Under the pieces are notes generated by a model. It did no database searches. It was not told where the DNA came from and worked only from the letters and a program-made list of their open reading frames with translations. The position numbers were made by a program, and so were the translations under genes. Shown here in pieces: positions 1-64,000 of a stretch of DNA of 64,000 nt. Origin of the DNA: an uncultured Phycisphaerae bacterium (GTDB lineage Bacteria > Planctomycetota > Phycisphaerae > Sedimentisphaerales > Anaerohalosphaeraceae); contig CALEDR010000017.1 of NCBI GenBank assembly GCA_937949545.1, positions 1 to 64,000 of the forward strand, given 5' to 3'. How positions within the stretch are numbered: the first letter of the stretch is position 1; every line of letters begins with the position of its first letter.

Positions 1-742
<742 letters not shown>

Positions 743-1057
743 GTATCGCTGACTCCCGTCTCCGAAGAGACGGTTATCTTCAGCTAAACTCAACTCAAAA
801 CTCGCTCACGCAACGAGAACCGGTTGAATCCCGCAGGGTCTTTCGACCCCGCAAAGGTTTTTCAACACACCAATTTTGGAGGGCCTCGAACCGGATTCGT
901 GAGAGCCCGAGGTCCTGCGGTCTCGCTGCTTAGGATGGTATCAACTGTTAACTTGCCAAAGAGCTTCTCAGACTGTTTCTCGCTGAGCCGAAACAATAAG
1001 CGGCCAAGCAATTCTCATTAAGAGCTTACTTGTCCGCTCGTTCATCTGAGATGTGTT
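743..1057 (-). other. rRNA operon leader
   Basis: About 310 nt of transcribed leader between the rRNA promoter and 16S. It holds a boxA-like element (947-965) and a small perfect hairpin next to the mature 5' end (756-762 with 767-773, giving a UUCG-type tetraloop on the RNA strand). No convincing protein gene is present; the short open frame at 824-1021 has no recognisable product or ribosome-binding site. Confidence 0.6.
947..965 (-). promoter_or_regulatory. boxA-like rRNA antitermination site
   Basis: On the minus strand this reads GCTCTTTGGCAAGTTAACA, close to the rrn boxA core (TGCTCTTTAACAA) that recruits NusB/NusE. It lies in the leader between the promoter and 16S, where boxA is expected. 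The match is good but not perfect. Confidence 0.6.
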
Positions 1058-1085
1058 AATATAACTCCAAAAGTTTTCACGTCAA
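1058..1085 (-). promoter_or_regulatory. rRNA operon sigma70-type promoter
   Basis: On the minus strand a -35 TTGACG (1085-1080) and a -10 TATATT (1063-1058) are separated by 16 nt, with an A/T-rich stretch upstream (about 1090-1115) resembling an UP element. Transcription would start near 1051 and run through the leader into 16S. Confidence 0.6.
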
Positions 1086-1238
1086 TAGCATTTTAAAAAA
1101 TTTTTTAATTTTTTTCGTCATTCCTCCACAGGAACTTTAACGACTATTTCAGATATTACCTATCTGTATAAAGACAATGATTTTCTCTTGTCAAAATTGC
1201 TTTCTTTTACGTATCTTTTTTCAGAAAGGTTCTCTGCA

Positions 1239-2063
1239 ATGAAGTTGAATGAAAAATACGAAAATCTCCAAAAGACCCTCAAGGCCCTGCAAAGACTTGC
1301 GGTGGCCTTTTCTGGAGGCGTGGACAGTACTTTCCTTGCGGCAGCGGCCGTCCAAACACTTGGACGCCGAAATGTTCTGGCCTGCATCGGTGTCAGTCCT
1401 TCCCTTTCACAGCATCAGCTTCATCAAGCTCGACAAATCGCCGAACTATTGCAAATCCGTCTCCTCGAAATTCCGCTGACGGAACTGAATGACCCAAACT
1501 ATATCGCCAACAAAGCAGATCGCTGTTTCCACTGCAAAAGCCATCAAATGCTCACCATCCGCCGCCGCGCTGAACAAGAGGGGTTTCCCAGATTGGCCTG
1601 CGGCAGCAATTGGGATGACCAAAATGACTTCAGGCCCGGCTCCCGAGCCATTGCGGCCTTAAATATTCTTACTCCGCTCAGAGATGCTCAATTAACAAAA
1701 GAAGAGATCCGACTCCTCAGCCGTCAGATGAACCTGCCGACTGCAGACCTTCCAGCCTCTCCTTGTTTGGCCTCTCGCATCGCGTATGGAATCGAAATTA
1801 CAGAACAAAATCTCCGCCAAGTCGAACAAGCAGAAGATTTCCTCCGCTCCTTAGGCCTTTCCGAGTTTCGAGTACGCCATCACGGCATTTTGGCCCGCAT
1901 CGAAGTACGCCCTGCCCAAATGAACCTCTTAACCGAAGACCACAGCCGGAATCAAATTGTAGAAACATTCAAATCTCTCGGATTTCGATACATCACCCTC
2001 GACTTGCAGGGCTTCCGCTCCGGCTCCCTGAACGAAATGCTCAATCCCTCAGAGCGCCTCTGA
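1239..2063 (+). CDS. larE: ATP-dependent sacrificial sulfur transferase LarE
   Basis: 274-residue PP-loop enzyme of the LarE family. The family adenylates and thiolates a pyridinium dinucleotide to build the nickel-pincer cofactor of lactate racemase and related enzymes. The PP-loop SGGVDS is at residues 25-30. Three family cysteines are visible: C96 and C99 (CFHC) and C176 in SPCLASR. C176 is the sacrificial cysteine of the Lactobacillus enzyme; LarEs with all three can carry a [4Fe-4S] cluster, so this one may be of the cluster-dependent type (inference). The ATG at 1239 is chosen because a GAAAGG site lies 9 nt upstream; an in-frame upstream start at 1188 lacks this. No larB or larC is in the window. 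Confidence 0.9.
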   Translation: MKLNEKYENLQKTLKALQRLAVAFSGGVDSTFLAAAAVQTLGRRNVLACIGVSPSLSQHQLHQARQIAELLQIRLLEIPLTELNDPNYIANKADRCFHCKSHQMLTIRRRAEQEGFPRLACGSNWDDQNDFRPGSRAIAALNILTPLRDAQLTKEEIRLLSRQMNLPTADLPASPCLASRIAYGIEITEQNLRQVEQAEDFLRSLGLSEFRVRHHGILARIEVRPAQMNLLTEDHSRNQIVETFKSLGFRYITLDLQGFRSGSLNEMLNPSERL

Positions 2064-2235
2064 ACCTTCTTTTTCTTCTTCCGAAAACAATTATCGGACA
2101 TTCGTTTAAATCGATTAAAAGCTCCTCTGCCCCCACGACCGCCAATTAAGTACATCTCCTCATTTGCCGAAGAAAAATTACCTATTAAGCCGGCAGAATC
2201 AGACAGGAAACCGCAACAGCATTTTTTCTGGATTC

Positions 2236-4311
2236 ATGAAAAGTTTTTTTTCTCATCAGGCCGGAAAACGAAAACCCCTGCAGAGGCGGCATTTCTCAGG
2301 ACCGCTTGGTGTGCTTCTTGTGGGACTCGTTTTCTGCCCTTTTGGCCCCCGGTTCTTTCAGGCCGATTCGTTTGCAGAGAAAAACCTCTTTGATATGTCC
2401 CTGGAAGAACTGATGAATGTCTCTCTGGTGGTTTCCTCCTCCAGAACCGAACAGAAATTAACGGAAAGCCATCTCCCGGTTAGTATCATCACCGCAGAAG
2501 AAATCCGGGCCAGCGGTTTGACGAATATCCCGGAAATTCTTCAGTTTTACACCGGCTTGGATGTCGCAAGACTGGACCGAACCCGCTCCATTGTCGGGGT
2601 CCACGGAATGCACAGTGAATACGCCGACCGCACCCTCGTCCTTCTGGACGGCAAAAGCATAATGAATCCTGTCTTTGGGGCTCCAAACTGGCTGAATCTG
2701 CCGATTTTCCTCGAAGACATAGAACAAATCGAAATCGTGCGAGGGCCGGCAGGAGCCGCCTGGGGAGCCAACGCTTTTACCGGCCTGATCAACATCATTA
2801 CGAAAAAACCTGACAAATTAGGCGGATTATTGAGTACAACTATTAACGAATATGGCGACAACTTCACCCATCTGCGGTTGGCCGATTCCAAAGAGAAATG
2901 GGCCTGGAAAATCTCAACCGGTTTTGAAAAAATAGAAGATTCCGATTCCGCCGGTGCCGGAGAGTACCAGCTTGGGTATCCGGCTATGGCCCCGCTGATT
3001 CCGGTACAAACGTACCCTGCACGCGATTTTCTGCGTACCTGGAAAACCGACTCCATTTTCTCGCATGACATAAACTCCTCCTCAAAATGGACGTTTGGAG
3101 CGGCCTATTCTTCTAATCAGACCGGAGACCGTGAAATGTGCGGCCGTTTTCCCCAAAATGACGTACACATCGAAATGCTTCGCCTGTTTTCCCGGACTGA
3201 ATTCGGCGTCGATGAAGAAGTCAGCGGTCACCTGCAATGGTATGGAAACTACGCTGCCTATCAAACTCCCTTCATTCTTGAACGCTATGATTATTTTGAA
3301 AATGACCTGGAAGGCCAGATAACATTCCATCCGAGCGAAAACCACAAAATCACGATGGGTGCCAATGTCCGATGGACGCAAATCAGAAACCGAAACAAAA
3401 CCCTTTTCGGAGAAATCCTTTTTGACCAAAGGCGTTATGAAGAGTATTGGACCGGCTTTTTCCTGATGGATCAAGTCAAATTGACTGACCGGCTGACCCT
3501 CGAAGCGCAAGGCCGAATCGACCGGTACAGCGAAAGCGGAACAGACGGTTCCCTCCGCCTGTCTTCCTTATACGCCCTCGATGAAGCCCGCAGTCATATT
3601 CTGCGGGCCGGTATTGCCAGGGCTTTCCGAGCCCCCTCCATCATGCTGCGGGAAACCGCGCTGACTGGACTGATGGGACTGGTGAATATCCTTCCAACAC
3701 CCGAACGGCTCAAAAATGAATCCGTCTCGTCCATCGAAGCCGGATACAGCGGACAGCTGACCGAGCGCCTTCTGCTCCGCGCCGATGTGTATTATCAGCG
3801 AATGGAAAAGCTCATTGGAAGTGAAATTGTCAGTGGATTCGGTCCTGTTCAGAACAGCGCCTTTTTCAATATCAACGGAGCCGACGCCTGGGGTACGGAC
3901 TGTGAACTGACTTTTCGAGACCGCTCTTTTACAGCCGCCGCCTTTTACAGCTTCAATCATTTGAGAACAGATTTCAGCAACCAGAATATTCGTGCTTTCT
4001 TCCCCTCCGAGCACAAAACAGGACTGCGCGTCCGCTGGAAACTGGACGAGAAATGGGCAATGAACTTCAACTATGTGTATAACAATCTGATCCCGATTAC
4101 CCCCACCGGCAGCCCGCCGGACGATATCGAGGTGAAAAACCGCTTGGACATCACCCTCACCCGCCAAATCGCTCAGGACAGAGGAGAATGGATGCTGGGA
4201 GTGACAGACCTTTTCAATCAAACCGTTCCGCCGGTTCACGATATCAGTTATTTTGCCGCCCACGAAACCCCCGGCCGAACCTTCTTTACTCGCCTGCAGA
4301 TTTATTTCTAA
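2236..4311 (+). CDS. TonB-dependent outer-membrane receptor
   Basis: 691-residue outer-membrane receptor of the TonB-dependent family, which imports siderophores, cobalamin or glycans using energy from TonB/ExbBD. After a basic, hydrophobic signal segment comes the DMSLEELMNVSL leader typical of these receptors, a plug domain (about 50-165, ending IVRGPAGAAWGANAFTG) and a long beta-barrel rich in aromatic, alternating segments ending ...LQIYF with a terminal aromatic residue. Start chosen at ATG 2236; an upstream TTG at 2164 is in frame but has no ribosome-binding site. Substrate cannot be told from sequence. It stands alone: the gap after larE holds no visible riboswitch and no transporter genes adjoin. 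Confidence 0.88.
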   Translation: MKSFFSHQAGKRKPLQRRHFSGPLGVLLVGLVFCPFGPRFFQADSFAEKNLFDMSLEELMNVSLVVSSSRTEQKLTESHLPVSIITAEEIRASGLTNIPEILQFYTGLDVARLDRTRSIVGVHGMHSEYADRTLVLLDGKSIMNPVFGAPNWLNLPIFLEDIEQIEIVRGPAGAAWGANAFTGLINIITKKPDKLGGLLSTTINEYGDNFTHLRLADSKEKWAWKISTGFEKIEDSDSAGAGEYQLGYPAMAPLIPVQTYPARDFLRTWKTDSIFSHDINSSSKWTFGAAYSSNQTGDREMCGRFPQNDVHIEMLRLFSRTEFGVDEEVSGHLQWYGNYAAYQTPFILERYDYFENDLEGQITFHPSENHKITMGANVRWTQIRNRNKTLFGEILFDQRRYEEYWTGFFLMDQVKLTDRLTLEAQGRIDRYSESGTDGSLRLSSLYALDEARSHILRAGIARAFRAPSIMLRETALTGLMGLVNILPTPERLKNESVSSIEAGYSGQLTERLLLRADVYYQRMEKLIGSEIVSGFGPVQNSAFFNINGADAWGTDCELTFRDRSFTAAAFYSFNHLRTDFSNQNIRAFFPSEHKTGLRVRWKLDEKWAMNFNYVYNNLIPITPTGSPPDDIEVKNRLDITLTRQIAQDRGEWMLGVTDLFNQTVPPVHDISYFAAHETPGRTFFTRLQIYF

Positions 4312-4371
4312 ACCCCAACAGAAAAAAGCCGCGTCTGTCCGGGCCCTTGCAGCGCAAACGAAGAAACAAAA

Positions 4372-4836
4372 TTATCCATCAATTTCCCGCGGGTCTTTAC
4401 CCTCTTCAATGGCTTGAATTTTTCGGACCCGACGCTGGTGGCGGCCCCCTTCAAAATCCGTCGTCAGCCACACTTCAACCATTTTCCGGAGCATCGTCGG
4501 CCCGAGCAAATCGCCGGACAAACACAGAACATTCGCATCATTATGCTGCCGGGAAACCTTGGCAGCCAGCTCATCATAGCACAGGGCCGCACGAATCCCC
4601 TTGATTTTGTTGGCGGCAATGCACATTCCGATACCGGTTCCGCAAACCAAAATAGCACGGTCGGCTTTTCCGGCAGCAACAGCCGTCGCCGCTTCGTAGG
4701 CGTAATCCGGATAATCGACCGCCTGGTCATCCTTGTGAGTCAAATCCAGACATTGATGCCCCAGTTGAGTCACAATCGCTCGAATCTGCTCGCCGGAGCG
4801 CACTCCACGGTGGTCATTAGAAACAGCAACGATCAT
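4372..4836 (-). CDS. rpiB: Ribose-5-phosphate isomerase B
   Basis: 154-residue RpiB/LacAB-family sugar isomerase interconverting ribose 5-phosphate and ribulose 5-phosphate. The N-terminal SNDHRG carries the Asp-His pair of the active site and CGTGIGM (about residues 65-71) holds the catalytic cysteine and phosphate loop; full family length. It overlaps the upstream YrdC/phosphatase fusion gene by 4 bp (ATGA), implying translational coupling. In Bacillus subtilis the order ywlC (Sua5), ywlE (arginine phosphatase), ywlF (rpiB) is similar, which supports both identities. Confidence 0.95.
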   Translation of the reverse strand: MIVAVSNDHRGVRSGEQIRAIVTQLGHQCLDLTHKDDQAVDYPDYAYEAATAVAAGKADRAILVCGTGIGMCIAANKIKGIRAALCYDELAAKVSRQHNDANVLCLSGDLLGPTMLRKMVEVWLTTDFEGGRHQRRVRKIQAIEEGKDPREIDG

Positions 4837-5945
4837 AAAATTTCTTCAATCCTTTCTCGAAGAGCCCTTTCTATCTGGCTGGCACACCTTCTGTAAACGT
4901 CTAAATCCTGTCCGACCGGATCCGGAATTTCCGCCTTTTTATCCAAAAGATATACCTGAAAATCAGCCGGCCTGATTCGCTCCATATCAGACAAATGGCT
5001 TTCCGTCATAACAAAAACAAGGTCGCTTTCCTCAAGCTCCTGTCTCGTCAGCAATCGGCTCTTATGCCCGTTCAAAGAAATGCCGTATTCGCGACATACA
5101 ATGTCCGATTCTTTGCTCGCCCGAAGACCGTCAGCTGCAAAGACACCGGCTGACCCAATCTTATAACCAAACCGTTCAAGGGAGTCAATAGAACAACCTA
5201 ATTTATCCGAAAGAATCTTTTTGCAAATAGCCTCTGCCATCGGACTACGACATGTATTGCCGCTGCAGACAAACAATATCTTAAATAAGCTGTTCTTTTG
5301 CAGCATTTCAGACGAAAAAGAACCCTCTTCAATGACCTCTATACCAGTTGATCCATATTTCACAACCGACAATCTCTTTTTATTTTGGATACCGCATTCT
5401 TCCGAATCGACAATTAAATCGATTTTGCCCTCGAAATATTCGAAAACAGCAATAGAAGCACACGCATCAAACTTATACGGATTCAAGGAACACATCAGCA
5501 GAGGCAAAACCGTGGATGATGATATTTCTCTTGTTTCCTCTGTTTCCGGACAACGCAAACCGATTCTGCCGTCCCCGTATAAACAGTTGCAAATTTCATC
5601 TGGAAAGACACTTCTCATCCTTTGAAGATTTTTCTGGTCCATTTCAAACAATAAAAGAAGCGGTCCCGGCCAGCAGTTTCGGACAAGTTTCATCACTGGC
5701 AGCGGAACCTTGGGGACATATTTGGAAATCTCTTCCTTTTTCCCGAGAAGAACAGTATGCCGTGCGGCCGTACCCTCCTTCAAGGCATCCAACCTCGCCA
5801 ATGTATCCGGCAAGGCCCGTGCCGCCAACCCATACCCCGTTTCGGTCGGCAGCGCCGCAACGGCCCCCTGCTCAAGGGCACGAACCACCTTTCGAACCGC
5901 CTCCTTATTCAGCAGGTTTCCCAATTTGATAAGCTTTGTTTCCAT
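4833..5945 (-). CDS. YrdC/Sua5-like domain fused to low-molecular-weight phosphatase
   Basis: 370-residue fusion. Residues 1-~205 are a YrdC/Sua5-like domain (family role: threonylcarbamoyl-AMP synthesis for tRNA t6A). PTETGYGL at 33-40 and an S-x-N (SLN, 153-155) are retained, but the usual K-x-R-P motif is altered to KEGTAAR, so activity is uncertain. Residues ~222-370 are a low-molecular-weight protein phosphatase: C227-SGNT-C-R233 loop and the DPxG acid at D342. Thr231 sits where YwlE has the threonine that favours phosphoarginine, so an arginine phosphatase is plausible (inference). The ATG at 5945 has AAAGG just upstream; a GTG at 5975 is possible. Overlaps rpiB by 4 bp. Confidence 0.85.
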   Translation of the reverse strand: METKLIKLGNLLNKEAVRKVVRALEQGAVAALPTETGYGLAARALPDTLARLDALKEGTAARHTVLLGKKEEISKYVPKVPLPVMKLVRNCWPGPLLLLFEMDQKNLQRMRSVFPDEICNCLYGDGRIGLRCPETEETREISSSTVLPLLMCSLNPYKFDACASIAVFEYFEGKIDLIVDSEECGIQNKKRLSVVKYGSTGIEVIEEGSFSSEMLQKNSLFKILFVCSGNTCRSPMAEAICKKILSDKLGCSIDSLERFGYKIGSAGVFAADGLRASKESDIVCREYGISLNGHKSRLLTRQELEESDLVFVMTESHLSDMERIRPADFQVYLLDKKAEIPDPVGQDLDVYRRCASQIERALRERIEEIL

Positions 5946-6024
5946 CGGCCTTTTCGATACAAGGTCCCCCGCCACGGAAGCAAAATCTTAATTTTTCTTC
6001 TTGGCAAAAGCAAACCGAAAAGTA

Positions 6025-6053
6025 TTGACTTTTCTCCCCCTGATGCCTATAGT
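6025..6053 (+). promoter_or_regulatory. Promoter of the aspartate kinase gene
   Basis: TTGACT at 6025-6030 and TATAGT at 6048-6053 with a 17-nt spacer, about 50 nt upstream of the lysC start. A near-consensus housekeeping promoter. Confidence 0.6.
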
Positions 6054-6105
6054 AATCCCCCAATTGTTCGAGACATTTAGAGGAAATGTTTTAAGGAAAA
6101 CCTTT

Positions 6106-7341
6106 ATGTCCATTCTGGTTCAGAAGTTCGGCGGAACCTCTGTTGCAAATGCCGAGAAAATCCGTCGAGCCGCGAAACGGGCCATCGAAGCACATCAAAA
6201 AGGCTATCAGGTCGTTGTGGTGGCCTCCGCCCGCGGAAAGCAAACCGATGAGCTGATTGCCGATGCGATGGAAATCAATCCCAATCCGCCCAAGCGGGAA
6301 ATGGACATGCTGCTGAGCACCGGCGAACAGCAGACGGTTTCACTTTTTGCCATGGCCTGTTATGTGATGGGACAGAAGGCCATCAGTTTCACCGGCTCGC
6401 AAATCAGCATGCTCACCGACGACACCCATACCAAAGCCCGCATCCAAAGCATTGGGACGGAAAAAATCCGCAAAAAACTCGATGAAGGGTATATTGTAGT
6501 CGTTGCGGGCTTTCAGGGTGTCGATGCAGAAGGCAATATCACCACCCTCGGACGCGGCGGTTCCGATACCAGTGCTGTCGCCTTGGCCGCCGCCCTCGGT
6601 GCCAGTTTTTGCGAAATTTATACCGATGTCGATGGAATCTACACCACCGACCCTCGAATTTATCCTAAAGCCGTCAAGATGGAGCAAATCAGCTATGATG
6701 AAATGCTCGAACTGGCCAGTTTGGGCGCCGGTGTCATGCACAGCCGGTCCATCGAATTCGGCAAAAAATACAATGTCGCCATTCATGTCCGAAGCAGCCT
6801 GAACAACAATCCCGGAACACTAATCACTCATGAGGTCCCGAAAATGGAAGGTATACTGGTTTCTGGTGCAACCATTCAGAAAGACCTGGCCAAAATCAGT
6901 CTGATCGGTGTGGACAATAAGCCCGGCAACGCCGCCAAAATCTTCTCCCATCTGGCCAAGGCACGCGTCAGCGTCAATGACATCATTCAGACCGAAGTCA
7001 GCCCGGAAAAAGCCAACATTCTCTTTACGGTCAACAAGTCCGACCTGGACGCCGCCCGGCAGGCCATCGAAGAAATTCGAGAATCTGTCCATTGTCAGAA
7101 CGTCTTTGTTCGGGAGGATGTGGCGGAAGTTTCAATTGTCGGAGTTGGGATGCGGTCCCATTACGGTGTAGCCGATCGAATGTTCCAGGCCCTGGCCAAC
7201 GCGAGAATCAACATTGACTCCATCACAACCAGCGAAATCCGAATCAGCTGTCTGGTTAATTTGGCGGACGGCGACAAGGCCCTGATTGCAGTCTGCGATG
7301 CCTTCCAGCTTGACCGTCCCTCCAATCAGCGGACTCTGTAA
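6106..7341 (+). CDS. lysC: Aspartate kinase
   Basis: 411-residue monofunctional aspartokinase that phosphorylates aspartate, the first step to lysine, threonine and methionine. The N-terminal kinase domain starts with KFGGTSV (residues 7-13), and contains TTLGRGGSDTSA and the DPRIYPKA segment; two C-terminal ACT domains (from about residue 265, e.g. ISLIGVDNKPGNAAKIF and VSIVGVGMRSHYGVA) are the usual site of lysine/threonine feedback. Length and layout match the family. Start ATG at 6106 follows AAGGAAAA; the frame is open further upstream but that stretch covers the promoter. Transcribed alone, divergent from the YrdC fusion gene. Confidence 0.95.
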   Translation: MSILVQKFGGTSVANAEKIRRAAKRAIEAHQKGYQVVVVASARGKQTDELIADAMEINPNPPKREMDMLLSTGEQQTVSLFAMACYVMGQKAISFTGSQISMLTDDTHTKARIQSIGTEKIRKKLDEGYIVVVAGFQGVDAEGNITTLGRGGSDTSAVALAAALGASFCEIYTDVDGIYTTDPRIYPKAVKMEQISYDEMLELASLGAGVMHSRSIEFGKKYNVAIHVRSSLNNNPGTLITHEVPKMEGILVSGATIQKDLAKISLIGVDNKPGNAAKIFSHLAKARVSVNDIIQTEVSPEKANILFTVNKSDLDAARQAIEEIRESVHCQNVFVREDVAEVSIVGVGMRSHYGVADRMFQALANARINIDSITTSEIRISCLVNLADGDKALIAVCDAFQLDRPSNQRTL

Positions 7342-7349
7342 AAACAAAA

Positions 7350-7391
7350 AACGTTTCGGCGGTTTCCTTGAGCGGAAACCGCCGAAACGGG
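7350..7391 (-). terminator. Rho-independent terminator (minus strand)
   Basis: Perfect 16-bp inverted repeat (7352-7367 with 7374-7389, 6-nt loop). On the minus strand the stem is followed by TTTTTTGTTTTT, so it ends the transcript of the small membrane protein gene at 7481-7759. The stem may also slow transcription out of lysC on the plus strand, where it lacks a T-run. Confidence 0.75.
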
Positions 7392-7480
7392 ACTCGGCCT
7401 CGCATTCAGGCACAGCATACAAGGCACACAGACGATACCGAAAACAGGCGTATGGACTGTTTCGGTTTTTCGGCAGTTTT

Positions 7481-7759
7481 TCAGCTTCCGCTTTCGGCCT
7501 GCCGTTTGGCCGCTTCCCGGCGAAGATAATCCGCCAGATGAACAGACTTTTCCTCGGCGAAACTAATCAGTTGATCCATCCCCAGACGTATTTTGCAAGA
7601 CAAAGCCAGTAAATCCTCTCGCATCTGCTGTCTTTCCGCCAATCGTTCCGTCATTGTCTGTTCATTCTTCGTCCGGCCGTCCTCGACAGGAGCCACCAAA
7701 TACAGGGCCGCCGCAAATCCTGCCCCAAACACTATCATGAGAAACAGCAATCGACCCAT
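7481..7759 (-). CDS. Small single-pass membrane protein of unknown function
   Basis: 92 residues, no family recognised. Residues ~3-22 (LLFLMIVFGAGFAAALYLVA) form one hydrophobic segment with little positive charge beyond Arg3, likely a membrane anchor or uncleaved signal. The rest (about 25-92) is highly charged and predicted helical, rich in Glu, Arg, Lys and Gln, possibly a short coiled coil. A GGGAGA site precedes the ATG, and a strong terminator follows, so it is probably a real monocistronic gene. Confidence 0.6.
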   Translation of the reverse strand: MGRLLFLMIVFGAGFAAALYLVAPVEDGRTKNEQTMTERLAERQQMREDLLALSCKIRLGMDQLISFAEEKSVHLADYLRREAAKRQAESGS

Positions 7760-7987
7760 CGTTTTCTCCCGCGGAAAACATCTTTCTTTGGTTTTGCATT
7801 TGCCTTAACAAGTCGGCCTCGTCTATTAAAACCTACGAAACATCCGCAGGCCGGTCAACTGACAAGAACAGGGAAAATGGAAATTTCGGATTGTCATAAC
7901 CAACGAAACAACAATGACTTACAAAAGACAAGGCATTGACGCATCGATGCAGAAACGCCGTTTTTCTCCAACCAAAGACGCCGCTGG

Positions 7988-9115
7988 TCAATTCAGATGA
8001 TCCAGAACATCCTGCAGTTCCGAACAGACCAGCTCGACCTCTCCGCGGCTCAGATTGTTATGAAACGGCAGAGCGATGGTGCGGGCGCTGATACGATCCG
8101 TTACGGGAAAATCCCCGCTCTTGTGTCCAAGGGCTTTGGCGATAAACGGCTGCAGATACACCGGCGGAAAATAGTTGCTCACCTGAATCCCCCGTTCCAT
8201 CAGGCGGTTGAGCACTTCGTTGCGCTGCTCGGGCCGGTAGGTATCCGCCAGACGAATCACAAACACAAACCAGCTCATCCTCGCTCCGCCGGGCACCTGC
8301 GGGAGAACAATGCGTTTTTCATTCGCCAGCCGCTCCAGATACATCTGGGCTACCTGCTGACGCTTGCACACAAACTCTTCAATCCGCCTGACCTGAGAAA
8401 TGCCCAGTGCACAGTTAATATCGCTGAGGCGGTAATTGTACCCGAGACGCTCATGGGCCAGCCACCCGCCCCCGCTTCCCCGCCCCTGATTGCGAAGCGA
8501 AATGCACAAGCGGGCGATTTCCTCATCATCCGTCACAATCATTCCTCCTTCGCCGGTAGTCATCTGCTTATTGGGATAAAACGCAAAGACCCCCGCCCGC
8601 CCAAAGGTGCCTGCTTTTCGACCGTTCAATTCCGAACCGAGGGCCTCGCAGCAGTCCTCCACCACCCCCAGCCCGTGGGCTTTTGCCAATTCGTAAATCT
8701 TATCCATCCCCGCCGGATTGCCGAATACCTCCACCGGAACAACGGCTTTGGTTCGATGGGTTATTTTCTTTTCAACCTCCTTTACATCCAGATTCAGGGT
8801 AACCGGGTCAATATCCGCAAAAACCGGCGTCGCACCGGTCATCAGAATCGTTGCCACGGTGGCAATAAACGTAAACGGTGTAGTAATCACCTCATCGCCT
8901 GGCCCCAAGCCCATCGCCTTCATACACAAAAACAACCCGCTGGTACCGCTGTTAACCGCCACCGCATAGCGTCGGCCTATGTACTGTTCAAAACACTTCT
9001 CAAACTCCCGCACCTTCGGCCCCAGCGACAAATAGGGACTTCGCAGAACCTCGACAACAGCTTGTATATCCGACTCATTGACATCCGGACGCGAAAGGGG
9101 GACTCGAAATTCCAT
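7988..9115 (-). CDS. DegT/DnrJ/EryC1-family sugar aminotransferase
   Basis: 375-residue PLP-dependent aminotransferase of the DegT/DnrJ/EryC1/StrS family, which installs amino groups on nucleotide-linked keto sugars for LPS, S-layer or glycoprotein glycans. PLP-binding features: SGTSG at 56-60 for the phosphate, D154 in VVEDCCEA for the pyridine nitrogen and Schiff-base lysine K183 in FYPNKQMTTGEGG. The C-terminal domain has the usual RMSWFVFVIRL segment. Length is typical. The ATG is preceded by AAGGA. It stands alone with no other sugar genes adjacent, so the exact sugar substrate cannot be assigned. Confidence 0.9.
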   Translation of the reverse strand: MEFRVPLSRPDVNESDIQAVVEVLRSPYLSLGPKVREFEKCFEQYIGRRYAVAVNSGTSGLFLCMKAMGLGPGDEVITTPFTFIATVATILMTGATPVFADIDPVTLNLDVKEVEKKITHRTKAVVPVEVFGNPAGMDKIYELAKAHGLGVVEDCCEALGSELNGRKAGTFGRAGVFAFYPNKQMTTGEGGMIVTDDEEIARLCISLRNQGRGSGGGWLAHERLGYNYRLSDINCALGISQVRRIEEFVCKRQQVAQMYLERLANEKRIVLPQVPGGARMSWFVFVIRLADTYRPEQRNEVLNRLMERGIQVSNYFPPVYLQPFIAKALGHKSGDFPVTDRISARTIALPFHNNLSRGEVELVCSELQDVLDHLN

Positions 9116-9230
9116 ATTGCATATCCTTTTATTTCAATTTTAGTAAAAGAAATATTCATTTTAGCAGATTCTGTCTCGATTTTCAATAGATTTCCCAATC
9201 CCCTCCTCAACCCGTTTCCCGAATTTGCCG

Positions 9231-9259
9231 TTGACGGCGGACGGATTCTTCGGTAAGGT
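9231..9259 (+). promoter_or_regulatory. Possible purF promoter
   Basis: TTGACG at 9231-9236 and TAAGGT at 9254-9259 with a 17-nt spacer, about 45 nt before the purF start. The -35 is good, the -10 weak. A small palindrome (CAGATGTCTG) follows. Confidence 0.35.
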
Positions 9260-9305
9260 AGTAGGTAGACAGATGTCTGACTCCAATCTGCCAATCTGAG
9301 GTTCT

Positions 9306-10742
9306 ATGACTCAAATAAAAGAAGAATGCGGGATATTCGGTATTTTCGGAGATCCCGAAGCCGTTCAGAAAACGTATTTCGGATTACACAGTCTTCAGCA
9401 TCGAGGCCAGGAATCCGCGGGGATTGCCTCCAGCAACGGAGAAAACATCCATTGTTATACAGGAATGGGGCATGTCAGCCGGGTCTTCCGCTCCGGACGG
9501 GGCATCCTCGAACGGCTGAACAACCCAATGGCGATTGGGCATGTCCGCTATTCTACCACCGGTTCCACCACACCAATGAATGCCCAGCCCTTCCTGAGTG
9601 AATACTCCCGCGGACAGGTGGCCGTAGCCCACAACGGCAATCTGATCAATGCTTCCCTGCTTCGGGATGAGTATGAGGCCTACGGTCATATCTTCAAATC
9701 CTCCAACGATACCGAAATTATCGTCCATCTGCTGGCCAAACCGTCTCATATCACCAAACCGGATCCCCTCGGGCATGTCCTAAACCATCTGCAGGGCTCT
9801 TATTCGCTGCTTTTTCTCTTTCCGGACCGAATCGAAGCAGCCCGCGACCCCTACGGAATTCGTCCACTCTGTCTGGGCAGAACCAAAAACGGCGCTTACT
9901 GTGTGGCCAGCGAAACCTGCGCCTTCGATGCCGTGGAGGCCGACTATATCCGCGACGTTGAACCCGGCGAAATCGTTACCCTCGACGCAGGCGGAATTCA
10001 CAGCCGCTTCTTTGTTACTCCGGGAACCGTAACCCCGGCCCACTGCATCTTCGAACATGTTTATTTCGCCAAACAAAGCAGCATCGTTTTCGGCGAAAAT
10101 GTCCATGAAGTTCGCAAACGGTGCGGGCGCCGCCTGGCTCAGGAACATCCCGTTGCCGCCGATGTCGTCATTCCCGTGCCGGACTCCGGCACCTCCGCCG
10201 CTATCGGCTACTCCCTCGAAAGCGGCATTCCCTTCGATATGGGGTTTGTCCGCAGCCACTATGTCGGACGCACCTTTATCTCCCCCAGTCAGGCCCTCCG
10301 GGATTTGGAAGTAAAACTCAAACTGACCGTCGTTAAAGAAGCCGTACGTGGCAAGCGGGTGATTGTCATTGACGATTCCGTTGTCCGCGGCACAACCACC
10401 AAAGGAAAAATCCGCTCGCTGCGGCAGGCCGGCGCCAGCGAAATCCATCTGCGGGTGGCCTGTCCGCCGGTTCGGTTCCCCTGCTTTTACGGCGTGGATT
10501 TCCCCACACGGGAAGAACTGATTGCCAATCAGGTCCCGCTGTCTGAAATCAGTCGGGCTCTCGAAGCAGACACCGTGGAATATTTGTCCCTCGAAGGGCT
10601 GCTCAGCTGCGTGTCACTCCCCGCAGACCATTATTGTACAGCCTGCTGGAGTGGACATTATCCTATTCCCGTTAATACGCAAGTGAATAAGTTTTCTCTG
10701 GAACGTCACCAAATGCAGTTGTTTGATGAGACGGAACTCTAA
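9306..10742 (+). CDS. purF: Amidophosphoribosyltransferase
   Basis: 478-residue glutamine PRPP amidotransferase, the first committed step of purine synthesis. The N-terminal nucleophile Cys8 follows a short propeptide (MTQIKEE) that must be removed, as in the Bacillus-type enzyme. Glutaminase motifs GHVRYSTTG and AHNGN are present. The C-terminal phosphoribosyl domain has the PRPP loop VIVIDDSVVRGTT (about 355-367). Cysteines in CPPVRFPC and YCTACWSGHYP match the [4Fe-4S] ligands of the Bacillus-type enzyme. Start preceded by TGAGG. Stop and the next ATG (purM) abut without a gap. Confidence 0.96.
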   Translation: MTQIKEECGIFGIFGDPEAVQKTYFGLHSLQHRGQESAGIASSNGENIHCYTGMGHVSRVFRSGRGILERLNNPMAIGHVRYSTTGSTTPMNAQPFLSEYSRGQVAVAHNGNLINASLLRDEYEAYGHIFKSSNDTEIIVHLLAKPSHITKPDPLGHVLNHLQGSYSLLFLFPDRIEAARDPYGIRPLCLGRTKNGAYCVASETCAFDAVEADYIRDVEPGEIVTLDAGGIHSRFFVTPGTVTPAHCIFEHVYFAKQSSIVFGENVHEVRKRCGRRLAQEHPVAADVVIPVPDSGTSAAIGYSLESGIPFDMGFVRSHYVGRTFISPSQALRDLEVKLKLTVVKEAVRGKRVIVIDDSVVRGTTTKGKIRSLRQAGASEIHLRVACPPVRFPCFYGVDFPTREELIANQVPLSEISRALEADTVEYLSLEGLLSCVSLPADHYCTACWSGHYPIPVNTQVNKFSLERHQMQLFDETEL

Positions 10743-11816
10743 ATGAATTCATCCAAAAAAATCTCCTACCAGGAAGCAGGCGTCAGCATTGATGCCAATG
10801 ATGAAATGGTTCGAAGAATCAGCCGTTCACTGGCCTCCACCTTTGGCCCGCGTGTCATCCCGCTCGAAAACGGCTTTGCCGGTCTTTTTCGTCTCGATTA
10901 CGATGAAAAATTATTCAAGAAAAACTACAAAAACCCGGTTCTGGTTGCCTGTACAGACGGCGTAGGAACCAAAATCCTCATCGCCCGCCAGATAAACCGG
11001 ATGGATTCCATCGGAATCGACCTGGTGGCAATGAATGTCAACGACATGCTCGTCCAGGGCGCCGAACCCCTCTTTTTCCTCGATTACCTGGCGGTCCATA
11101 AACTCATCCCGGAACAGATTGCCGAGATGGTTGAAGGAATCGCCGCCGGCTGCCGAATGGCCGACTGTGCTCTTATCGGCGGAGAAACAGCCGAAATGCC
11201 CGATTTATATGCGGAAGACGAATGCGACATGGCTGGTTTTGCCGTCGGCGTCGTGGAGCGAAACCGCATCATCACCGGCCGAAATGTAGCCCCGGGTGAT
11301 GTCGTTCTCGGCCTGGCTTCCACCGGGCTGCACAGCAACGGATATACCCTCGTCCGCCATATCTGCTTTAAACAGGAAAAACTCCAGCTCGAAGACCATC
11401 TGGATGAATTAGACGGCGCCTCATTAGGCCAAATCCTCCTGACTCCCACACGGATTTACGTCCGCTCGGTCATCTCCGTCCTGTCTGCCTATAAAACCAA
11501 AAAAATCATCCACGGCATGGCTCATATCACCGGCGGCGGACTGGTCGGGAATATTCCGCGTGTCCTTCCGCCCAACTGCAATGCCGTCCTGAAAAAGAAA
11601 TCCTGGCCGATTCCCCCCATTTTCCACTTCCTCCAAAAACGCGGGCCTGTCGAGGAACAGGAAATGTATCGGGTCTTTAATATGGGAATCGGGTATGTCC
11701 TGATTGTCGCTCCGGATTTTGCCGATGCCGTGAAAGCCAGACTGGAAAAAGCCGGAGAAGAAGTCTATAAAATCGGCGTGATTACACCCGGAACAGGCAA
11801 GGTCGTCATCAAATAA
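10743..11816 (+). CDS. purM: Phosphoribosylformylglycinamidine cyclo-ligase
   Basis: 357-residue AIR synthetase that closes the imidazole ring of the purine precursor, using ATP. Family hallmarks: SYQEAGVSIDAND at the start, ACTDGVGTK, DLVAMNVNDMLVQGAEPLFFLDY, and the GGETAEMP motif in the middle; GVIHGMAHITGGG-like segment (KIIHGMAHITGGG) in the C-terminal half. Length normal. It begins directly after the purF stop, so the two are cotranscribed and likely coupled. Confidence 0.96.
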   Translation: MNSSKKISYQEAGVSIDANDEMVRRISRSLASTFGPRVIPLENGFAGLFRLDYDEKLFKKNYKNPVLVACTDGVGTKILIARQINRMDSIGIDLVAMNVNDMLVQGAEPLFFLDYLAVHKLIPEQIAEMVEGIAAGCRMADCALIGGETAEMPDLYAEDECDMAGFAVGVVERNRIITGRNVAPGDVVLGLASTGLHSNGYTLVRHICFKQEKLQLEDHLDELDGASLGQILLTPTRIYVRSVISVLSAYKTKKIIHGMAHITGGGLVGNIPRVLPPNCNAVLKKKSWPIPPIFHFLQKRGPVEEQEMYRVFNMGIGYVLIVAPDFADAVKARLEKAGEEVYKIGVITPGTGKVVIK

Positions 11817-11832
11817 GCGGGAAATCCTGAAC

Positions 11833-12861
11833 ATGGGTCCGGCAAACAGGCAAGGAGGGGTTTTGCAGCGGATTTTGTATCCCGGCCTGCCGGCAGGGCT
11901 GCTTTTCTTGGCTGTATCCGTTTTTCTCTTTTGGCCGCTGCCGTCCTGCCGGGGTCTTTGGGGCACCCTGCTGCCGGCAAACAGCTTTCTGGCGGCGATG
12001 GGCTGTTTTGTGCTCAGCCGGCGATGGCTGGACTCCTTCTGGGCCTCCGCCATAGCCGGCGCCGCCTACGGATTCGGGCCTTTTGTCCTCAGTTTTAAAC
12101 TCTATCATCCTCTGGCCGGCTTCTCTATTGCGCTTTTGCCCTGGCTTTTCTGCCCGGGGGCCTTTTGGAATCGCTTAGCCAAACCGTCTCTGTCTGTGGC
12201 TTTGCGGCGTCTTCCTCTTTTGGTTCTTCCTTTTGCCTTTCTGTTTCTTTTTTACTGGCTCGCTTCGCTGCCCCGGCTGGGACCCTACAGTCTGATGCCT
12301 TCCACGCAGCAGATCGGCAAAGAAGATATCCTCTCCATCCTCGAGTTTCCCACTCCGCCGGCCAACAAAATTATCATCGGATTCTATGCGAATGCCTTTA
12401 TCCTGGCTGTGATGGGGCTGTTTGTTTATTCGTACCTGCTCCGGGCCCTCGTGCTGCTGCCGCCTTTGCTGGGATTTGTTCTGGCCTTTTCCCAGCCGCT
12501 CCTGAACGTTCCTCCCGTTGTCTGGGTCGCCGTGCCGATGCTTTTCCTGTCGGTTCTGGCCGGTTTAGGTGCTCAGGCGATGGTTGTTGCAGGGCCGGCG
12601 GACCGAAAATGGATTCTGGCTTGCCTGCTGCTGGCTGCTTTTCTGGCCGTTTTCTGCTTTTTCTTCGCTTTCAGCCGTCCGGACAGGCACGGATACTGGA
12701 CTCCTGCCGTGATGTACGGACTTTCTTTTCTGAGTATCGCGGCGGTGTATGGGCTCTGCACCCAGCAGATTCGACTGCATTTTTTACGATGGCTTCTACT
12801 CACCGCAGCTCTCGGAGCAGACCTTTTCTACACCAGCCGGATGCTGATTGCCTCTCTTTGA
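11833..12861 (+). CDS. Polytopic membrane protein of unknown function
   Basis: 342 residues with about nine hydrophobic spans spread over its length (for example around 15-38, 48-65, 78-105, 120-140, 185-225, 232-262, 264-285, 295-320). No catalytic motif or family was recognised; the overall look is of an integral membrane protein resembling the membrane part of large YfhO-like/GT-C proteins, but this is a weak guess. It follows purM by 16 bp on the same strand and is probably cotranscribed. A weak GGGAAA site lies 12 nt before the ATG. Confidence 0.6.
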   Translation: MGPANRQGGVLQRILYPGLPAGLLFLAVSVFLFWPLPSCRGLWGTLLPANSFLAAMGCFVLSRRWLDSFWASAIAGAAYGFGPFVLSFKLYHPLAGFSIALLPWLFCPGAFWNRLAKPSLSVALRRLPLLVLPFAFLFLFYWLASLPRLGPYSLMPSTQQIGKEDILSILEFPTPPANKIIIGFYANAFILAVMGLFVYSYLLRALVLLPPLLGFVLAFSQPLLNVPPVVWVAVPMLFLSVLAGLGAQAMVVAGPADRKWILACLLLAAFLAVFCFFFAFSRPDRHGYWTPAVMYGLSFLSIAAVYGLCTQQIRLHFLRWLLLTAALGADLFYTSRMLIASL

Positions 12862-12866
12862 GAAAA

Positions 12867-13601
12867 TCAGGAGGATTCTGTCTGCCTTCCGCCCTGCGGA
12901 ATTTTCAGCCCGAGTGCATCAGCCACCTTCTGCAAGTCCTCCCAGACTCTTTGGCGATTTTCATAGGAATAATTCCGCAGCAGATAGGCCGGATGATAGG
13001 TCGGCATTACTTTTGCCGGACGGTCTGAATCAGAAAAACGGTATTCGTGAAAATACCCTCTCAGCTTTCCGATGGCCGCATCGGTCTGGAGCAGGGTGCG
13101 GGCGGCGTGGGACCCCAGCGCCACAATCACCTCAGGCCGCAAAATGTCCAGCTGCCGCTTCAGATAAGGAAGACAATTCCAGATTTCGTCAGGCCGCGGG
13201 TCGCGGTTTTCCGGCGGACGGCACTTGAGCGTGTTGCAGATAAACACATCCTCCCGGCGAAGCCCAATAGCGGCAATCATCCGCGTCAGCAGTTGTCCGG
13301 CCCGGCCCACAAACGGCCGGCCCTGCTGGTCTTCGTCAGCCCCCGGTGCTTCTCCTACAAAAACCAGCCGCGCCTTCGGATTGCCCTCCCCGGGCACGGC
13401 GTTCAATCGTGTGCTCCCGATTTCACACTTGCGGCAGCCCCGAACCTCCTCGGCAATCGCCTCCAAAAGCTGCTGAGGTTCTTCCGACGAGTCGACTTTT
13501 GCTGACATCGTTCGGCTTCGCACGGTAAAATCACCCGCAAAAAAAGACTCCATCTCTTTGTGCTGCCGCAGCAGTTTGGACACATCTCGTGGCTCATTCA
13601 T
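12867..13601 (-). CDS. Family 4 (Fe-S) uracil-DNA glycosylase
   Basis: 244-residue uracil-DNA glycosylase of family 4, which removes uracil from DNA in base-excision repair. The catalytic/uracil-binding motif GEAPGADEDQQGRPFVG and the C-terminal HPAYLLR motif are both present. Four cysteines (GCRKC near residues 55-58, CNTLKC and WNC) fit the [4Fe-4S] ligands of this family. The first ~45 residues form a variable, charged N-terminal extension. It converges on the membrane protein gene (5 bp apart). Confidence 0.9.
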   Translation of the reverse strand: MNEPRDVSKLLRQHKEMESFFAGDFTVRSRTMSAKVDSSEEPQQLLEAIAEEVRGCRKCEIGSTRLNAVPGEGNPKARLVFVGEAPGADEDQQGRPFVGRAGQLLTRMIAAIGLRREDVFICNTLKCRPPENRDPRPDEIWNCLPYLKRQLDILRPEVIVALGSHAARTLLQTDAAIGKLRGYFHEYRFSDSDRPAKVMPTYHPAYLLRNYSYENRQRVWEDLQKVADALGLKIPQGGRQTESS

Positions 13602-13635
13602 AGCAGACCAGTATATAGAGCGACGCTCATTCTTC

Positions 13636-13671
13636 CAAGAAAAAAGGCCTGTCCTTGTCAGACAGGCCTTC
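13636..13671 (-). terminator. Rho-independent terminator of gdhA
   Basis: A 10-bp stem (13644-13653 with 13661-13670), 7-nt loop, followed on the minus strand by a T-run (13638-13645). It lies about 35 nt past the gdhA stop. Confidence 0.85.
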
Positions 13672-13703
13672 TGAAACCCGGCATCAAAATGCTCGCAAAC
13701 AGA

Positions 13704-15180
<1,477 letters not shown>

Positions 15181-15248
15181 AATATTAACAAAACCAAATA
15201 ACAAATAAACTTTTCGAATACTTACAATAAGCGGGGTTTATAAAAGTG

Positions 15249-16124
15249 ATGAATATTGAAACGGCAAAAATCTTCTGTGATTTGGTAGAAATGAAAAATT
15301 TCTCACGAACCGCAGAGATTCACGGCATTAGTCAGTCCGCCGTTTCTCAGCAATTGGCCCAGCTGGAAATGGACCACAAAGTCCAGTTAATCAACCGCAA
15401 AAAAAGGCCGATCGAACTGACCGCCGCCGGCCAGATTTTCTACCAGGCCTGCAAGGATATCCTCGAGCGATATGACCGGCTCAACAGCGAACTGGCCGCC
15501 CTCAAGCAATCCACCTGCAAAATCCATCTGGCGGCCATTTTCAGCATCGGGATGCACACCCTTCAGCCGTACATCCAGAAATTTATGTCCGTCTATCCGG
15601 ATGTCAATCTGGCGGTCGAATACAACAGCGTCAAAGACATCTATGAAAAAATTCTGCGCGGAATCATCGATATCGGCGTTGTGGCTGTTCCCCGTCGAGA
15701 CCGCAATCTCGAAATCTTTCCTTTCGAAAATGAACCGCTTGTGCTGACCTGCAGCCCGTCTCATTCTTTCGCAAACCGAAAAACGGTGGACATTCACGAA
15801 ATCCAGGGGGAAAAATTCATCGCCTTTTCTGAAGAAGTCCCCACCCGCCGCTTTATTGACGACATCCTGAACCGATACCACATCACCGTCCGCTGCATTA
15901 TGGAATTTGACAATATCGAAACAATTAAGCGAGCGGTGGAAATCAACGCGGGAATCAGCATCCTGCCCGCCCCGACTCTTCGCAGTGAATTGGCCAACGG
16001 AACCCTGCGGGCGATTGAATTCTCCAATGAATCCTTTTTCCGCCCGACCGGAATTATTGTTCGCAAAGACAAAACCCGCTCCAAGGCCGCCCAGTATCTG
16101 ATTGAACTGCTTCGAAAAGAATAA
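15249..16124 (+). CDS. LysR-family transcriptional regulator
   Basis: 291-residue LysR-type regulator. An N-terminal winged helix-turn-helix (residues ~1-60: FSRTAEIHGISQSAVSQQLAQLE) is followed by a linker helix and a periplasmic-binding-like effector domain (from ~90). The ligand is unknown. Start: ATG at 15249 with a GGGG stretch about 11 nt upstream; the GTG three bases earlier is less likely. It is divergent from gdhA across about 190 bp, so it may regulate gdhA and itself (inference from arrangement). It heads a tight plus-strand run: 2 bp to the HAD gene. Confidence 0.9.
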   Translation: MNIETAKIFCDLVEMKNFSRTAEIHGISQSAVSQQLAQLEMDHKVQLINRKKRPIELTAAGQIFYQACKDILERYDRLNSELAALKQSTCKIHLAAIFSIGMHTLQPYIQKFMSVYPDVNLAVEYNSVKDIYEKILRGIIDIGVVAVPRRDRNLEIFPFENEPLVLTCSPSHSFANRKTVDIHEIQGEKFIAFSEEVPTRRFIDDILNRYHITVRCIMEFDNIETIKRAVEINAGISILPAPTLRSELANGTLRAIEFSNESFFRPTGIIVRKDKTRSKAAQYLIELLRKE

Positions 16125-16126
16125 GT

Positions 16127-16738
16127 ATGCCTGTACAGTCCGTCCTTTTTGATCTGGACGGCACGCTGACGGTGCCGCTGCTGGACTTTGACTTGATACG
16201 ACAACAAATCGGTCTTCCGCCGGATTGTCCCTCGATCCTGGCCGCCATAGAAAATCTGCCGGAAACGCACCGTCGGCGGGCCTGGGAGATTCTCTGCAGC
16301 CATGAGGAACACGCCGCCGTTCATTCCGAGCTTCAGCCCTCGGCCAAACCGCTGCTGGACTATCTGCGGCAAAAAAACATCAAAACAGGTATTCTGACCC
16401 GGAATTCCCGACAGTGCACGCAGACCGTCCTCGCCAAACACCGGATAACCGTCGATGGAATGATCACCCGCGAAGACGGGCCGCCGAAGCCGGACCCCTT
16501 CGGCGTTCTGACCCTGTGCAGACTGTTCCGGTCCTCTCCTCGGAACACCCTTGTTGTCGGCGATTTTCTCCACGACCTCCAGGCCGCCCGACAGGCGGGA
16601 GCTCCGGCCGTTCTTTTCAAAACCCACCCTCGAGCCGATGAATTTGTTCCGTGGGCGGATTTTGTCATCCATTCCCTTGACGAAATCCGGCTTATCATAG
16701 ACAATCTGTCCGACAAACTCGAAGGGAATCTTGCATGA
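16127..16738 (+). CDS. HAD-family phosphatase
   Basis: 203-residue haloacid-dehalogenase-type hydrolase, similar to phosphoglycolate phosphatases. Motif I DLDGT (D9-D11), motif II threonine in ILTRN, motif III lysine in KPDPFG and motif IV VVGDFLHD are all present, with a short helical cap between motifs I and II. Substrate not assignable. It begins 2 bp after the LysR gene and overlaps the next gene by 4 bp, so it is in the same operon. Confidence 0.85.
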   Translation: MPVQSVLFDLDGTLTVPLLDFDLIRQQIGLPPDCPSILAAIENLPETHRRRAWEILCSHEEHAAVHSELQPSAKPLLDYLRQKNIKTGILTRNSRQCTQTVLAKHRITVDGMITREDGPPKPDPFGVLTLCRLFRSSPRNTLVVGDFLHDLQAARQAGAPAVLFKTHPRADEFVPWADFVIHSLDEIRLIIDNLSDKLEGNLA

Positions 16739-17538
16739 ATAATCTGTTTTTCCGAATGAGTATGCTCGGGCTTTTCCTGACGATTGCGGCCGCCGCAGCA
16801 GCATCGTCCGATTGTCCGTCCTCCGGGGACCCTAACCAGTCCTCTGATGCGGCCGTTCAGACAATCCTGAACCAAATGCATCAGGCCGCGCAAACCATCC
16901 AGACCCTTCAGGCCGAGCTGACATATCTGTTTATCCAGGACCCTGAACTGCTGGATTCAAAAACCCTTCGTCGGGGCATTCTTTTTTATGCCAAAGGCAA
17001 AAGCGGGTCCCGCTCAAACCTGAGAATTTCCTTCGATACCCTCCAGCAGGATGAAGAACCTCTTCAATCCCGTCCCGAACACTATCTGTTCGACGGCGTC
17101 TGGCTGACCAAAATAGACTGGACTCTCGAAACGATTGACCGCTATCAGAAAGCCCCTGCCGACAAACCGGTCGGCGTTTTCGATTTCATCAGCCATAATT
17201 TCCCGATGGTTGGTTTTACAGACCCCCAAAAACTCCGGGACGAGTTCGATATCACAGCTTCGCCGGCACCGAGCGATCCCAACCACCCCCGGCATTTGCT
17301 TCTAAAGGTCCGGAACAGCTCCCGGTACAAGGACGATTACAGGCAAATGGAGGTCTGGATTGACTCCCAAAACTGGCTTCCCCTCCGGTTGACAGCCGTT
17401 TCGGTCCAGGGAGATTTCTATGATTTAAAGTGGGGCAATCTCCGAATTAATGAAAATGTATCCGACAGTGTTTTTCAGATTGCAGCCCCGCCCCATTTTC
17501 GCCAAAATATCCATCCATTAGAACAAAACGCAAACTGA
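16735..17538 (+). CDS. Exported LolA-like protein
   Basis: 267 residues with an N-terminal signal peptide (hydrophobic LGLFLTIAAAAAA, cleavage near residue 24). The mature part looks like the LolA/LppX lipoprotein-carrier fold: an early helical segment (AVQTILNQMHQAAQTIQTLQAELTY, here ~40-64), then beta strands with FLFDG-type turns (HYLFDGVWLTKI) and late strands on a conserved pattern (MEVWIDSQNWLPLRL). Such proteins bind lipid or lipoprotein acyl chains in the periplasm; a specific function is not shown. Overlaps the HAD gene by 4 bp (ATGA). Confidence 0.65.
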   Translation: MNNLFFRMSMLGLFLTIAAAAAASSDCPSSGDPNQSSDAAVQTILNQMHQAAQTIQTLQAELTYLFIQDPELLDSKTLRRGILFYAKGKSGSRSNLRISFDTLQQDEEPLQSRPEHYLFDGVWLTKIDWTLETIDRYQKAPADKPVGVFDFISHNFPMVGFTDPQKLRDEFDITASPAPSDPNHPRHLLLKVRNSSRYKDDYRQMEVWIDSQNWLPLRLTAVSVQGDFYDLKWGNLRINENVSDSVFQIAAPPHFRQNIHPLEQNAN

Positions 17539-17558
17539 ATAAAAAAAGGAGCTTTCTT

Positions 17559-18035
17559 ATGGCAAGCGGATTGGTCATTTACTATTCCCGAAGCGGCAAT
17601 ACCAAAATAATGGCAAAAACAATTGCGGATGCCATGACGGCTGCAGGCGTTCCGACCGCCTGCAAAAGCGTCAGTGAGGTAAAACCGGACGACCTTCTGA
17701 AAGTTGATGCAATTGTCGTCGGCTCGCCCACATATTACGGCCGGGCCGCCGCCCCCATCGCCCAGCTGTTTGATGAAACCGTAAGCAAGCACGGGAAACT
17801 GGACGGCAAGGTCGGCGGGGCCTTCAGCAGCTCGGCCAACATAGGAGGCGGAAACGAAACGACCATCTGCGAAATCAACAATATGATGCTCATTCACGGA
17901 ATGATTATTCAGGGCGACCCACAGGGAGACCATTACGGGCCGGTTGCCATCGGAAAGCCCGATAATCGAGCACTCGAACAGTGCTCGCGAAGAGGCCAGC
18001 GGATCGCCGCCCTCACGAAGCGGTTATTCGGATAA
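17559..18035 (+). CDS. Flavodoxin-family protein
   Basis: 158-residue flavodoxin-like protein of the WrbA/NAD(P)H-quinone-oxidoreductase group. The FMN phosphate loop YYSRSGNTKIMA is at residues 8-19, and the flavin-edge motif GSPTYYGR near 56-63. Expected to bind FMN and carry electrons or reduce quinones. Preceded by AAAAGGAGC and 20 bp after the LolA-like gene, so probably the last gene of the lysR operon. Confidence 0.85.
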   Translation: MASGLVIYYSRSGNTKIMAKTIADAMTAAGVPTACKSVSEVKPDDLLKVDAIVVGSPTYYGRAAAPIAQLFDETVSKHGKLDGKVGGAFSSSANIGGGNETTICEINNMMLIHGMIIQGDPQGDHYGPVAIGKPDNRALEQCSRRGQRIAALTKRLFG

Positions 18036-18067
18036 AACGAAGAAGCCCTCGTTTTTCGCAAAAAACT

Positions 18068-18096
18068 TTGACATCCAAAGACTCGGTTGATAAACT
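18068..18096 (+). promoter_or_regulatory. Promoter of the Hc1-like gene
   Basis: Consensus TTGACA (18068-18073), 17-nt spacer and TAAACT (18091-18096), about 50 nt upstream of the Hc1-like ATG. Confidence 0.6.
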
Positions 18097-18146
18097 TTGG
18101 AAACGAAACAAAAAAGATATTAACGGTCTTCTTAGGAGGTTCTTTA

Positions 18147-18320
18147 ATGCAGGAATACGAAACACTCAAAGCTCTGGTTGCTGAAATAGAAGCCGATATC
18201 AACAAAGCGGAAGGCGGAAATAAAGCGGCCGGAACAAGAGTCCGCAAACAAATGCAGGCAATCAAACAAGCGGCACAAAGCGTACGGAATAAAATCCTCG
18301 AACTGCGTGTGGAAGACTGA
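18147..18320 (+). CDS. Histone H1-like (Hc1-type) small protein
   Basis: 57-residue charged helical protein. The pattern LVAEIEADINKAEGGNKAAGTRVRKQ resembles the N-terminal part of Chlamydia Hc1 and related planctomycete/chlamydial histone-H1-like proteins (KAERGNKAAAQRVR). Those have a longer Lys/Ala-rich tail that is missing here, so this is the short form. A DNA-binding or nucleoid role is inferred from that similarity only. Start chosen at 18147, after an excellent TAGGAGGT site; a promoter lies just upstream. A longer open frame begins at 18087 but lacks a ribosome-binding site. Confidence 0.7.
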   Translation: MQEYETLKALVAEIEADINKAEGGNKAAGTRVRKQMQAIKQAAQSVRNKILELRVED

Positions 18321-18415
18321 CGCAAAAACGGACAATCCGCCGGCCGCTTGAGTTTCTCAAACCCATAAAAAGCAAGTATGTAAGTTGTGTTTCCCGAAAA
18401 GGAAAAAGGGGAATT

Positions 18416-18889
18416 ATGCCTCCGCAATTACTGTTTCCATACAAAGAATTAAACCTCAATCACATCGAATTTGATCGTGCCGCCATCGCGCAAGTCAACC
18501 CTCAATCTTATGAAATGGCCCAGCTGGACGCGATTGTCTGGTATGACTTGTCCAAAATGATGGCGCTTGGATACAAAGACGTCACGCCAAATGAATTCTG
18601 GGTTCGAGGACATATCCCCGGACGTCCGATTATGCCCGGCGTAATTATGGTAGAGGCCGCTGCGCAGCTTTGCAGCTTTTTTATGAAAAAAATCTACGGT
18701 CTGGAGGGCTTCATCGGCTTTTCCGGTATTGAACAAACCAAATTCAGAGAAACGGTGGTTCCCGGCAGCCGACTGTATCTGCTCGGCCATATAACAAGGG
18801 TTCGAAGCCGTCAGTTTGAGGGCGTCGTTCAAGGGGTCGTAAACGATAAAATGGTTTTTGATACAGTCATCAGCGGGATGAGAGTATAG
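18416..18889 (+). CDS. FabZ-like hydroxyacyl-ACP dehydratase
   Basis: 157-residue hot-dog-fold protein of the FabZ/FabA group. The active-site motif GHIPGRPIMPGVIMVEAAAQ carries the catalytic His66 and Glu80; FabZ normally has GHFPG. The family removes water from 3-hydroxyacyl-ACP in fatty-acid synthesis. No other fab genes are nearby, so it may act on another acyl chain. A GGGG-rich site (AAAAAGGGGAATT) precedes the ATG. The next gene starts at the following base. Confidence 0.85.
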   Translation: MPPQLLFPYKELNLNHIEFDRAAIAQVNPQSYEMAQLDAIVWYDLSKMMALGYKDVTPNEFWVRGHIPGRPIMPGVIMVEAAAQLCSFFMKKIYGLEGFIGFSGIEQTKFRETVVPGSRLYLLGHITRVRSRQFEGVVQGVVNDKMVFDTVISGMRV

Positions 18890-20020
18890 GTGGACAAACC
18901 GCTCGAACATTTCTTTGAATACCGACAATCGCTGACAAATGAAACACCCCGTTCGCTGCCGAATGAGCGGGGTGTTCTTCTTTTTGCCGATTTAAGCAAT
19001 TGTCCCATTCAGCTTCTTCAGACGGCTTCCATTCGACGAACGGTTCTGACCAGGTTATCAGACCCTCCCGCCGGTGAGCTGTCCCGCAAAGCCGATCTTC
19101 GGCCTCTGGCTGCTTCGGTCTTTTACACGCTCGTGTCTTCGGAATATCACGGTTTCTGGCTGTACAGCCGGCTAGTCCACCTTCTCTTTCCACAGCAGAG
19201 CCGGGAACTGCTCTTGCTTCTGCCAGCCCACTGCGTCCGTCTGAATCCCCAAGACCCCTGGGCGGCCTTCACTGTGACCGCTCAGCCGTTCAAAGACAAA
19301 GAGGCCGTCTATTGGGGTCCCTTTGCGACCCGAAGCGATGCCGATTTTTTTGCCCGCACCTGGAACGACATCTTCTGCCTGTGCCGAAACCGCACACTGG
19401 CTCTGGCAGGAAACGGCTCCAAATGCACTTATTTCCAAATGAACCTCTGTCCGGCAGACTGTGTGAAAAAAGAGCAGGACATTCCCTATCCGGAACGTCT
19501 CAAACAAGCCCTCGATGCGGCTCAATCTTCCTCAACGTCTCTGCGGACACAATTGACGGAACGGATGAAAACGCTCGCCGCTCAATTACAATTTGAACAG
19601 GCCCAGGTCATAAAAAACCAGATTGAATCACTCGAAAAGCTTCAAACAGCCCCCTATCGCTGGACCACCACGCTGGACCGGTTAAAAATTCTTCATATTT
19701 CGGAGGGCCGCTGCATCCGCTTTCAAAAACGACCGGTTTCATTGTATCAAGCCTTCCTGATTACAGGGCAAACCACAGAGAAACTGCCTTGCTTTCCACT
19801 CGAGTCGGCCGAAAACCTGCTTCGAATCGCTCAGGCCCCGCCCGGCCGCTACTTTCTGGAACCGCAAAACTTGTCCGAGCACCTCTCCCGGCTCTCTGTT
19901 TTTCTTCATAAAACCGCTCCGCCGGGCATTTGGCTGGATCTGAACAAACCGCCGGAACCCAACCAATTCAAAGAGCAGATACGGGAGCGTTTTAAAAAAC
20001 CTCTTCCGAAAACCAAATAA
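18890..20020 (+). CDS. UvrC-like protein lacking the canonical nuclease
   Basis: 376 residues, GTG start abutting the FabZ-like stop. The middle matches UvrC: a YWGPFATRSDADFF segment (like YFGPYPSA...), a cysteine cluster KCTYFQMNLCPADC (residues ~183-196), then a UVR helix pair (AAQLQFEQAQVIKNQIESLE, ~230-250). The N-terminal region aligns roughly with the GIY-YIG domain but the GIY and YIG signatures are missing, and there is no RNase-H-like C-terminal endonuclease. UvrC normally cuts both sides of a lesion; here catalysis is doubtful. It could be a scaffold binding UvrB, or a divergent nuclease. Confidence 0.65.
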   Translation: MDKPLEHFFEYRQSLTNETPRSLPNERGVLLFADLSNCPIQLLQTASIRRTVLTRLSDPPAGELSRKADLRPLAASVFYTLVSSEYHGFWLYSRLVHLLFPQQSRELLLLLPAHCVRLNPQDPWAAFTVTAQPFKDKEAVYWGPFATRSDADFFARTWNDIFCLCRNRTLALAGNGSKCTYFQMNLCPADCVKKEQDIPYPERLKQALDAAQSSSTSLRTQLTERMKTLAAQLQFEQAQVIKNQIESLEKLQTAPYRWTTTLDRLKILHISEGRCIRFQKRPVSLYQAFLITGQTTEKLPCFPLESAENLLRIAQAPPGRYFLEPQNLSEHLSRLSVFLHKTAPPGIWLDLNKPPEPNQFKEQIRERFKKPLPKTK

Positions 20021-20049
20021 AAAAGGACGCCTTTTTCAGGCGTCCTTAT
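20021..20049 (-). terminator. Rho-independent terminator (tRNA side, possibly bidirectional)
   Basis: 10-bp perfect stem (20023-20032 with 20038-20047), 5-nt loop. On the minus strand it is followed by a T-run (TTTTTT...), ending the ferredoxin/tRNA-Glu transcript. It also lies directly past the UvrC-like stop on the plus strand. Confidence 0.75.
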
Positions 20050-20054
20050 CGATT

Positions 20055-20129
20055 TAGCCCCAAGGGGATTCGAACCCCTGTTGCCGGGTTGAAAACCCGG
20101 TGTCCTAGACCTGCCTAGACGATGGGGCC
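20055..20129 (-). tRNA. tRNA-Glu (UUC)
   Basis: 75-nt cloverleaf on the minus strand. Acceptor GGCCCCA/TGGGGCT with discriminator A, D-arm GTCTAG... as in other tRNA-Glu, anticodon stem CCGGG/CCCGG with loop TTTTCAA (anticodon TTC), and T-arm AGGGG-TTCGAAT-CCCCT. No CCA is encoded. It lies 12 nt after the ferredoxin stop. Confidence 0.95.
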
Positions 20130-20141
20130 GCCTCTTGATTT

Positions 20142-20312
20142 TTACAGACTAATGGCTTCGACCGGGCACTCATTTACACACAAGCCGCAGTCCACACATT
20201 TTTCCGCATCGATCACCGCTTTGACCTCAATCATTTCAATCGCTTCGCTCGGACAGGCATCCACACAAGAACCGCATCCGGTGCAAACTTCTTTATCGAC
20301 TTTTGCCGGCAT
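20142..20312 (-). CDS. 2[4Fe-4S] ferredoxin
   Basis: 56-residue bacterial-type ferredoxin. Two CxxCxxCxxxCP clusters are visible: C10, C13, C16, C20 (CTGCGSCVDACP) and C39, C42, C45, C49 (CVDCGLCVNECP). A soluble low-potential electron carrier, as expected in an anaerobe. The ATG is preceded by GGAAAGGAG. It lies directly upstream of tRNA-Glu on the same strand with no terminator between. Confidence 0.93.
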   Translation of the reverse strand: MPAKVDKEVCTGCGSCVDACPSEAIEMIEVKAVIDAEKCVDCGLCVNECPVEAISL

Positions 20313-20465
20313 TGTATTCTCCTTTCCAGGTATCCAGTATTCTTATTCTGTAGGTGCAAAAGAGTACCGAAAAATTTCGGAAGTCTCAAGTATTTTTTCG
20401 CCTTTTTAAATCAAAAAATCCGTCTTGAGCAAAATACCCCTTATTTTGTCCGGATTATGACTGGT

Positions 20466-22805
20466 TTATGGGTTTGCCCCCGCTGCAGGAGTGTCCTTCG
20501 GGACTGACGCGCCCAGAGCCGCAGCCATTTGGCGGACATACGGGCTTGCATCATACTGCCCCATCCAATTCAGGACCGCATCAAAATTTTTCGATTGAAG
20601 GCTACTCAAGAGATACAGTGTCATCATCCGGATAGGCCATCGTTCATGAGACAGATTGTCTGAAATAGAAGCAACCAAAGAAGAATCCAGCGTCAGGGAC
20701 ACATCCGTAAACGTAGAAAGCGTTTGAAGCCGAATGATCCAGTCTTCATCCGCCAGCAGCCGACGGACGGCATCGGTCAGAAGTGTGGGTTCGGCCCTCA
20801 CAAAACGATACCCGACTCGGTTTGCCAGGGCCGCCTGCTGCTCTGCCAAAAGCCCCGTAAACAGTTCGGCGGAGCGAAACTTCTGGCCCTCTTTGCCTTT
20901 GGACAAACCGCTGAGCCGCTGAATGAGAAAATCCTGGGTCAAAGCGATTCCCCGCCGGCGTATCGTCTGTCGAACAGAAGCCGGGCGAAGCAGAGGGTTG
21001 TTTTCGCCCAATTCCTGAGAATCCGGTTCATCCAGCCGCAGAACAAAATCGATTTCCACCGAGGCCTGCGGATAGGTTCGAAGCAGCCGGCGGAGGGGAC
21101 CGGTCATCAGGTCCACCGTAACGGCGGCATGCTGTCCCGGACGAATCGGCAGACTTGGACGCAGGGGCAGCCGAATCAGCGAAGGAAACGTCTGCACCAA
21201 ATCTCCGCGGACCTCCGCATCAATTCGAACGTCGCCCCGCAGCATTCCCGTCGGGCCCACCACCAGCAGACGCGGACCGATGTTGTCCACCACAACCGTA
21301 GCCGGCATATCACTGCCGTAGGGATAGTCTGAACCGCTCATCCGCAGTTTCGCCCGGACCAGTTTGGACAGCGGGAGAAACTTCGGATTGACTTCATCCC
21401 CGAATTCCGCCTGCAAATACTGCAGGATTTCCGCCGGAGAAAAGGAAGGCAGATAGTCCGACCCATTGGCCTTCAGGAGCTCCTGAGCCCTCCATGCCAC
21501 AATGGTTTCCGGCCCCATCTGAACGACCTTTTTCAGAGGCGCCAGGGCCGCTTCCCGGTTCTTTTCTTTCAGGAAAAGAGCGGCCTGAGTAAACAGAGCA
21601 ACCGGATCATTTTCATCTGCATTTTCCAAATATTGACGGGCCAGGTCCTCCTGCCCGCTTTGAACCAGGGCATAAGCAAACAGAACGCGGGCCTGCGGAC
21701 TCTCCGGGCGTCGGGAAATCGCTTCATGCCCCCAGGCCAGGGCCTGCTCGGCATCCGGCAGGACAAAACTGTAAAACCAGCTCAGCTGTTCAGGCATCAG
21801 GCCGCCTGCATCGGCGGCGGAGCGAATTTGTTCCGCTGCCTTTCGTCCGGCTGCCTCCAGACGCATCCGTCCCTTTTCCGTCTGGCCCATTCGCATCATA
21901 GCCAGGCCTGCCGCCGACTCGAGCATCAGGTCCTCCCGACCTTCCGTTCGAGCCTGTTCAGCCAGCGTCAGACACAGGCCGGCGGTTTTTTCAGACTGAA
22001 GCGCACACAAAGACCAGCATAGCAAAACCTCCGCCGGAAGCGGCTCCCCGGGATACAAATATTCAGACAATTCGGAAAGATACTGATATGCCCGAACCGC
22101 TTCCGAATACAGCTGAACCTGCCGGAGGATGTCCGCATAGGCCCGTGCCGCCGAAGCATTCAGCGGATTGACCTCCAGTATGCGGCGCAGATGAAGCACC
22201 AAAAGCCCCCTGGGCACCTCCTGCCCCATATCCGCCATTTTTGAAAACGCCAGCAGATTATACGGGTTCAGACTGTATGCGTACTGCAAACGCTGAAAGG
22301 CCGAGGTCATATCCGCCCGTTCCAACTCGAGCATTGCCAAATGCACGGAAAGTTCCGACACAACCGCCGGATTTTTATTGCCGTAGATGCTGAGCAGACG
22401 CCCCAAAAGCATCTCCCGCTCCTGTCTTGTCTGAAGCCGTCCGAGCAAATAACCGACTCCCCCGGTGACCACCGCCAAATTGGCACGCTCATCAATATAC
22501 TGCCGCAGGGCATCGCGGACGGAACGGGAGTAATCATTCGGATTGGCACCGGCCGAAGCGGCTACTTTCAGCAACATCTCCTGCGCGGAAGCCAGCTGAG
22601 GATCCAGGGCCGTCGCCGCCTCCAGAAACGCCATGGTAATCTCAATGGAGCGGGCGGAAAACGGGTCATTGCCATAAACATCCATCGCCGTTTTGGCCAG
22701 AACAGCCGCGGCAGCCGGAGAAGTAAAAGAGCCCTCCTGAGCGAATACCGTCCTTCCCAACCCTCCTGCGACAAACAATCCTAAAAAAAACAGCCGTTTA
22801 TTCAT
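20466..22805 (-). CDS. Exported TPR-repeat protein
   Basis: 779 residues with a signal peptide (KRLFFLGLFVAGGLGRTVFAQ). Most of the chain is helical repeats of the TPR type (for example SAFQRLQYAYSLNPYNLLAF, EQALAWGHEAISRRPESPQA, DLARQYLENADENDPVALF). A central beta-rich region (~470-600) follows, and the last ~100 residues look like HEAT-type repeats (WIIRLQTLSTF, WPIRMMTLYLL). Likely a periplasmic protein-interaction scaffold; function unknown. Start at ATG 22805 with GGGAGAGA upstream. It is the last of three minus-strand genes after murJ. Confidence 0.75.
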   Translation of the reverse strand: MNKRLFFLGLFVAGGLGRTVFAQEGSFTSPAAAAVLAKTAMDVYGNDPFSARSIEITMAFLEAATALDPQLASAQEMLLKVAASAGANPNDYSRSVRDALRQYIDERANLAVVTGGVGYLLGRLQTRQEREMLLGRLLSIYGNKNPAVVSELSVHLAMLELERADMTSAFQRLQYAYSLNPYNLLAFSKMADMGQEVPRGLLVLHLRRILEVNPLNASAARAYADILRQVQLYSEAVRAYQYLSELSEYLYPGEPLPAEVLLCWSLCALQSEKTAGLCLTLAEQARTEGREDLMLESAAGLAMMRMGQTEKGRMRLEAAGRKAAEQIRSAADAGGLMPEQLSWFYSFVLPDAEQALAWGHEAISRRPESPQARVLFAYALVQSGQEDLARQYLENADENDPVALFTQAALFLKEKNREAALAPLKKVVQMGPETIVAWRAQELLKANGSDYLPSFSPAEILQYLQAEFGDEVNPKFLPLSKLVRAKLRMSGSDYPYGSDMPATVVVDNIGPRLLVVGPTGMLRGDVRIDAEVRGDLVQTFPSLIRLPLRPSLPIRPGQHAAVTVDLMTGPLRRLLRTYPQASVEIDFVLRLDEPDSQELGENNPLLRPASVRQTIRRRGIALTQDFLIQRLSGLSKGKEGQKFRSAELFTGLLAEQQAALANRVGYRFVRAEPTLLTDAVRRLLADEDWIIRLQTLSTFTDVSLTLDSSLVASISDNLSHERWPIRMMTLYLLSSLQSKNFDAVLNWMGQYDASPYVRQMAAALGASVPKDTPAAGANP

Positions 22806-22946
22806 TTGTCTCTCCCTGCAAGCGGCCGGCAATCAAAACCCGATTTTTGTACTCCCTGCGGGCGGTCCTAAACCCCCCGCGTAAACACGGCAGCATTATA
22901 AAACAGGCCGGACAGACCGTCAAACCTTCTCGAGGAATCTTCTCCG

Positions 22947-24575
22947 CTATTCTTCGGGTTTGTCTTTTTCCTTCGGCTGTGCCGTCGTCTCCTGCTTTCG
23001 GCCTGCCAGAAGCCGGAGCATCTCATTGCCGCTTCGCCAGGAGCCGAAAAGAAAAACTCCTGTGCATACAATCACAATAGTCCCCACCCGCACCAATTCA
23101 TAAAAAGTCCCATTCGGCAGCCCTCTGAGCAGATACAAAACAAGCCCCCCCGCCAGAGTCATCAGAACTGTGCATCCAACCGTCTTCCTGAAAGAGCTGC
23201 CCCAGCCTTCGAAGATGCGTTTCCCAAAATTCCGCTGAAGCCCGGCCAGCAGAATGCCCGCCTGCAGATAGGAACACAGCGCTGTCGAAATCGCCAGTCC
23301 AGCCGCCCCCAGCGGCCAAATCAGCAGTAGATTCAGACAAATATTCACCCCTACGGCAGCGGCAGCCGTCATCGCCGGACGCTTTGGCTGTCCGATGGCA
23401 TAGTACACCCGCGTAACAATTTGCTGGCAGAAATACCCGCAAAGTCCCAGACTATAGCCGTACAAAATCCACGCCGTCGCTTTCGTATCCACCGCCGTAA
23501 ACGCTCCCCGCTCAAACAACACCCCCACCAGGGGCCGACCGATGAGTATCATTCCCGCCGTGGCCGGCAGCGCAATAAAAAAAGCCCCGCAGATTCCGCG
23601 CCGAATCGTCTCCAGCAGCTCTGTTTTATCCTCCCGTGCGGCCGCGCGGCTCAGAACCGGATAAATCGCCGTAGCCAGCGAAACCCCCAAAACTCCTAAC
23701 GGAAACTGATAAAGCCGCTGTGCATAAAAAAGTCCTGAGACCGTCCCGGCCCAGACCGGATAACGAATGGTCTGTCCGAAAAGAAGGAAACTGTCGCCCT
23801 TCTCCGCCGAACCGGACAGAGACTTGGCGATAATATCATCCGCCAGGGTATTCATCTGCGTAGCCGTCAGTCCCAATATCATCGGCCCCATCAGCATCAG
23901 AATGGACCGAACCCCCTCCGAGCGAAACTCCCACGCAGGCCGCAGCTGAACCCCATATCGCTTCATCGGCGCCGTCACCAGCAGCAGCTGCCCGATTCCG
24001 ACGACGACGACAGCCCAGGCCGTAAAATAAACCATCTTTTCCTTCGGCCAGCCTAATCCCTTCCCGGAAATCACCAAAGCCCCTATCAAAAAGATATTGA
24101 GCACCACAGGCGCCAGCGCCGGAGCAGCAAAATGCCGATGGCTGTTCAGAATCCCTCCCATCACCGCTGCCAGACAAATCATCACCATATACGGCATCAT
24201 AATCGCCGTCAGTTTCAGCATCCGCCGTGTGCCTTCCAGCTCCGCCCCCACCTGCATATATCCCCAAATCCCCGCCCAAACCAGAAGAACGACGGCCGTC
24301 AAAATCAGAAAAACCGCCGTCAAAACTGTATTGGCCAGCCGATCGGCCTCTTTGGGGTCTTTCTCCAGATACCGGCTGTACACCGGGATAAAAGAGGTGG
24401 CTGCCGCCCCTTCGCCGAATATCCGACGCGAAAGATTGGGAATCTTAAACGCAATCGTCCAGGCATCAAATAAGTCGCTGCGGCCGAAAAAATACGCAAA
24501 GGCCATATCCCGGACCATCCCCAAAATCCGGCTGATGACGGTCAAAAACGCAATCTGTTGAAATCCCTTTACCAT
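22947..24575 (-). CDS. murJ: Lipid II flippase MurJ
   Basis: 542-residue polytopic protein of the MurJ/MviN family that flips lipid II across the inner membrane for peptidoglycan synthesis. The N-terminal signature (SRILGMVRDMAFAYFFG ... FKIPNLSRRIFGEGAAATSFIPVYS) and about 14 transmembrane spans are visible; the C-terminus is a short charged cytoplasmic tail. Its presence supports a peptidoglycan-synthesising planctomycete. Upstream neighbour is comF, about 110 bp away on the same strand. Confidence 0.93.
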   Translation of the reverse strand: MVKGFQQIAFLTVISRILGMVRDMAFAYFFGRSDLFDAWTIAFKIPNLSRRIFGEGAAATSFIPVYSRYLEKDPKEADRLANTVLTAVFLILTAVVLLVWAGIWGYMQVGAELEGTRRMLKLTAIMMPYMVMICLAAVMGGILNSHRHFAAPALAPVVLNIFLIGALVISGKGLGWPKEKMVYFTAWAVVVVGIGQLLLVTAPMKRYGVQLRPAWEFRSEGVRSILMLMGPMILGLTATQMNTLADDIIAKSLSGSAEKGDSFLLFGQTIRYPVWAGTVSGLFYAQRLYQFPLGVLGVSLATAIYPVLSRAAAREDKTELLETIRRGICGAFFIALPATAGMILIGRPLVGVLFERGAFTAVDTKATAWILYGYSLGLCGYFCQQIVTRVYYAIGQPKRPAMTAAAAVGVNICLNLLLIWPLGAAGLAISTALCSYLQAGILLAGLQRNFGKRIFEGWGSSFRKTVGCTVLMTLAGGLVLYLLRGLPNGTFYELVRVGTIVIVCTGVFLFGSWRSGNEMLRLLAGRKQETTAQPKEKDKPEE

Positions 24576-24682
24576 TCTAAGTTTATCCGCAAAAAAGAGT
24601 TAACAGTCTTTTCGGCCAAAATCCCCTCGCATCCCCAATAAATCCAGGCAGGTCAGGCAGTCCCCCTGAGTTTCGCGGTCTG

Positions 24683-25450
24683 TCAATCGAATTCTGCTGT
24701 GTCCGCCACAGCGGCTACCAGTGCATAAACCTTTTGTGCACCAGCCCTTTTGAGCACCCGGGCACATTCATTCAGCGTGGCCCGGCTGGTTGTAATATCA
24801 TCCAGAAGGCAAACAGACGCCCCCTCAAATGGATGCCCTTTTCGGACGGCAAAAGCCCCCTTGACATTTCTTCGCCTTTGGGCACTCGTCAGGTTCCACT
24901 GTCTTCTGGTGTACCGAACGCGAACCAAATCCCGGCAAATAGGAACTTCGATCCCCTTGAGCGTCTTTGCCAATAAATACGACTGATTGAATCCTCTTTG
25001 CAGACGCCGCAGCCAATGCAGAGGAACCGGCACCAGGTAATCGACTTGCCCCCAGGAACGACTCTCAAACACAGCCATTAAAAACGGACCGAAAAAGTCC
25101 GCCAGCTCCGTTCTTTCCTGAAATTTCAGCCGCAGCAGCAAATCACGCAAGACCGAATCATACTGGCCCACCCGCAAAATGCCGTCCGTGAGAATCCGCT
25201 GTCCCTCACATCGCCCGCACCCTTCCGGCAGATGTCCGTAAGGACCGACCGTCAGACCGCATCGGCGGCAGTAATCCTGTCCGGTTGTGCGGGAGAAATC
25301 CTGCCAGCAGCGTCTGCACAAAAAGGTTCCTTCTTCCGGAAAGGCCCCGCACAAAAGACACTGTCGAGGCCAAAGCATCGCCGCCGCCCCTTGTCCCCAC
25401 GGCAGCACCCGCTTTCGAAAAAACAAACCTATCCGGTCTAAAACCTGCAT
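24683..25450 (-). CDS. ComF-family phosphoribosyltransferase-like protein
   Basis: 255 residues of the ComFC type. An N-terminal double zinc ribbon (CLLCG...CRRCW and YCRRCG...CGRCE, residues ~32-82) precedes a phosphoribosyltransferase fold with the PRPP-loop VCLLDDITTSRATLNECA (~213-230). Family members are linked to DNA uptake and recombination (in Helicobacter and Bacillus), though enzyme activity is unclear. No other competence genes adjoin. Confidence 0.88.
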   Translation of the reverse strand: MQVLDRIGLFFRKRVLPWGQGAAAMLWPRQCLLCGAFPEEGTFLCRRCWQDFSRTTGQDYCRRCGLTVGPYGHLPEGCGRCEGQRILTDGILRVGQYDSVLRDLLLRLKFQERTELADFFGPFLMAVFESRSWGQVDYLVPVPLHWLRRLQRGFNQSYLLAKTLKGIEVPICRDLVRVRYTRRQWNLTSAQRRRNVKGAFAVRKGHPFEGASVCLLDDITTSRATLNECARVLKRAGAQKVYALVAAVADTAEFD

Positions 25451-25565
25451 CCCCTCCCGATACCATACCCGCCGAATGCAGGCAACTGTTTTTTCGCGTC
25501 ATGGCCTCCCCACGTCCATCCCACCCACATTATGATTGCGTCCCCCCGTCATTCTCTTGCCCCCC

Positions 25566-25590
25566 GTCATTCCCGCGCAGGCGGGAATCC
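25566..25590. repeat. REP-like palindrome
   Basis: The sequence CGTCATTCCCGCGCAGGCGG and its continuation form a short palindrome (TTCCCGC-GCAG-GCGGGAA). This is the widespread GC-rich repeat found between genes in many bacterial genomes. A partial copy of the flank (CCCGTCATTC) lies just before, at about 25546-25556. It sits between the comF and pseudopilin genes. Confidence 0.5.
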
Positions 25591-25679
25591 AGCCCTTCCA
25601 ACAGACCTGTCTTTCGAAGCTTTCAGCGAGCGAGAAAGGCGTGAATCCGGTCTTTTCAGCAGAGTTTTGTTTGCTGCTG

Positions 25680-26450
25680 TTAATTCAAATCATACAGACG
25701 ATTATCCGGCGACAGAAAGCCCGTTTCCTCCGCAATCATCTTCCTGTCCTCCGGATAAGTCTCCGTGTATCGGTCCGCCAGCGTGTCCGCGTGTCCATCG
25801 CAAAAAGACACATTCGTTTTTCGGCGATGCCGAAATCCCTGCGTCCCGGCATATCGGCCGCTGAAACTCCAATCCCCCGGGTTGGCCCACGGCGCCCGCA
25901 TAAACTTATTCGCCCCCTCCCCATATTGGCCGTCCCCGAACAAGGCCGTCTGGGCCGGATTGCGAACCTGATAATATTTGGCCGGCTCCGGAATGCTCTC
26001 GGCGCTGCCGTGCCCGATATAACTGGTGTTGTAATTGTAGCCCGTAAACGGCTCGCCGCCCGCGTTGTCCGGCCCCCGAAAGCCCGGGCACTGCTGAATC
26101 TCCATCGAATCGCCGCTTTGCCACAAAATGCCGGGTTCCCAGGTAAAAATTCGCCGCCCGTCGGCCCAGCTTTGCGTCGTAATATAATCCCACGCAATCG
26201 TCCGGATTTGACTCCAGTCAGAACCGGCAGCGGTTCGATAGGCCATCGGATAGAATCCGTCATAGCAGGCCGTATAAGCCGATGCCGCCAGGGCACACTG
26301 CCGCAGCTTGCTCAGACACAGTACAGACTGCCCCTGCGCCCGCGCCTGCCGAAGCGCCGGCAGCAAAAGACCCGCCAAAAGCACCAGACAGGCCAAAACC
26401 GCCAGCACTTCCGTCAGTGTAAATCCCCGGCTTTTTCTACTCAATGCCAT
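25680..26450 (-). CDS. Pseudopilin-like protein with H-x9-DG-type motif
   Basis: 256 residues. A class III signal for prepilin peptidase is clear: SRG-FTLTEVLAVLACLVLLAGLLLPALRQAR, with Glu at +5 of the mature end (residues ~8-14). The periplasmic domain ends with HRRKTNVSFCDGHAD, the planctomycete H-x9-DG-type motif of the DUF1559/T2SS-G group. It carries YNYNTSYIG and other aromatic segments. It overlaps the upstream dockerin gene by 14 bp and is the third gene after the B12 riboswitch. A type II secretion-like or surface role is inferred. Confidence 0.85.
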   Translation of the reverse strand: MALSRKSRGFTLTEVLAVLACLVLLAGLLLPALRQARAQGQSVLCLSKLRQCALAASAYTACYDGFYPMAYRTAAGSDWSQIRTIAWDYITTQSWADGRRIFTWEPGILWQSGDSMEIQQCPGFRGPDNAGGEPFTGYNYNTSYIGHGSAESIPEPAKYYQVRNPAQTALFGDGQYGEGANKFMRAPWANPGDWSFSGRYAGTQGFRHRRKTNVSFCDGHADTLADRYTETYPEDRKMIAEETGFLSPDNRLYDLN

Positions 26451-27456
26451 CTTCCATTCCTTTCAGCCAATCGGCACTCAGCTGAACCAAATCCTCCAAA
26501 TCGACGCGGCCGTCTCCTGTAATATCCGCCGCAGGTATCCGTTCCGAGCGGCCCCGAACCCGTGCCACCGCATCAATCTCCGGCGTAGCGCCGCTCGTCC
26601 GCGGATTGTCAAAGCGAATGTACTGAATCCATTTCCGCCCGGTCTGCGGGTCAACCGGCAGCGGAAACAGCGAAATATCCAGCGCCGTACCGCCGGCCGA
26701 CTTTCCGTACTTCAAAGCAATTTGAGCCAGCGTGGTGTTGCGAAAATCCGTTTCCAGCAGCGCCGGGTCCAGCGGCAGCGTCGGGTCGGTCTCTTGACCC
26801 CACCATCCGGGCAGGCCCGGCTCGTACACCCGTCCGAGCGTCGGAGCAAACGCATCCGCAAAAAAATCTCCCAGAAAACCGTAGCGGCCCGGAAAGTTGG
26901 GGTCTGAAAAATTCGGAGCAACCCGATACGCCTCATCCATCGTAAAGGTAAACCAGTTCAGTCCATCCTGACTGACGCTGATCACCGCCGGCTCCTTCGT
27001 GCAGGGTTTATTCAGAGTCGCCAGCAGTGCCGGATTTCCCATCATCCAATACTGGCTGCCGCTGATGTTTTGAAAAGAGTTTCCGAAGACTATCAAATCT
27101 TTCCCGAAGGGATTATCCAGTACGTCATAAACCCGCCTGCCGAACCGCAGGACCAAACGCCCTCCAAAGCCGATGCTGACCACCTCACTGGGCAGCCAGG
27201 CCGGATAGACCGGCACCACCGGCACCGCCTGCCCGGGGGGTGCGGCCGCTCCGTCCCCGATGGTGTCCACCGTCGGCCTGCCTAAGGCCGCCTGCGGATT
27301 GTTATACGGCTGGCCCGTCCAGTAATGCGTCGGAACCCCCCCGCCCGGCACGTATTCCACTACCTCCACAGCAAAATCATTCGCATCCCAGGCGGCTCCT
27401 GCCGCCGCCGTCACAAGCAACATCCATCCGAGCGACGAAAAAATCTTGGTCTTCAT
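26437..27456 (-). CDS. Secreted protein with C-terminal dockerin-like repeat
   Basis: 339 residues: signal peptide (SLGWMLLVTAAAGAAW), a ~280-residue domain with LGRPTVDTIGDG, GFGGRLVLRFGRRV, DLIVFGNSF and AVISVSQDGLNWFTF, and a single Ca-binding dockerin-like repeat (ADITGDGRVDLEDLVQLSADWL) at 310-331. The middle resembles a family of surface proteins (VFENAF/SQDG type) that I recall from B12-regulated loci in other phyla; this recollection is unverified. Second gene after the cobalamin riboswitch, 51 nt from the PEP-CTERM gene; overlaps the pseudopilin gene. Confidence 0.75.
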   Translation of the reverse strand: MKTKIFSSLGWMLLVTAAAGAAWDANDFAVEVVEYVPGGGVPTHYWTGQPYNNPQAALGRPTVDTIGDGAAAPPGQAVPVVPVYPAWLPSEVVSIGFGGRLVLRFGRRVYDVLDNPFGKDLIVFGNSFQNISGSQYWMMGNPALLATLNKPCTKEPAVISVSQDGLNWFTFTMDEAYRVAPNFSDPNFPGRYGFLGDFFADAFAPTLGRVYEPGLPGWWGQETDPTLPLDPALLETDFRNTTLAQIALKYGKSAGGTALDISLFPLPVDPQTGRKWIQYIRFDNPRTSGATPEIDAVARVRGRSERIPAADITGDGRVDLEDLVQLSADWLKGMEDGIE

Positions 27457-27471
27457 ATTCTTCCAAAGAAG

Positions 27472-27499
27472 GAAGGCCGGACATAAGAATCCGGCCTTC
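27472..27499. other. Intercistronic hairpin
   Basis: Perfect 9-bp inverted repeat (27472-27480 with 27491-27499, 10-nt loop) between the PEP-CTERM and dockerin genes. There is no strong T-run on either strand, so it may act as an mRNA-stability or partial-termination element rather than a full terminator. Confidence 0.5.
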
Positions 27500-27507
27500 G
27501 CTGTACA

Positions 27508-28068
27508 CTACCGTTGTTTCCTGAGCACAAACAAGTTCACCAGGCCCAGCATACCCAAACTTGCCGGTTCCGGGATCGGGGTCCTGACCGAACCAGTAAA
27601 GGCCCAGTCCCAGTCACTCGGGCCGACCCACACCCAGTCGCCGCTGGCCCAGCCGTCCCAGGCACCGTTTGAAAGAACCCGGTCTGAAGCACCCACCCAG
27701 CTGAGCAACCAGTTCACCCCGTCCTCGGATGTAAAGAAACTCCACGAGCCGCCTCGTTTGGCAGCCCCCAGATAGCTTAAATCCGCAATAAACCAACCGC
27801 TGACGCTGTCCACCCAGTACGCACTCATCGTAAAGTCATCCGAATACGCATCAATCGCCAGCAGAGCATCATAGCTGGTTTTCGCTCCGTTCCACATGTA
27901 TCCAAAGGCATAACTGGTGCTGTCGTCAAAATCCACCACAATCATAGCCCGATTGCAGCCCTGACCGGCCCAGTATTCCACATTCACCTGCTCAAAACTC
28001 AATCCCGCTAACGCAGCGGACGACACACTGACCATCACACAAACACCTGCAAAAAGACAATGTTTCAT
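27508..28068 (-). CDS. PEP-CTERM secreted protein under cobalamin riboswitch
   Basis: 186 residues. Signal peptide (GVCVMVSVSSAALA), a ~140-residue domain with VEYWAGQGCNRAMIVVDFDD and SYAFGYMWNG, DALLAIDA and SFFTSEDGVNWLLSW, and the sorting tail PEPASLGMLGLVNLFVLRKQR (PEP motif, hydrophobic span, basic end) recognised by exosortase. No enzyme motif seen. The ATG at 28068 has a strong TCGGAGGAAAG site. It is the first gene downstream of a cobalamin riboswitch with terminator, so its expression should fall when B12 is plentiful. A surface B12-binding or uptake role is inference. Confidence 0.8.
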   Translation of the reverse strand: MKHCLFAGVCVMVSVSSAALAGLSFEQVNVEYWAGQGCNRAMIVVDFDDSTSYAFGYMWNGAKTSYDALLAIDAYSDDFTMSAYWVDSVSGWFIADLSYLGAAKRGGSWSFFTSEDGVNWLLSWVGASDRVLSNGAWDGWASGDWVWVGPSDWDWAFTGSVRTPIPEPASLGMLGLVNLFVLRKQR

Positions 28069-28211
28069 TCTTTCCTCCGAAAACCAATCTGAAAAAACCT
28101 TTTTTGACTTTTCATCAACGCTTCCGAGTACCGACAATGTGTTTCTCCGTCCTGCTGGTTTTCACCTCCGTTTCCTGCGTTTCTTTGGCCCTAACCGCGA
28201 GGGCCCCGGCG

Positions 28212-28258
28212 GACAAAACAAAAAAAGCCGCTGCCTCCGCCACGGAAGCAACGGCTTT
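28212..28258 (-). terminator. Intrinsic terminator of the riboswitch expression platform
   Basis: On the minus strand a stem (AAAGCCG...CGGCTTT; 28258-28243 with 28239-28224, two mismatches) is followed by TTTTTTTGTTTT. It lies between the cobalamin aptamer and the PEP-CTERM gene and has an upstream segment (28318-28324) able to pair with its 3' arm. Confidence 0.75.
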
Positions 28259-28374
28259 GAAAGTCTGATTCCATCGAAGGCCGAACCGTCTCTCCGCCAG
28301 GAGAGACTCCTTGCTCGGCGGCTTCAACGTGCACAGCGTTCCATCCGCGGGAAACATCTTATGCGTTCCGAACT

Positions 28375-28562
28375 GCAGGCAGGTTTTCTGACTTGCATCG
28401 ATTCTCCGCAGGCCCCTTCCCATCCTTTCGGACAGTGGGCTGTTTGCCCGCAAAGCGCCGAACACCTGTTCGGCCGATGCTTACAGCGGCGCGACCGTCA
28501 CGGTTTTTCACCGTGTTCCCGTTTGATTATCCGAATGTCCTCCGGGGACATTCAGACCTGCA
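28375..28562 (-). promoter_or_regulatory. Cobalamin riboswitch
   Basis: Minus-strand RNA with cobalamin-riboswitch hallmarks in order: P1 GCAGGT (28561-28556), a GGGAACACGGTGAAAAACCG segment (28520-28501), CGCCGCTGTAAGC (about 28491-28479), GGGAAGG further on, and the B12 box GCAAGTCAGAAAACCTGCC (28396-28378) whose ACCTGC closes P1. It starts about 80 nt after mlaF and is followed by a terminator and the PEP-CTERM gene. Family role: ligand binding stops expression of downstream genes. Confidence 0.92.
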
Positions 28563-28640
28563 ATCCATCTTCCACTGGTAAAGAACAAGAGATGAGGATA
28601 CAGCCGTTTCTGAAAAAATCAAGAAAAAACGCCCGACAGG

Positions 28641-29477
28641 TCACTCAAAATCCTCCGGCATAAACTGGGTCGGAAATTTGGTTCCGCCCAGCCGCAGTGC
28701 CTCCAGTTCCGCCTCGCTCACCTTGCCTTGAATAAACTGCTGGACCACCTCATTCGGATGAGTCCGAATATGTTCGGCATCTCCATCCGCAACAATCCGA
28801 CCGTGATGGAGCATCACAATCCGGTCCGCTATCTTGTAGACACTTCTCATATCGTGCGTAACCACGACGCTGGTCACCTTCAGCTCCCGCTGAAGTTTTA
28901 AAATCAGCTCATTAATCACATCCGAGGTAATCGGGTCCAGGCCGGTCGTCGGCTCATCATAAAGGATAATTTCCGGGTTGAGCGCAATCGCCCGGGCCAG
29001 GGCAACCCGCTTGCGCTGGCCGCCGGACAAATTCGCCGGATAATAGTGCTGATAGCCGTCCATTCCCACCAGGGCCAGCTTCTGCTTGACCATTTCATCG
29101 ACGGCCTTCCAGTCGGTAATCTTATAATGCTGGCGCAGCGGGAAAATGATATTTTCATAAACCGTAATGCTGTCAAACAACGCCCCCATCTGAAAACAAA
29201 AACCGAATTTCCGTCGAATCGGAACCAGCTTCCGCTCACTGAGATGATCAATTCGTCTGCCGCGGTAATAGACTTCTCCGGAATCCGGCCGTTCCAGCAC
29301 AATCAGATGCTTCATAAAGACGGTCTTGCCGCAGCCGCTCGGACCAATGATGACTGTCGTCTTGCCTTCTTCAATGGCCATCGAGACGTTATCCAGAACC
29401 AGTTTCTGGCCGTACCGCTTCGTCAGGTTGTGGACGACAAGAATTCCGTCCTCCGGCTGCATCTTCTTTTGAGTCAA
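28641..29477 (-). CDS. mlaF: ABC transporter ATPase, MlaF-type
   Basis: 278-residue ATP-binding subunit of the lipid-trafficking Mla/MCE transporter. Walker A GPSGCGKT (residues ~44-51), Q-loop in FCFQMGALFDS (the MALF-like motif of this subfamily), signature LSGGQRKR and Walker B IILYDEP are present. It partners the MlaE permease directly upstream (16 bp). Such complexes move phospholipids between the inner and outer membrane, consistent with a Gram-negative envelope. The MCE-domain protein (MlaD) is not in the window. Confidence 0.9.
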   Translation of the reverse strand: MTQKKMQPEDGILVVHNLTKRYGQKLVLDNVSMAIEEGKTTVIIGPSGCGKTVFMKHLIVLERPDSGEVYYRGRRIDHLSERKLVPIRRKFGFCFQMGALFDSITVYENIIFPLRQHYKITDWKAVDEMVKQKLALVGMDGYQHYYPANLSGGQRKRVALARAIALNPEIILYDEPTTGLDPITSDVINELILKLQRELKVTSVVVTHDMRSVYKIADRIVMLHHGRIVADGDAEHIRTHPNEVVQQFIQGKVSEAELEALRLGGTKFPTQFMPEDFE

Positions 29478-29493
29478 GGCACCTCCGCCGAAA

Positions 29494-30303
29494 TCAAATC
29501 AGGGGCCGCAACGGCCAGAATGTTTTATACACCGCACTGAGAACCACGGCAAATACATAATTTAAAGCCAGGATTGAAATAAAACACCCGACAAACGCCT
29601 CCGTACAGGCTTCGCCGACCCCCCGGGCCCCCTCTCGGCAGGTAAATCCTTTATAACAGCTGATTAAGGCAATCGCCCCGCCGAAGAAAAATCCCTTGAG
29701 GGCTCCGGTTGACACGTCCCACAATTCCACCCCCATCGCACTGTAGTTCCAATACGCCCCCGGATTAATGCCCAGCTGTTTGACGCTCACAAAATACCCG
29801 CCCAGGATACCCAGCAAATCCGCATAGATAATCAGCAGCGGCGTCAGCAGAAGACACGCCAAAACCCGCGGAGCCACCAGATACCGGATGGGGCTGACCC
29901 CAAAACTCTGCACGGCTGCAATCTGCTCGGTTACATTCATCGTGCCCAGTTCCGCCGTCAGAGCCCCTCCGACCCGTCCGGCCAGCATTACCGCCGCCAG
30001 AACAGGCCCTAATTCTTTCACAACCGCTATGTTAATCAAAACGCCCAACCGCTCCTCCAGCCCCATCGAGGCCAACTGCCCATAAGCCTGAATGGCCAAA
30101 ATCATCCCGACAAAGGCACCGGTGGCCATCACGACCGGAACACTTTTTACCCCGATAATGTTCATCTGGTTCAGAACCAATGGATAAGAGCGCGGATGAA
30201 ACAAGGTATGGACCATTGCTCGAAATGACTCCGCCGAAAAACGGCCGAAACGGCCGAATTCTTCGATACAGGCAATCGTTCGTTCTCCGAGAATTTCTAT
30301 CAT
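29494..30303 (-). CDS. mlaE: ABC transporter permease, MlaE-type
   Basis: 269-residue integral membrane subunit of the MlaE family. Typical segments: GVKSVPVVMATGAFVGMILAIQAYGQL, ELGPVLAAVMLAGRVGGALTAELGTM and EQIAAVQSFGVSPIRYLVAPR, with about five or six transmembrane spans. Acts with MlaF. The ATG at 30303 has GGAGAATTAC upstream. It heads the minus-strand pair, with a long A/T-rich region before it. Confidence 0.93.
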   Translation of the reverse strand: MIEILGERTIACIEEFGRFGRFSAESFRAMVHTLFHPRSYPLVLNQMNIIGVKSVPVVMATGAFVGMILAIQAYGQLASMGLEERLGVLINIAVVKELGPVLAAVMLAGRVGGALTAELGTMNVTEQIAAVQSFGVSPIRYLVAPRVLACLLLTPLLIIYADLLGILGGYFVSVKQLGINPGAYWNYSAMGVELWDVSTGALKGFFFGGAIALISCYKGFTCREGARGVGEACTEAFVGCFISILALNYVFAVVLSAVYKTFWPLRPLI

Positions 30304-30626
30304 GTAATTCTCCTTTCGCCATAAAAACTTTCTTTCAAAACTATCGGTCTTTTCGCATCCTCTTTTGCAAAAAACAACTCCGCGAAAGACGCCAGTATTT
30401 TTTTCTCTATTTTAACATCGAGCAGATTCATTTTTTATAGGGCATAAATTTCGCAAATAACACATCCTATTATAAAAAAAAGACTTACAAAAATCCATCA
30501 AAACAGACAGGGGAAAAGATTTTACCCATTTTAACTAAAGATTTTTCGACAACGAATCCGATTAAATCCCCAGATTGGCCATTTTTTCTATTTTAACTGT
30601 TTCTGGAAATTGAAAGGAAGAGGTTT
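30304..30626. other. A/T-rich intergenic region
   Basis: Shared upstream region of mlaE (minus) and the B12-binding-like gene (plus). No gene is seen. It contains three copies of ATTTTAAC (30409-30416, 30528-30535, 30590-30597), two of them within CTATTTTAAC. Promoters probably lie here but no clear -35/-10 pair stands out. Confidence 0.5.
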
Positions 30627-31349
30627 ATGGTGGATGAATGCGTTCTCGAAAAATATCTTCGTTCCCTCCTTTCGGGAGACCGGATTTCCTGCCGTCTTGT
30701 GATTGAAGAAATTCTGAAAAACGGCGTGCCGGCTCATCAGGTTTACATCGATGTCATCTGGCCGATTATGGTTGAAATTGAAAAGTTGTATCGAGAAGGA
30801 CGAATTGACTCCGCTCAGGAAGCCTTCGCCTCTCGAATCAATCGGACTTTGGTGAATCAGCTCCAAAATAAACTTCCCAGAAAACCTGAAAAACACAAGA
30901 AAGTCGTCATTTGTACCGCCGATAACGAGCAAGCAGAGCTCGGCGGACAAATGCTCACAGATTTGTTTGAAAGCGACGGCTGGGAAACCCGTTTCTTAGG
31001 CGGAAGCGTTTGTATGGACGATATTCTGTCTTTTATCCATACATATTCTCCTGATATTCTTCTGCTTTATGGGATGAACGGCTCAGATGCTCCCCATGTT
31101 CGACGCCTGATTGACACCATTCGCGAAATCAACGCCTGGCCGAATATGCGCATTATGCTTTCGGGAGGCGTATTTGGTCGGGCCGAGGGCCTTTGGGAGG
31201 AAATCGGAGCGGATTTGTACGCACCCAGTCCGGAACAGGCCGTTCAGCTGGCGGATATGGACCGTTCCGCCGCTCCGATGCCCCAAAAAACGATAAAGCA
31301 AAAGGTCAAAGCCGCTGCCAAACCCGCTGTTTCTCCGGCAAAACGCTGA
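30627..31349 (+). CDS. Degenerate B12-binding-domain protein
   Basis: 240 residues with the two-part layout of methyltransferase/CarH-type cobalamin proteins: a four-helix cap (~5-85) and a Rossmann-like domain (~90-215; VVICTADNEQAELGGQML, ... IMLSGGVFG, GADLYAPSPEQAVQL). The usual axial-ligand motif D/E-x-H-x-x-G reads EQAELG (101-106), with Ala103 where His is expected, and the cap EH is EA (65-66). So it either binds cobalamin without that histidine or has lost binding. A Lys/Ala-rich tail (PQKTIKQKVKAAAKPA) follows. Start after GAAAGGAAGAGG. Role possibly regulatory, unproven. Confidence 0.75.
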   Translation: MVDECVLEKYLRSLLSGDRISCRLVIEEILKNGVPAHQVYIDVIWPIMVEIEKLYREGRIDSAQEAFASRINRTLVNQLQNKLPRKPEKHKKVVICTADNEQAELGGQMLTDLFESDGWETRFLGGSVCMDDILSFIHTYSPDILLLYGMNGSDAPHVRRLIDTIREINAWPNMRIMLSGGVFGRAEGLWEEIGADLYAPSPEQAVQLADMDRSAAPMPQKTIKQKVKAAAKPAVSPAKR

Positions 31350-31489
31350 TACGGCGGTTCCTTGACGACAACCAGAATTAAGCTTTCAACAGAAAAAACA
31401 TTGCTCTTGCGGAGAAACAGTGGTATAAAGTCGGGCTTGTTTTTCTCAAAAAAATGTTTGGAACAGGAATCAGTCAGTAGGAATTCCGT

Positions 31490-31948
31490 ATGATTCTAAC
31501 GCAAATCCTGCAACCGACTTGCATTAAGGCACCGCTGGAAAGTCGGGACAAAACAGGTGCTATTGAAGAATTGATAAACCTGCTTGCCCAGGCGGGTCAA
31601 ATAACCGACCCGGCCGGTGCCCTCGAAGCCGTGATGGAACGGGAACAGCAACGAAGCACCGGCATCGGCTCCGGGATTGCCATCCCTCACGGGAAAACCC
31701 CCTCCGCCAAAGAGTTGGTGATGGCTTTCGGCATCGCAAAGAATCCGATTGACTTTGACAGCATCGATAAAAAACCCGTCAAAATCATCGTTCTGCTGCT
31801 GTCCCCGCCCGACTGCACCGGGCCCCATATCCAGGCGCTGGCCCGCATCAGTCGGCTGATGCTGGACGAGACCTTCAAGGCCAAGCTTGAAAAGGCCTCC
31901 TCTCCGGAAGAGGTGTACGAACTGATCAGCAGCAAGGAAACCGAGTAG
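31490..31948 (+). CDS. PTS EIIA domain protein (fructose/Ntr type)
   Basis: 152-residue single-domain EIIA of the PtsN/fructose family. The phosphoacceptor is His67 in GIAIPHGK. It is a second EIIA in addition to the ptsN-like gene in the hpf-ptsI cluster. No EIIB or EIIC accompanies it, so a regulatory rather than sugar-transport role is likely. It faces the glucan phosphorylase gene (tail to tail). Confidence 0.88.
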   Translation: MILTQILQPTCIKAPLESRDKTGAIEELINLLAQAGQITDPAGALEAVMEREQQRSTGIGSGIAIPHGKTPSAKELVMAFGIAKNPIDFDSIDKKPVKIIVLLLSPPDCTGPHIQALARISRLMLDETFKAKLEKASSPEEVYELISSKETE

Positions 31949-31977
31949 CCCGTCCGGAGCGATCAGGAATCTTCCCG

Positions 31978-34590
31978 TTATCCTCGGGAGCTTTCCCAGA
32001 GCACCATGCCCGGCTCATACGGCTCCACCAGGTCCTGATGGCGCGGGATAATCCTCAGGCAGAATCCCTGTTTGCCGGAGTTGCGGCAGTCAATGCTTCC
32101 CTTGAAACGAGCGACTCTGTCCGGATTAAGCGACCCTTCCTCATACTGCATTTCTGCAATTTGGCCGTCCTCAATGACTCCGGCGGAGTTGACATGGCCG
32201 TAATAGACCTGCACGGAAATATCGGAAGGATTCAGCCGTCCCAATTTGACATCCGCCGTAATCATCAGTCTGGAGCCAACCTCCAATTCCGGCACGCGGC
32301 CGTTCCAGGCCACGTACTGATTGTCTCTGCCGGACTGAACGGATACATTCAGAATCGCCAAATCCTCCCAGGCCATACGGGTCCGCACCTTCCATTCCGA
32401 AAGGGCCCGAACCCTGGCTTCCCCATTCTCAGTCAGATCCACCCACTTGACGGCGGCCAGCCGGTAATACCGACGCGTATATTCCGCCACCATCCGGCTG
32501 GTATTAAACCGGGGGGCGCACCATTTGATTGTATTTTTCATCCGGCGAATCCACTGCCGAGGCAGGCGGTCTTTGGAACGCATATAAAACAGCGGAACCA
32601 CCTCCTGTTCGAGCAGATTGAAGATGGCCTGCGATTCCACCTGGTCCTGGTAGCTGAGGTCTTCATACTCCTCGCCGGCGCCGATAATCCATCCGCTTTC
32701 CGGCACATATCCTTCACACCACCAGCCGTCCAGCGTGCTCATATTCAGCACCCCGTTGATGGCCGCCTTCATTCCGCTGGTCCCGCTGGCCTCCATCGGA
32801 CGGCGCGGATTGTTCAGCCACACATCGACTCCCTGCACCAGGTACCGAGCGATATCCATATCATAATCTTCGAGGAAAATCAGCCGGCGCCGAATCTCCG
32901 GATTCTGCGAGGCGAAATGGACGATCTGTCGAATCAGTTCCTTGCCGGCTGTGTCACGCGGATGGGCCTTGCCGGCAAAAATAAACTGGACCGGCGTTTG
33001 CGCATTCGTCAGCAGCTTCATCAGACGCTGCGGCTCCCGCAGCAGCAGCGTACCTCGCTTATACGTAGCGAAGCGCCGCGCAAAGCCGATGGTCAGCGCC
33101 TCCGGGTCCAACACTTCATCCGCCCATTTCAGCTCCGAATGGAAGGTCCCGCGTCGCTCCAGCTGCCGTTTCAGCCTCGCTCGTGCAAAGGCAATCAGCC
33201 GTTCCTTGCACCGCTGATGGGTCCGCCAGAACTCTTCATCCGGAATCTGGTCAATGACCTGCCAGAGTGATTTATCCACAATTTCATCCGCCCAGCGGGC
33301 CCCCAGATAGCGCTCATACAGCTGATTCATCTCTGAGCTCAGCCAGGTTTTGGCATGGATACCGTTGGTAATCGAGCCGATCGGCACTTCATGAATCGGA
33401 AGCTCCGGCCACAAATTCCGCCAAATCTGCCGGGAGACCTGCCCGTGCAGCTCGCTGACGCCGTTGCGGAACGCACTGCACCGAAGCGCCAAAACCGGCA
33501 TCTTGAACGATTCCGAACCATCCTGCGGGCGAATTCGTCCCAGTCCGAGGAACCGTTCGCGATTGATGCCCAGCTTGCCGTAGTAATGGCCGAAATATTT
33601 ATCCATCAGCTCCACCGGAAACTCATCGCTTCCAGCCGCCACAGGCGTGTGAACCGTAAAAACGTTGCTCGCTTTGGCCGCCTCAAAAGCCTCTTCAAAC
33701 GACATATTCCGAAGGCTGCGGAGCTTCGAAATCCGTTCAATCGCCAGAAACGCCGCATGCCCCTCATTCATATGACAGACCGTCGGCTCCAGCCCCATCG
33801 CGTACAGCGCCTTCAACCCCCCGATACCCAACACAATTTCCTGACAAATTCGGGTTTCCAAATCTCCGCCGTACAGGGCCTGCGTGATCGCCCGGTCCGG
33901 CGGGGAATTGTCCGGCACATTCGTATCCAGCAGGAACAGCGGCGTGCGTCCCACCTGCGCCTTCCAAATCTGTGCCGACACCGTCCGGCCCGGAAATTGG
34001 ATGGTCACCAGCAAAGGATGTCCCCCTTCCTTCCGCACCAGTTCCAGAGGCATTGTATGAAAATCATTGTCAATGTAATGTTCCTGCTGCCATCCGTCCG
34101 TATTCAAATACTGACGGAAATAGCCCTTCTGATACAGCAGCCCCACTCCGACCAGGGGAATCCCCAAATCGGAGGCGCTTTTCAGGTGGTCTCCCGCCAA
34201 AATCCCCAGACCACCCGAATAAATCGGAATGCTTTCGTGAATTCCAAATTCCGCACAAAAATAAGCAATCAGCGGACGCGGCTGCTGACCGTAAATCTTG
34301 TCAAACCAGCTGGGAGCATTCAGCGTCTGCTCCAATTTGATTTTGGCCTGCTGAATCTGGTACAAAAAGCCCTCATTCCTAGCCAAATCCTCCAGGCGGG
34401 CCTGTGAAATCATCCCGAGCATCCGCACGGGGTTGTGCATGCACTGTTTCCACAAATCGTAATCTGCACGCCGGAATATATCCGTAATCTCATAATTCCA
34501 GGACCAGTACATATTCCCGGTAATCAGCTGCAGGTCTTTCAAAGGTTCCGGCAGAGACGGTTTGACGGTAAAGGTTCTGACATTCTGCAT
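31978..34590 (-). CDS. Alpha-glucan phosphorylase
   Basis: 870-residue glycosyltransferase family 35 enzyme of the shorter bacterial/archaeal type with a leading DUF3417-like segment (LPEPLKDLQLITGNMYWSWN). It releases glucose 1-phosphate from glycogen or maltodextrins. PLP lysine lies in GTSGMKAAINGVLN; the N-terminal AYFCAEFGIHESIPIYSGGLGILAGDH is typical. The ATG at 34590 has AGGGAAG upstream; an in-frame start at 34647 is less likely. An inverted repeat (34664-34690) lies upstream. Confidence 0.93.
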   Translation of the reverse strand: MQNVRTFTVKPSLPEPLKDLQLITGNMYWSWNYEITDIFRRADYDLWKQCMHNPVRMLGMISQARLEDLARNEGFLYQIQQAKIKLEQTLNAPSWFDKIYGQQPRPLIAYFCAEFGIHESIPIYSGGLGILAGDHLKSASDLGIPLVGVGLLYQKGYFRQYLNTDGWQQEHYIDNDFHTMPLELVRKEGGHPLLVTIQFPGRTVSAQIWKAQVGRTPLFLLDTNVPDNSPPDRAITQALYGGDLETRICQEIVLGIGGLKALYAMGLEPTVCHMNEGHAAFLAIERISKLRSLRNMSFEEAFEAAKASNVFTVHTPVAAGSDEFPVELMDKYFGHYYGKLGINRERFLGLGRIRPQDGSESFKMPVLALRCSAFRNGVSELHGQVSRQIWRNLWPELPIHEVPIGSITNGIHAKTWLSSEMNQLYERYLGARWADEIVDKSLWQVIDQIPDEEFWRTHQRCKERLIAFARARLKRQLERRGTFHSELKWADEVLDPEALTIGFARRFATYKRGTLLLREPQRLMKLLTNAQTPVQFIFAGKAHPRDTAGKELIRQIVHFASQNPEIRRRLIFLEDYDMDIARYLVQGVDVWLNNPRRPMEASGTSGMKAAINGVLNMSTLDGWWCEGYVPESGWIIGAGEEYEDLSYQDQVESQAIFNLLEQEVVPLFYMRSKDRLPRQWIRRMKNTIKWCAPRFNTSRMVAEYTRRYYRLAAVKWVDLTENGEARVRALSEWKVRTRMAWEDLAILNVSVQSGRDNQYVAWNGRVPELEVGSRLMITADVKLGRLNPSDISVQVYYGHVNSAGVIEDGQIAEMQYEEGSLNPDRVARFKGSIDCRNSGKQGFCLRIIPRHQDLVEPYEPGMVLWESSRG

Positions 34591-34663
34591 AAGTCTTCCC
34601 TGATTCAAATTTTTTAAAAGCACACACAAATGCCCCAAAAGGGACACGTGCCGCTTTCGTTAT

Positions 34664-34690
34664 CGGTTAAGGACGCTATATCCTTAATCG
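34664..34690. promoter_or_regulatory. Inverted repeat upstream of glucan phosphorylase
   Basis: CGGTTAAGGA-N7-TCCTTAATCG: two 10-bp arms with a single G-T mismatch, about 75 nt before the glucan phosphorylase start. It has the size and symmetry of a dimeric repressor operator. The regulator is unknown. Confidence 0.4.
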
Positions 34691-34784
34691 GAAAACAACC
34701 GCTGTTCTCTTCGGCTTTCTTGATTTCTACGATTGTCGGACGAATAAAGATAAGGGGAAAAACAAAATCACGAATTCAAGAGTC

Positions 34785-35714
34785 TTATTTTCTGTAACCT
34801 CCGGAATTGCCTGTGTTCGCGGAATTCATTTCCCCCAGAATCCCAAACGAGGTTAACTCTTGAATATCATAGACTTTAGGACGCATTCTCAGGGCTGCAA
34901 ACTGCGGACTGACAATCAAAAACACATTGTCTTCCGCAAGCAGGACCGCCCTTCGGCCGGAAGGACTTGCAGAAGAAAGAATCAGCTCCAGGGCCAGCCC
35001 CAAAGATATTTTGCCTCGGATTTCCAGACCAATCGGGCGGTCCGGTTCAATCAGCAAATTCCGGCTTAAATCAGGCCATAATACAATCAGAGGAAGCGGC
35101 GGCTCAACAGATGTTCGAATAATCTCGAGGGCTTCCCGAATCGACACATCCTCCCGAAGGGCCGATAAATCCGCCTCTTTCTTCAAAAGATTCTCGATTT
35201 GAATCTCTTGACGTCTCGGCCGGAGCTGGACTGTCTTGTTATTTCCTGTTAAGGAAACAGGCACTTCCGGCGTACTCTTTGTGAAATCGGAACCTTTTTG
35301 TTCAACTTGTTCCTGGGGGTTCTCCTGCGTCTGTGTTTGCGAAACCGCTGCCAGGGAAGTTATTAGTTCTGCCAGGTTAACAGGACCCGCAAAAACGTCG
35401 GCTGAAATGCGGAAATATCCCCGATCTTCGATATTTCTCAAAACAAGCTCTTTTCCGCTTCCGAGCAAAAGGTTTTCCAAAATGTCCCGGCCCTCCTGCC
35501 GGCTTCCCTCTTTTCCTAACCCCCGCACTTTAACACGCAGCGGAATGTTTTTGATGCGTTTCCATTCATCGACCCGGCAGGTAAACTCGTCCGAGGAATG
35601 AACCTGCAAAACGGAAAGAACATAAACGCGCGGACGGCTTATCTCTGCTCCGAAGACAGAGTCTGCCCGCCAAAAAACAAATAAGCAAACCGTTAAAAAA
35701 ATCGCCCGCTTCAT
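34785..35714 (-). CDS. Exported protein with STN/secretin-like domain
   Basis: 309 residues with a signal peptide (RAIFLTVCLFVFWRADSVFG). The N-terminal part (~25-120; FTCRVDEWKRIKNIPLRVKVRGLG) has a look of a nuclease/SNase-like beta fold, without a convincing catalytic set. A variable Gln/Glu linker follows. Residues ~185-275 (SIREALEIIRTSVEPPLPLIVLW ... SLGLALELILSS) resemble an STN/secretin N-like domain. Possibly part of a secretion or TonB-linked envelope assembly; no partner genes adjoin. ATG at 35714 with GAGG upstream. Confidence 0.6.
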   Translation of the reverse strand: MKRAIFLTVCLFVFWRADSVFGAEISRPRVYVLSVLQVHSSDEFTCRVDEWKRIKNIPLRVKVRGLGKEGSRQEGRDILENLLLGSGKELVLRNIEDRGYFRISADVFAGPVNLAELITSLAAVSQTQTQENPQEQVEQKGSDFTKSTPEVPVSLTGNNKTVQLRPRRQEIQIENLLKKEADLSALREDVSIREALEIIRTSVEPPLPLIVLWPDLSRNLLIEPDRPIGLEIRGKISLGLALELILSSASPSGRRAVLLAEDNVFLIVSPQFAALRMRPKVYDIQELTSFGILGEMNSANTGNSGGYRK

Positions 35715-35918
35715 AAACAAACCTCATTTTACAAAAGAGGTCTCTTGCGTCAATCGGATTGCCGAAATTACAGACTTATCTGGATACACAATACCCTTTA
35801 CAGCCGACCCGTGTTCTTTTCCTTATTTAAGACTTGTCGAAGGAGCATTTTCCCTGTACAATCTCGTTTTTTACACGAAAGAGGAAAAATAAAGTTTTCA
35901 GTTTGGAGGTTGACAAGC

Positions 35919-37955
35919 GTGGCAGCAATCAAAGACTTTCGAAATGTAGTTCTTTTAGGACACGGCGGTGCCGGCAAGACCTCGCTGGCGGAGTCCATTC
36001 TCCATAAAGCCGGTGTTATCAACCGCTTAGGAAGCATTGACGAGAAAAACACCGTGTCGGACTTTGATGAAGAGGAGAAAAACCGCGGGCATTCCATTTA
36101 TTCATCGCTGCTGTATTTCTCCCACGCCGGAAAGACCATCAACCTCATCGATACACCCGGGTACCCAGATTTCATCGGGGCGGCTCTGATGTCTATTCCT
36201 GCCGCAGACACGGCTGTCATCGTAATCAATGCCTCGGCGGGCATTGAAATCAATACCCGAAAATTGTTTGCTGCCGCCTCTTCTGCCGGGAAAGCACGGA
36301 TTATTGTCATCAACAAAATCGATGCGGAAAACGCCGATTTGAAAGAACTGCTCGGCCAGATTCAGGAATCCTTCGGTCCTCAATGCCGTCCGGCCAACCT
36401 GCCTGCCTCTGACAAAAACTCTGTAATCGACTGCATTCGCAACAAAACCGGCCAATCTCCCGTAATGGATGCGGCCAAAGCCCATACGGAACTTCTCGAA
36501 AGCATCATTGAAGCCGATGATGAGTTAATGGAAAGCTATCTGGCCGGCGAAACAATTCCGGATGAAAAAATTTCAGATGTTTTTGTCAAGGCCCTTATGT
36601 CCGGCACCGTCATCCCCATCCTGTTCACCAATGCTAAAACCGAAGTCGGCATTCCGGAACTGATGAACATGCTGGCGCTTTACGCTCCGTCTCCTGCGGA
36701 TGTCAAACCGCCGGTTCTTCTCGACGGCGAGAGAAAAATCGAAATTACGCCCGACCCGAACGGGCCGTTTGCCGGTCTGGTTTTCCGCGTCGGCTACGAT
36801 GCCCGGTCCAATATGAAATACGCATCGATCCGGATTTTCAGCGGGAAGCTGGATTCCTCCACACAGCTGTTTGTCGGCGACGCCCGCAAGGCCATCCGGC
36901 CCGGCCATCCGCTCAAAATGCTCGGCGGCGATATCAAAGAAGTCGAGATCGGAAGCTGCGGGGACATCATCACCCTGACCAAAATCGACGAACTTTCACA
37001 CGGTCTGCTCGTGCACGACGGGAAATTCTCCGGCAAATTCGAGCTGCCGACGATTCCCAAACCGATGTTCTCGCTGGCTCTGGAGCCGGCATCCCGAAAC
37101 GATGAAAACCGGCTCAGCAGTGCACTGGAAAAACTGTGCGAAGAAGATGTCTGCTTTAAGGTCAACCGTGACCCGCAGACCAAAGAGCTGGTCATCAGCG
37201 GTCTGGGAGACCTGCACCTGCGGATTATGCTGGCCAAGATGGAAAACCGATACAAGGTGTCCGTGCATACCAAGCCGCCCAAGATTCCGTACCGCGAAAC
37301 CATCACCGCCAAGGCGGAAGGACACTATCGGCACAAGAAGCAGACCGGCGGCGCCGGCCAGTTTGGTGAAGTCTTCCTGCGGGTTGAACCAGCCCCGCGC
37401 GATTCAGATCCGCCGCTGATTTTCAGCTGGGATATTTACGGCGGCACCATTCCCGGCCAGTTCGAACCGGCGATTCTCAAAGGCATTCAGGATGTCATGG
37501 AAAACGGCATTGTCGCGGGCTTTCCGATGCAGGACATCAAAGTGTCCATCTATGACGGCAAGCACCACCCGGTTGACTCCAAAGAAGTGGCCTTCCGAAC
37601 CGCCGGAAAAGGGGCCTTTATCGACGCGATTGAAAAGGCCAAACCGGTGCTGCTGGAGCCCATCGTGAACATGGAAATTACCGTTCCGGCGGAAAACATG
37701 GGGGACATCACCGGCGATATGGCCTCCCGGCGCGGACGTGTCACCGGACAGGAAATGCTTCCGGGCGGGATGGTGCTGATTCGGGCTCAGGTGCCCCTGT
37801 CGGAAGTGGCCAACTACAACAGCCAGCTCAAAAGTGTTACCGGCGGCCAGGGCAGCTACTCAATGGAATTAAGCCACTACGAACCAACCCCGCCGAACAT
37901 TCAGCAGCAGGTCGTGGCACAATACAAGAAAGAAAAACAGGCAGAAGAAAAATAG
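35919..37955 (+). CDS. Elongation factor G-like GTPase (EF-G paralogue)
   Basis: 678-residue translational GTPase of the EF-G-like (FusA2-type) branch. G1 GHGGAGKTS, G3 DTPG and G4 NKID are intact; the G2 site reads RGHSIYSS instead of RGITITSA, with Ser for the usual Thr. Domains II-V follow in order, including QTGGAGQFGEVFLR of domain IV/V. The divergence suggests a paralogue rather than the housekeeping factor. GTG start at 35919, after TTGGAGGT. No ribosomal-protein or EF-Tu genes are nearby. A terminator follows. Confidence 0.88.
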   Translation: MAAIKDFRNVVLLGHGGAGKTSLAESILHKAGVINRLGSIDEKNTVSDFDEEEKNRGHSIYSSLLYFSHAGKTINLIDTPGYPDFIGAALMSIPAADTAVIVINASAGIEINTRKLFAAASSAGKARIIVINKIDAENADLKELLGQIQESFGPQCRPANLPASDKNSVIDCIRNKTGQSPVMDAAKAHTELLESIIEADDELMESYLAGETIPDEKISDVFVKALMSGTVIPILFTNAKTEVGIPELMNMLALYAPSPADVKPPVLLDGERKIEITPDPNGPFAGLVFRVGYDARSNMKYASIRIFSGKLDSSTQLFVGDARKAIRPGHPLKMLGGDIKEVEIGSCGDIITLTKIDELSHGLLVHDGKFSGKFELPTIPKPMFSLALEPASRNDENRLSSALEKLCEEDVCFKVNRDPQTKELVISGLGDLHLRIMLAKMENRYKVSVHTKPPKIPYRETITAKAEGHYRHKKQTGGAGQFGEVFLRVEPAPRDSDPPLIFSWDIYGGTIPGQFEPAILKGIQDVMENGIVAGFPMQDIKVSIYDGKHHPVDSKEVAFRTAGKGAFIDAIEKAKPVLLEPIVNMEITVPAENMGDITGDMASRRGRVTGQEMLPGGMVLIRAQVPLSEVANYNSQLKSVTGGQGSYSMELSHYEPTPPNIQQQVVAQYKKEKQAEEK

Positions 37956-37980
37956 CCGCTCAACTAAGATTCGATCGTCA

Positions 37981-38008
37981 AGCCCGCTTGCCGCAAGCGG
38001 GCTTTTTT
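37981..38008 (+). terminator. Rho-independent terminator of the EF-G-like gene
   Basis: Perfect 10-bp stem (37981-37990 with 37994-38003), 3-nt loop, followed by a T-run, about 25 nt after the stop. Confidence 0.9.
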
Positions 38009-38012
38009 ATTT

Positions 38013-40865
38013 TTATGGGGCAGGACTCTGGGGAGAAAGAACAGACGGTGAAGGACTCAGCCGGGTCTTCAATTCGCCGGTCTGCGGATGGTACTGAATA
38101 AGCGGAACGTTCACGCCGTTTACCTTGCAGGGACGCTCCGGACTGCCTTCAATCACAACCCAGCCGTTCTGCTTTTCATAGGTCAGGACATCTCCCTGCA
38201 GATAGCGTCCGCCCTGCTTGTGCTCGCGGTATTCCACGCCTCCGTCCGCCCGCAGGAAATCCAGTTCATTCCGTCCGCCGCCTTTGTCGGAAAAGGCCGC
38301 TCGAACTCGTACACATTGAACAATAATCTGGTCCGCCAGCCGACCATTTTCAAACGGCCAATAATTCAGGTAGATGCCCTCGGTACCCTCGCCGGAAAAC
38401 TCATTGGCGGACAGCCGCCAGCTGAGCCGGTCAAACCCTTCCATATAAGCAAAACAGGGTCTCTGGAGACTGAACGCTCCGGCGCTGTCCGAGGAAGCCG
38501 GAACCTGCTGGTTATTCAGCTCCATTTTTCCGGGCCCGACCGCCACAATCCGGTCTTCGTCTCCAAAATAGTCGAACTGCCGACACGTCAGACGCAGATG
38601 ATTGGCTTTTTTGCGGTCTGCAAAATGAAGCGATTCAAACAAAACCTGCTGGTCCTGCATGGAAATAGAGCGAATCTGCTGTTTTCCCCCGCTGCTGCGG
38701 CCAAGCTTGACCAGGAGCCGGTCGCCGTAAAAACGGCGGATGATTTGTTCGCGTTCATCCTGGGCCTTCCATTGAGCCGACACTTTGCCCCGAAAGACAA
38801 CCTGTTCGATCGTCCCTCGCCCGTCTGTGAAAAACTCCGCGAAATCCTCCGCCGTAATTTCCACCGGAATCGGTTCTGTCCGAAAAGGCGTGGAGGCGTC
38901 TGCAGGTGTATAAAAGGCAAAGAATACAGGACCCGCCGCACGTGCGGTGCCCCGGAGAAAATCATAATCGATGCGAAGGGCTTCAAACCGGGCCGGAGGC
39001 AGGTCTTCCTGCGGTCGGCTTTGAATCTGAGAGCGGCCCTTCAGCTGGACCTGAGCCGGTATCAGACGCCCCTCCTGCGTCTGTTCGAAAGCAATATCTG
39101 CCGAATCCGACTCCACCGTTTGGTCCGGAGTCGTCATCCGCACCTGTCCGGCCAAATGGGCCTGTTTGACCTGTCCGGACGGGTCAAAATGAAACGTGGA
39201 CTGCCGGGCCTCGACTCGCGACGGCTGTCCCCCTGAGTTGGTCTCAAACTGGACATTGCCTCTCAAATCGAGAAGACGCGGTTTGCTCGTGAGCGGCTCG
39301 AAGACCAAAAAGGCCTGCTGCGAACGGCTTCGAAGACCTTCTGTTTCCCAAAGGGCCTCTACGCCGCCGGCCAAATTGGCCGTTTTCAGCGACAGCAGAA
39401 AATCCGAAGGTGCCGGAGCAAACTCCAAATCCATCGGCCCCTGGAAAAGTACCTCTTTGCGGCCTTCACCGGATTTCGAAGCATCTCCTTCCAAAAAGAC
39501 CTGTCCCGGCCCGTCAACTCGCGCCAGATTGTTGCGGCGGTCCCAGAAGACATTCCCCAGGGTGCGGATTCGGTCTCCGGAACGGTCCAGATACAGCCAA
39601 ATCGGCTTCTCTCCTGAATCCGAAAACAACTCCAGAACATCCTCGGCCAGCACATACCGCAGGGCCGAGCAAGCCGCCAGCGGAATCCTCGTCTTGGAAT
39701 CGTCAGCCAGCCGTTCAATCTGAAGCTGCCCAATCATCTCCACTGCAGACACAGGCTTCTCCGTCCCCGCCGATTCTTCCTCCGGTGCAACCTGAATCAC
39801 AATCCCGCCGCGACAGGTAATCAAAACCTCATTCTCCGCAGGTCGGGCCGGATTGCCCGTCCTTGTTTTTGCTTCCTGCGGCTTTAGCGGAACCGACCCT
39901 TGAACCGGCGGCTCTGATGACATCGATTCCGGACGCGGCGGATTCGCCGGCGCCGAGTCCTTCCCATTTTTCTGCCAGAGAATCTGACGGATGTTGACCT
40001 GGTCGGCTCCGGCCACCACCAGCCGCGTACCATACTGAACCACTACATCGTCTCGAAGGCTGCATTCGTAATAAAGCGGTTCAGCAGCACCCGATGCGGA
40101 AGCGGACTGTTCGTCTTCTTCCGCAGGCCCCGAAAGCACTTTCGCGGTCCCGCCTCGGGTTTCTTTCTTTGAATCGGCCGTGCCCAGTCCGGCTGCTTCT
40201 TTAATCAGCAGATAATCCAGATTCCTCACTTCCAGATATTCCATCCGACTGAAACGCGGATTGTAAACAAGCATCAGCCCCTTGCCTTTTAAGTCCGCCT
40301 CTTGGGATACCACCCGAACCGGTCCTTCAGTAAAGAACTCCGACCGTTCGCTGCTGTAGGTTAAATCCTCCAGAAAAATCCGGGTTGCGGATTCATCCCC
40401 TTTTGCCCCCGGCCGGCGAATATCCAGCATCACCTGCTCCTGAAGTTCCACATTGGACGGAACCTGTCCGCTGGTGTCCATCTGAATCCGTCCCCGTTGA
40501 GCGTCGATTCGACACACAAAACGGTCTTCGTAACGAATCAGATACGGCGACTCTACAATCCAGTACGCTGTGCCGTCCGTGGGCGTAAGCAGTTTTGAAA
40601 AGCCGCCAACTTCGATCACCCGTTTGGTTTGCGGATCCCGGCGTACCCATCGGCTGTTTTCCACCAGCTCAATCGAAGTATCCGCAATCGAGCGGTTTTC
40701 CGTTCCGGCATGCTTGGGAATATCCGGCGCCGTAACCGGGCCTGCATACGGCGGCGGAACGGAAACGGATGGACTGAGCCGCCCGAAAATCACAAAAACT
40801 GCGGCGGCGGTCGCCAGCCCCGCTCCGACCAATGCTATTCTTCGAATCCAACCTCGTTCCGCCAT
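38013..40865 (-). CDS. Large LptC/LptA-like LPS-transport protein
   Basis: 950 residues. An N-terminal signal anchor (ALVGAGLATAAAVFVIFG) precedes an LptC-like segment and repeated OstA/LptA-type beta-jellyroll stretches (VRFETNSGGQPSRVEARQ, ADIAFEQTQEGRLIPAQV, LTYSSERSEFFTEGPVRV, WVVIEGSPERPCKVNGVN). Such proteins bridge the periplasm in the LPS-export system. It follows kdsC by 3 bp, as lptC-lptA follow kdsC in E. coli, so LptC and LptA roles may be combined in one long chain (inference). The family usually has ~190-residue LptC and ~180-residue LptA. It is the end of a long operon. Confidence 0.75.
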   Translation of the reverse strand: MAERGWIRRIALVGAGLATAAAVFVIFGRLSPSVSVPPPYAGPVTAPDIPKHAGTENRSIADTSIELVENSRWVRRDPQTKRVIEVGGFSKLLTPTDGTAYWIVESPYLIRYEDRFVCRIDAQRGRIQMDTSGQVPSNVELQEQVMLDIRRPGAKGDESATRIFLEDLTYSSERSEFFTEGPVRVVSQEADLKGKGLMLVYNPRFSRMEYLEVRNLDYLLIKEAAGLGTADSKKETRGGTAKVLSGPAEEDEQSASASGAAEPLYYECSLRDDVVVQYGTRLVVAGADQVNIRQILWQKNGKDSAPANPPRPESMSSEPPVQGSVPLKPQEAKTRTGNPARPAENEVLITCRGGIVIQVAPEEESAGTEKPVSAVEMIGQLQIERLADDSKTRIPLAACSALRYVLAEDVLELFSDSGEKPIWLYLDRSGDRIRTLGNVFWDRRNNLARVDGPGQVFLEGDASKSGEGRKEVLFQGPMDLEFAPAPSDFLLSLKTANLAGGVEALWETEGLRSRSQQAFLVFEPLTSKPRLLDLRGNVQFETNSGGQPSRVEARQSTFHFDPSGQVKQAHLAGQVRMTTPDQTVESDSADIAFEQTQEGRLIPAQVQLKGRSQIQSRPQEDLPPARFEALRIDYDFLRGTARAAGPVFFAFYTPADASTPFRTEPIPVEITAEDFAEFFTDGRGTIEQVVFRGKVSAQWKAQDEREQIIRRFYGDRLLVKLGRSSGGKQQIRSISMQDQQVLFESLHFADRKKANHLRLTCRQFDYFGDEDRIVAVGPGKMELNNQQVPASSDSAGAFSLQRPCFAYMEGFDRLSWRLSANEFSGEGTEGIYLNYWPFENGRLADQIIVQCVRVRAAFSDKGGGRNELDFLRADGGVEYREHKQGGRYLQGDVLTYEKQNGWVVIEGSPERPCKVNGVNVPLIQYHPQTGELKTRLSPSPSVLSPQSPAP

Positions 40866-40868
40866 CGG

Positions 40869-41396
40869 CTACACCTGATATGGTTTCAAAAGGTCATCCC
40901 AGCGTCCGGTCGTCCGCAAAAGATACTCAATCACCTCCGCCACGGCTCCTTTTCCTCCTTCGCAGACCGTTACATAATCCGCATGCCGCCGGACTTCCTC
41001 CGGCGCATTGGCCACCGCCGCGGCAAACCCGACCCGCCGAAAAACCGGCAAATCCATCCAGTCGTCCCCCACATAGGCCACCTCCTCCGGCTCCAGCTGC
41101 ATATCCCTCAATACCTGCTCAAACGCAGGCAGTTTCTCCCCGCAGCCCTGCAGAACCAGAGAAATCTGGAGCTGTTCGGCCCGCCGCAGCGTCGCCTCCG
41201 ACTGCCGACCGCTGAGCAGCCCGCACAGCAGACCCGCCCGCTGCCACATCCGAATCCGGTGTCCGTCATACACGTTAAACCACTTGCTCTCGGAGCCGTC
41301 CGGATGGATCAGAAGGCTCCCATCCGTCAGAACCCCATCCACATCCAGAAGCAGCATACGAATCCGACTCAGATTTCCTCGGGCTTTGGCCGCCAT
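40869..41396 (-). CDS. kdsC: KDO 8-phosphate phosphatase
   Basis: 175-residue HAD phosphatase that hydrolyses 3-deoxy-D-manno-octulosonate 8-phosphate in Kdo (LPS core) synthesis. DVDGVLTDGSL (motif I), LLSGRQ and GEKLPAFEQ with VGDDWMDLPV (motif IV) match KdsC. Between kdsD and the LptC/A-like gene, as in E. coli. Start at the second ATG (41396), 8 nt after AAGGA; the ATG at 41402 is too close to that site. Confidence 0.92.
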   Translation of the reverse strand: MAAKARGNLSRIRMLLLDVDGVLTDGSLLIHPDGSESKWFNVYDGHRIRMWQRAGLLCGLLSGRQSEATLRRAEQLQISLVLQGCGEKLPAFEQVLRDMQLEPEEVAYVGDDWMDLPVFRRVGFAAAVANAPEEVRRHADYVTVCEGGKGAVAEVIEYLLRTTGRWDDLLKPYQV

Positions 41397-41404
41397 CTCC
41401 ATCC

Positions 41405-42424
41405 TTATTGAACAATTTTCAGACTTACAATATCCTGTACATCTATTAATCCCACCGGCCGCTCCTGCGCATCCACGACCGGCAGCTCGTCAATTCGATA
41501 TTTATGGAAAATCGCCATCGCCTCGGCCGCCAGGGTCTCTTCCGTCACCCGCTTGCAGGGCGATGTCATCAAGTCCGCTGTCCTGCGGGCGAAGACCTCC
41601 GCGCCAAACCGCGTCATCGCACGGCGAAGGTCCCCGTCTGTAATAATCCCCCTCAGCTTGCCCTGGCCGTCCACAATCATCACCGCGCCGCGGCGTTTCA
41701 GCGAAGCCGTCTTGTTCAGCATCTCCTGGACAGTATCCGTCTCGAGGGCCAGAGGCAGGGCCTCGCCCCGCTTAAACCACATCGACTGGCCCACGGTAAT
41801 CAGTCGGGCTCCCAGGGCTCCGCCCGGATGAAACCGCGCATAATCCTCGATCGTAAAGTTCCGCGCCTTCATCACCGTCAGGGCCAGGGCATCTCCGAGA
41901 GCCAGCATGCACGTCGTCGAAACACTCGGAGCCAGCCCGTGCGGACAGGCCTCTTCCTGAACGCCCATGCACAACACCAAATCGCTGTAGCGGGCCAACG
42001 GGGACTGCCCATCTCCCACAATGCTGATCAGCAGAATCTCCCGCTGTTTGAGCGGTTCGACCAGCCGCAGAATTTCATCACTTCGACCGCTGTGGCTGAG
42101 TGCCAGGACTACATCCTCCGGCCCGACCCGGCCCAAATCGCCGTGCAGTGCTTCGGTCGGATGCAGAAAATGGCTCGGTGTCCCCGTCGAGGCCAGCGTG
42201 CCGCTGATTTTCTGACCAATCTGGCCGGCCTTGCCGACCCCCGTCACGATGACCGAACCGCGGCAGTCATAAATCCGCCGCACGGCCTCCGAAAAAGCCG
42301 CCGATTCGACCAAACAAACCAAACCGGCGATTCCGGCCGCTTCCGCTTCAATCACCCGCCTGGCATAGGCCAAATCCGGTTTCATGGGCAGACAACCCGC
42401 TGATTTTGTTCCATTCCGATTCAA
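41405..42424 (-). CDS. kdsD: Arabinose-5-phosphate isomerase
   Basis: 339 residues: a SIS isomerase domain (~30-190; VTGVGKAGQIGQKISGTLASTGTPSHFLHP, HSGRSDEI) and two CBS domains (~215-335). It interconverts ribulose and arabinose 5-phosphate, the first step to Kdo. A TTG start at 42424 overlaps the rng stop (TTGA) and has GAGGTG upstream, indicating coupling. An ATG at 42385 (MKPDLAY) is an alternative with a weaker site. Confidence 0.93.
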   Translation of the reverse strand: MNRNGTKSAGCLPMKPDLAYARRVIEAEAAGIAGLVCLVESAAFSEAVRRIYDCRGSVIVTGVGKAGQIGQKISGTLASTGTPSHFLHPTEALHGDLGRVGPEDVVLALSHSGRSDEILRLVEPLKQREILLISIVGDGQSPLARYSDLVLCMGVQEEACPHGLAPSVSTTCMLALGDALALTVMKARNFTIEDYARFHPGGALGARLITVGQSMWFKRGEALPLALETDTVQEMLNKTASLKRRGAVMIVDGQGKLRGIITDGDLRRAMTRFGAEVFARRTADLMTSPCKRVTEETLAAEAMAIFHKYRIDELPVVDAQERPVGLIDVQDIVSLKIVQ

Positions 42425-43947
42425 ATTTTCACCTCATTGCCCCGCGCATCATAGCAAGTGATTTTAGGAGTCTGTCCGTCTGTTTTCCAGTCTGCATGGA
42501 CCGCAATTTCCTTTTCGTTTTCGGTTTCCAGGCGCACCAGAACCGACCGTTTCTGATTTTGAAGAAAGTCCGCCACCTCCGGCTGAACACGCAGCTCAAT
42601 CTTTTGAACCTCTTTGCGGGCTGCCGCCGTCTGCAGAAGACGAATCAGTTCAATCGCCTGCGATTCATAGCTTTTCACCATCCCCCGACCCTGACAATGC
42701 GGACATTTCTGATACGTACTCAGCTGCAGCGACGGACGAATGCGCTGCCGTGTCAGCTCAATCAGACCAAACTGGCTCATTTTCAGGGCACGCGAACGAG
42801 CCCGGTCGCTCTTGAGCGCCTCCCGAAAAACCCGCTCCACTTCCCGGCGATTCTTTCCGTCCCGCATATCAATAAAATCGCAGACGATCAGACCGCCCAA
42901 ATCCCGCAGCTTCAGCTGCCGCACAATCTCTTTGGCCGCCTCCAGATTAATCTTCAGGGCCGTTTGTTCGGCATTGTCCTGTTTGCGGTACTTGCCGCTG
43001 TTGACATCGATGGCTACCAGCGCCTCCGTCTGCTCGATCACCAGCGAGCCGCCGCTCTTAAGCGGCACATAGGGAGACTGAATTCTCTCAATCTCCTGCT
43101 CAATCCGGAACCGGCTGAACAGCGGCACTTTTCCGTCATAATAGACCACCCGACCGCACACCCGCGGCTGCACAATGCTCAGAAAATCCTTAATCTTCTG
43201 GGTGATGGCCTCACTGTCGCAGTAAATCTTGCTGATGCGGCTGTCGAAAATATCCCGCACCGTCCGGATCACCAAATCCGACTCCTGATAAATCAACGCC
43301 GGTGCTTTTTCAGTTTCACTGCGTTTGAGAATCGCATTCCACAATCGCGACAGATACGATACGTCATTCTGAAGCTCCCGTTTGGTCGCCATCTGAGCGG
43401 CCGTGCGGACAATCAGTCCGGACTGCTTGGGCAGTTTAAGCGTCGACGTCAGCTCCCGAAGCCGTTTCCGTTCGGCCTCATCTTCAATTTTCTGTGAAAC
43501 CCCTACCTGATTCATCCAGGGCATCAAAACGGCATACCGCCCCGGCAGCGAAATATAGGTGCTCAGCGTGGGCCCCTTGGTGTTGATTCCCTCCTTAATT
43601 ACCTGAACGATGATTTCCATCCCCTTTTTCAGGCATTTCTGAATCAAAGGACGCTGGGTTACCGACTGCCGCCGGCCGATTTTTTCCTCCTCCTTGTCCT
43701 GTCCTTCCGGAAAATACCGCGGATGCAGGTCGCTGATGTGCAGGAAGCCGCTCTTGGGCTGCCCAAAATCCACAAAGGCCGCCTGAATTCCCGCTTCAAT
43801 ATTAACCACCCGCCCCTTGTAGATATTGCCGACTGTACTGGCCACATTGGCCCGTTCAATATACAGCTCCTCCAGCACGCCGTCGTCCACCACAGCGATT
43901 CGGCATTCCTCCCCCTCGGCCACATTCACCAGCATTTCACGTGCCAT
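42421..43947 (-). CDS. rng: Ribonuclease E/G family protein
   Basis: 508-residue RNase G-type endonuclease. N-terminal S1-like domain (NIYKGRVVNIEAGIQAAFVDFGQPKSGFLH, ~40-70), 5'-sensor/RNase-H-like region, Mg-binding AIDVNSGK and CDFIDMRD, and the Zn-link CPHCQGRG. Lacks the long C-terminal scaffold of RNase E. Roles: mRNA turnover and 16S rRNA 5'-end maturation. It follows the DUF2344 gene by 18 bp, a common pairing in clostridia. Confidence 0.93.
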   Translation of the reverse strand: MAREMLVNVAEGEECRIAVVDDGVLEELYIERANVASTVGNIYKGRVVNIEAGIQAAFVDFGQPKSGFLHISDLHPRYFPEGQDKEEEKIGRRQSVTQRPLIQKCLKKGMEIIVQVIKEGINTKGPTLSTYISLPGRYAVLMPWMNQVGVSQKIEDEAERKRLRELTSTLKLPKQSGLIVRTAAQMATKRELQNDVSYLSRLWNAILKRSETEKAPALIYQESDLVIRTVRDIFDSRISKIYCDSEAITQKIKDFLSIVQPRVCGRVVYYDGKVPLFSRFRIEQEIERIQSPYVPLKSGGSLVIEQTEALVAIDVNSGKYRKQDNAEQTALKINLEAAKEIVRQLKLRDLGGLIVCDFIDMRDGKNRREVERVFREALKSDRARSRALKMSQFGLIELTRQRIRPSLQLSTYQKCPHCQGRGMVKSYESQAIELIRLLQTAAARKEVQKIELRVQPEVADFLQNQKRSVLVRLETENEKEIAVHADWKTDGQTPKITCYDARGNEVKI

Positions 43948-43965
43948 TTCTGAAAACCCCGCTAC

Positions 43966-44616
43966 TTAATTGCTTGTCCAGACTACATTGTTTCTTCGCG
44001 GAGGCCCCGAAAGGTCCTCCCGCTTCAGTCCCAGCCAATCCAGGATTTCCTCCGGACGAAGCGAACCCTCCGGTGCAATCCGGCAGCTCAGCCGAATCCG
44101 CTCGGAATCCCCGCTGATTCCCTCCAAATACGAATGAACATCCAGAATCTTGTTTTGCCGGCCGGGTTTTTGTCTTTCCCGCCAAATCGGTTCATCTGAC
44201 AAAAGCTGCTGCCGAGCGATCCGAAGCCGCTCGAGCCAGAAGGACGGGGAAACGTCCTGCCGTCGGACAAAGACATAATCCGCCCGCACCGCCCGCCGCA
44301 GGCCCGGCCCCGCCGGCACCTCAATACGCCTGATTGTGCAGCCCGCCGGAACCTGGCGAGCCAGAATCTCCGTTTCAGACGGCGTGCACTCTCTTTCCAA
44401 CTGCACCCAAAGCACCTCCCCTTCGCCCTCCACCCCTACCGCACGCGGCAAAGGAAGCGACAGGCGCGGATGCGGATTAAAGCCGGCGCTGTAGGAAACC
44501 GGCAGCCCGGAGCGGGCCAGAACCCGAGCCCACATCGTCATCGTTTCCCGATGCGAAAGAACACACAAATCCCCCTGAATGTCAAACACAATCCTCATGG
44601 CCGTCCGCTGGGTCAT
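43966..44616 (-). CDS. DUF2344 (radical-SAM-associated) protein
   Basis: 216 residues of the TIGR03936/DUF2344 family, otherwise seen beside or fused to radical-SAM proteins. Family marks: RIVFDIQGDLCVLSHRET, ARSGLPVSYSAGFNPHPRLSLPLPRAVGVE. Function is not established. No radical-SAM gene is adjacent here; instead it lies between ptsI and rng. GGAGGCGGATTGGG precedes the ATG. Confidence 0.85.
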   Translation of the reverse strand: MTQRTAMRIVFDIQGDLCVLSHRETMTMWARVLARSGLPVSYSAGFNPHPRLSLPLPRAVGVEGEGEVLWVQLERECTPSETEILARQVPAGCTIRRIEVPAGPGLRRAVRADYVFVRRQDVSPSFWLERLRIARQQLLSDEPIWRERQKPGRQNKILDVHSYLEGISGDSERIRLSCRIAPEGSLRPEEILDWLGLKREDLSGPPRRNNVVWTSN

Positions 44617-44640
44617 CCCAATCCGCCTCCGCCGTTCATG

Positions 44641-46377
44641 TCAATATTCCACCGGCAGAATCCGGCTGGCCGCATCTCGAAGCAGATTTTTAATTTGACG
44701 CTGGGAATCCATGGTTGCCACTTTGCGGGCCAGAAGATTGCACTCCTCAATCGTAACCGAACAGACAATCTTTTTGACCTCCGGAATCAGCGGCGGAGCC
44801 ATCGACAGCGTTCGAACCCCCATCCCAAGCAGAAGCATCACAAATTCCGGTTCCGAGGCCATTTCTCCGCAGATACTCAGTCCGATACCGGCTTTGCTGG
44901 CATCGTGAATCACACTGCGAATCAGATACAGCACCGCCGGTTCCGCCCCGGAGTACATCGTGGAAACATGTTCGTTTCCCCGGTCCACCGCCAGGGTGTA
45001 CTGGATCAGGTCATTGGTGCCGATGCTGAAAAAATCGCTCTCCAACGCTAAGAGACCCGCCGTCAGCGCCGAACTGGGCGTTTCAATCATAATCCCCACC
45101 GGCATCTGCGCATTATACGGGACTCCGTATTCGTCCAAATCCTCCATCACATCCCGCAGAATCATCTTGGCCTGACGCAGCTCCTGCATGGTGGTAATCA
45201 GCGGAAACATCACCCGCACATCCCCCAGCGTCGAAGCACGCAGAATCGCCCGAAGCTGGGTCTTAAACAGCGGCAGATTCTGCAGGCAGTACCGAATCGA
45301 CCGAAGCCCCAGCACTGGATTGGCCTCTTGAGGATGCCGGGTGGTATGCGGCACTTTGTCCGCCCCCAAATCCATCGTCCGGATGACAATGGGCTTGCCG
45401 TTCATCAGCCGAGCCACCTCCGAATACGCATGGTAATGGTCATCCTCCGTGGGCTCGCTGCCGCCGTAGAGATACAAAAATTCCGTCCGGTACAGCCCGA
45501 TGCCCTGACCGCCCTTCTGCAGGACTACCTCCGCCTCATCCGGAAACTCCACATTGCCCAGCAGCGTAATCGGCACGCCGTCGCGTGTAACGGCCGGAAT
45601 ATCCCGAAAACCGTCCAGCTCATGCTCAAATTCCGTGAAGCGCCGGGCATAGGTGCGGTATTCCTCCAGCGTGGCTTCATCGGGGTCAATCACCACCAAT
45701 CCGCGATTGCCGTCGATAATGACAGTGCTCTGGGCCGTCACGCAGCTCATCAGCCCCTCCAGCGCCACGATGGCGGGTATCCCCAGCGAGCGGGCGATAA
45801 TTGCTGTATGGCTTGTCCGTCCGCCGCGCTCCGTTGCAAACCCTTTGACAAAGGTCTTATTGAAACTGGCCGTCTGAGTCGGAGCCAGGTCATGGGCGAC
45901 AATGACCACTTCCTCCCGGAGGTGCTCAACCTCTTCGGCCACCTTGCCCAGCAGATGCGTCAGCAGACGCCGTTCAATATCGTAGATATCCGCCGCCCGT
46001 TCGCTGATGTACACATCATCGACCTTCTCAAAATGCGAGGCAATCTCCCGCAGAATCGTCGAAACGGCATACTCCGCCGTCACCATCTCCTTCTCGATGT
46101 AATCCGTAATCCGCTTGAGAAAGCGCTTGTCTCGGAGAAACCGCATATGCACGGCGAAAATGTCCCGAATCGAGCCCTCCTCGATTCGCTTGGCCGTCTG
46201 AATCTGGTCCAGCTCTCGAATGGCATCCGCAAACGCACGCCGAACCCGTTTGATTTCGCCGGCGCGCTGGGAGGTCATAATCGAACGGCGGGGAATTCGA
46301 TAATCCTTCGAATCAATCACCATCGCCCGGGCGATGGCAATCCCCGGTGAAACAGCTATGCCTTTTCGCAGTTCCAT
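44641..46377 (-). CDS. ptsI: Phosphoenolpyruvate-protein phosphotransferase (EI)
   Basis: 578-residue PTS enzyme I, which takes phosphate from phosphoenolpyruvate and passes it to HPr. The swivelling-domain histidine lies in ATERGGRTSHTAIIARSLGIPA, and the PEP-binding barrel carries GIGLYRTEFLY, IRTMDLGADK and the late cysteine segment SICGEMAS. No GAF domain, so not EI-Ntr (PtsP) in layout. It follows the HPr gene by 9 bp. The absence of EIIC permeases suggests a regulatory relay. Confidence 0.95.
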   Translation of the reverse strand: MELRKGIAVSPGIAIARAMVIDSKDYRIPRRSIMTSQRAGEIKRVRRAFADAIRELDQIQTAKRIEEGSIRDIFAVHMRFLRDKRFLKRITDYIEKEMVTAEYAVSTILREIASHFEKVDDVYISERAADIYDIERRLLTHLLGKVAEEVEHLREEVVIVAHDLAPTQTASFNKTFVKGFATERGGRTSHTAIIARSLGIPAIVALEGLMSCVTAQSTVIIDGNRGLVVIDPDEATLEEYRTYARRFTEFEHELDGFRDIPAVTRDGVPITLLGNVEFPDEAEVVLQKGGQGIGLYRTEFLYLYGGSEPTEDDHYHAYSEVARLMNGKPIVIRTMDLGADKVPHTTRHPQEANPVLGLRSIRYCLQNLPLFKTQLRAILRASTLGDVRVMFPLITTMQELRQAKMILRDVMEDLDEYGVPYNAQMPVGIMIETPSSALTAGLLALESDFFSIGTNDLIQYTLAVDRGNEHVSTMYSGAEPAVLYLIRSVIHDASKAGIGLSICGEMASEPEFVMLLLGMGVRTLSMAPPLIPEVKKIVCSVTIEECNLLARKVATMDSQRQIKNLLRDAASRILPVEY

Positions 46378-46386
46378 GTCGGCAGG

Positions 46387-46695
46387 TTATCCTTTTTTTC
46401 TCGCATCCGCTGACTGGGGGACCGAATGGAAATTTTTTGCAACCAGCTCCCCGAGAGCCGCAATCGCCTCGTGGGCATCCGGACCAACGGCCCGAATTTT
46501 CAGACGGCTGCCGCACGCCGCCGCCAAGAGCGTCATTTCCATCACACTCTTGGCATCCGCCTGAACCGAACCGTGCGACACCGTTATCGCCGAGCGAAAC
46601 CGGCTGGCTATATCCACAAACTGTACCGCAGGGCGCAAATGAAGACCCTCTTCATTCTGAATCTCCACCTCAATTTCCACAACCGGTTCACTCAC
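46387..46695 (-). CDS. HPr-family phosphocarrier
   Basis: 102-residue HPr/NPr-type protein. Phosphoacceptor His19 lies in EGLHLRPA; the Ser-46-type region KSVMEMTLLAAACG is present, so regulatory serine phosphorylation is conceivable but no HPr kinase is in the window. About 10-15 residues longer at the C-terminus than typical HPr. Passes phosphate from EI (next gene) to EIIA proteins. Confidence 0.93.
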   Translation of the reverse strand: MSEPVVEIEVEIQNEEGLHLRPAVQFVDIASRFRSAITVSHGSVQADAKSVMEMTLLAAACGSRLKIRAVGPDAHEAIAALGELVAKNFHSVPQSADARKKG

Positions 46696-46758
46696 AATCC
46701 ATTCGCCTTTGTCTGGGATCTGTCATTTCCGCTTTCCGCAACGTTCCGAACATTCACC

Positions 46759-47217
46759 TCAGCCGGCATCTCGTATAATCTCGGCAATCTCCTCGGCCGT
46801 CTGGGCCTGACGCAGAAACCGCCGAAAATCGTCCTGATTCAGATTCCGAAACAGAATTTCCATGGCCTGAAGATGCTTGTCCGGGTTGTCTTTGGGGCTG
46901 ACCAGCAGCAGAACCGTATAGACCGGCTGCTTGTCGAGCGCACGAAAATCGATTCCATGACTGCTGCGCCCGATGGCAGCGACCGGCTCGGCGATTCCCT
47001 CCGCCTTGATATGCGGAAGAGCCACACCCTTGCCCATGCCGGTACTGGCTTCATTTTCACGCTGAATAATTGCCCGAATCAGTTTCTCCGGGTCACATGT
47101 TCCCAAACAGCCGCCTTGATGAAGAAGCCCCACCAATTCCCGAATCGCCCCATTGCGGTCCTTGGCTTCCAGCTCCGGGACGATCGCCGAAAAACACACA
47201 ATGTCTGACAATTTCAT
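46759..47217 (-). CDS. ptsN: PtsN-like EIIA
   Basis: 152-residue EIIA of the nitrogen-PTS/fructose family with phosphoacceptor His69 (GVALPHIK). In E. coli, PtsN (EIIA-Ntr) links the PTS to potassium and nitrogen control, downstream of hpf as here. Start at ATG 47217 after AGGAG; an earlier ATG at 47250 lacks this. It lies between hpf and the HPr gene. Confidence 0.92.
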   Translation of the reverse strand: MKLSDIVCFSAIVPELEAKDRNGAIRELVGLLHQGGCLGTCDPEKLIRAIIQRENEASTGMGKGVALPHIKAEGIAEPVAAIGRSSHGIDFRALDKQPVYTVLLLVSPKDNPDKHLQAMEILFRNLNQDDFRRFLRQAQTAEEIAEIIRDAG

Positions 47218-47289
47218 ACGGACTCCTGAACCAAAATGCAGTTCCGGCATTCGGGCACAGACAGGTCCCGCCTTCGCCGGGCAAATTTT

Positions 47290-47646
47290 TTAGGCCACAT
47301 CCTCCCGCTCCGGTTCCCCTCCGAATACCTCCGGTCCGGCCGGTCCGCTTCGTTTGTTGTTCCGCTGCTTTTCTTTTTTCTTTTTCAGCTGTCGAACCAT
47401 TTTGTCAAATGCGGCATCCAGAGCGGCATACAGGTCCGGACGCATCTCTTTGGCGGCGATCAAATCTTCATGCTCGACATGCGAGATGACTTCCACCGTA
47501 AAATTCGGACCTTCCCCCTCCTCCACCAGAACCTCCACGCGGGCAATGTTGCTGTGAAACCGCGGCAGTTTATCGGCTCGCTTTTTGGCATGGTCCCGAA
47601 TCGCATCCGTAATTTCAATATGCCGACCGGTAATCGTAAAAAGCAT
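47290..47646 (-). CDS. hpf: Ribosome hibernation-promoting factor (short form)
   Basis: 118-residue HPF/YfiA-family protein that binds the ribosome decoding region and silences it in stationary phase. The fold pattern FTITGRHIEITDAIRDHAKKRADKL and DMYAAIDA-like region (DLYAALDAAFDKMVRQLKKKKEKQR) is typical. It lacks the C-terminal dimerisation domain of long HPF but has a charged tail. ATG at 47646 after AAAGGGGAT. Precedes ptsN as in the E. coli rpoN operon; rpoN itself is not in the window. Confidence 0.92.
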   Translation of the reverse strand: MLFTITGRHIEITDAIRDHAKKRADKLPRFHSNIARVEVLVEEGEGPNFTVEVISHVEHEDLIAAKEMRPDLYAALDAAFDKMVRQLKKKKEKQRNNKRSGPAGPEVFGGEPEREDVA

Positions 47647-47676
47647 TGATATCCCCTTTTTCAAAAAAGGTTTGTA

Positions 47677-48387
47677 TTACGAAACAGCTTGTTTTTCCTG
47701 TTCTTGACGCAAGGCCTGCTGAAAAGCCTGATGCTCAGTCGGCGTAATCACTCCGCCGCTGATGACAAATCGAAGGGCCTCTTCAATCGTCAAATCCAAC
47801 TCGACCACGTCCTCCCATGGAACCGTAACCACATACCCCGTGAACGGGGTCGGTGAAGACGGAACAAAAACGGTCAAACAGCCCCGGGGGGTGTTTCGAG
47901 CAACCCCCTGAAGTCCCTGCCCTGTCACAAGCCCAATCGACCAGATTCCCTTGCGCGGATATTCCAGCGCCACAACCCGATTAAAAGCCAACTCCCTCCG
48001 AACCAGAAAGAAGTCTGTCACCTGCTTGATATACGGATAAACCTGTTTAATCAGCGGGATTTTGAAAAAAAACCTTTCCCAAAAATGCCACAGGCTCCGT
48101 CCCGCCATGCTGGCCAGAAACGCGCCCAGAATCACAACCCCAATAATCGTAATAATGAATCCGGAAATTTTTCCGGGGCCGTACACCCAAAAGGATTCGA
48201 GAAAGTCCTTCTCCCAGGCGGAATTCAGCAAACGCAAAATCCAAACCAAAGCCCTATTGACATAAATACTGACGGAATCCTGAATAAAAATATACAATTG
48301 AACAAATATCCAGATAGTCAAAATTGTCGGCAGAAGTGCTGCCATCCCCCTGAAAAAATAGGTCTTGAAGTTTCGCAATGCCTGCAT
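47677..48387 (-). CDS. DUF502 membrane protein
   Basis: 236 residues with two hydrophobic spans near the N-terminus (~13-35 and ~72-95) followed by a soluble domain. Matches the DUF502 family (RNFKTYFFRGMAALLPTILTIW, and TPRGCLTVFVPSSPTPFTGYVV). Function unknown. It lies directly upstream of hpf (30 nt) and may start the large operon. Confidence 0.85.
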   Translation of the reverse strand: MQALRNFKTYFFRGMAALLPTILTIWIFVQLYIFIQDSVSIYVNRALVWILRLLNSAWEKDFLESFWVYGPGKISGFIITIIGVVILGAFLASMAGRSLWHFWERFFFKIPLIKQVYPYIKQVTDFFLVRRELAFNRVVALEYPRKGIWSIGLVTGQGLQGVARNTPRGCLTVFVPSSPTPFTGYVVTVPWEDVVELDLTIEEALRFVISGGVITPTEHQAFQQALRQEQEKQAVS

Positions 48388-48577
48388 GTCCGATTTTTAC
48401 CCTAACCGTCCCAGGTCGGGCTGAAAAGTTTATCACCATCACGACAGCCGTGAACGTTTCTCTCTTTAAGGCCCCCGCCATATGGTTTGGACGGAATGGC
48501 CGAGTGCTCGTCCCCCGGTTTCCTCTATCCAAAGGACTTGCCGTACAATATCTTACAATGGGCTGAATGTATCCGAA

Positions 48578-49615
48578 TTACCCAGACCCGTCAATAAAAA
48601 TATGTTCTTTCGCCTTGGGCAGATAATCCGCTCTTAAATGCACGAAGATTCCCGGAACTGCAACAATCAAAAACAATGCCCGCTGGCAAACCGCCAAAGC
48701 AGCTGCCGTCTCCGGACTGGCCCCGGCCGCCTTGACAAACAGCAGAACGACCCCTCCCTCCAGAATTCCAAGACCGGCTATGCTGACCGGAATAACCCCA
48801 ATCACCCACACAAGCGGAAAGAACAGAAAATAATGCCGTAATTGGCCGCTGACTCCCAAATCTGTCCCAATCAGCCAAAAACTGACAAAAGTCAGACTCT
48901 GAAAAAGAATCGTAAGGAAAATCAGGACGGGAAAAAGCCACCATTTTTGAAAGAATACAGATATGATTTCTCTGGTATAAATAAGGGATTTTTGAATGAT
49001 TTTTATCACAAAGCCGTCAGATTCAGAAACCCGGTTGGGAGTTTTCCGTACAATCCAGAAAAAAAACGCTGACAAAACCAAAACGCTTAACACGATGTAA
49101 ATCAAAACTTTAAAGCGGCTGATCGTTTGACCAACCGTTCCGGCATCTGTCAGGGGAAAAACGAAGCTGTCAAACCAGAAAAAAAAGGTAACGACCGCAA
49201 TCAGAGCTGTGGAAAACAATCCGGTAAATCGATCCACGAAAACACTCAGGGCGGACAGACCTCGTTTCTCCGTATGCCGGGTCACATACCAAGCCCGAAT
49301 AAAATCACCCCCTGTCGAGCTGGGCAGGAAGCTGCTGAAAAAAAGTCCGTGGAAATGGAGTCGAACAGCCGTTTTCAGGGGGATAGAAACCCCCAACGCA
49401 CGAAGGAAAATCCACCAGCGAAAGGCCATTGCACTTTCTGAAAGAAATTTTACGGCAACGGCGACACCAATAACCCAAGCCTTCAGCTGTCTGAAAGAAC
49501 CGGCAAATTCCTGACAGTTCAGATTTTTAAAAATGAGAAAACACGCTCCCGCCACGACACAGAGGCGAAGAAGAAAAAACACCCTATTTCGAACCGTCTG
49601 ATGTCTTTCGTGCAA
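48578..49615 (-). CDS. Flippase-like integral membrane protein (UPF0104 family)
   Basis: 345 residues with about eight transmembrane spans, of the lysylphosphatidylglycerol-synthase transmembrane family (FLPSSTGGDFIRAWYV and PVSIAGLGILEGGVVLLFV motifs). The family moves lipids or is a membrane partner of lipid-modifying enzymes. No lysyltransferase C-terminal domain is present. About 190 bp upstream of DUF502 on the same strand. Confidence 0.85.
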   Translation of the reverse strand: MHERHQTVRNRVFFLLRLCVVAGACFLIFKNLNCQEFAGSFRQLKAWVIGVAVAVKFLSESAMAFRWWIFLRALGVSIPLKTAVRLHFHGLFFSSFLPSSTGGDFIRAWYVTRHTEKRGLSALSVFVDRFTGLFSTALIAVVTFFFWFDSFVFPLTDAGTVGQTISRFKVLIYIVLSVLVLSAFFFWIVRKTPNRVSESDGFVIKIIQKSLIYTREIISVFFQKWWLFPVLIFLTILFQSLTFVSFWLIGTDLGVSGQLRHYFLFFPLVWVIGVIPVSIAGLGILEGGVVLLFVKAAGASPETAAALAVCQRALFLIVAVPGIFVHLRADYLPKAKEHIFIDGSG

Positions 49616-49717
49616 CGAATCTTCCTGATAAATGCTTGTTTTTCCGTATCATAACCGTTAAAACAAAAAGCGACAAGATGGTCAAACAGAAAGGTCAAAT
49701 TTCGGAAAGGAAACTTT

Positions 49718-50143
49718 GTGGCAGCAGATATTCAACTGGAAGAAGGATTTCAATTTACCCCTCGTTTTGATGCGAATGGACTGATTGCTGCAATCGCTCA
49801 GGATGCTCGGTCCGGTCAAGTTTTGATGGTTGCCTATATGAATGAGGAGGCCCTTAAGCTGACGATTCAGACCGGAAATGCCGTCTATTACAGCCGCTCC
49901 AGAAAAAAACTCTGGAAAAAAGGGGAAGAAAGCGGGCACGTCCAAAAAGTCCTTCAGATTCTAACTGATTGCGACCAGGATTGTCTTCTTCTAAAAGTGG
50001 AGGTGGATCAGGGCCAATGCCATGTTGGCTACCAATCCTGTTTTTATCGGGCCTTGAAAAAAGGTACCTTCGACCAGCTCGAGCTGGTGGCACAAAAAGT
50101 CTATGACCCAAAAACGACATACAAAAAAATAAGTGGTTCCTAA
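49718..50143 (+). CDS. hisI: Phosphoribosyl-AMP cyclohydrolase
   Basis: 141 residues of the HisI family, opening the purine ring of phosphoribosyl-AMP in histidine synthesis. Hallmarks: [41 protein letters not shown] and the zinc ligands CDQDCLLL ... [11 protein letters not shown]. No HisE domain is fused. GTG start at 49718, preceded by GGAAAGGAAAC. It stands just before phoB; the first Pho-box repeat begins in its stop codon. Confidence 0.93.
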
Positions 50144-50179
50144 ACAGCTTTCTAACATCTTCTTAATCCTATTCCAACA
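50141..50179 (+). promoter_or_regulatory. Pho-box-like direct repeats upstream of phoB
   Basis: Four direct repeats of the pattern (T/C)(A/T/C)AACA at an exact 11-bp period: TAAACA (50141), CTAACA (50152), TTAATC (50163) and CCAACA (50174). This matches the TTAACA-N5 tandem-repeat Pho box of PhoP/PhoB response regulators, and lies about 45 nt before the phoB start, pointing to autoregulation. Confidence 0.7.
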
Positions 50180-50224
50180 ATCTGAAAGTAAATGGGGACA
50201 TGAAAAAACTAAAGAGGAAACAGA

Positions 50225-50917
50225 ATGGTTCCCAAAAAGATTTTGATTGTAGAAGACGAAGAGGATGTTCAAGAGCTGATTCAATATAACCTTCACAAGA
50301 ACGGCTATCAATGCGAGGCGGCTTTTGATGGGAAAACTGCTTTGGCAAAAGCAGAAACAATAAAACCGGACCTTGTATTGCTTGATTTAATGATTCCGAA
50401 AATAGACGGGCTTCAGGTCTGTCGTACCCTAAAAAGCAGTACAAGCCTATCGCGAATCCCCGTGATTATTTTGACCGCCAAAGGAACAGAATCCGATGTT
50501 ATAGCCGGATTAGAGGCGGGAGCAGATGATTACATTACCAAACCTTTCAGTCCGCAAGTTCTCTTGGCCCGAATTAAAGCCGTCCTGCGACGTGCAGAGG
50601 TTCCGCCGCCGAGCGAAAAATCGGTTATCAAGATACACAATATAGAAATAGACCCAGGCCGACACCGGACTTTTGTAAACGGCAAAGAAGTGGAGCTGAC
50701 CTCGACAGAATTTAAGATGCTGCATTTTCTGGCCGCTCGTCCCGGGTGGGTCTTTACCCGCTATCAGATTGTAGATGCTGTACACGGGCCTGACTATCCT
50801 GTCACCGACCGGTCTGTGGACGTGCAGATTGTCGGCCTGCGAAAGAAACTCGGCAAGGCCGGCGACCTGATTGAAACGGTCCGAGGAGTCGGCTATCGTT
50901 TTCGGGAGGAAAACTGA
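50225..50917 (+). CDS. phoB: Phosphate response regulator PhoB
   Basis: 230-residue OmpR/PhoB-type response regulator. Receiver domain ~1-120 with acidic pair (VEDEED), phospho-Asp in LVLLDLMIPKIDG (about residue 54) and Lys in KPFSPQVL; winged-helix DNA-binding domain ~130-228 (ELTSTEFKMLHFLAARPGWVFTRYQI). Next to phoR, upstream of the porin and pst genes. AAAGAGGAAACAG precedes the ATG. The 11-bp repeats upstream suggest it binds its own promoter. Confidence 0.92.
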   Translation: MVPKKILIVEDEEDVQELIQYNLHKNGYQCEAAFDGKTALAKAETIKPDLVLLDLMIPKIDGLQVCRTLKSSTSLSRIPVIILTAKGTESDVIAGLEAGADDYITKPFSPQVLLARIKAVLRRAEVPPPSEKSVIKIHNIEIDPGRHRTFVNGKEVELTSTEFKMLHFLAARPGWVFTRYQIVDAVHGPDYPVTDRSVDVQIVGLRKKLGKAGDLIETVRGVGYRFREEN

Positions 50918-50926
50918 ACACTCTTT

Positions 50927-52711
50927 ATGGCCAAACAGCGGGCTCTTCTCTGGCAGATTTATCCGGCAGTTCTCCTGCTCCTTCTCTGTTTCCTCGCTAC
51001 CTTGTATTGGACCCTGTCTGCTATTCTCCAAAAGAATCTTCTGGAAGAAAAAAAGGAAGAGTTGCGAATCCGTGCGGCATTTGTTCAGTCACAAATTGCC
51101 GCTGCATCCAAAGAGCCGTTTGACCCGCCGGCCATTGACCAGTTGTGCAAAACACTCGGCCGTCAAACCACCACCCGCATCACCATCATCACCCTGGATG
51201 GAAAAGTGCTGGGCGAATCCGACAAAGACCCCACCCTGATGGACAACCATCTTTCCCGACCGGAAATTCAGCAGGCGATTGGCGGGCAGGTGGGGTATGA
51301 TATCCGCCCCAGCACCACTCTCGGAGAACGCTTTCTGTACGCCGCCGTTCCCTATCCGGCGGAGAAACCTTCTCTGTTTATCCGCACCGCCGCATCCGTC
51401 AAACAAATGGATGAGGTTTTAGGGCAAATCCGCCGCAAGATGATGTTCTCCGCCGTGCCTGCCGGAGTTTTGCTGGCCCTGCTGCTGTGGCTGATTTGCT
51501 GGCGTCTAACCCGCCCCCTGAAAGAAATGGAGGCGGCCGCCCGTCGGCTGGCTGAGGGCGATTTAAGCGTTCGTATGCCGCGGGCCGGAACGCGGGAGTT
51601 TGCCTCTTTAGCCAAATCCCTGAACAAAATGGCTCAGGAGCTGATTGAGCGGCTGGACACCATCACCGCCCAGCGGAATGAACAGCAGGCCGTTTTGACC
51701 AGCATGAGCGAAGGCGTTCTGGCCATGAACCTTCAGAACCGCTGTATCAGCATCAACAATGCCGCCTGCAGACTTCTGCAGATTACCGTCCCGGACCCGG
51801 TCGGACGGACGCTGCCGGAAATCATCCGCAACACGCAATTTCACGACTTCGTTCAAAAAGCCCTGGCCAGTACAGATTCTCTAGAAGAACATTTGCTGTT
51901 TCGAGAGCCTGACCAGTCCCGCTCCATTCAGGCCCGCAGCAGCGTTCTGATGGATCGGGAAGGACACCGCATCGGAACCCTGATCGTTCTCAATGACATT
52001 ACGGATGTGTATAAAGCCCAGCGGGTCAAAAGCGATTTTGTGGCGAATGTCTCCCATGAGCTGAAAACCCCGGTTACCAGTATTAAGGGCTTCATCGAAA
52101 CGCTCTTGGACGGCGCCAAGGACAACCCCGAAGACCTCCAGCGTTTTCTGGAAATCATGCGCCGCCAGACGGAACGGCTCAATTCCATCATCGAAGACCT
52201 TTTAACCCTGTCCGCTATTGAACAGCAGACCCAGGAATCCGCCATCATCCGCCAGACCGTTTCCCTCAAAACCATCCTCAAAGAAACCGTTGAATGCTGT
52301 CTGAACCAGGCCAACCAGAAACAAATCTCCCTGCAAATCAACTGTCCGGATGACCTGACGGCATTTGTCAACTCTTCTCTGCTCGTTCAGGCCCTGGTGA
52401 ATCTGATTGACAACGCGATCAAATACAGTGAAGCCGGCCAGTCCATTCTTCTTCAGGCCTCTCGTGAAGGTCCCTCCATTCGCATCGACGTAAAGGACAG
52501 CGGCTGCGGGATTGCCAAAGAGCACCTGCCGCGTCTGTTCGAACGGTTCTATCGGGCTGATAAGGCCCGTAGCCGTGCTTTAGGCGGTACCGGACTGGGG
52601 CTGGCTATTGTCAAACACATCGTCCTGGCTCATAACGGCACTGTCCAAGTCGAAAGCACCGTGGGAAAAGGGAGCACGTTTTCAATTTTCCTGCCTGCAG
52701 AAAACTCCTGA
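50927..52711 (+). CDS. phoR: Phosphate sensor histidine kinase PhoR
   Basis: 594-residue sensor kinase: TM1 ~12-32, a periplasmic region ~33-170, TM2 ~175-195, HAMP (~196-245, RLTRPLKEMEAAARRLAEGDLS), a PAS-like domain (~250-345), HisKA with phospho-His in NVSHELKTPVTSIKGF (~365-380) and HATPase with NLIDNAIKY, DSGCGI and GGTGLGLAI. Nine bases after phoB; cognate partner. A periplasmic sensing domain of this size differs from the short E. coli PhoR. Confidence 0.92.
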   Translation: MAKQRALLWQIYPAVLLLLLCFLATLYWTLSAILQKNLLEEKKEELRIRAAFVQSQIAAASKEPFDPPAIDQLCKTLGRQTTTRITIITLDGKVLGESDKDPTLMDNHLSRPEIQQAIGGQVGYDIRPSTTLGERFLYAAVPYPAEKPSLFIRTAASVKQMDEVLGQIRRKMMFSAVPAGVLLALLLWLICWRLTRPLKEMEAAARRLAEGDLSVRMPRAGTREFASLAKSLNKMAQELIERLDTITAQRNEQQAVLTSMSEGVLAMNLQNRCISINNAACRLLQITVPDPVGRTLPEIIRNTQFHDFVQKALASTDSLEEHLLFREPDQSRSIQARSSVLMDREGHRIGTLIVLNDITDVYKAQRVKSDFVANVSHELKTPVTSIKGFIETLLDGAKDNPEDLQRFLEIMRRQTERLNSIIEDLLTLSAIEQQTQESAIIRQTVSLKTILKETVECCLNQANQKQISLQINCPDDLTAFVNSSLLVQALVNLIDNAIKYSEAGQSILLQASREGPSIRIDVKDSGCGIAKEHLPRLFERFYRADKARSRALGGTGLGLAIVKHIVLAHNGTVQVESTVGKGSTFSIFLPAENS

Positions 52712-52978
52712 GCTGTTTCGCCGCTTCGCCGAACCGTTTGGGGTATCTGTATTGTCGTGCTCTTTTTTTTAGGACTCCCTGAAAAGCAGGGACCACTCGC
52801 CAGGTCAATCCCTCCGGATTTTTCATCCGGAAAATTCAGAAAAAAAGGAAATTTGCCGATAATTTTTTATCTGAAAAAAACTCTTTGGAAACAAACAAAG
52901 CGTTCTTTTGGGAAAACAATCCGGCGTGTCTTCAAGCGGTTTGAACACGCAAATGTTCCTTTATGTGGAGGTACAGTT

Positions 52979-54283
52979 ATGAACGGAAAATGGAAATGGA
53001 CAGCCGCAGGAGTTTTCGCAGTCCTGCTCTTCGGCACCGCCCGGGCCGATGAAATCAGCGAACTGCGAAAAGAGCAGGAAAAGCTGTACAATCAGCTGGT
53101 CGAAATGAACAACCGCCTGCTCAAAATGGAGGCCGCCCAGAAAGAACAAGGCCAGAAACTCTCCAAGATGCAGGAAAGCGGCGGTTTCGAAATCCCCGAA
53201 ACACTCAGCTGGCTGGAAAAAATTAAACTCTACGGGGATTTCCGCTATCGGTATGAATGCCGTGACCGGGATTGGAAGACTGATCCCAAGGACGACCGTC
53301 ACCGCATCCGCGCCCGCGTCGGCGTACAGTTCCAAATCAATGAGGAATATCTATTCGATTTCCGAGTCGCTACCGCAGAATTCCTCAAAAATGAAGACGA
53401 TGCGATTATCCCCGGCTCAGGCGCAAATTCGACAAACCAAACCCTCGGCGACTACTGGTCCGGCAAAAATCTCTGGGTTGACCGGGCTTATGTGTCTTAC
53501 ACGCCGAAAGCCGTTGAAGGCCTGACCATCGCCGCCGGTAAAATCTACAATCCCTTTTACGTCGGCAAGAGCGACTTGATTTGGGACGGCGACGTCAATC
53601 CCGAAGGGTTCGCCCTCCAATACACCAAGCCCTGGACGGAAAAGGATGAACTGTTCTTGAATGCCTTTGCCGGCTATGTCGAAGAAAACGGCAGCTCGGC
53701 AGATAAACGGATGTTCGGCGGACAGGTCGGCCTGATTCACACCTTCGAAGACAAATCCAAAGCCACCTTCGGAGTGGCATACTATGACTACTCCAATGTC
53801 AAAGGCCAAGCCCTTCCGGCCATCAATGACCAGGTGATTGACGGCGGAGCCGCCGGCAACTCCAACGACGGCACCAACTACCTCTACGACTATAACCTTA
53901 TGGAAGCATTTGGACAATATGCCTTTAAACTCGGCACCTACCCATTGGCTGTATTTGGGGATTATGTCGTCAACACCGCCTCCGGGGTTAAAGAGGATAC
54001 CGGCTGGCTGGCCGGCTTGACGTTTAACAGGGCCAAAGATCCCGGAACATGGGACATTACCTACAGTTACCGCGACTTAGAAGCCGATGCGGCCTTGGGG
54101 GCTTTTGCTGACTCAGACTTCGCAGACGGCGGAACAAACGCGAGAGGACACAAGATAAACTGGACCTATATCCTCGCCAAGAATGCCTCCTTTGGTATCA
54201 GTTATTATTTGGCTGACAAACTCGAAGAGAAACCGAATGAGGATTACAAGCGTATCCAGCTCGATTTTATCGTGAAATTTTGA
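52979..54283 (+). CDS. Outer-membrane porin of the Pho cluster
   Basis: 434 residues with signal peptide (GVFAVLLFGTARA), a short periplasmic coiled coil (ISELRKEQEKLYNQLVEMNNRLLKMEAAQKE broken into two turns, ~22-55), then a beta-barrel opening with IKLYGDFRYRYECRDRD and ending ...QLDFIVKF. Resembles the putative-porin/phosphate-porin type. Its place between phoBR and pst implies phosphate or phosphate-ester uptake (inference). ATG at 52979 after GGAGGT. No clear Pho box was found before it. Confidence 0.8.
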   Translation: MNGKWKWTAAGVFAVLLFGTARADEISELRKEQEKLYNQLVEMNNRLLKMEAAQKEQGQKLSKMQESGGFEIPETLSWLEKIKLYGDFRYRYECRDRDWKTDPKDDRHRIRARVGVQFQINEEYLFDFRVATAEFLKNEDDAIIPGSGANSTNQTLGDYWSGKNLWVDRAYVSYTPKAVEGLTIAAGKIYNPFYVGKSDLIWDGDVNPEGFALQYTKPWTEKDELFLNAFAGYVEENGSSADKRMFGGQVGLIHTFEDKSKATFGVAYYDYSNVKGQALPAINDQVIDGGAAGNSNDGTNYLYDYNLMEAFGQYAFKLGTYPLAVFGDYVVNTASGVKEDTGWLAGLTFNRAKDPGTWDITYSYRDLEADAALGAFADSDFADGGTNARGHKINWTYILAKNASFGISYYLADKLEEKPNEDYKRIQLDFIVKF

Positions 54284-54285
54284 TT

Positions 54286-54323
54286 TTCACGACCTATTAA
54301 CCGTTTCCTAACGAAACACTAAC
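54286..54323 (+). promoter_or_regulatory. Pho-box-like direct repeats upstream of pstS
   Basis: Three good repeats at an 11-bp period: TTAAC (54297), CTAAC (54308), CTAAC (54319), plus a weaker TTCAC (54286). They lie about 75 nt before pstS and match the repeats before phoB. Confidence 0.65.
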
Positions 54324-54370
54324 AAACGTCCTGTAAGGTACCGTGTGTGCTTTACAGGACGTTTACTTTT
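54324..54370 (+). terminator. Hairpin between porin and pstS (porin terminator)
   Basis: Perfect 13-bp stem (54324-54336 with 54352-54364), 15-nt loop, followed by ACTTTTT. Probably terminates the porin transcript. The Pho repeats end right at its left arm, so a Pho-driven transcript would start inside the hairpin and escape it. Confidence 0.65.
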
Positions 54371-54397
54371 TAAACAAAAAATGGAAAGGGAAAAATG

Positions 54398-55234
54398 ATG
54401 ATTCGGCATGGAAAAACACTTCTGTCCTTCATTGGATTGACTCTATGGATAGTCCAGCCCGTTTCGGCCGCAGAGAGCAAAACGCTTCAGATTGACGGCT
54501 CCACCACCGTCGGCCCCCTCGGCGACGCCTTCGCAGAAATCTTTAAGGAGCTCCATCCGGATGTTTCCATCACCGTCAAGAAAACCGGCAGCGGCGACGG
54601 GGCGGCTGCTCTGATTGACGGCCGATGTGACATTGCCATGATGAGCCGCTTTATGAAGGACAAGGAATTCCAGCAGGCCGTCGAAAAAGGGGTTTTCCCC
54701 GTAGCGCATGTAATAGCAATGGATGGAGTCTGCGTTGTTGTTCATCCTTCCAATCCCATTACAGAACTTCGCACGGAACAGATTCGCGATATTTATATGG
54801 GCAAAATCACCAACTGGAAGGAACTGGGCGGTCCGGACATGCCGATTGTGCCTGTCAGCCGCGATACCTCCAGCGGCACCTATGAATCGTTTCACCTGAT
54901 GGTGATGAACAACGAGAAAATGGCTTCGAACGTCGAATACGTCAACTCGAATCCGCAGGCACATGCCCGGGTTCGAAGCACCCCCGGCGCCATCGGGTAC
55001 GTGGGAATCGGATTCCTTGACCGGTATGTCAAGACCCTTAAGATAGACGGGATTATGCCGACCCGCTCTACGATTGCCAAGGGCGTTTATCCGGTCAGCC
55101 GGCCTCTGTTTCTCTTCACGAACGGCTATCCCAAGCCCGGCTCTATCGTGCATGCCTTCTGTACATTCTATCTGACTGAAAAAGGGCAGGAAATCATCGA
55201 AGCCAAAGGGTTTGTGCCATTGACCGAATACTAA
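54398..55234 (+). CDS. pstS: Phosphate-binding protein PstS
   Basis: 278-residue periplasmic phosphate-binding protein. Signal peptide (LSFIGLTLWIVQPVSAA), then the phosphate-site motif IDGSTTVGPL and TGSGDGAAALIDG, SRDTSSGTYESF in the second lobe. ATG 54398 is 7 nt after GGAAAGGG; the ATG at 54395 is also possible. First gene of pstSCAB-phoU. Confidence 0.93.
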   Translation: MIRHGKTLLSFIGLTLWIVQPVSAAESKTLQIDGSTTVGPLGDAFAEIFKELHPDVSITVKKTGSGDGAAALIDGRCDIAMMSRFMKDKEFQQAVEKGVFPVAHVIAMDGVCVVVHPSNPITELRTEQIRDIYMGKITNWKELGGPDMPIVPVSRDTSSGTYESFHLMVMNNEKMASNVEYVNSNPQAHARVRSTPGAIGYVGIGFLDRYVKTLKIDGIMPTRSTIAKGVYPVSRPLFLFTNGYPKPGSIVHAFCTFYLTEKGQEIIEAKGFVPLTEY

Positions 55235-55266
55235 CCCGGTTTTTGCAGAACTTTCAGAGACAAGGT

Positions 55267-56253
55267 ATGACAACAGCCGTCAGTCAATTCGATGATGCAG
55301 CAGTCCGGTTTCCCCGGCCGCTACGTCTTACGTTTCGAGATGACCTGCGAAGCACCCTGCTGTCCTGGCTTGTGAAATCCTTTCTGTTTGTCGTTACGTT
55401 CTGTTCGGTAGCGGCTGTTCTTCTGATTTTTGTTTTTGTCATTCGTCAGGCGGCCCCCTTCTTCATGGGGGACGGGGGTTCGGCCCAAGAACGGATACGG
55501 GAATTTTTCACCAGCCGCCGTTGGTTTCCCGAACACCAGGCCCATCCGGAATACGGCATTCTGGCTATTATTGCAGGGTCTTTTTATGTAACGATTGCTT
55601 CCCTGCTGATTGCTGTTCCGACGGGCCTGCTGGCCGCCATCTTTCTGAGCGACATTGCTTCCTTTCGCGTGCGTCAGATCTGCAAGCCCCTGATTGAAAT
55701 TCTGGCCGCTATCCCTTCGGTTGCCTACGGGGTTTTCGCTGTGATGGTTGTAGCCCCCTGGCTTCAGAAAAATCTGGGGTTTCCAACCGGCACCAATGCC
55801 CTGAATGCTTCGATTATTCTGTCGATGATGGCCATGCCGACCATCATCAGCATAGCCGAAGATGCCCTTACGGCCGTCGGACGAGAAATTCGCGAGGCTT
55901 CTTACGGTTTGGGCGCCACGCGGGCCGAAACCATTCTGCGGATCGTTATCCCCGCCGCCCACAGCGGCATTTTGGCTGCCGTAATCCTCGGGATGATGCG
56001 TGCCGTCGGAGAAACGATGGTGGTCTGGATGGCCTCCGGCAATGCCGCCCAAATCCCTTCTCCCTGGTGGGATTTATCTCAATCCGTCCGCACTATGACC
56101 GCCACCATCGCCGGCGAACTGGGAGAGGTACCGCAGGGCACAATTCACTTTCATTCGCTTTTTGCCATCGGCCTGGTATTGCTGATTTTTACATTCTGTC
56201 TGAATCTGCTGAGTGAACATTTTATTATGCAAATGAAAAAACCCAAACGATGA
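55267..56253 (+). CDS. pstC: Phosphate ABC transporter permease PstC
   Basis: 328-residue PstC permease with an N-terminal span (~38-62) and five or six spans, including YGILAIIAGSFYVTIASLLIAVPTGLLAA and the EAA loop region (REASYGLGATRAETILRIVIPAAHSG). ATG at 55267; the frame extends upstream to 55243 (TTG) without a site. Overlaps pstA by 4 bp (ATGA). Confidence 0.92.
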   Translation: MTTAVSQFDDAAVRFPRPLRLTFRDDLRSTLLSWLVKSFLFVVTFCSVAAVLLIFVFVIRQAAPFFMGDGGSAQERIREFFTSRRWFPEHQAHPEYGILAIIAGSFYVTIASLLIAVPTGLLAAIFLSDIASFRVRQICKPLIEILAAIPSVAYGVFAVMVVAPWLQKNLGFPTGTNALNASIILSMMAMPTIISIAEDALTAVGREIREASYGLGATRAETILRIVIPAAHSGILAAVILGMMRAVGETMVVWMASGNAAQIPSPWWDLSQSVRTMTATIAGELGEVPQGTIHFHSLFAIGLVLLIFTFCLNLLSEHFIMQMKKPKR

Positions 56254-57884
56254 TGCTCTGGCGTCAAATAAAGAACATAGTCTTTACCGTCTTCTGCAGC
56301 GGCTCCGTCCTGCTCTTGGCCGCTGCCCTGTTGTTCTTTCTGGTCCCAATGATTTGGAAGGGAAGCCAAGCTGTTTTCTTCCGGAAAACCGTTGAATTTG
56401 ACAAAATGCAGATGGAACTGTTCCGACGCGGACATCCAGCTGTTCTCGAAAAAATAACGGCCCAAACAAACCAGGCCCGCCAGCCAGCCCTGGCTCTGCT
56501 GGACCATTTCAGCCGAGGTGTCGACACCACCCTTTTGAGCAAAGAAGCTCGATCCGCCTATCAGCAGTTCGGCCGTCACCTCCGCTATCGCGAAGTCTCC
56601 GACGAAGAATATACCCGACTTCGCGAAGAGGCCAAAGACATTCGAGACGCCTTCCTGAAGGCCGTCGAAACAACAGACAAAACTGAAGCAGAATCCTTTT
56701 TAGATCTCGTCGATGCCCAACAAAACAATCCCTCTTTTCAAGACAGTCCCTTCCGCATAGTTTTCTCCCTTTCCAAAGATTATCGCCAGATTCTTCAAGA
56801 TATCGACCTGTCCCGCCGGTCTGAATACGCCGCCGAACTGGATATTGTCAAAACGGAAATGCGGAAACTGTTCGGTCCTTTACCCGGCGAATCAGTACCG
56901 CCCTTAGCCCAAGACCGGTTCGGTGCTACTCGATGGGACGTAGCCCAAAAACATTTGCGATACCTGATTTACCAGACCAAATGGGTCCCATCCGAACAAG
57001 AAGACCATCGATTAATCGCCAGGCAAATCCGGCGGGATGATCCCGAGGAAGGAATCTTCGGAAAAACCGAATTGGCCCCTCTGTTTTCGATGGTGGAGCA
57101 AAACCTTGCCGCTATGCTCCAGCCCCGCCCGACAATCTACTGGCAGTATTTCCTGGATGACAGCACCGCCGGACATTACTTCGGCGGCGCCGGCCCAGAA
57201 ATCCTCGGAACATTGCTGCTGACAGTCCTTTCAATGTGTTTTGCCGTTCCGCTGGGTGTGCTGTCCGCCGCCTATCTGGTGGAATATGCCGCCGATGGAA
57301 TCATCACGCGGGTCATCCGCACCTGCATCAATACCCTGGCCGGTGTGCCCAGCATCGTCTATGGTCTTTTCGGGCTGGCTTTCTTTGTTCTGATGGTCGG
57401 CAAGCCCTGTATTCTGTCCGCCTCGCTGACGCTGGGGCTGCTGGTTCTGCCCGTGATCATTCGGGCCTCTGAAGAAGCCATTCGGGCTGTTCCGCAGTCC
57501 TATAAGGAGGCCTCGCTGGCCCTGGGGGCGGGCAAATTCCGGACGTTTCTGACCGTCACCCTGCCGGCCGCCGGGCCGGGCATTCTGACCGGCATTATTC
57601 TGAGCTTAAGCCGTGCCGCCGGCGAGACCGCTCCGATTCTTTTTGCCGGGGCCGTGGCCCTCGGACCAATCCCCAATGTCGGACTGCATCCGAAATGGCT
57701 TTTTCAGCCGACCCGGGCTCTTTCATACGGGTGCTATGATATAACCGTTGGGGACCGTCTGGCTATGCAGGTGCCCCACAATCAGTTTGGAATGGTGATG
57801 ACGCTGATTCTGCTGGTTTTGCTGCTGAATTTAGCGGCCATCTTCCTGCGATGGCGAATGAGCCGAAAACTGCAAGGGATTTAA
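56250..57884 (+). CDS. pstA: Phosphate ABC transporter permease PstA with long insert
   Basis: 544 residues, nearly twice the usual ~290. TM1 (~10-33) is followed by about 260 mostly charged, helical, presumably periplasmic residues (e.g. [42 protein letters not shown]), and then the permease core (~310-540; [53 protein letters not shown]). Overlaps pstC; pstB starts 1 bp after the stop. Confidence 0.88.
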
Positions 57885-57885
57885 A

Positions 57886-58794
57886 ATGCTGCTTTCCTCG
57901 GATAACATTCAGAAAAAACAACATCCTCAGAGGCCAAAAATGGAACGTCTCTCTCCACAGTCTGAACCTCGACAGCCCGGTCCGATCCGGCTGGCTGAAC
58001 CGGATGCAAAACCCGAAATCCAGCAGACCGTCAGGCCGGAACGGATTATTATTCAAGCCAAAGACTTCAGCTTTTACTACGGGTCGAAAACCGGTGTCGA
58101 GAAAATCACGATGGACATTGAGGCTGGCTCCGTGACCGCCATTATCGGCCCCAGCGGCTGCGGAAAAAGCACGTTTCTGCGGTGCATCAACCGGATGAAT
58201 GACCTGATTCCGAATACGCAGGCAGACGGCCTGCTGACCGTCAACGGCCAAAATGTCTATGACAAAAACACAAACCTGGTCAACCTGCGTCAGCAGGTCG
58301 GGATGGTTTTTCAGAAGCCGAATCCCTTCGCCAAAAGCATCTACGACAACGTGGCGTATGGTCCGCGTCTGCAGGGAATCCGGCGCCGCTCCGATCTGGA
58401 TGCCATCGTCGAACAATGCCTTCGCGATGCGGCGCTGTGGGAGGAGGTCAAGGAGGACTTATCCAAATCCGCCCTGGCCTTGTCCGGCGGACAGCAGCAG
58501 CGGCTGTGCATCGCCCGTACGCTGGCCAATAAGCCCAAAGTCATTCTGATGGACGAACCCTGCTCCGCCCTCGACCCGCTGGCCACCGCCCGAATTGAAG
58601 AACTCATCGCCTCTCTGAAAGGCACGTACACCATCGTCATTGTCACGCATAATATGCAGCAGGCCGCACGCGTCAGCGACCGCACGGCCTTTTTCTGCCT
58701 CGGCAAACTCATCGAATACGGCCGAACCGATGTGCTCTTTACCAACCCCGCCAAAAAAGAAACCGAAGATTACATCACAGGCCGATTCGGATAA
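57886..58794 (+). CDS. pstB: Phosphate ABC transporter ATPase PstB
   Basis: 302 residues: a ~45-residue N-terminal extension, then Walker A GPSGCGKS (~88-95), Q-loop [14 protein letters not shown], signature LSGGQQQR and Walker B VILMDEP, with the Pst[17 protein letters not shown] segment. ATG at 57886; GCAAGGGAT upstream. The extension is longer than in most PstB; an in-frame ATG at 57940 would shorten it. Confidence 0.93.
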
Positions 58795-58811
58795 ACGAAA
58801 GGAATTCGGGT

Positions 58812-59477
58812 ATGTCCGTTCATCTCAAACGGGAAATTGAAAATCTCAAGCAAATGCTTCTGGAACAGTGTTCGCGGGTCGAAGAACATCTCTGGAAAGC
58901 CGTCAAGGCCATCGAAACCTGGGACGGAACACTGGCCCGACAGGTCGTGGACAGAGATACGGAGATCGACCGCAAGGAAGTCGACATCGAGGAAGAGTGC
59001 CTGAAAATGCTGGCTCTCTATCAGCCCGTAGCCATCGACCTGCGATACATCATTACAGCTTTGAAAATCAACAACGACCTGGAGCGCATCGGCGACCTGG
59101 CCGTCAACATTGCGGAGCGGGCGGAGTATCTGTCCTCGCAGGAACAGATTCAAATCCCGCCGAATCTGGAAACCATGGCTGAAAAGAGCCAGCTTATGGT
59201 CCGCCGGAGCATCGACGCCCTGGTCAATCTGGACTGCCAAATCGCTCACCGCGTCTGCTTAAGCGATGATGAAGTGGACGCTCTTCACAAACAAATGTAT
59301 GCGTACATCCAGGACTGCATCCGTTCGCATCCGGAACAGATGGAATCGCTGATGCATCTGCTTTCGGTTTCTCGGCATCTGGAACGCATCGCCGACCATG
59401 CTACCAACATCGCAGAAGATGTGATTTACCTTGTTGAGGGGCATATCATCCGCCACAAAAAACAGGACCATCGATAG
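58812..59477 (+). CDS. phoU: Phosphate transport regulator PhoU
   Basis: 221-residue helical PhoU, the negative regulator that couples PstSCAB to PhoR. Two PhoU three-helix bundles (~10-100 and ~110-215) with metal-binding E/DxxxD patterns (EIDRKEVDIEEECLKML, DDEVDALHKQMYAY) and the ERIGDLAVNIAE and ERIADHATNIAED signatures. GAAAGGAATTCGG precedes the ATG. Last gene of the pst operon. Confidence 0.94.
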   Translation: MSVHLKREIENLKQMLLEQCSRVEEHLWKAVKAIETWDGTLARQVVDRDTEIDRKEVDIEEECLKMLALYQPVAIDLRYIITALKINNDLERIGDLAVNIAERAEYLSSQEQIQIPPNLETMAEKSQLMVRRSIDALVNLDCQIAHRVCLSDDEVDALHKQMYAYIQDCIRSHPEQMESLMHLLSVSRHLERIADHATNIAEDVIYLVEGHIIRHKKQDHR

Positions 59478-59495
59478 AGCCGAGAAGGCGTTTGC

Positions 59496-61268
59496 CTACT
59501 GCAGCCAGCTGTCGGCTAAAAACCGCCAGTCGGCTCCGTCAATCCGTCCGTCCCGGTTGAAATCAGCGCAGCCTGTTTGCGGCCCCAATCCCTCGGCGAG
59601 CCACTGCCCGCAGAACAGGGCCAAATCCCCCAGTCCCACCTGACAATCCCCCGACAAATCCGCCAAAGGACGCTCGGACTGGAGCACGAAATGGCACGCC
59701 GTCAGGGGCGGAATGCTGTAGGAAAACGTATTATTGACAATCGAGGAAACGGGCGTCCGCTCCGTAACGGAGGGGCTGGAGGCGTCAAACGCCCAGACCC
59801 GTCCGGAGGTATAAAGGCAGGGACTGGTGATGACGAAGCTGCCGCTGATGGGTTCCGTCAAATGCTTATTCAAAACAATCAAATGAAGCCGGTTGTTGAT
59901 TCCGGAAAACATCGATGCATAAATGGAGCTGTTGACCTTATCCGACATCGAGGCGGACACCTTCACATCACCGAACGTTGAGCCGTTTCCGTCATAATTG
60001 CGGTACAGATTAAACGCCGCATTCGTATAGACTCCGTTGCCGCCCCAGTACGCCGCCAGATACACACCGTATTTCCCGAAAATTCCCAGCACATCCGCCT
60101 GAGCGATGCCGCCGGAGATATGATTTTCTCCGCCGTAATTGTATTCCGTAAACGCCAGTTTGGTTCCCGGATAATACACCTGAATAGAATTAAAAATCTT
60201 CGGCAGCAGCGGCAGATAACTGCGGAACCACTGCCCAATCCAGCTGTTTTCAACATAGCTGCTGTCCCAGAGCGTCCGCGGCGCCTGCATCCGCGTGATA
60301 TAATTGGTCTCCGTCGCTGCAAAATCGGTAATCCGTACATTGTTGTCATCCCGTGCTTCCGGATACCAGTGCACATCCAGCACATCCAGCAGCCGCCGCC
60401 CGCCGGCCACTTCCGCCGCCTTCATTTGAGCCAGATAATAATCGATAAACCAGGAATAACTTCCTTTGACGCTGTTCCAGTCCGGCGCATCCTGCAGACT
60501 CAAATATGCGGCAAACCCGTACAGGACCGGCCCGGTAATCTGCGCATAGGGGTCCACATCCTTGACCGCCGACGCCAGCGCCGTGCTTCTGCTGATCAGC
60601 TCCGCACAGCCCACTTTGTTCAGATGAATCCGCGGATGCGTATAAGCCCACAAGGCCGGTTCGTTGTCCAGCGAGTAAAACTTGACTCCCATCGGGCTGT
60701 TGGCATTTCCGAAGGTGGTCACCAGATAATGGACAAACTCATCCATATACACATAGTTGTCTGTCGTATTGGGGCTTCCCGCCGGCACACAAAACGGGGC
60801 ATTTTTCTTATAGACCACTTCTTTCCAGCGGGAGGAGGGGGCCGTTTGGGCCTCTGAAACCGTCCCCCAGTCATCCGCCGCCACATAACCGGCCATCTGC
60901 AGTGTCAGAACCGACGCGCGCCTGGCATTGATATCCGCCTGCCGAAAATCCGCATAGACTTTGCCGGGTATCAGCTGCTGATGCCACGGCAGATAGCTGG
61001 ACATATGCCGGTCGCTCGAATGATACCAGTCGCTGCCGGCATTGGAAAAATTATTCTCCCAGTTATACCCCGTCGTCCGGTTGCCGCCCAGTCGCCGAAC
61101 CGCCAGATTCCCGCAGGTTACGTGGTCGAAATTGGCTCCGTAAATATACGGACTAATCAGGGCCCGTTCATTTTCCGTGAAGACGGTATAAGTAATACTG
61201 ACCGCACCACCCGCTGCGGAAGACCACAAAAACAAAACCGTCAAAATAAGCGGAACTGGTTTTTTCAT
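59496..61268 (-). CDS. GH44 endoglucanase with dockerin
   Basis: 590 residues: signal peptide (LILTVLFLWSSAAGG), a glycoside hydrolase family 44 catalytic domain (~25-500) and two C-terminal dockerin-like repeats (~540-590, DLSGDCQVGLGDLALF and DFNRDGRIDGADWRFL). Family marks RRLGGNRTTGYNWENN and SNAGSDWY; likely acid/base Glu203 (LDNEPALW) and nucleophile Glu375 (FTEYNYGG). GH44 enzymes cut cellulose, glucomannan and xyloglucan. 34 bp after the GH9 gene on the same strand. Confidence 0.9.
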   Translation of the reverse strand: MKKPVPLILTVLFLWSSAAGGAVSITYTVFTENERALISPYIYGANFDHVTCGNLAVRRLGGNRTTGYNWENNFSNAGSDWYHSSDRHMSSYLPWHQQLIPGKVYADFRQADINARRASVLTLQMAGYVAADDWGTVSEAQTAPSSRWKEVVYKKNAPFCVPAGSPNTTDNYVYMDEFVHYLVTTFGNANSPMGVKFYSLDNEPALWAYTHPRIHLNKVGCAELISRSTALASAVKDVDPYAQITGPVLYGFAAYLSLQDAPDWNSVKGSYSWFIDYYLAQMKAAEVAGGRRLLDVLDVHWYPEARDDNNVRITDFAATETNYITRMQAPRTLWDSSYVENSWIGQWFRSYLPLLPKIFNSIQVYYPGTKLAFTEYNYGGENHISGGIAQADVLGIFGKYGVYLAAYWGGNGVYTNAAFNLYRNYDGNGSTFGDVKVSASMSDKVNSSIYASMFSGINNRLHLIVLNKHLTEPISGSFVITSPCLYTSGRVWAFDASSPSVTERTPVSSIVNNTFSYSIPPLTACHFVLQSERPLADLSGDCQVGLGDLALFCGQWLAEGLGPQTGCADFNRDGRIDGADWRFLADSWLQ

Positions 61269-61302
61269 AACTCGGTTCTCCGGTTTTCAAGCTGCGTGCA
61301 AA

Positions 61303-63834
61303 CTACGGCTGGATGAGAATCTGCCAATACCTGGCCAATTCTGCAAAATCCAGAAAGTCAACGACCCCATTGCCGCCTATCGGATGCAAATCGGTTGAGA
61401 GGTTCTCAGTCTGGAGCCATTCTTCGGACATCACTGCCAAATCCGCCAGGTCCACATCGCCGTCCGGCTCAAAATCTCCCGGAATCTTATAGATCCCGTA
61501 TAAATACGCATAGAGAGCCATTTTCCCCCGCATCGTTTGCTGGGGGGTAAATTCGGAGTGTGCCCAGACATATCGCGTATTAAAGTACCCTTCCGCCTTC
61601 GGCCATCCGGTTGAGGAAGTTCCATAAGCCGGATAACATTTCTCCGTCATCCAGCTGGGTCTGCCCATAATCATCCCGCTGTACCAGTCGTCCGTATTGA
61701 GGTAGGGAGTATGACCGGGATGCAGGCCGGGGGTTCCGTCATCGCGGCCTGACGTATAAGCATTCTCAATGCTTCGTTTGCCCGCCAGATTGGTAGCCGC
61801 GGTTGTCATATAAATTATATTGAGAGAATTGCGTCCCAGCCCCCAGTCCGCTTCCAAAATCAGGGCATTTTTAAACAATTCCCTGTCCGAAGGATTGTCC
61901 GCCACGGCATGGGCAACAAGGGACCTTTGGACATTTTGGATTGTTTTAAAATATCCTGAATTGTATCCACAGTTGTAGTTTTCGGTGGCCCGCCGGGAAG
62001 GCCGAGAACTGATGTTGTTGGCTTCCACGTTTTTGGCCTCATTAATCAGGGACGCCTTCATTCGGCTGTATAACGCCGGGTACCGAACGGTCCGTTTGGT
62101 TTTCAGATACCCGGCAACGGCCCAAAGCTGATTGAGATTCGCCGCGGCCACCGGTGAAGTGTTCGTTGTCGATTCACTCAAGGCGCTGACTGTATCTTCA
62201 TAAACCGGATCACCGGTCAGATTGTAAAGATATACCGCCGCCGTCATTTTCAGGTCTTTGCCTCTCAGATAAGCATAGCCCGCATCGAGAACCGCACTCA
62301 ACATCGGGTCAGGCAGGCCTGAAGCGTAATTGTAGGCTGTAACCGCCGCCTGCGTATACATCTCTTTGAGGTCATTCAACCCGGCCAGCATAAAACAATA
62401 TGCCAGCATCGATGCATTGGCGGCGTTCGCCCAGGCGGCAATCGGCGTATTTCCCGCCTGATACAGGATATTGCTGCTGTTTGGATTGGTCAGTCCGTGG
62501 CTGTACCCTTCCCCGTCCCGGAGCCGCAGCCAGAAATCCACTTCATTCCTGGCTTCATCCAGCAGGTCCGGAATCCCGTTGCCGCTTTCCGCTATGCCGA
62601 GATTGTCATCATTCAATCTGCCGTCAGTGAGAATATAAGGCAAAAGCATATCATAAATGATCGAAACATGTCCCAGATGTCTGTCCCAGTCCAGGGCATC
62701 CGAATGGCCTCCGTAGGCATTGTTATTCTGAGGATTGCCCGGTTTCACATAGGCCGCCCAGGCATTGGGATTGTCCCACGGATCCCCGCCGGTAAAAGTC
62801 CCCCAGTTCGGGTGAATGGGCGACATGGTTGTTATATAGACCCTTGTACTGGGCGGAGAAACGTTGGGAATATAAAGAGGTCGGCGGGGAACGGGTCTCA
62901 TATTGAGATTGTCCTGGCCGATGCGCATATAAAAAAAGCCGAGCACGCCTACGCGGAACGGCTCAAAGTAAATATCCCTTCTAATTTGGAAATCCTCACT
63001 GCAGCCGACGCCTTCTATGGCAATTCGGTACGTTCCCGGAGTGTTAAACCCGGTAAAATCCGCCCTCCAGACATTGGACATTGTCAGGTTATACCATCCG
63101 ACATCATTATGGGTACTGTTTTTCCATAAGGCCACTGTGCCGACCTGCTGCACAGCCCCGGTGTTCACATTATAAATATAGACCGGATTTCCGACAAACC
63201 CCGAGTAGTTGCGTGCCCCGCCGTCCCCCAGCCAAATATATAAATCAGCGGCTTTTATGCCGTTGTCGGCCGGATACCCGACCAGGTTGACATGGACCGC
63301 TTCCGAGCGACTGTGAAAAATGTCAAACGTAAACGTTCGACTCAAAACATCCGAATTGGTATTGGCATTTATTTCAAGCGTATAACTGCGGCCCTGTACC
63401 ATGGAATGCGGCAGTCTTAAATAAATGGTATGTTCCATGGTATATTCGTAATTGTAGTCATTGGTCGAGGTGTTCCAGTTCATCTGCGCCATGCCGTTGA
63501 GTTTTGATTTGCGGTGGCAATGGGTGGGGGGTAAACCGGCCGTGCCGTAATTGGCATCCGTGGGGGATTTGAGACGCCAGTTTGCCGGCAGAACGGCATT
63601 GGCCGTGTGCAGCGGGCTTCCATAAGACACCACGTAATTGTTGCTCGCATCGTGATCGGAAGTGTATGCGGTGCTGCCAAGCCCGTCATCCACAAACCTT
63701 ACCTCTCCATCCATAAAATACACCATCAGATAATCCTTATCGACGACTTTGACTTCAACAAGTCTGGCGGCAAGGACATCGGAAGAACACAGGCATAAAG
63801 GCAAAACCAAAAAGATAAACAGTTTTGTTTTCAT
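61303..63834 (-). CDS. GH9 cellulase with dockerin
   Basis: 843 residues: signal peptide (FIFLVLPLCLCSSDVLA), an N-terminal domain ~25-170, an Ig-like CelD_N domain (~175-290; HVNLVGYPADNGIKAADL), and a GH9 (alpha/alpha)6 barrel (~300-780). Catalytic Asp pair D379/D382 in GGHSDALDWD; ESGNGIPDLLDEARNEVDF is typical. The likely proton-donor Glu is near AHSEFTPQQTM. Ends with two dockerin-like repeats (DFEPDGDVDLADLAVM and GGNGVVDFLDFAEL). Likely endoglucanase. Confidence 0.9.
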   Translation of the reverse strand: MKTKLFIFLVLPLCLCSSDVLAARLVEVKVVDKDYLMVYFMDGEVRFVDDGLGSTAYTSDHDASNNYVVSYGSPLHTANAVLPANWRLKSPTDANYGTAGLPPTHCHRKSKLNGMAQMNWNTSTNDYNYEYTMEHTIYLRLPHSMVQGRSYTLEINANTNSDVLSRTFTFDIFHSRSEAVHVNLVGYPADNGIKAADLYIWLGDGGARNYSGFVGNPVYIYNVNTGAVQQVGTVALWKNSTHNDVGWYNLTMSNVWRADFTGFNTPGTYRIAIEGVGCSEDFQIRRDIYFEPFRVGVLGFFYMRIGQDNLNMRPVPRRPLYIPNVSPPSTRVYITTMSPIHPNWGTFTGGDPWDNPNAWAAYVKPGNPQNNNAYGGHSDALDWDRHLGHVSIIYDMLLPYILTDGRLNDDNLGIAESGNGIPDLLDEARNEVDFWLRLRDGEGYSHGLTNPNSSNILYQAGNTPIAAWANAANASMLAYCFMLAGLNDLKEMYTQAAVTAYNYASGLPDPMLSAVLDAGYAYLRGKDLKMTAAVYLYNLTGDPVYEDTVSALSESTTNTSPVAAANLNQLWAVAGYLKTKRTVRYPALYSRMKASLINEAKNVEANNISSRPSRRATENYNCGYNSGYFKTIQNVQRSLVAHAVADNPSDRELFKNALILEADWGLGRNSLNIIYMTTAATNLAGKRSIENAYTSGRDDGTPGLHPGHTPYLNTDDWYSGMIMGRPSWMTEKCYPAYGTSSTGWPKAEGYFNTRYVWAHSEFTPQQTMRGKMALYAYLYGIYKIPGDFEPDGDVDLADLAVMSEEWLQTENLSTDLHPIGGNGVVDFLDFAELARYWQILIQP

Positions 63835-63868
63835 ACGCAGCTTTAAGAATAGATTTTTTCTCCGGAAC

Positions 63869-64000
63869 TCAATGAAACAACCAGTCGGCAGACAGGGCTC
63901 TTATCTCCGACATCTCATAGGGATTCAGCCACCCCGCCGCCAAAACTGCCAAATCCTCCAGATTAACCTGACAATCCAGATTCAGGTCGCCATACGCACA
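63869..64000 (-). CDS. Dockerin-ended protein, C-terminal fragment
   Basis: Last 43 residues of a gene that continues past the window: CAYGDLNLDCQVNLEDLAVL, a W-L turn, then SEIRALSADWLFH and stop. This is a dockerin-like Ca-binding repeat and a short tail. Upstream of GH9 on the same strand (34 nt gap), so probably another secreted enzyme of the same cluster. Confidence 0.8.
   Translation of the reverse strand, partial: CAYGDLNLDCQVNLEDLAVLAAGWLNPYEMSEIRALSADWLFH

Follow-up and report, generated by a model that had tools for sequence, protein, structure and literature searches.

We report what is most likely a B12-repressed operon for surface cobamide capture in an uncultured Phycisphaerae bacterium, a variant of the BtuG/H/J strategy of Bacteroides. 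The evidence is indirect but converging, with cobamide binding and control of expression both inferred. In the window (the whole stretch of 64,000 nucleotides that was analysed), a cobalamin riboswitch precedes three exported, co-directional genes (Table 1) in the order PEP-CTERM protein (gene 1), IVFGNSF protein (gene 2) and pseudopilin (gene 3), the last two overlapping by 14 bp. This three-gene set is conserved across Phycisphaerae and the pseudopilin is its invariant member. Open-access literature on cobalamin riboswitches and planctomycetes together with PEP-CTERM or pilin contained no description of such an operon. A ComF gene follows the operon; it was considered, and taken for an ordinary neighbour.

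Table 1. Features of the operon and its leader, in window coordinates
Feature	Position	Strand	Details
Cobalamin riboswitch aptamer, RF00174	28361..28576	(-)	Covariance model, full-length match 1-189
Intrinsic terminator hairpin	28224..28258	(-)	16 bp stem with 9 G-C pairs; a T run follows
Post-terminator hairpin	28165..28205	(-)	CGCG in loop, purine-rich stretch GGCCAAAGAAACGCAGGAAACGGAGG; four-species conservation
Gene 1, exported 186-aa PEP-CTERM protein	27508..28068	(-)	ATG start, C-terminal tail
Terminator-like hairpin between genes 1 and 2	27499-27472
Gene 2, exported 339-aa protein	26437..27456	(-)	BtuH-like domain ~23-302, IVFGN126SF and SQDG motifs, dockerin-like EF-hand tail
Gene 3, pseudopilin	25680..26450	(-)	Prepilin signal GFTLTE, H-x9-DG, C-terminal GFLSPDNRLYDLN

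A cobalamin riboswitch heads a conserved operon

The covariance model clearly identifies the aptamer as a cobalamin riboswitch (85.3 bits, E 1.3e-19, above the RF00174 gathering threshold of 31.5 bits), from which cobalamin binding and expression control are inferred. The whole genome contains just one other cobalamin riboswitch, which lies upstream of NrdD and MetE. The candidate expression platform is the conserved terminator downstream of the aptamer, near-identical among three sister species, and folding of the 156-nt leader region is far more stable than that of shuffles (z -6.5). A sequence-only reading had placed a B12 aptamer at 28375-28562 with an intrinsic terminator behind it; both held, the coordinates being correct to about 15 bases. 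Two outcomes that it had named as refutations, an aptamer failing a cobalamin model and homologues elsewhere lacking riboswitches, were checked, and neither materialized.

For the second of these, homologues were collected by protein profile only; of the 26 genomes concerned, all outside the family, 22 have a riboswitch next to the homologue. Among the other four, one riboswitch is apparently split over a contig gap, one case is undetermined and two have none (G406 and G421, where gene 2 and the pilin are present and no riboswitch was detected). A cobalamin riboswitch precedes an IVFGNSF-type (BtuH-like) gene at 49 non-redundant planctomycete loci, and the pseudopilin is present in every one of the 45 with at least 3.3 kb of contig downstream. 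These loci were collected via the riboswitch or gene 2, never via the pilin, and the background rate for the pseudopilin is 15 profile hits in 733 kb. The same three proteins occur in permuted order on an Armatimonadota contig (L041). In two relatives the operon shares its gene cluster with cobamide functions, namely BtuFCD downstream in L101, and BtuF/D/C with CobT, CobS and a phosphatase in L103.

One could argue for a chance neighbourhood in which the riboswitch governs gene 1 or a small RNA only and the other genes are unrelated, and the terminator-like hairpin between genes 1 and 2 speaks for it. Against it, gene order and strand are kept over dozens of genomes, including cases without gene 1 in which the riboswitch stands directly before gene 2, and we regard this possibility as all but excluded.

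Gene 2 encodes a protein with a predicted BtuH-like fold

Computation shows that gene 2, as modelled (predicted structure, pLDDT 77), has a BtuH-like fold in which the Asn that contacts the phosphate is retained; B12 binding is inferred. A Foldseek search of the PDB returned 8blw_B (BtuG1) at E 5.4e-6 as the only match with E <1e-3. The model aligns with 7biz (BtuH2 with B12) at Z 12.0 over 169 aa and 20% identity, and with 8blw_B at Z 11.4, the next unrelated structures, other jelly rolls, scoring 9.5 and below. Within the sequence of B12-bound BtuH2 (7biz), DFCVQGNAF...SEPGIVWVMQD is the counterpart of the IVFGNSF/SQDG segments, and GN126SF aligns with Asn399/Phe401, which are B12 contacts in BtuH2 (PMC8941943). 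The motif Asn is invariant in all 36 gene 2 homologues. This contact comparison covers Asn399/Phe401 only, not Gln333, His476, Tyr510, Trp511 or Trp577.

Sequence searches miss BtuH. Even with E allowed up to 10, gene 2 profiles built from 18 and 36 homologues did not retrieve 7biz or 8blw from the PDB. When the gene 2 profile was compared by hhalign with a 43-aa BtuH2 fragment, only EPAVISVSQD aligned (prob 29.7), and PDB searches with gene 1 and gene 2 profiles gave no useful match except dockerin. We therefore use the label BtuH-like and not BtuH, since the link rests on predicted structure and short motifs. At the C-terminus, the window copy scores 11.9 bits against dockerin type I (PF00404), under the cut-off of 22.9, and 13 of 22 positional homologues have dockerin matches (E up to 0.1, best E 2.3e-7). 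The NCBIfam LIC_13355 lipoprotein model matched gene 2 with E 4e-4, its score of 19.6 being far under the cut-off of 120.

With the H-domain of BtuH/BtuG1 from Bacteroides thetaiotaomicron (7biz, 8blw), gene 2 shares its predicted fold, the GN-x-F and EP-x-I/V-x-V-x-QD motifs, putative B12-riboswitch control and surface-type export. It differs in being irretrievable from the PDB by sequence, in its fusion to dockerin-like EF-hands instead of PKD or propeller domains, in not being lipoprotein-like, in the lack of a linked BtuB and in having a pseudopilin partner.

Gene 1 and its counterparts in relatives

The C-terminus of gene 1 reads IPEP-x-hydrophobic-RKQR, so that a PEP-CTERM motif is visible, but the window copy reaches only 17.3 bits against the Pfam PEP-CTERM cut-off of 20.7. 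PEP-CTERM matches (E up to 0.01) were obtained for 18 of 27 proteins at the gene 1 position, and the tails include a transmembrane stretch. The top two structural matches of the gene 1 model (pLDDT 71, moderate confidence) are the transcobalamin beta domain structures 5no0 and 5np4 (Z 5.8/5.5, rmsd 3.2-3.3, 97 of 105 aa), with the next unrelated structure at Z 4.2. This match had been recorded as an expectation before the structural search; its Z-scores are too low to rule out a common arrangement. The resemblance is weak to moderate, it concerns a predicted model, and B12 binding by gene 1 is inferred.

The beta domain of transcobalamin and intrinsic factor (SLBB beta-grasp, DUF4430) belongs to a clade for which planctomycete occurrence was reported in 2007 (PMC1796856). 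Unlike those carriers, gene 1 has no alpha/alpha toroid partner and no match to the DUF4430 profile (PF14478), and a DUF4430 scan of 39 family genomes gave nothing over the cut-off. If the transcobalamin-like model is right, the animal B12 carrier domain gains a bacterial relative within a dedicated B12 operon.

In several relatives the gene 1 slot is filled by a BtuJ/DUF4465 protein (IPR027828) with a PEP-CTERM tail and a riboswitch; DUF4465 (PF14717) was found in 6 of the 27 proteins at this position (best E 7.8e-55). DUF4465 is an established B12-binding family, and in vitro binding of B12 has been shown for a Phycisphaerae member, the Mucisphaera 'Pan' protein (PMC13398666). The window gene 1 differs, having no Pfam match to DUF4465 and a model nearer to the beta-grasp domain. 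The propeller-type gene 1 of L080 and L101 was considered as BtuG and not adopted, six-bladed propellers having matched weakly.

A very unlikely alternative is that these proteins do not bind B12 at all and form a surface structure, such as an adhesin or matrix, induced under B12 scarcity, with B12 serving as a lifestyle signal. Planctomycete surface structures commonly include PEP-CTERM proteins, dockerin-type repeats and pilins, and the BtuH core is a jelly roll near CBM32-type domains, so that fold alone is no proof of ligand. On the other side, the top structural matches of gene 2 are two B12-binding Btu proteins, with CBM32 behind, the B12-contact motif is conserved, DUF4465 holds the gene 1 slot in relatives, and BtuFCD and CobTS share the gene cluster there.

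The pseudopilin

Gene 3 matches the prepilin signal PF07963 (24.7 bits, cut-off 21.2), its profile matches solved pilins (E 1.7e-11), and a literal H-x9-DG is present (H208...D218 G219); TIGR04294, the H-X9-DG C-terminal domain model, scores 11.5 bits, under its cut-off of 19. Signal and motif are those of the minor pseudopilins of type II secretion and type IV pili (planctomycete H-X9-DG proteins), from which this distinct subfamily differs by ending in GFLSxDNxxYDL and by being tied to B12 riboswitch operons. The pseudopilin is the part of the operon that is new, and its fixed link to B12 capture is not explained by any known uptake system.

Regarding the earlier claims on the three proteins, the suggested link of IVFGNSF/SQDG to surface proteins of B12 loci held, in the 7biz sequence as well as in the BtuH2/BtuG1 fold match. 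The PEP-CTERM and dockerin ends are visible as motifs, below cut-offs in the window copies and matched in positional homologues, and the H-x9-DG-type pseudopilin held by literal motif and prepilin signal. Two points had to be amended. The pseudopilin, handled as a bystander, is an invariant operon member; and exported proteins, held to be non-standard riboswitch targets, follow a principle known in Bacteroides, where exported B12-binding proteins are established targets of B12 riboswitches (PMC10404256, PMC12751083). The proposed surface B12-capture function is supported, its binding and expression response being inferred.

Genome context and a model for cobamide capture

BtuFCD is present in this genome, unlinked to the operon, and CbiC was not found in it, which is consistent with dependence on cobamide uptake. 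The operon lacks a linked btuB-like receptor; the TonB-dependent receptor of the window (2164-4311) was rejected as the operon's receptor, scoring far under the cut-off of BtuB models. Two genes of the genome encode exosortases (PF09721). Compared with the E. coli btuB riboswitch and BtuB-BtuFCD, a cobalamin riboswitch would likewise repress uptake functions, and BtuFCD is found in this genome and, in relatives, in the gene cluster of the operon. The difference is that capture proteins and a pseudopilin would be regulated here, replacing the TonB-dependent receptor.

In our model, low intracellular AdoCbl would leave the riboswitch unliganded and permit read-through of the terminator, and all three proteins would then be exported. 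The BtuH-like protein would bind cobamides with high affinity, contacting both the corrin and the nucleotide loop. The gene 1 protein, putatively held in the envelope via exosortase processing of its PEP-CTERM tail, may be a second binding or lid module, a slot that a DUF4465 protein or a propeller would fill in other lineages. The pseudopilin would be assembled by a machine like those of type II secretion or type IV pili, and may either help to bring the products of genes 1 and 2 to the outer surface or form a short pseudopilus on which they are displayed. A TonB-dependent receptor would receive the captured cobamide, and BtuFCD would act next.

Alternatively, the B12-binding proteins could be secreted scavengers or reside in vesicles, without a surface-anchored complex, the pseudopilin being part of the exporting secretion machine. 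In favour of this, the DUF4465/BtuJ counterparts of B. thetaiotaomicron associate with vesicles (PMC12751083), pseudopilins are core type II secretion parts and the operon has no linked receptor. However, PEP-CTERM tails with a transmembrane stretch and genomic exosortases suggest anchoring, and a single pilin gene, not a full secretion system, accompanies the set, which makes this scenario improbable.

If the surface-capture operon is what we take it to be, surface B12 capture reaches beyond gut Bacteroides to a free-living phylum with quite different anchoring signals, and a function is assigned to the IVFGNSF family, a PEP-CTERM family and a pseudopilin subfamily, all thinly characterised. 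We can speculate further, with considerable doubt, about a B12-harvesting pseudopilus. This would be a starvation-induced, short type IV-like filament bearing or positioning the BtuH-like and transcobalamin-like proteins beyond the outer membrane, whose machine would help to bring captured B12 to the receptor. Pilin-type vitamin uptake, if true, would represent a novel type of system.

A conserved hairpin beyond the terminator

The leader also harbours a post-terminator hairpin, for which any role is inferred. Its purine-rich stretch, GGCCAAAGAAACGCAGGAAACGGAGG, is perfectly conserved among the four species compared, and the genome contains a single copy of the 26-nt pattern. Conceivably, the aptamer L5 (GGUCGCGCC) and the CGCG-loop hairpins could kiss (L5-L13 type), an interaction for which the self-complementary CGCG allows no covariation test. 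Many relatives have similar CGCG-loop hairpins 3′ of the aptamer.

A BtuH-like protein in a cobalamin riboswitch operon

Gene 2 of the operon listed in the table below encodes an exported protein whose AlphaFold2 model is usable (pLDDT 77), and a Foldseek search of the PDB with this model returned a single match below E 1e-3, BtuG1 of Bacteroides thetaiotaomicron (8blw_B, 5.4e-6). Finer structural comparison placed first residues 315-592 of 7biz, the structure of BtuH2 with B12 (Z 12.0, 169 aa, 20% identity), and second BtuG1 over its H domain (residues 388-660; Z 11.4), with other jelly-roll domains at 9.5 or less. In BtuG1, the C-terminal extension is described as homologous to BtuH2 and as providing a second site for B12 binding (PMC10404256). 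Since sequence profiles alone provided no bridge from gene 2 to BtuH, we use the name BtuH-like.

The window protein carries IVFGNSF...KEPAVISVSQDG in the same motif order as 7biz, in which the segment DFCVQGNAFDGSSEPGIVWVMQD was recovered with a query modelled on Bacteroides B12-locus proteins. Counting along the construct that was crystallised, which spans 103-593 with two extra residues in front and an eight-residue His tag of inferred composition, places N and F of the 7biz GNAF motif at 399 and 401, and for BtuH2 these residues are listed as contacts to the phosphate and lower base of B12 (PMC8941943). The Asn of the gene 2 GN motif is invariant in all 36 aligned homologues. Relatives also harbor a class II gene 2 (DFAIFENGF...ELAFVEVS), which is homologous to the first class (hhalign probability 96.4, E 1.3e-9). 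The BtuH-like fold is a computed result resting on a predicted model, and cobamide binding is inferred.

Features of the riboswitch operon in the window
Feature	Coordinates	Strand	Remarks
Cobalamin riboswitch, full-length	28361-28576	minus	RF00174, 85.3 bits, E 1.3e-19
Terminator hairpin, 16-bp stem and T run	28258-28224	minus	3′ of riboswitch
Gene 1, exported 186-aa protein	27508-28068	minus	PEP-CTERM-like end
Gene 2, exported 339-aa protein	26437-27456	minus	IVFGNSF and SQDG motifs, dockerin-like end
Gene 3, pseudopilin	25680-26450	minus	start overlaps gene 2 by 14 bp

The PEP-CTERM, dockerin and H-X9-DG signals of the window copies all fall below curated cut-offs; across loci, a PEP-CTERM match was found in 18 of 27 proteins at the gene 1 position and a dockerin match in 13 of 22 at the gene 2 position.

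The terminator is near-identical across three sister species. Several hairpins 3′ of the aptamer (28165-28258) present CGCG-type loops for which pairing with L5 (GGUCGCGCC) is conceivable, and in relatives such loops also occur within terminator loops. A CGCG-loop hairpin lies directly 3′ of the aptamer, without a terminator, in high-GC relatives but 3′ of the terminator in the window's family, a difference suggesting that riboswitch control may be mixed, transcriptional and translational. A terminator-like hairpin in the gene 1/gene 2 gap (27472-27499) could be an internal attenuator.

Conservation of the operon

Within the family Anaerohalosphaeraceae, 34 of 39 genomes have a cobalamin riboswitch and 22 a gene 2 match, the weakest covering only the dockerin-like tail. 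The recurrent order in the neighbourhoods inspected is riboswitch, PEP-CTERM protein, gene 2 and pseudopilin, a set absent at the family's cobalamin riboswitches located 5′ of NrdD/MetE or cobalamin-synthesis genes. Searching 392 genomes of the phylum with the gene 2 profile matched 31, almost all from one class, Phycisphaerae by known placement. Outside the family, the riboswitch is directly 5′ of gene 2 in 22 of 26 genomes; one is undetermined (G129), one has riboswitch and gene 2 at two contig ends (G149), and no riboswitch was seen by gene 2 in the other two (G406 and G421).

We tallied 49 non-redundant riboswitch plus gene 2 loci, and every one of the 45 with at least 3.3 kb downstream has a pseudopilin on the same strand, against a profile background of 15 matches per 733 kb of other flanking DNA. 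Loci were selected by riboswitch or gene 2, never by pilin. Many Phycisphaerales loci lack gene 1, the riboswitch being followed directly by gene 2 and pseudopilin, and these two genes therefore form the core. The permuted order on an Armatimonadota contig (L041: pilin, gene 2, gene 1) points to joint function over simple inheritance of the neighbourhood. Joint function is also supported by an apparent fusion of class II gene 2 with a DUF4465 PEP-CTERM protein in one long open frame (L189:4701-6857). Genomes sampled are mostly metagenome assemblies, genes come from a simple ORF picker and alignments mix divergent proteins.

Four loci of one Phycisphaerae family (L175, L176, L177 and L178) have an extra exported protein of ~475 aa between gene 2 and pseudopilin, possibly a propeller (compare locus L090).

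Surface B12-binding proteins under B12 riboswitch control (BtuG, BtuH, BtuJ, BtuK) are already described in Bacteroides, which makes the planctomycete operon a variation on an established principle. No description of a planctomycete riboswitch-capture-pseudopilin operon was found in the open-access literature searched, and as far as that search shows, the operon itself, its dockerin/PEP-CTERM formats and the invariant pseudopilin are new.

Gene 1 and its DUF4465 counterparts

The gene 1 model is modest (pLDDT 71) and gave no significant Foldseek match. With a finer aligner, the top two matches were both to the beta domain of human transcobalamin (5no0/5np4, Z 5.8/5.5; 96-97 of 105-106 residues, rmsd 3.2-3.3), the next unrelated chain scoring Z 4.2. 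Because the aligner itself cautions that Z values at this level may reflect a common arrangement, and DUF4430 gave no match in the gene 1 profile test, this possible resemblance, based on a predicted model, is a lead only. We give more weight to position: a DUF4465 protein occupies the gene 1 place in 6 of 27 loci, one of these counterparts matching solved DUF4465 structures, and all nine DUF4465 loci retrieved from the phylum scan adjoin a cobalamin riboswitch. B12 binding has been shown for eight divergent DUF4465 proteins, including one from Mucisphaera calidilacus, of the Phycisphaerae (PMC13398666). At another locus (L194:6658-7227), a cobalamin riboswitch precedes a DUF4465 PEP-CTERM gene, after which comes what appears by eye to be a corrinoid adenosyltransferase.

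Links to B12 transport and salvage

The window's own genome has a single BtuFCD set, located elsewhere, nine TonB-dependent receptors and two exosortases. CbiC was not found in it, so that corrin ring synthesis is apparently not possible, a tentative inference from one marker. Its second cobalamin riboswitch (L073, contig C21:175260-175461) lies 5′ of the anaerobic ribonucleotide reductase NrdD, a probable activase and MetE, the standard control of B12-independent isozymes. A TonB-dependent receptor is encoded near the window's 16S end (2164-4311); BtuB models match it far below cut-off, and it is not claimed as a B12 receptor.

In the mechanism we consider likely, low cobalamin would release transcription past the terminator and the three operon proteins would be exported. 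The BtuH-like protein would capture cobamide, with the gene 1 protein as a second module, and the ligand would pass to a TonB-dependent receptor and then BtuFCD; the pseudopilin may serve in secretion, display or a short filament. Riboswitch and fold are computed, while binding, anchoring, transfer and the pilin role are inferences made in the absence of experimental data.

Downstream, the operon continues into BtuF, BtuC and BtuD homologues at one locus (L101), and at another (L103) into CobT, CobS, a histidine phosphatase and then BtuF, BtuD and BtuC; judging by gene order, the same appears to hold for L187 and L163. Riboswitch, capture genes, pseudopilin, CobT, CobS, phosphatase and BtuF form a single gene run at L103:10195-18885 and L163:6742-13207, with BtuD and BtuC added at L103; capture, salvage and import are combined in such a run.
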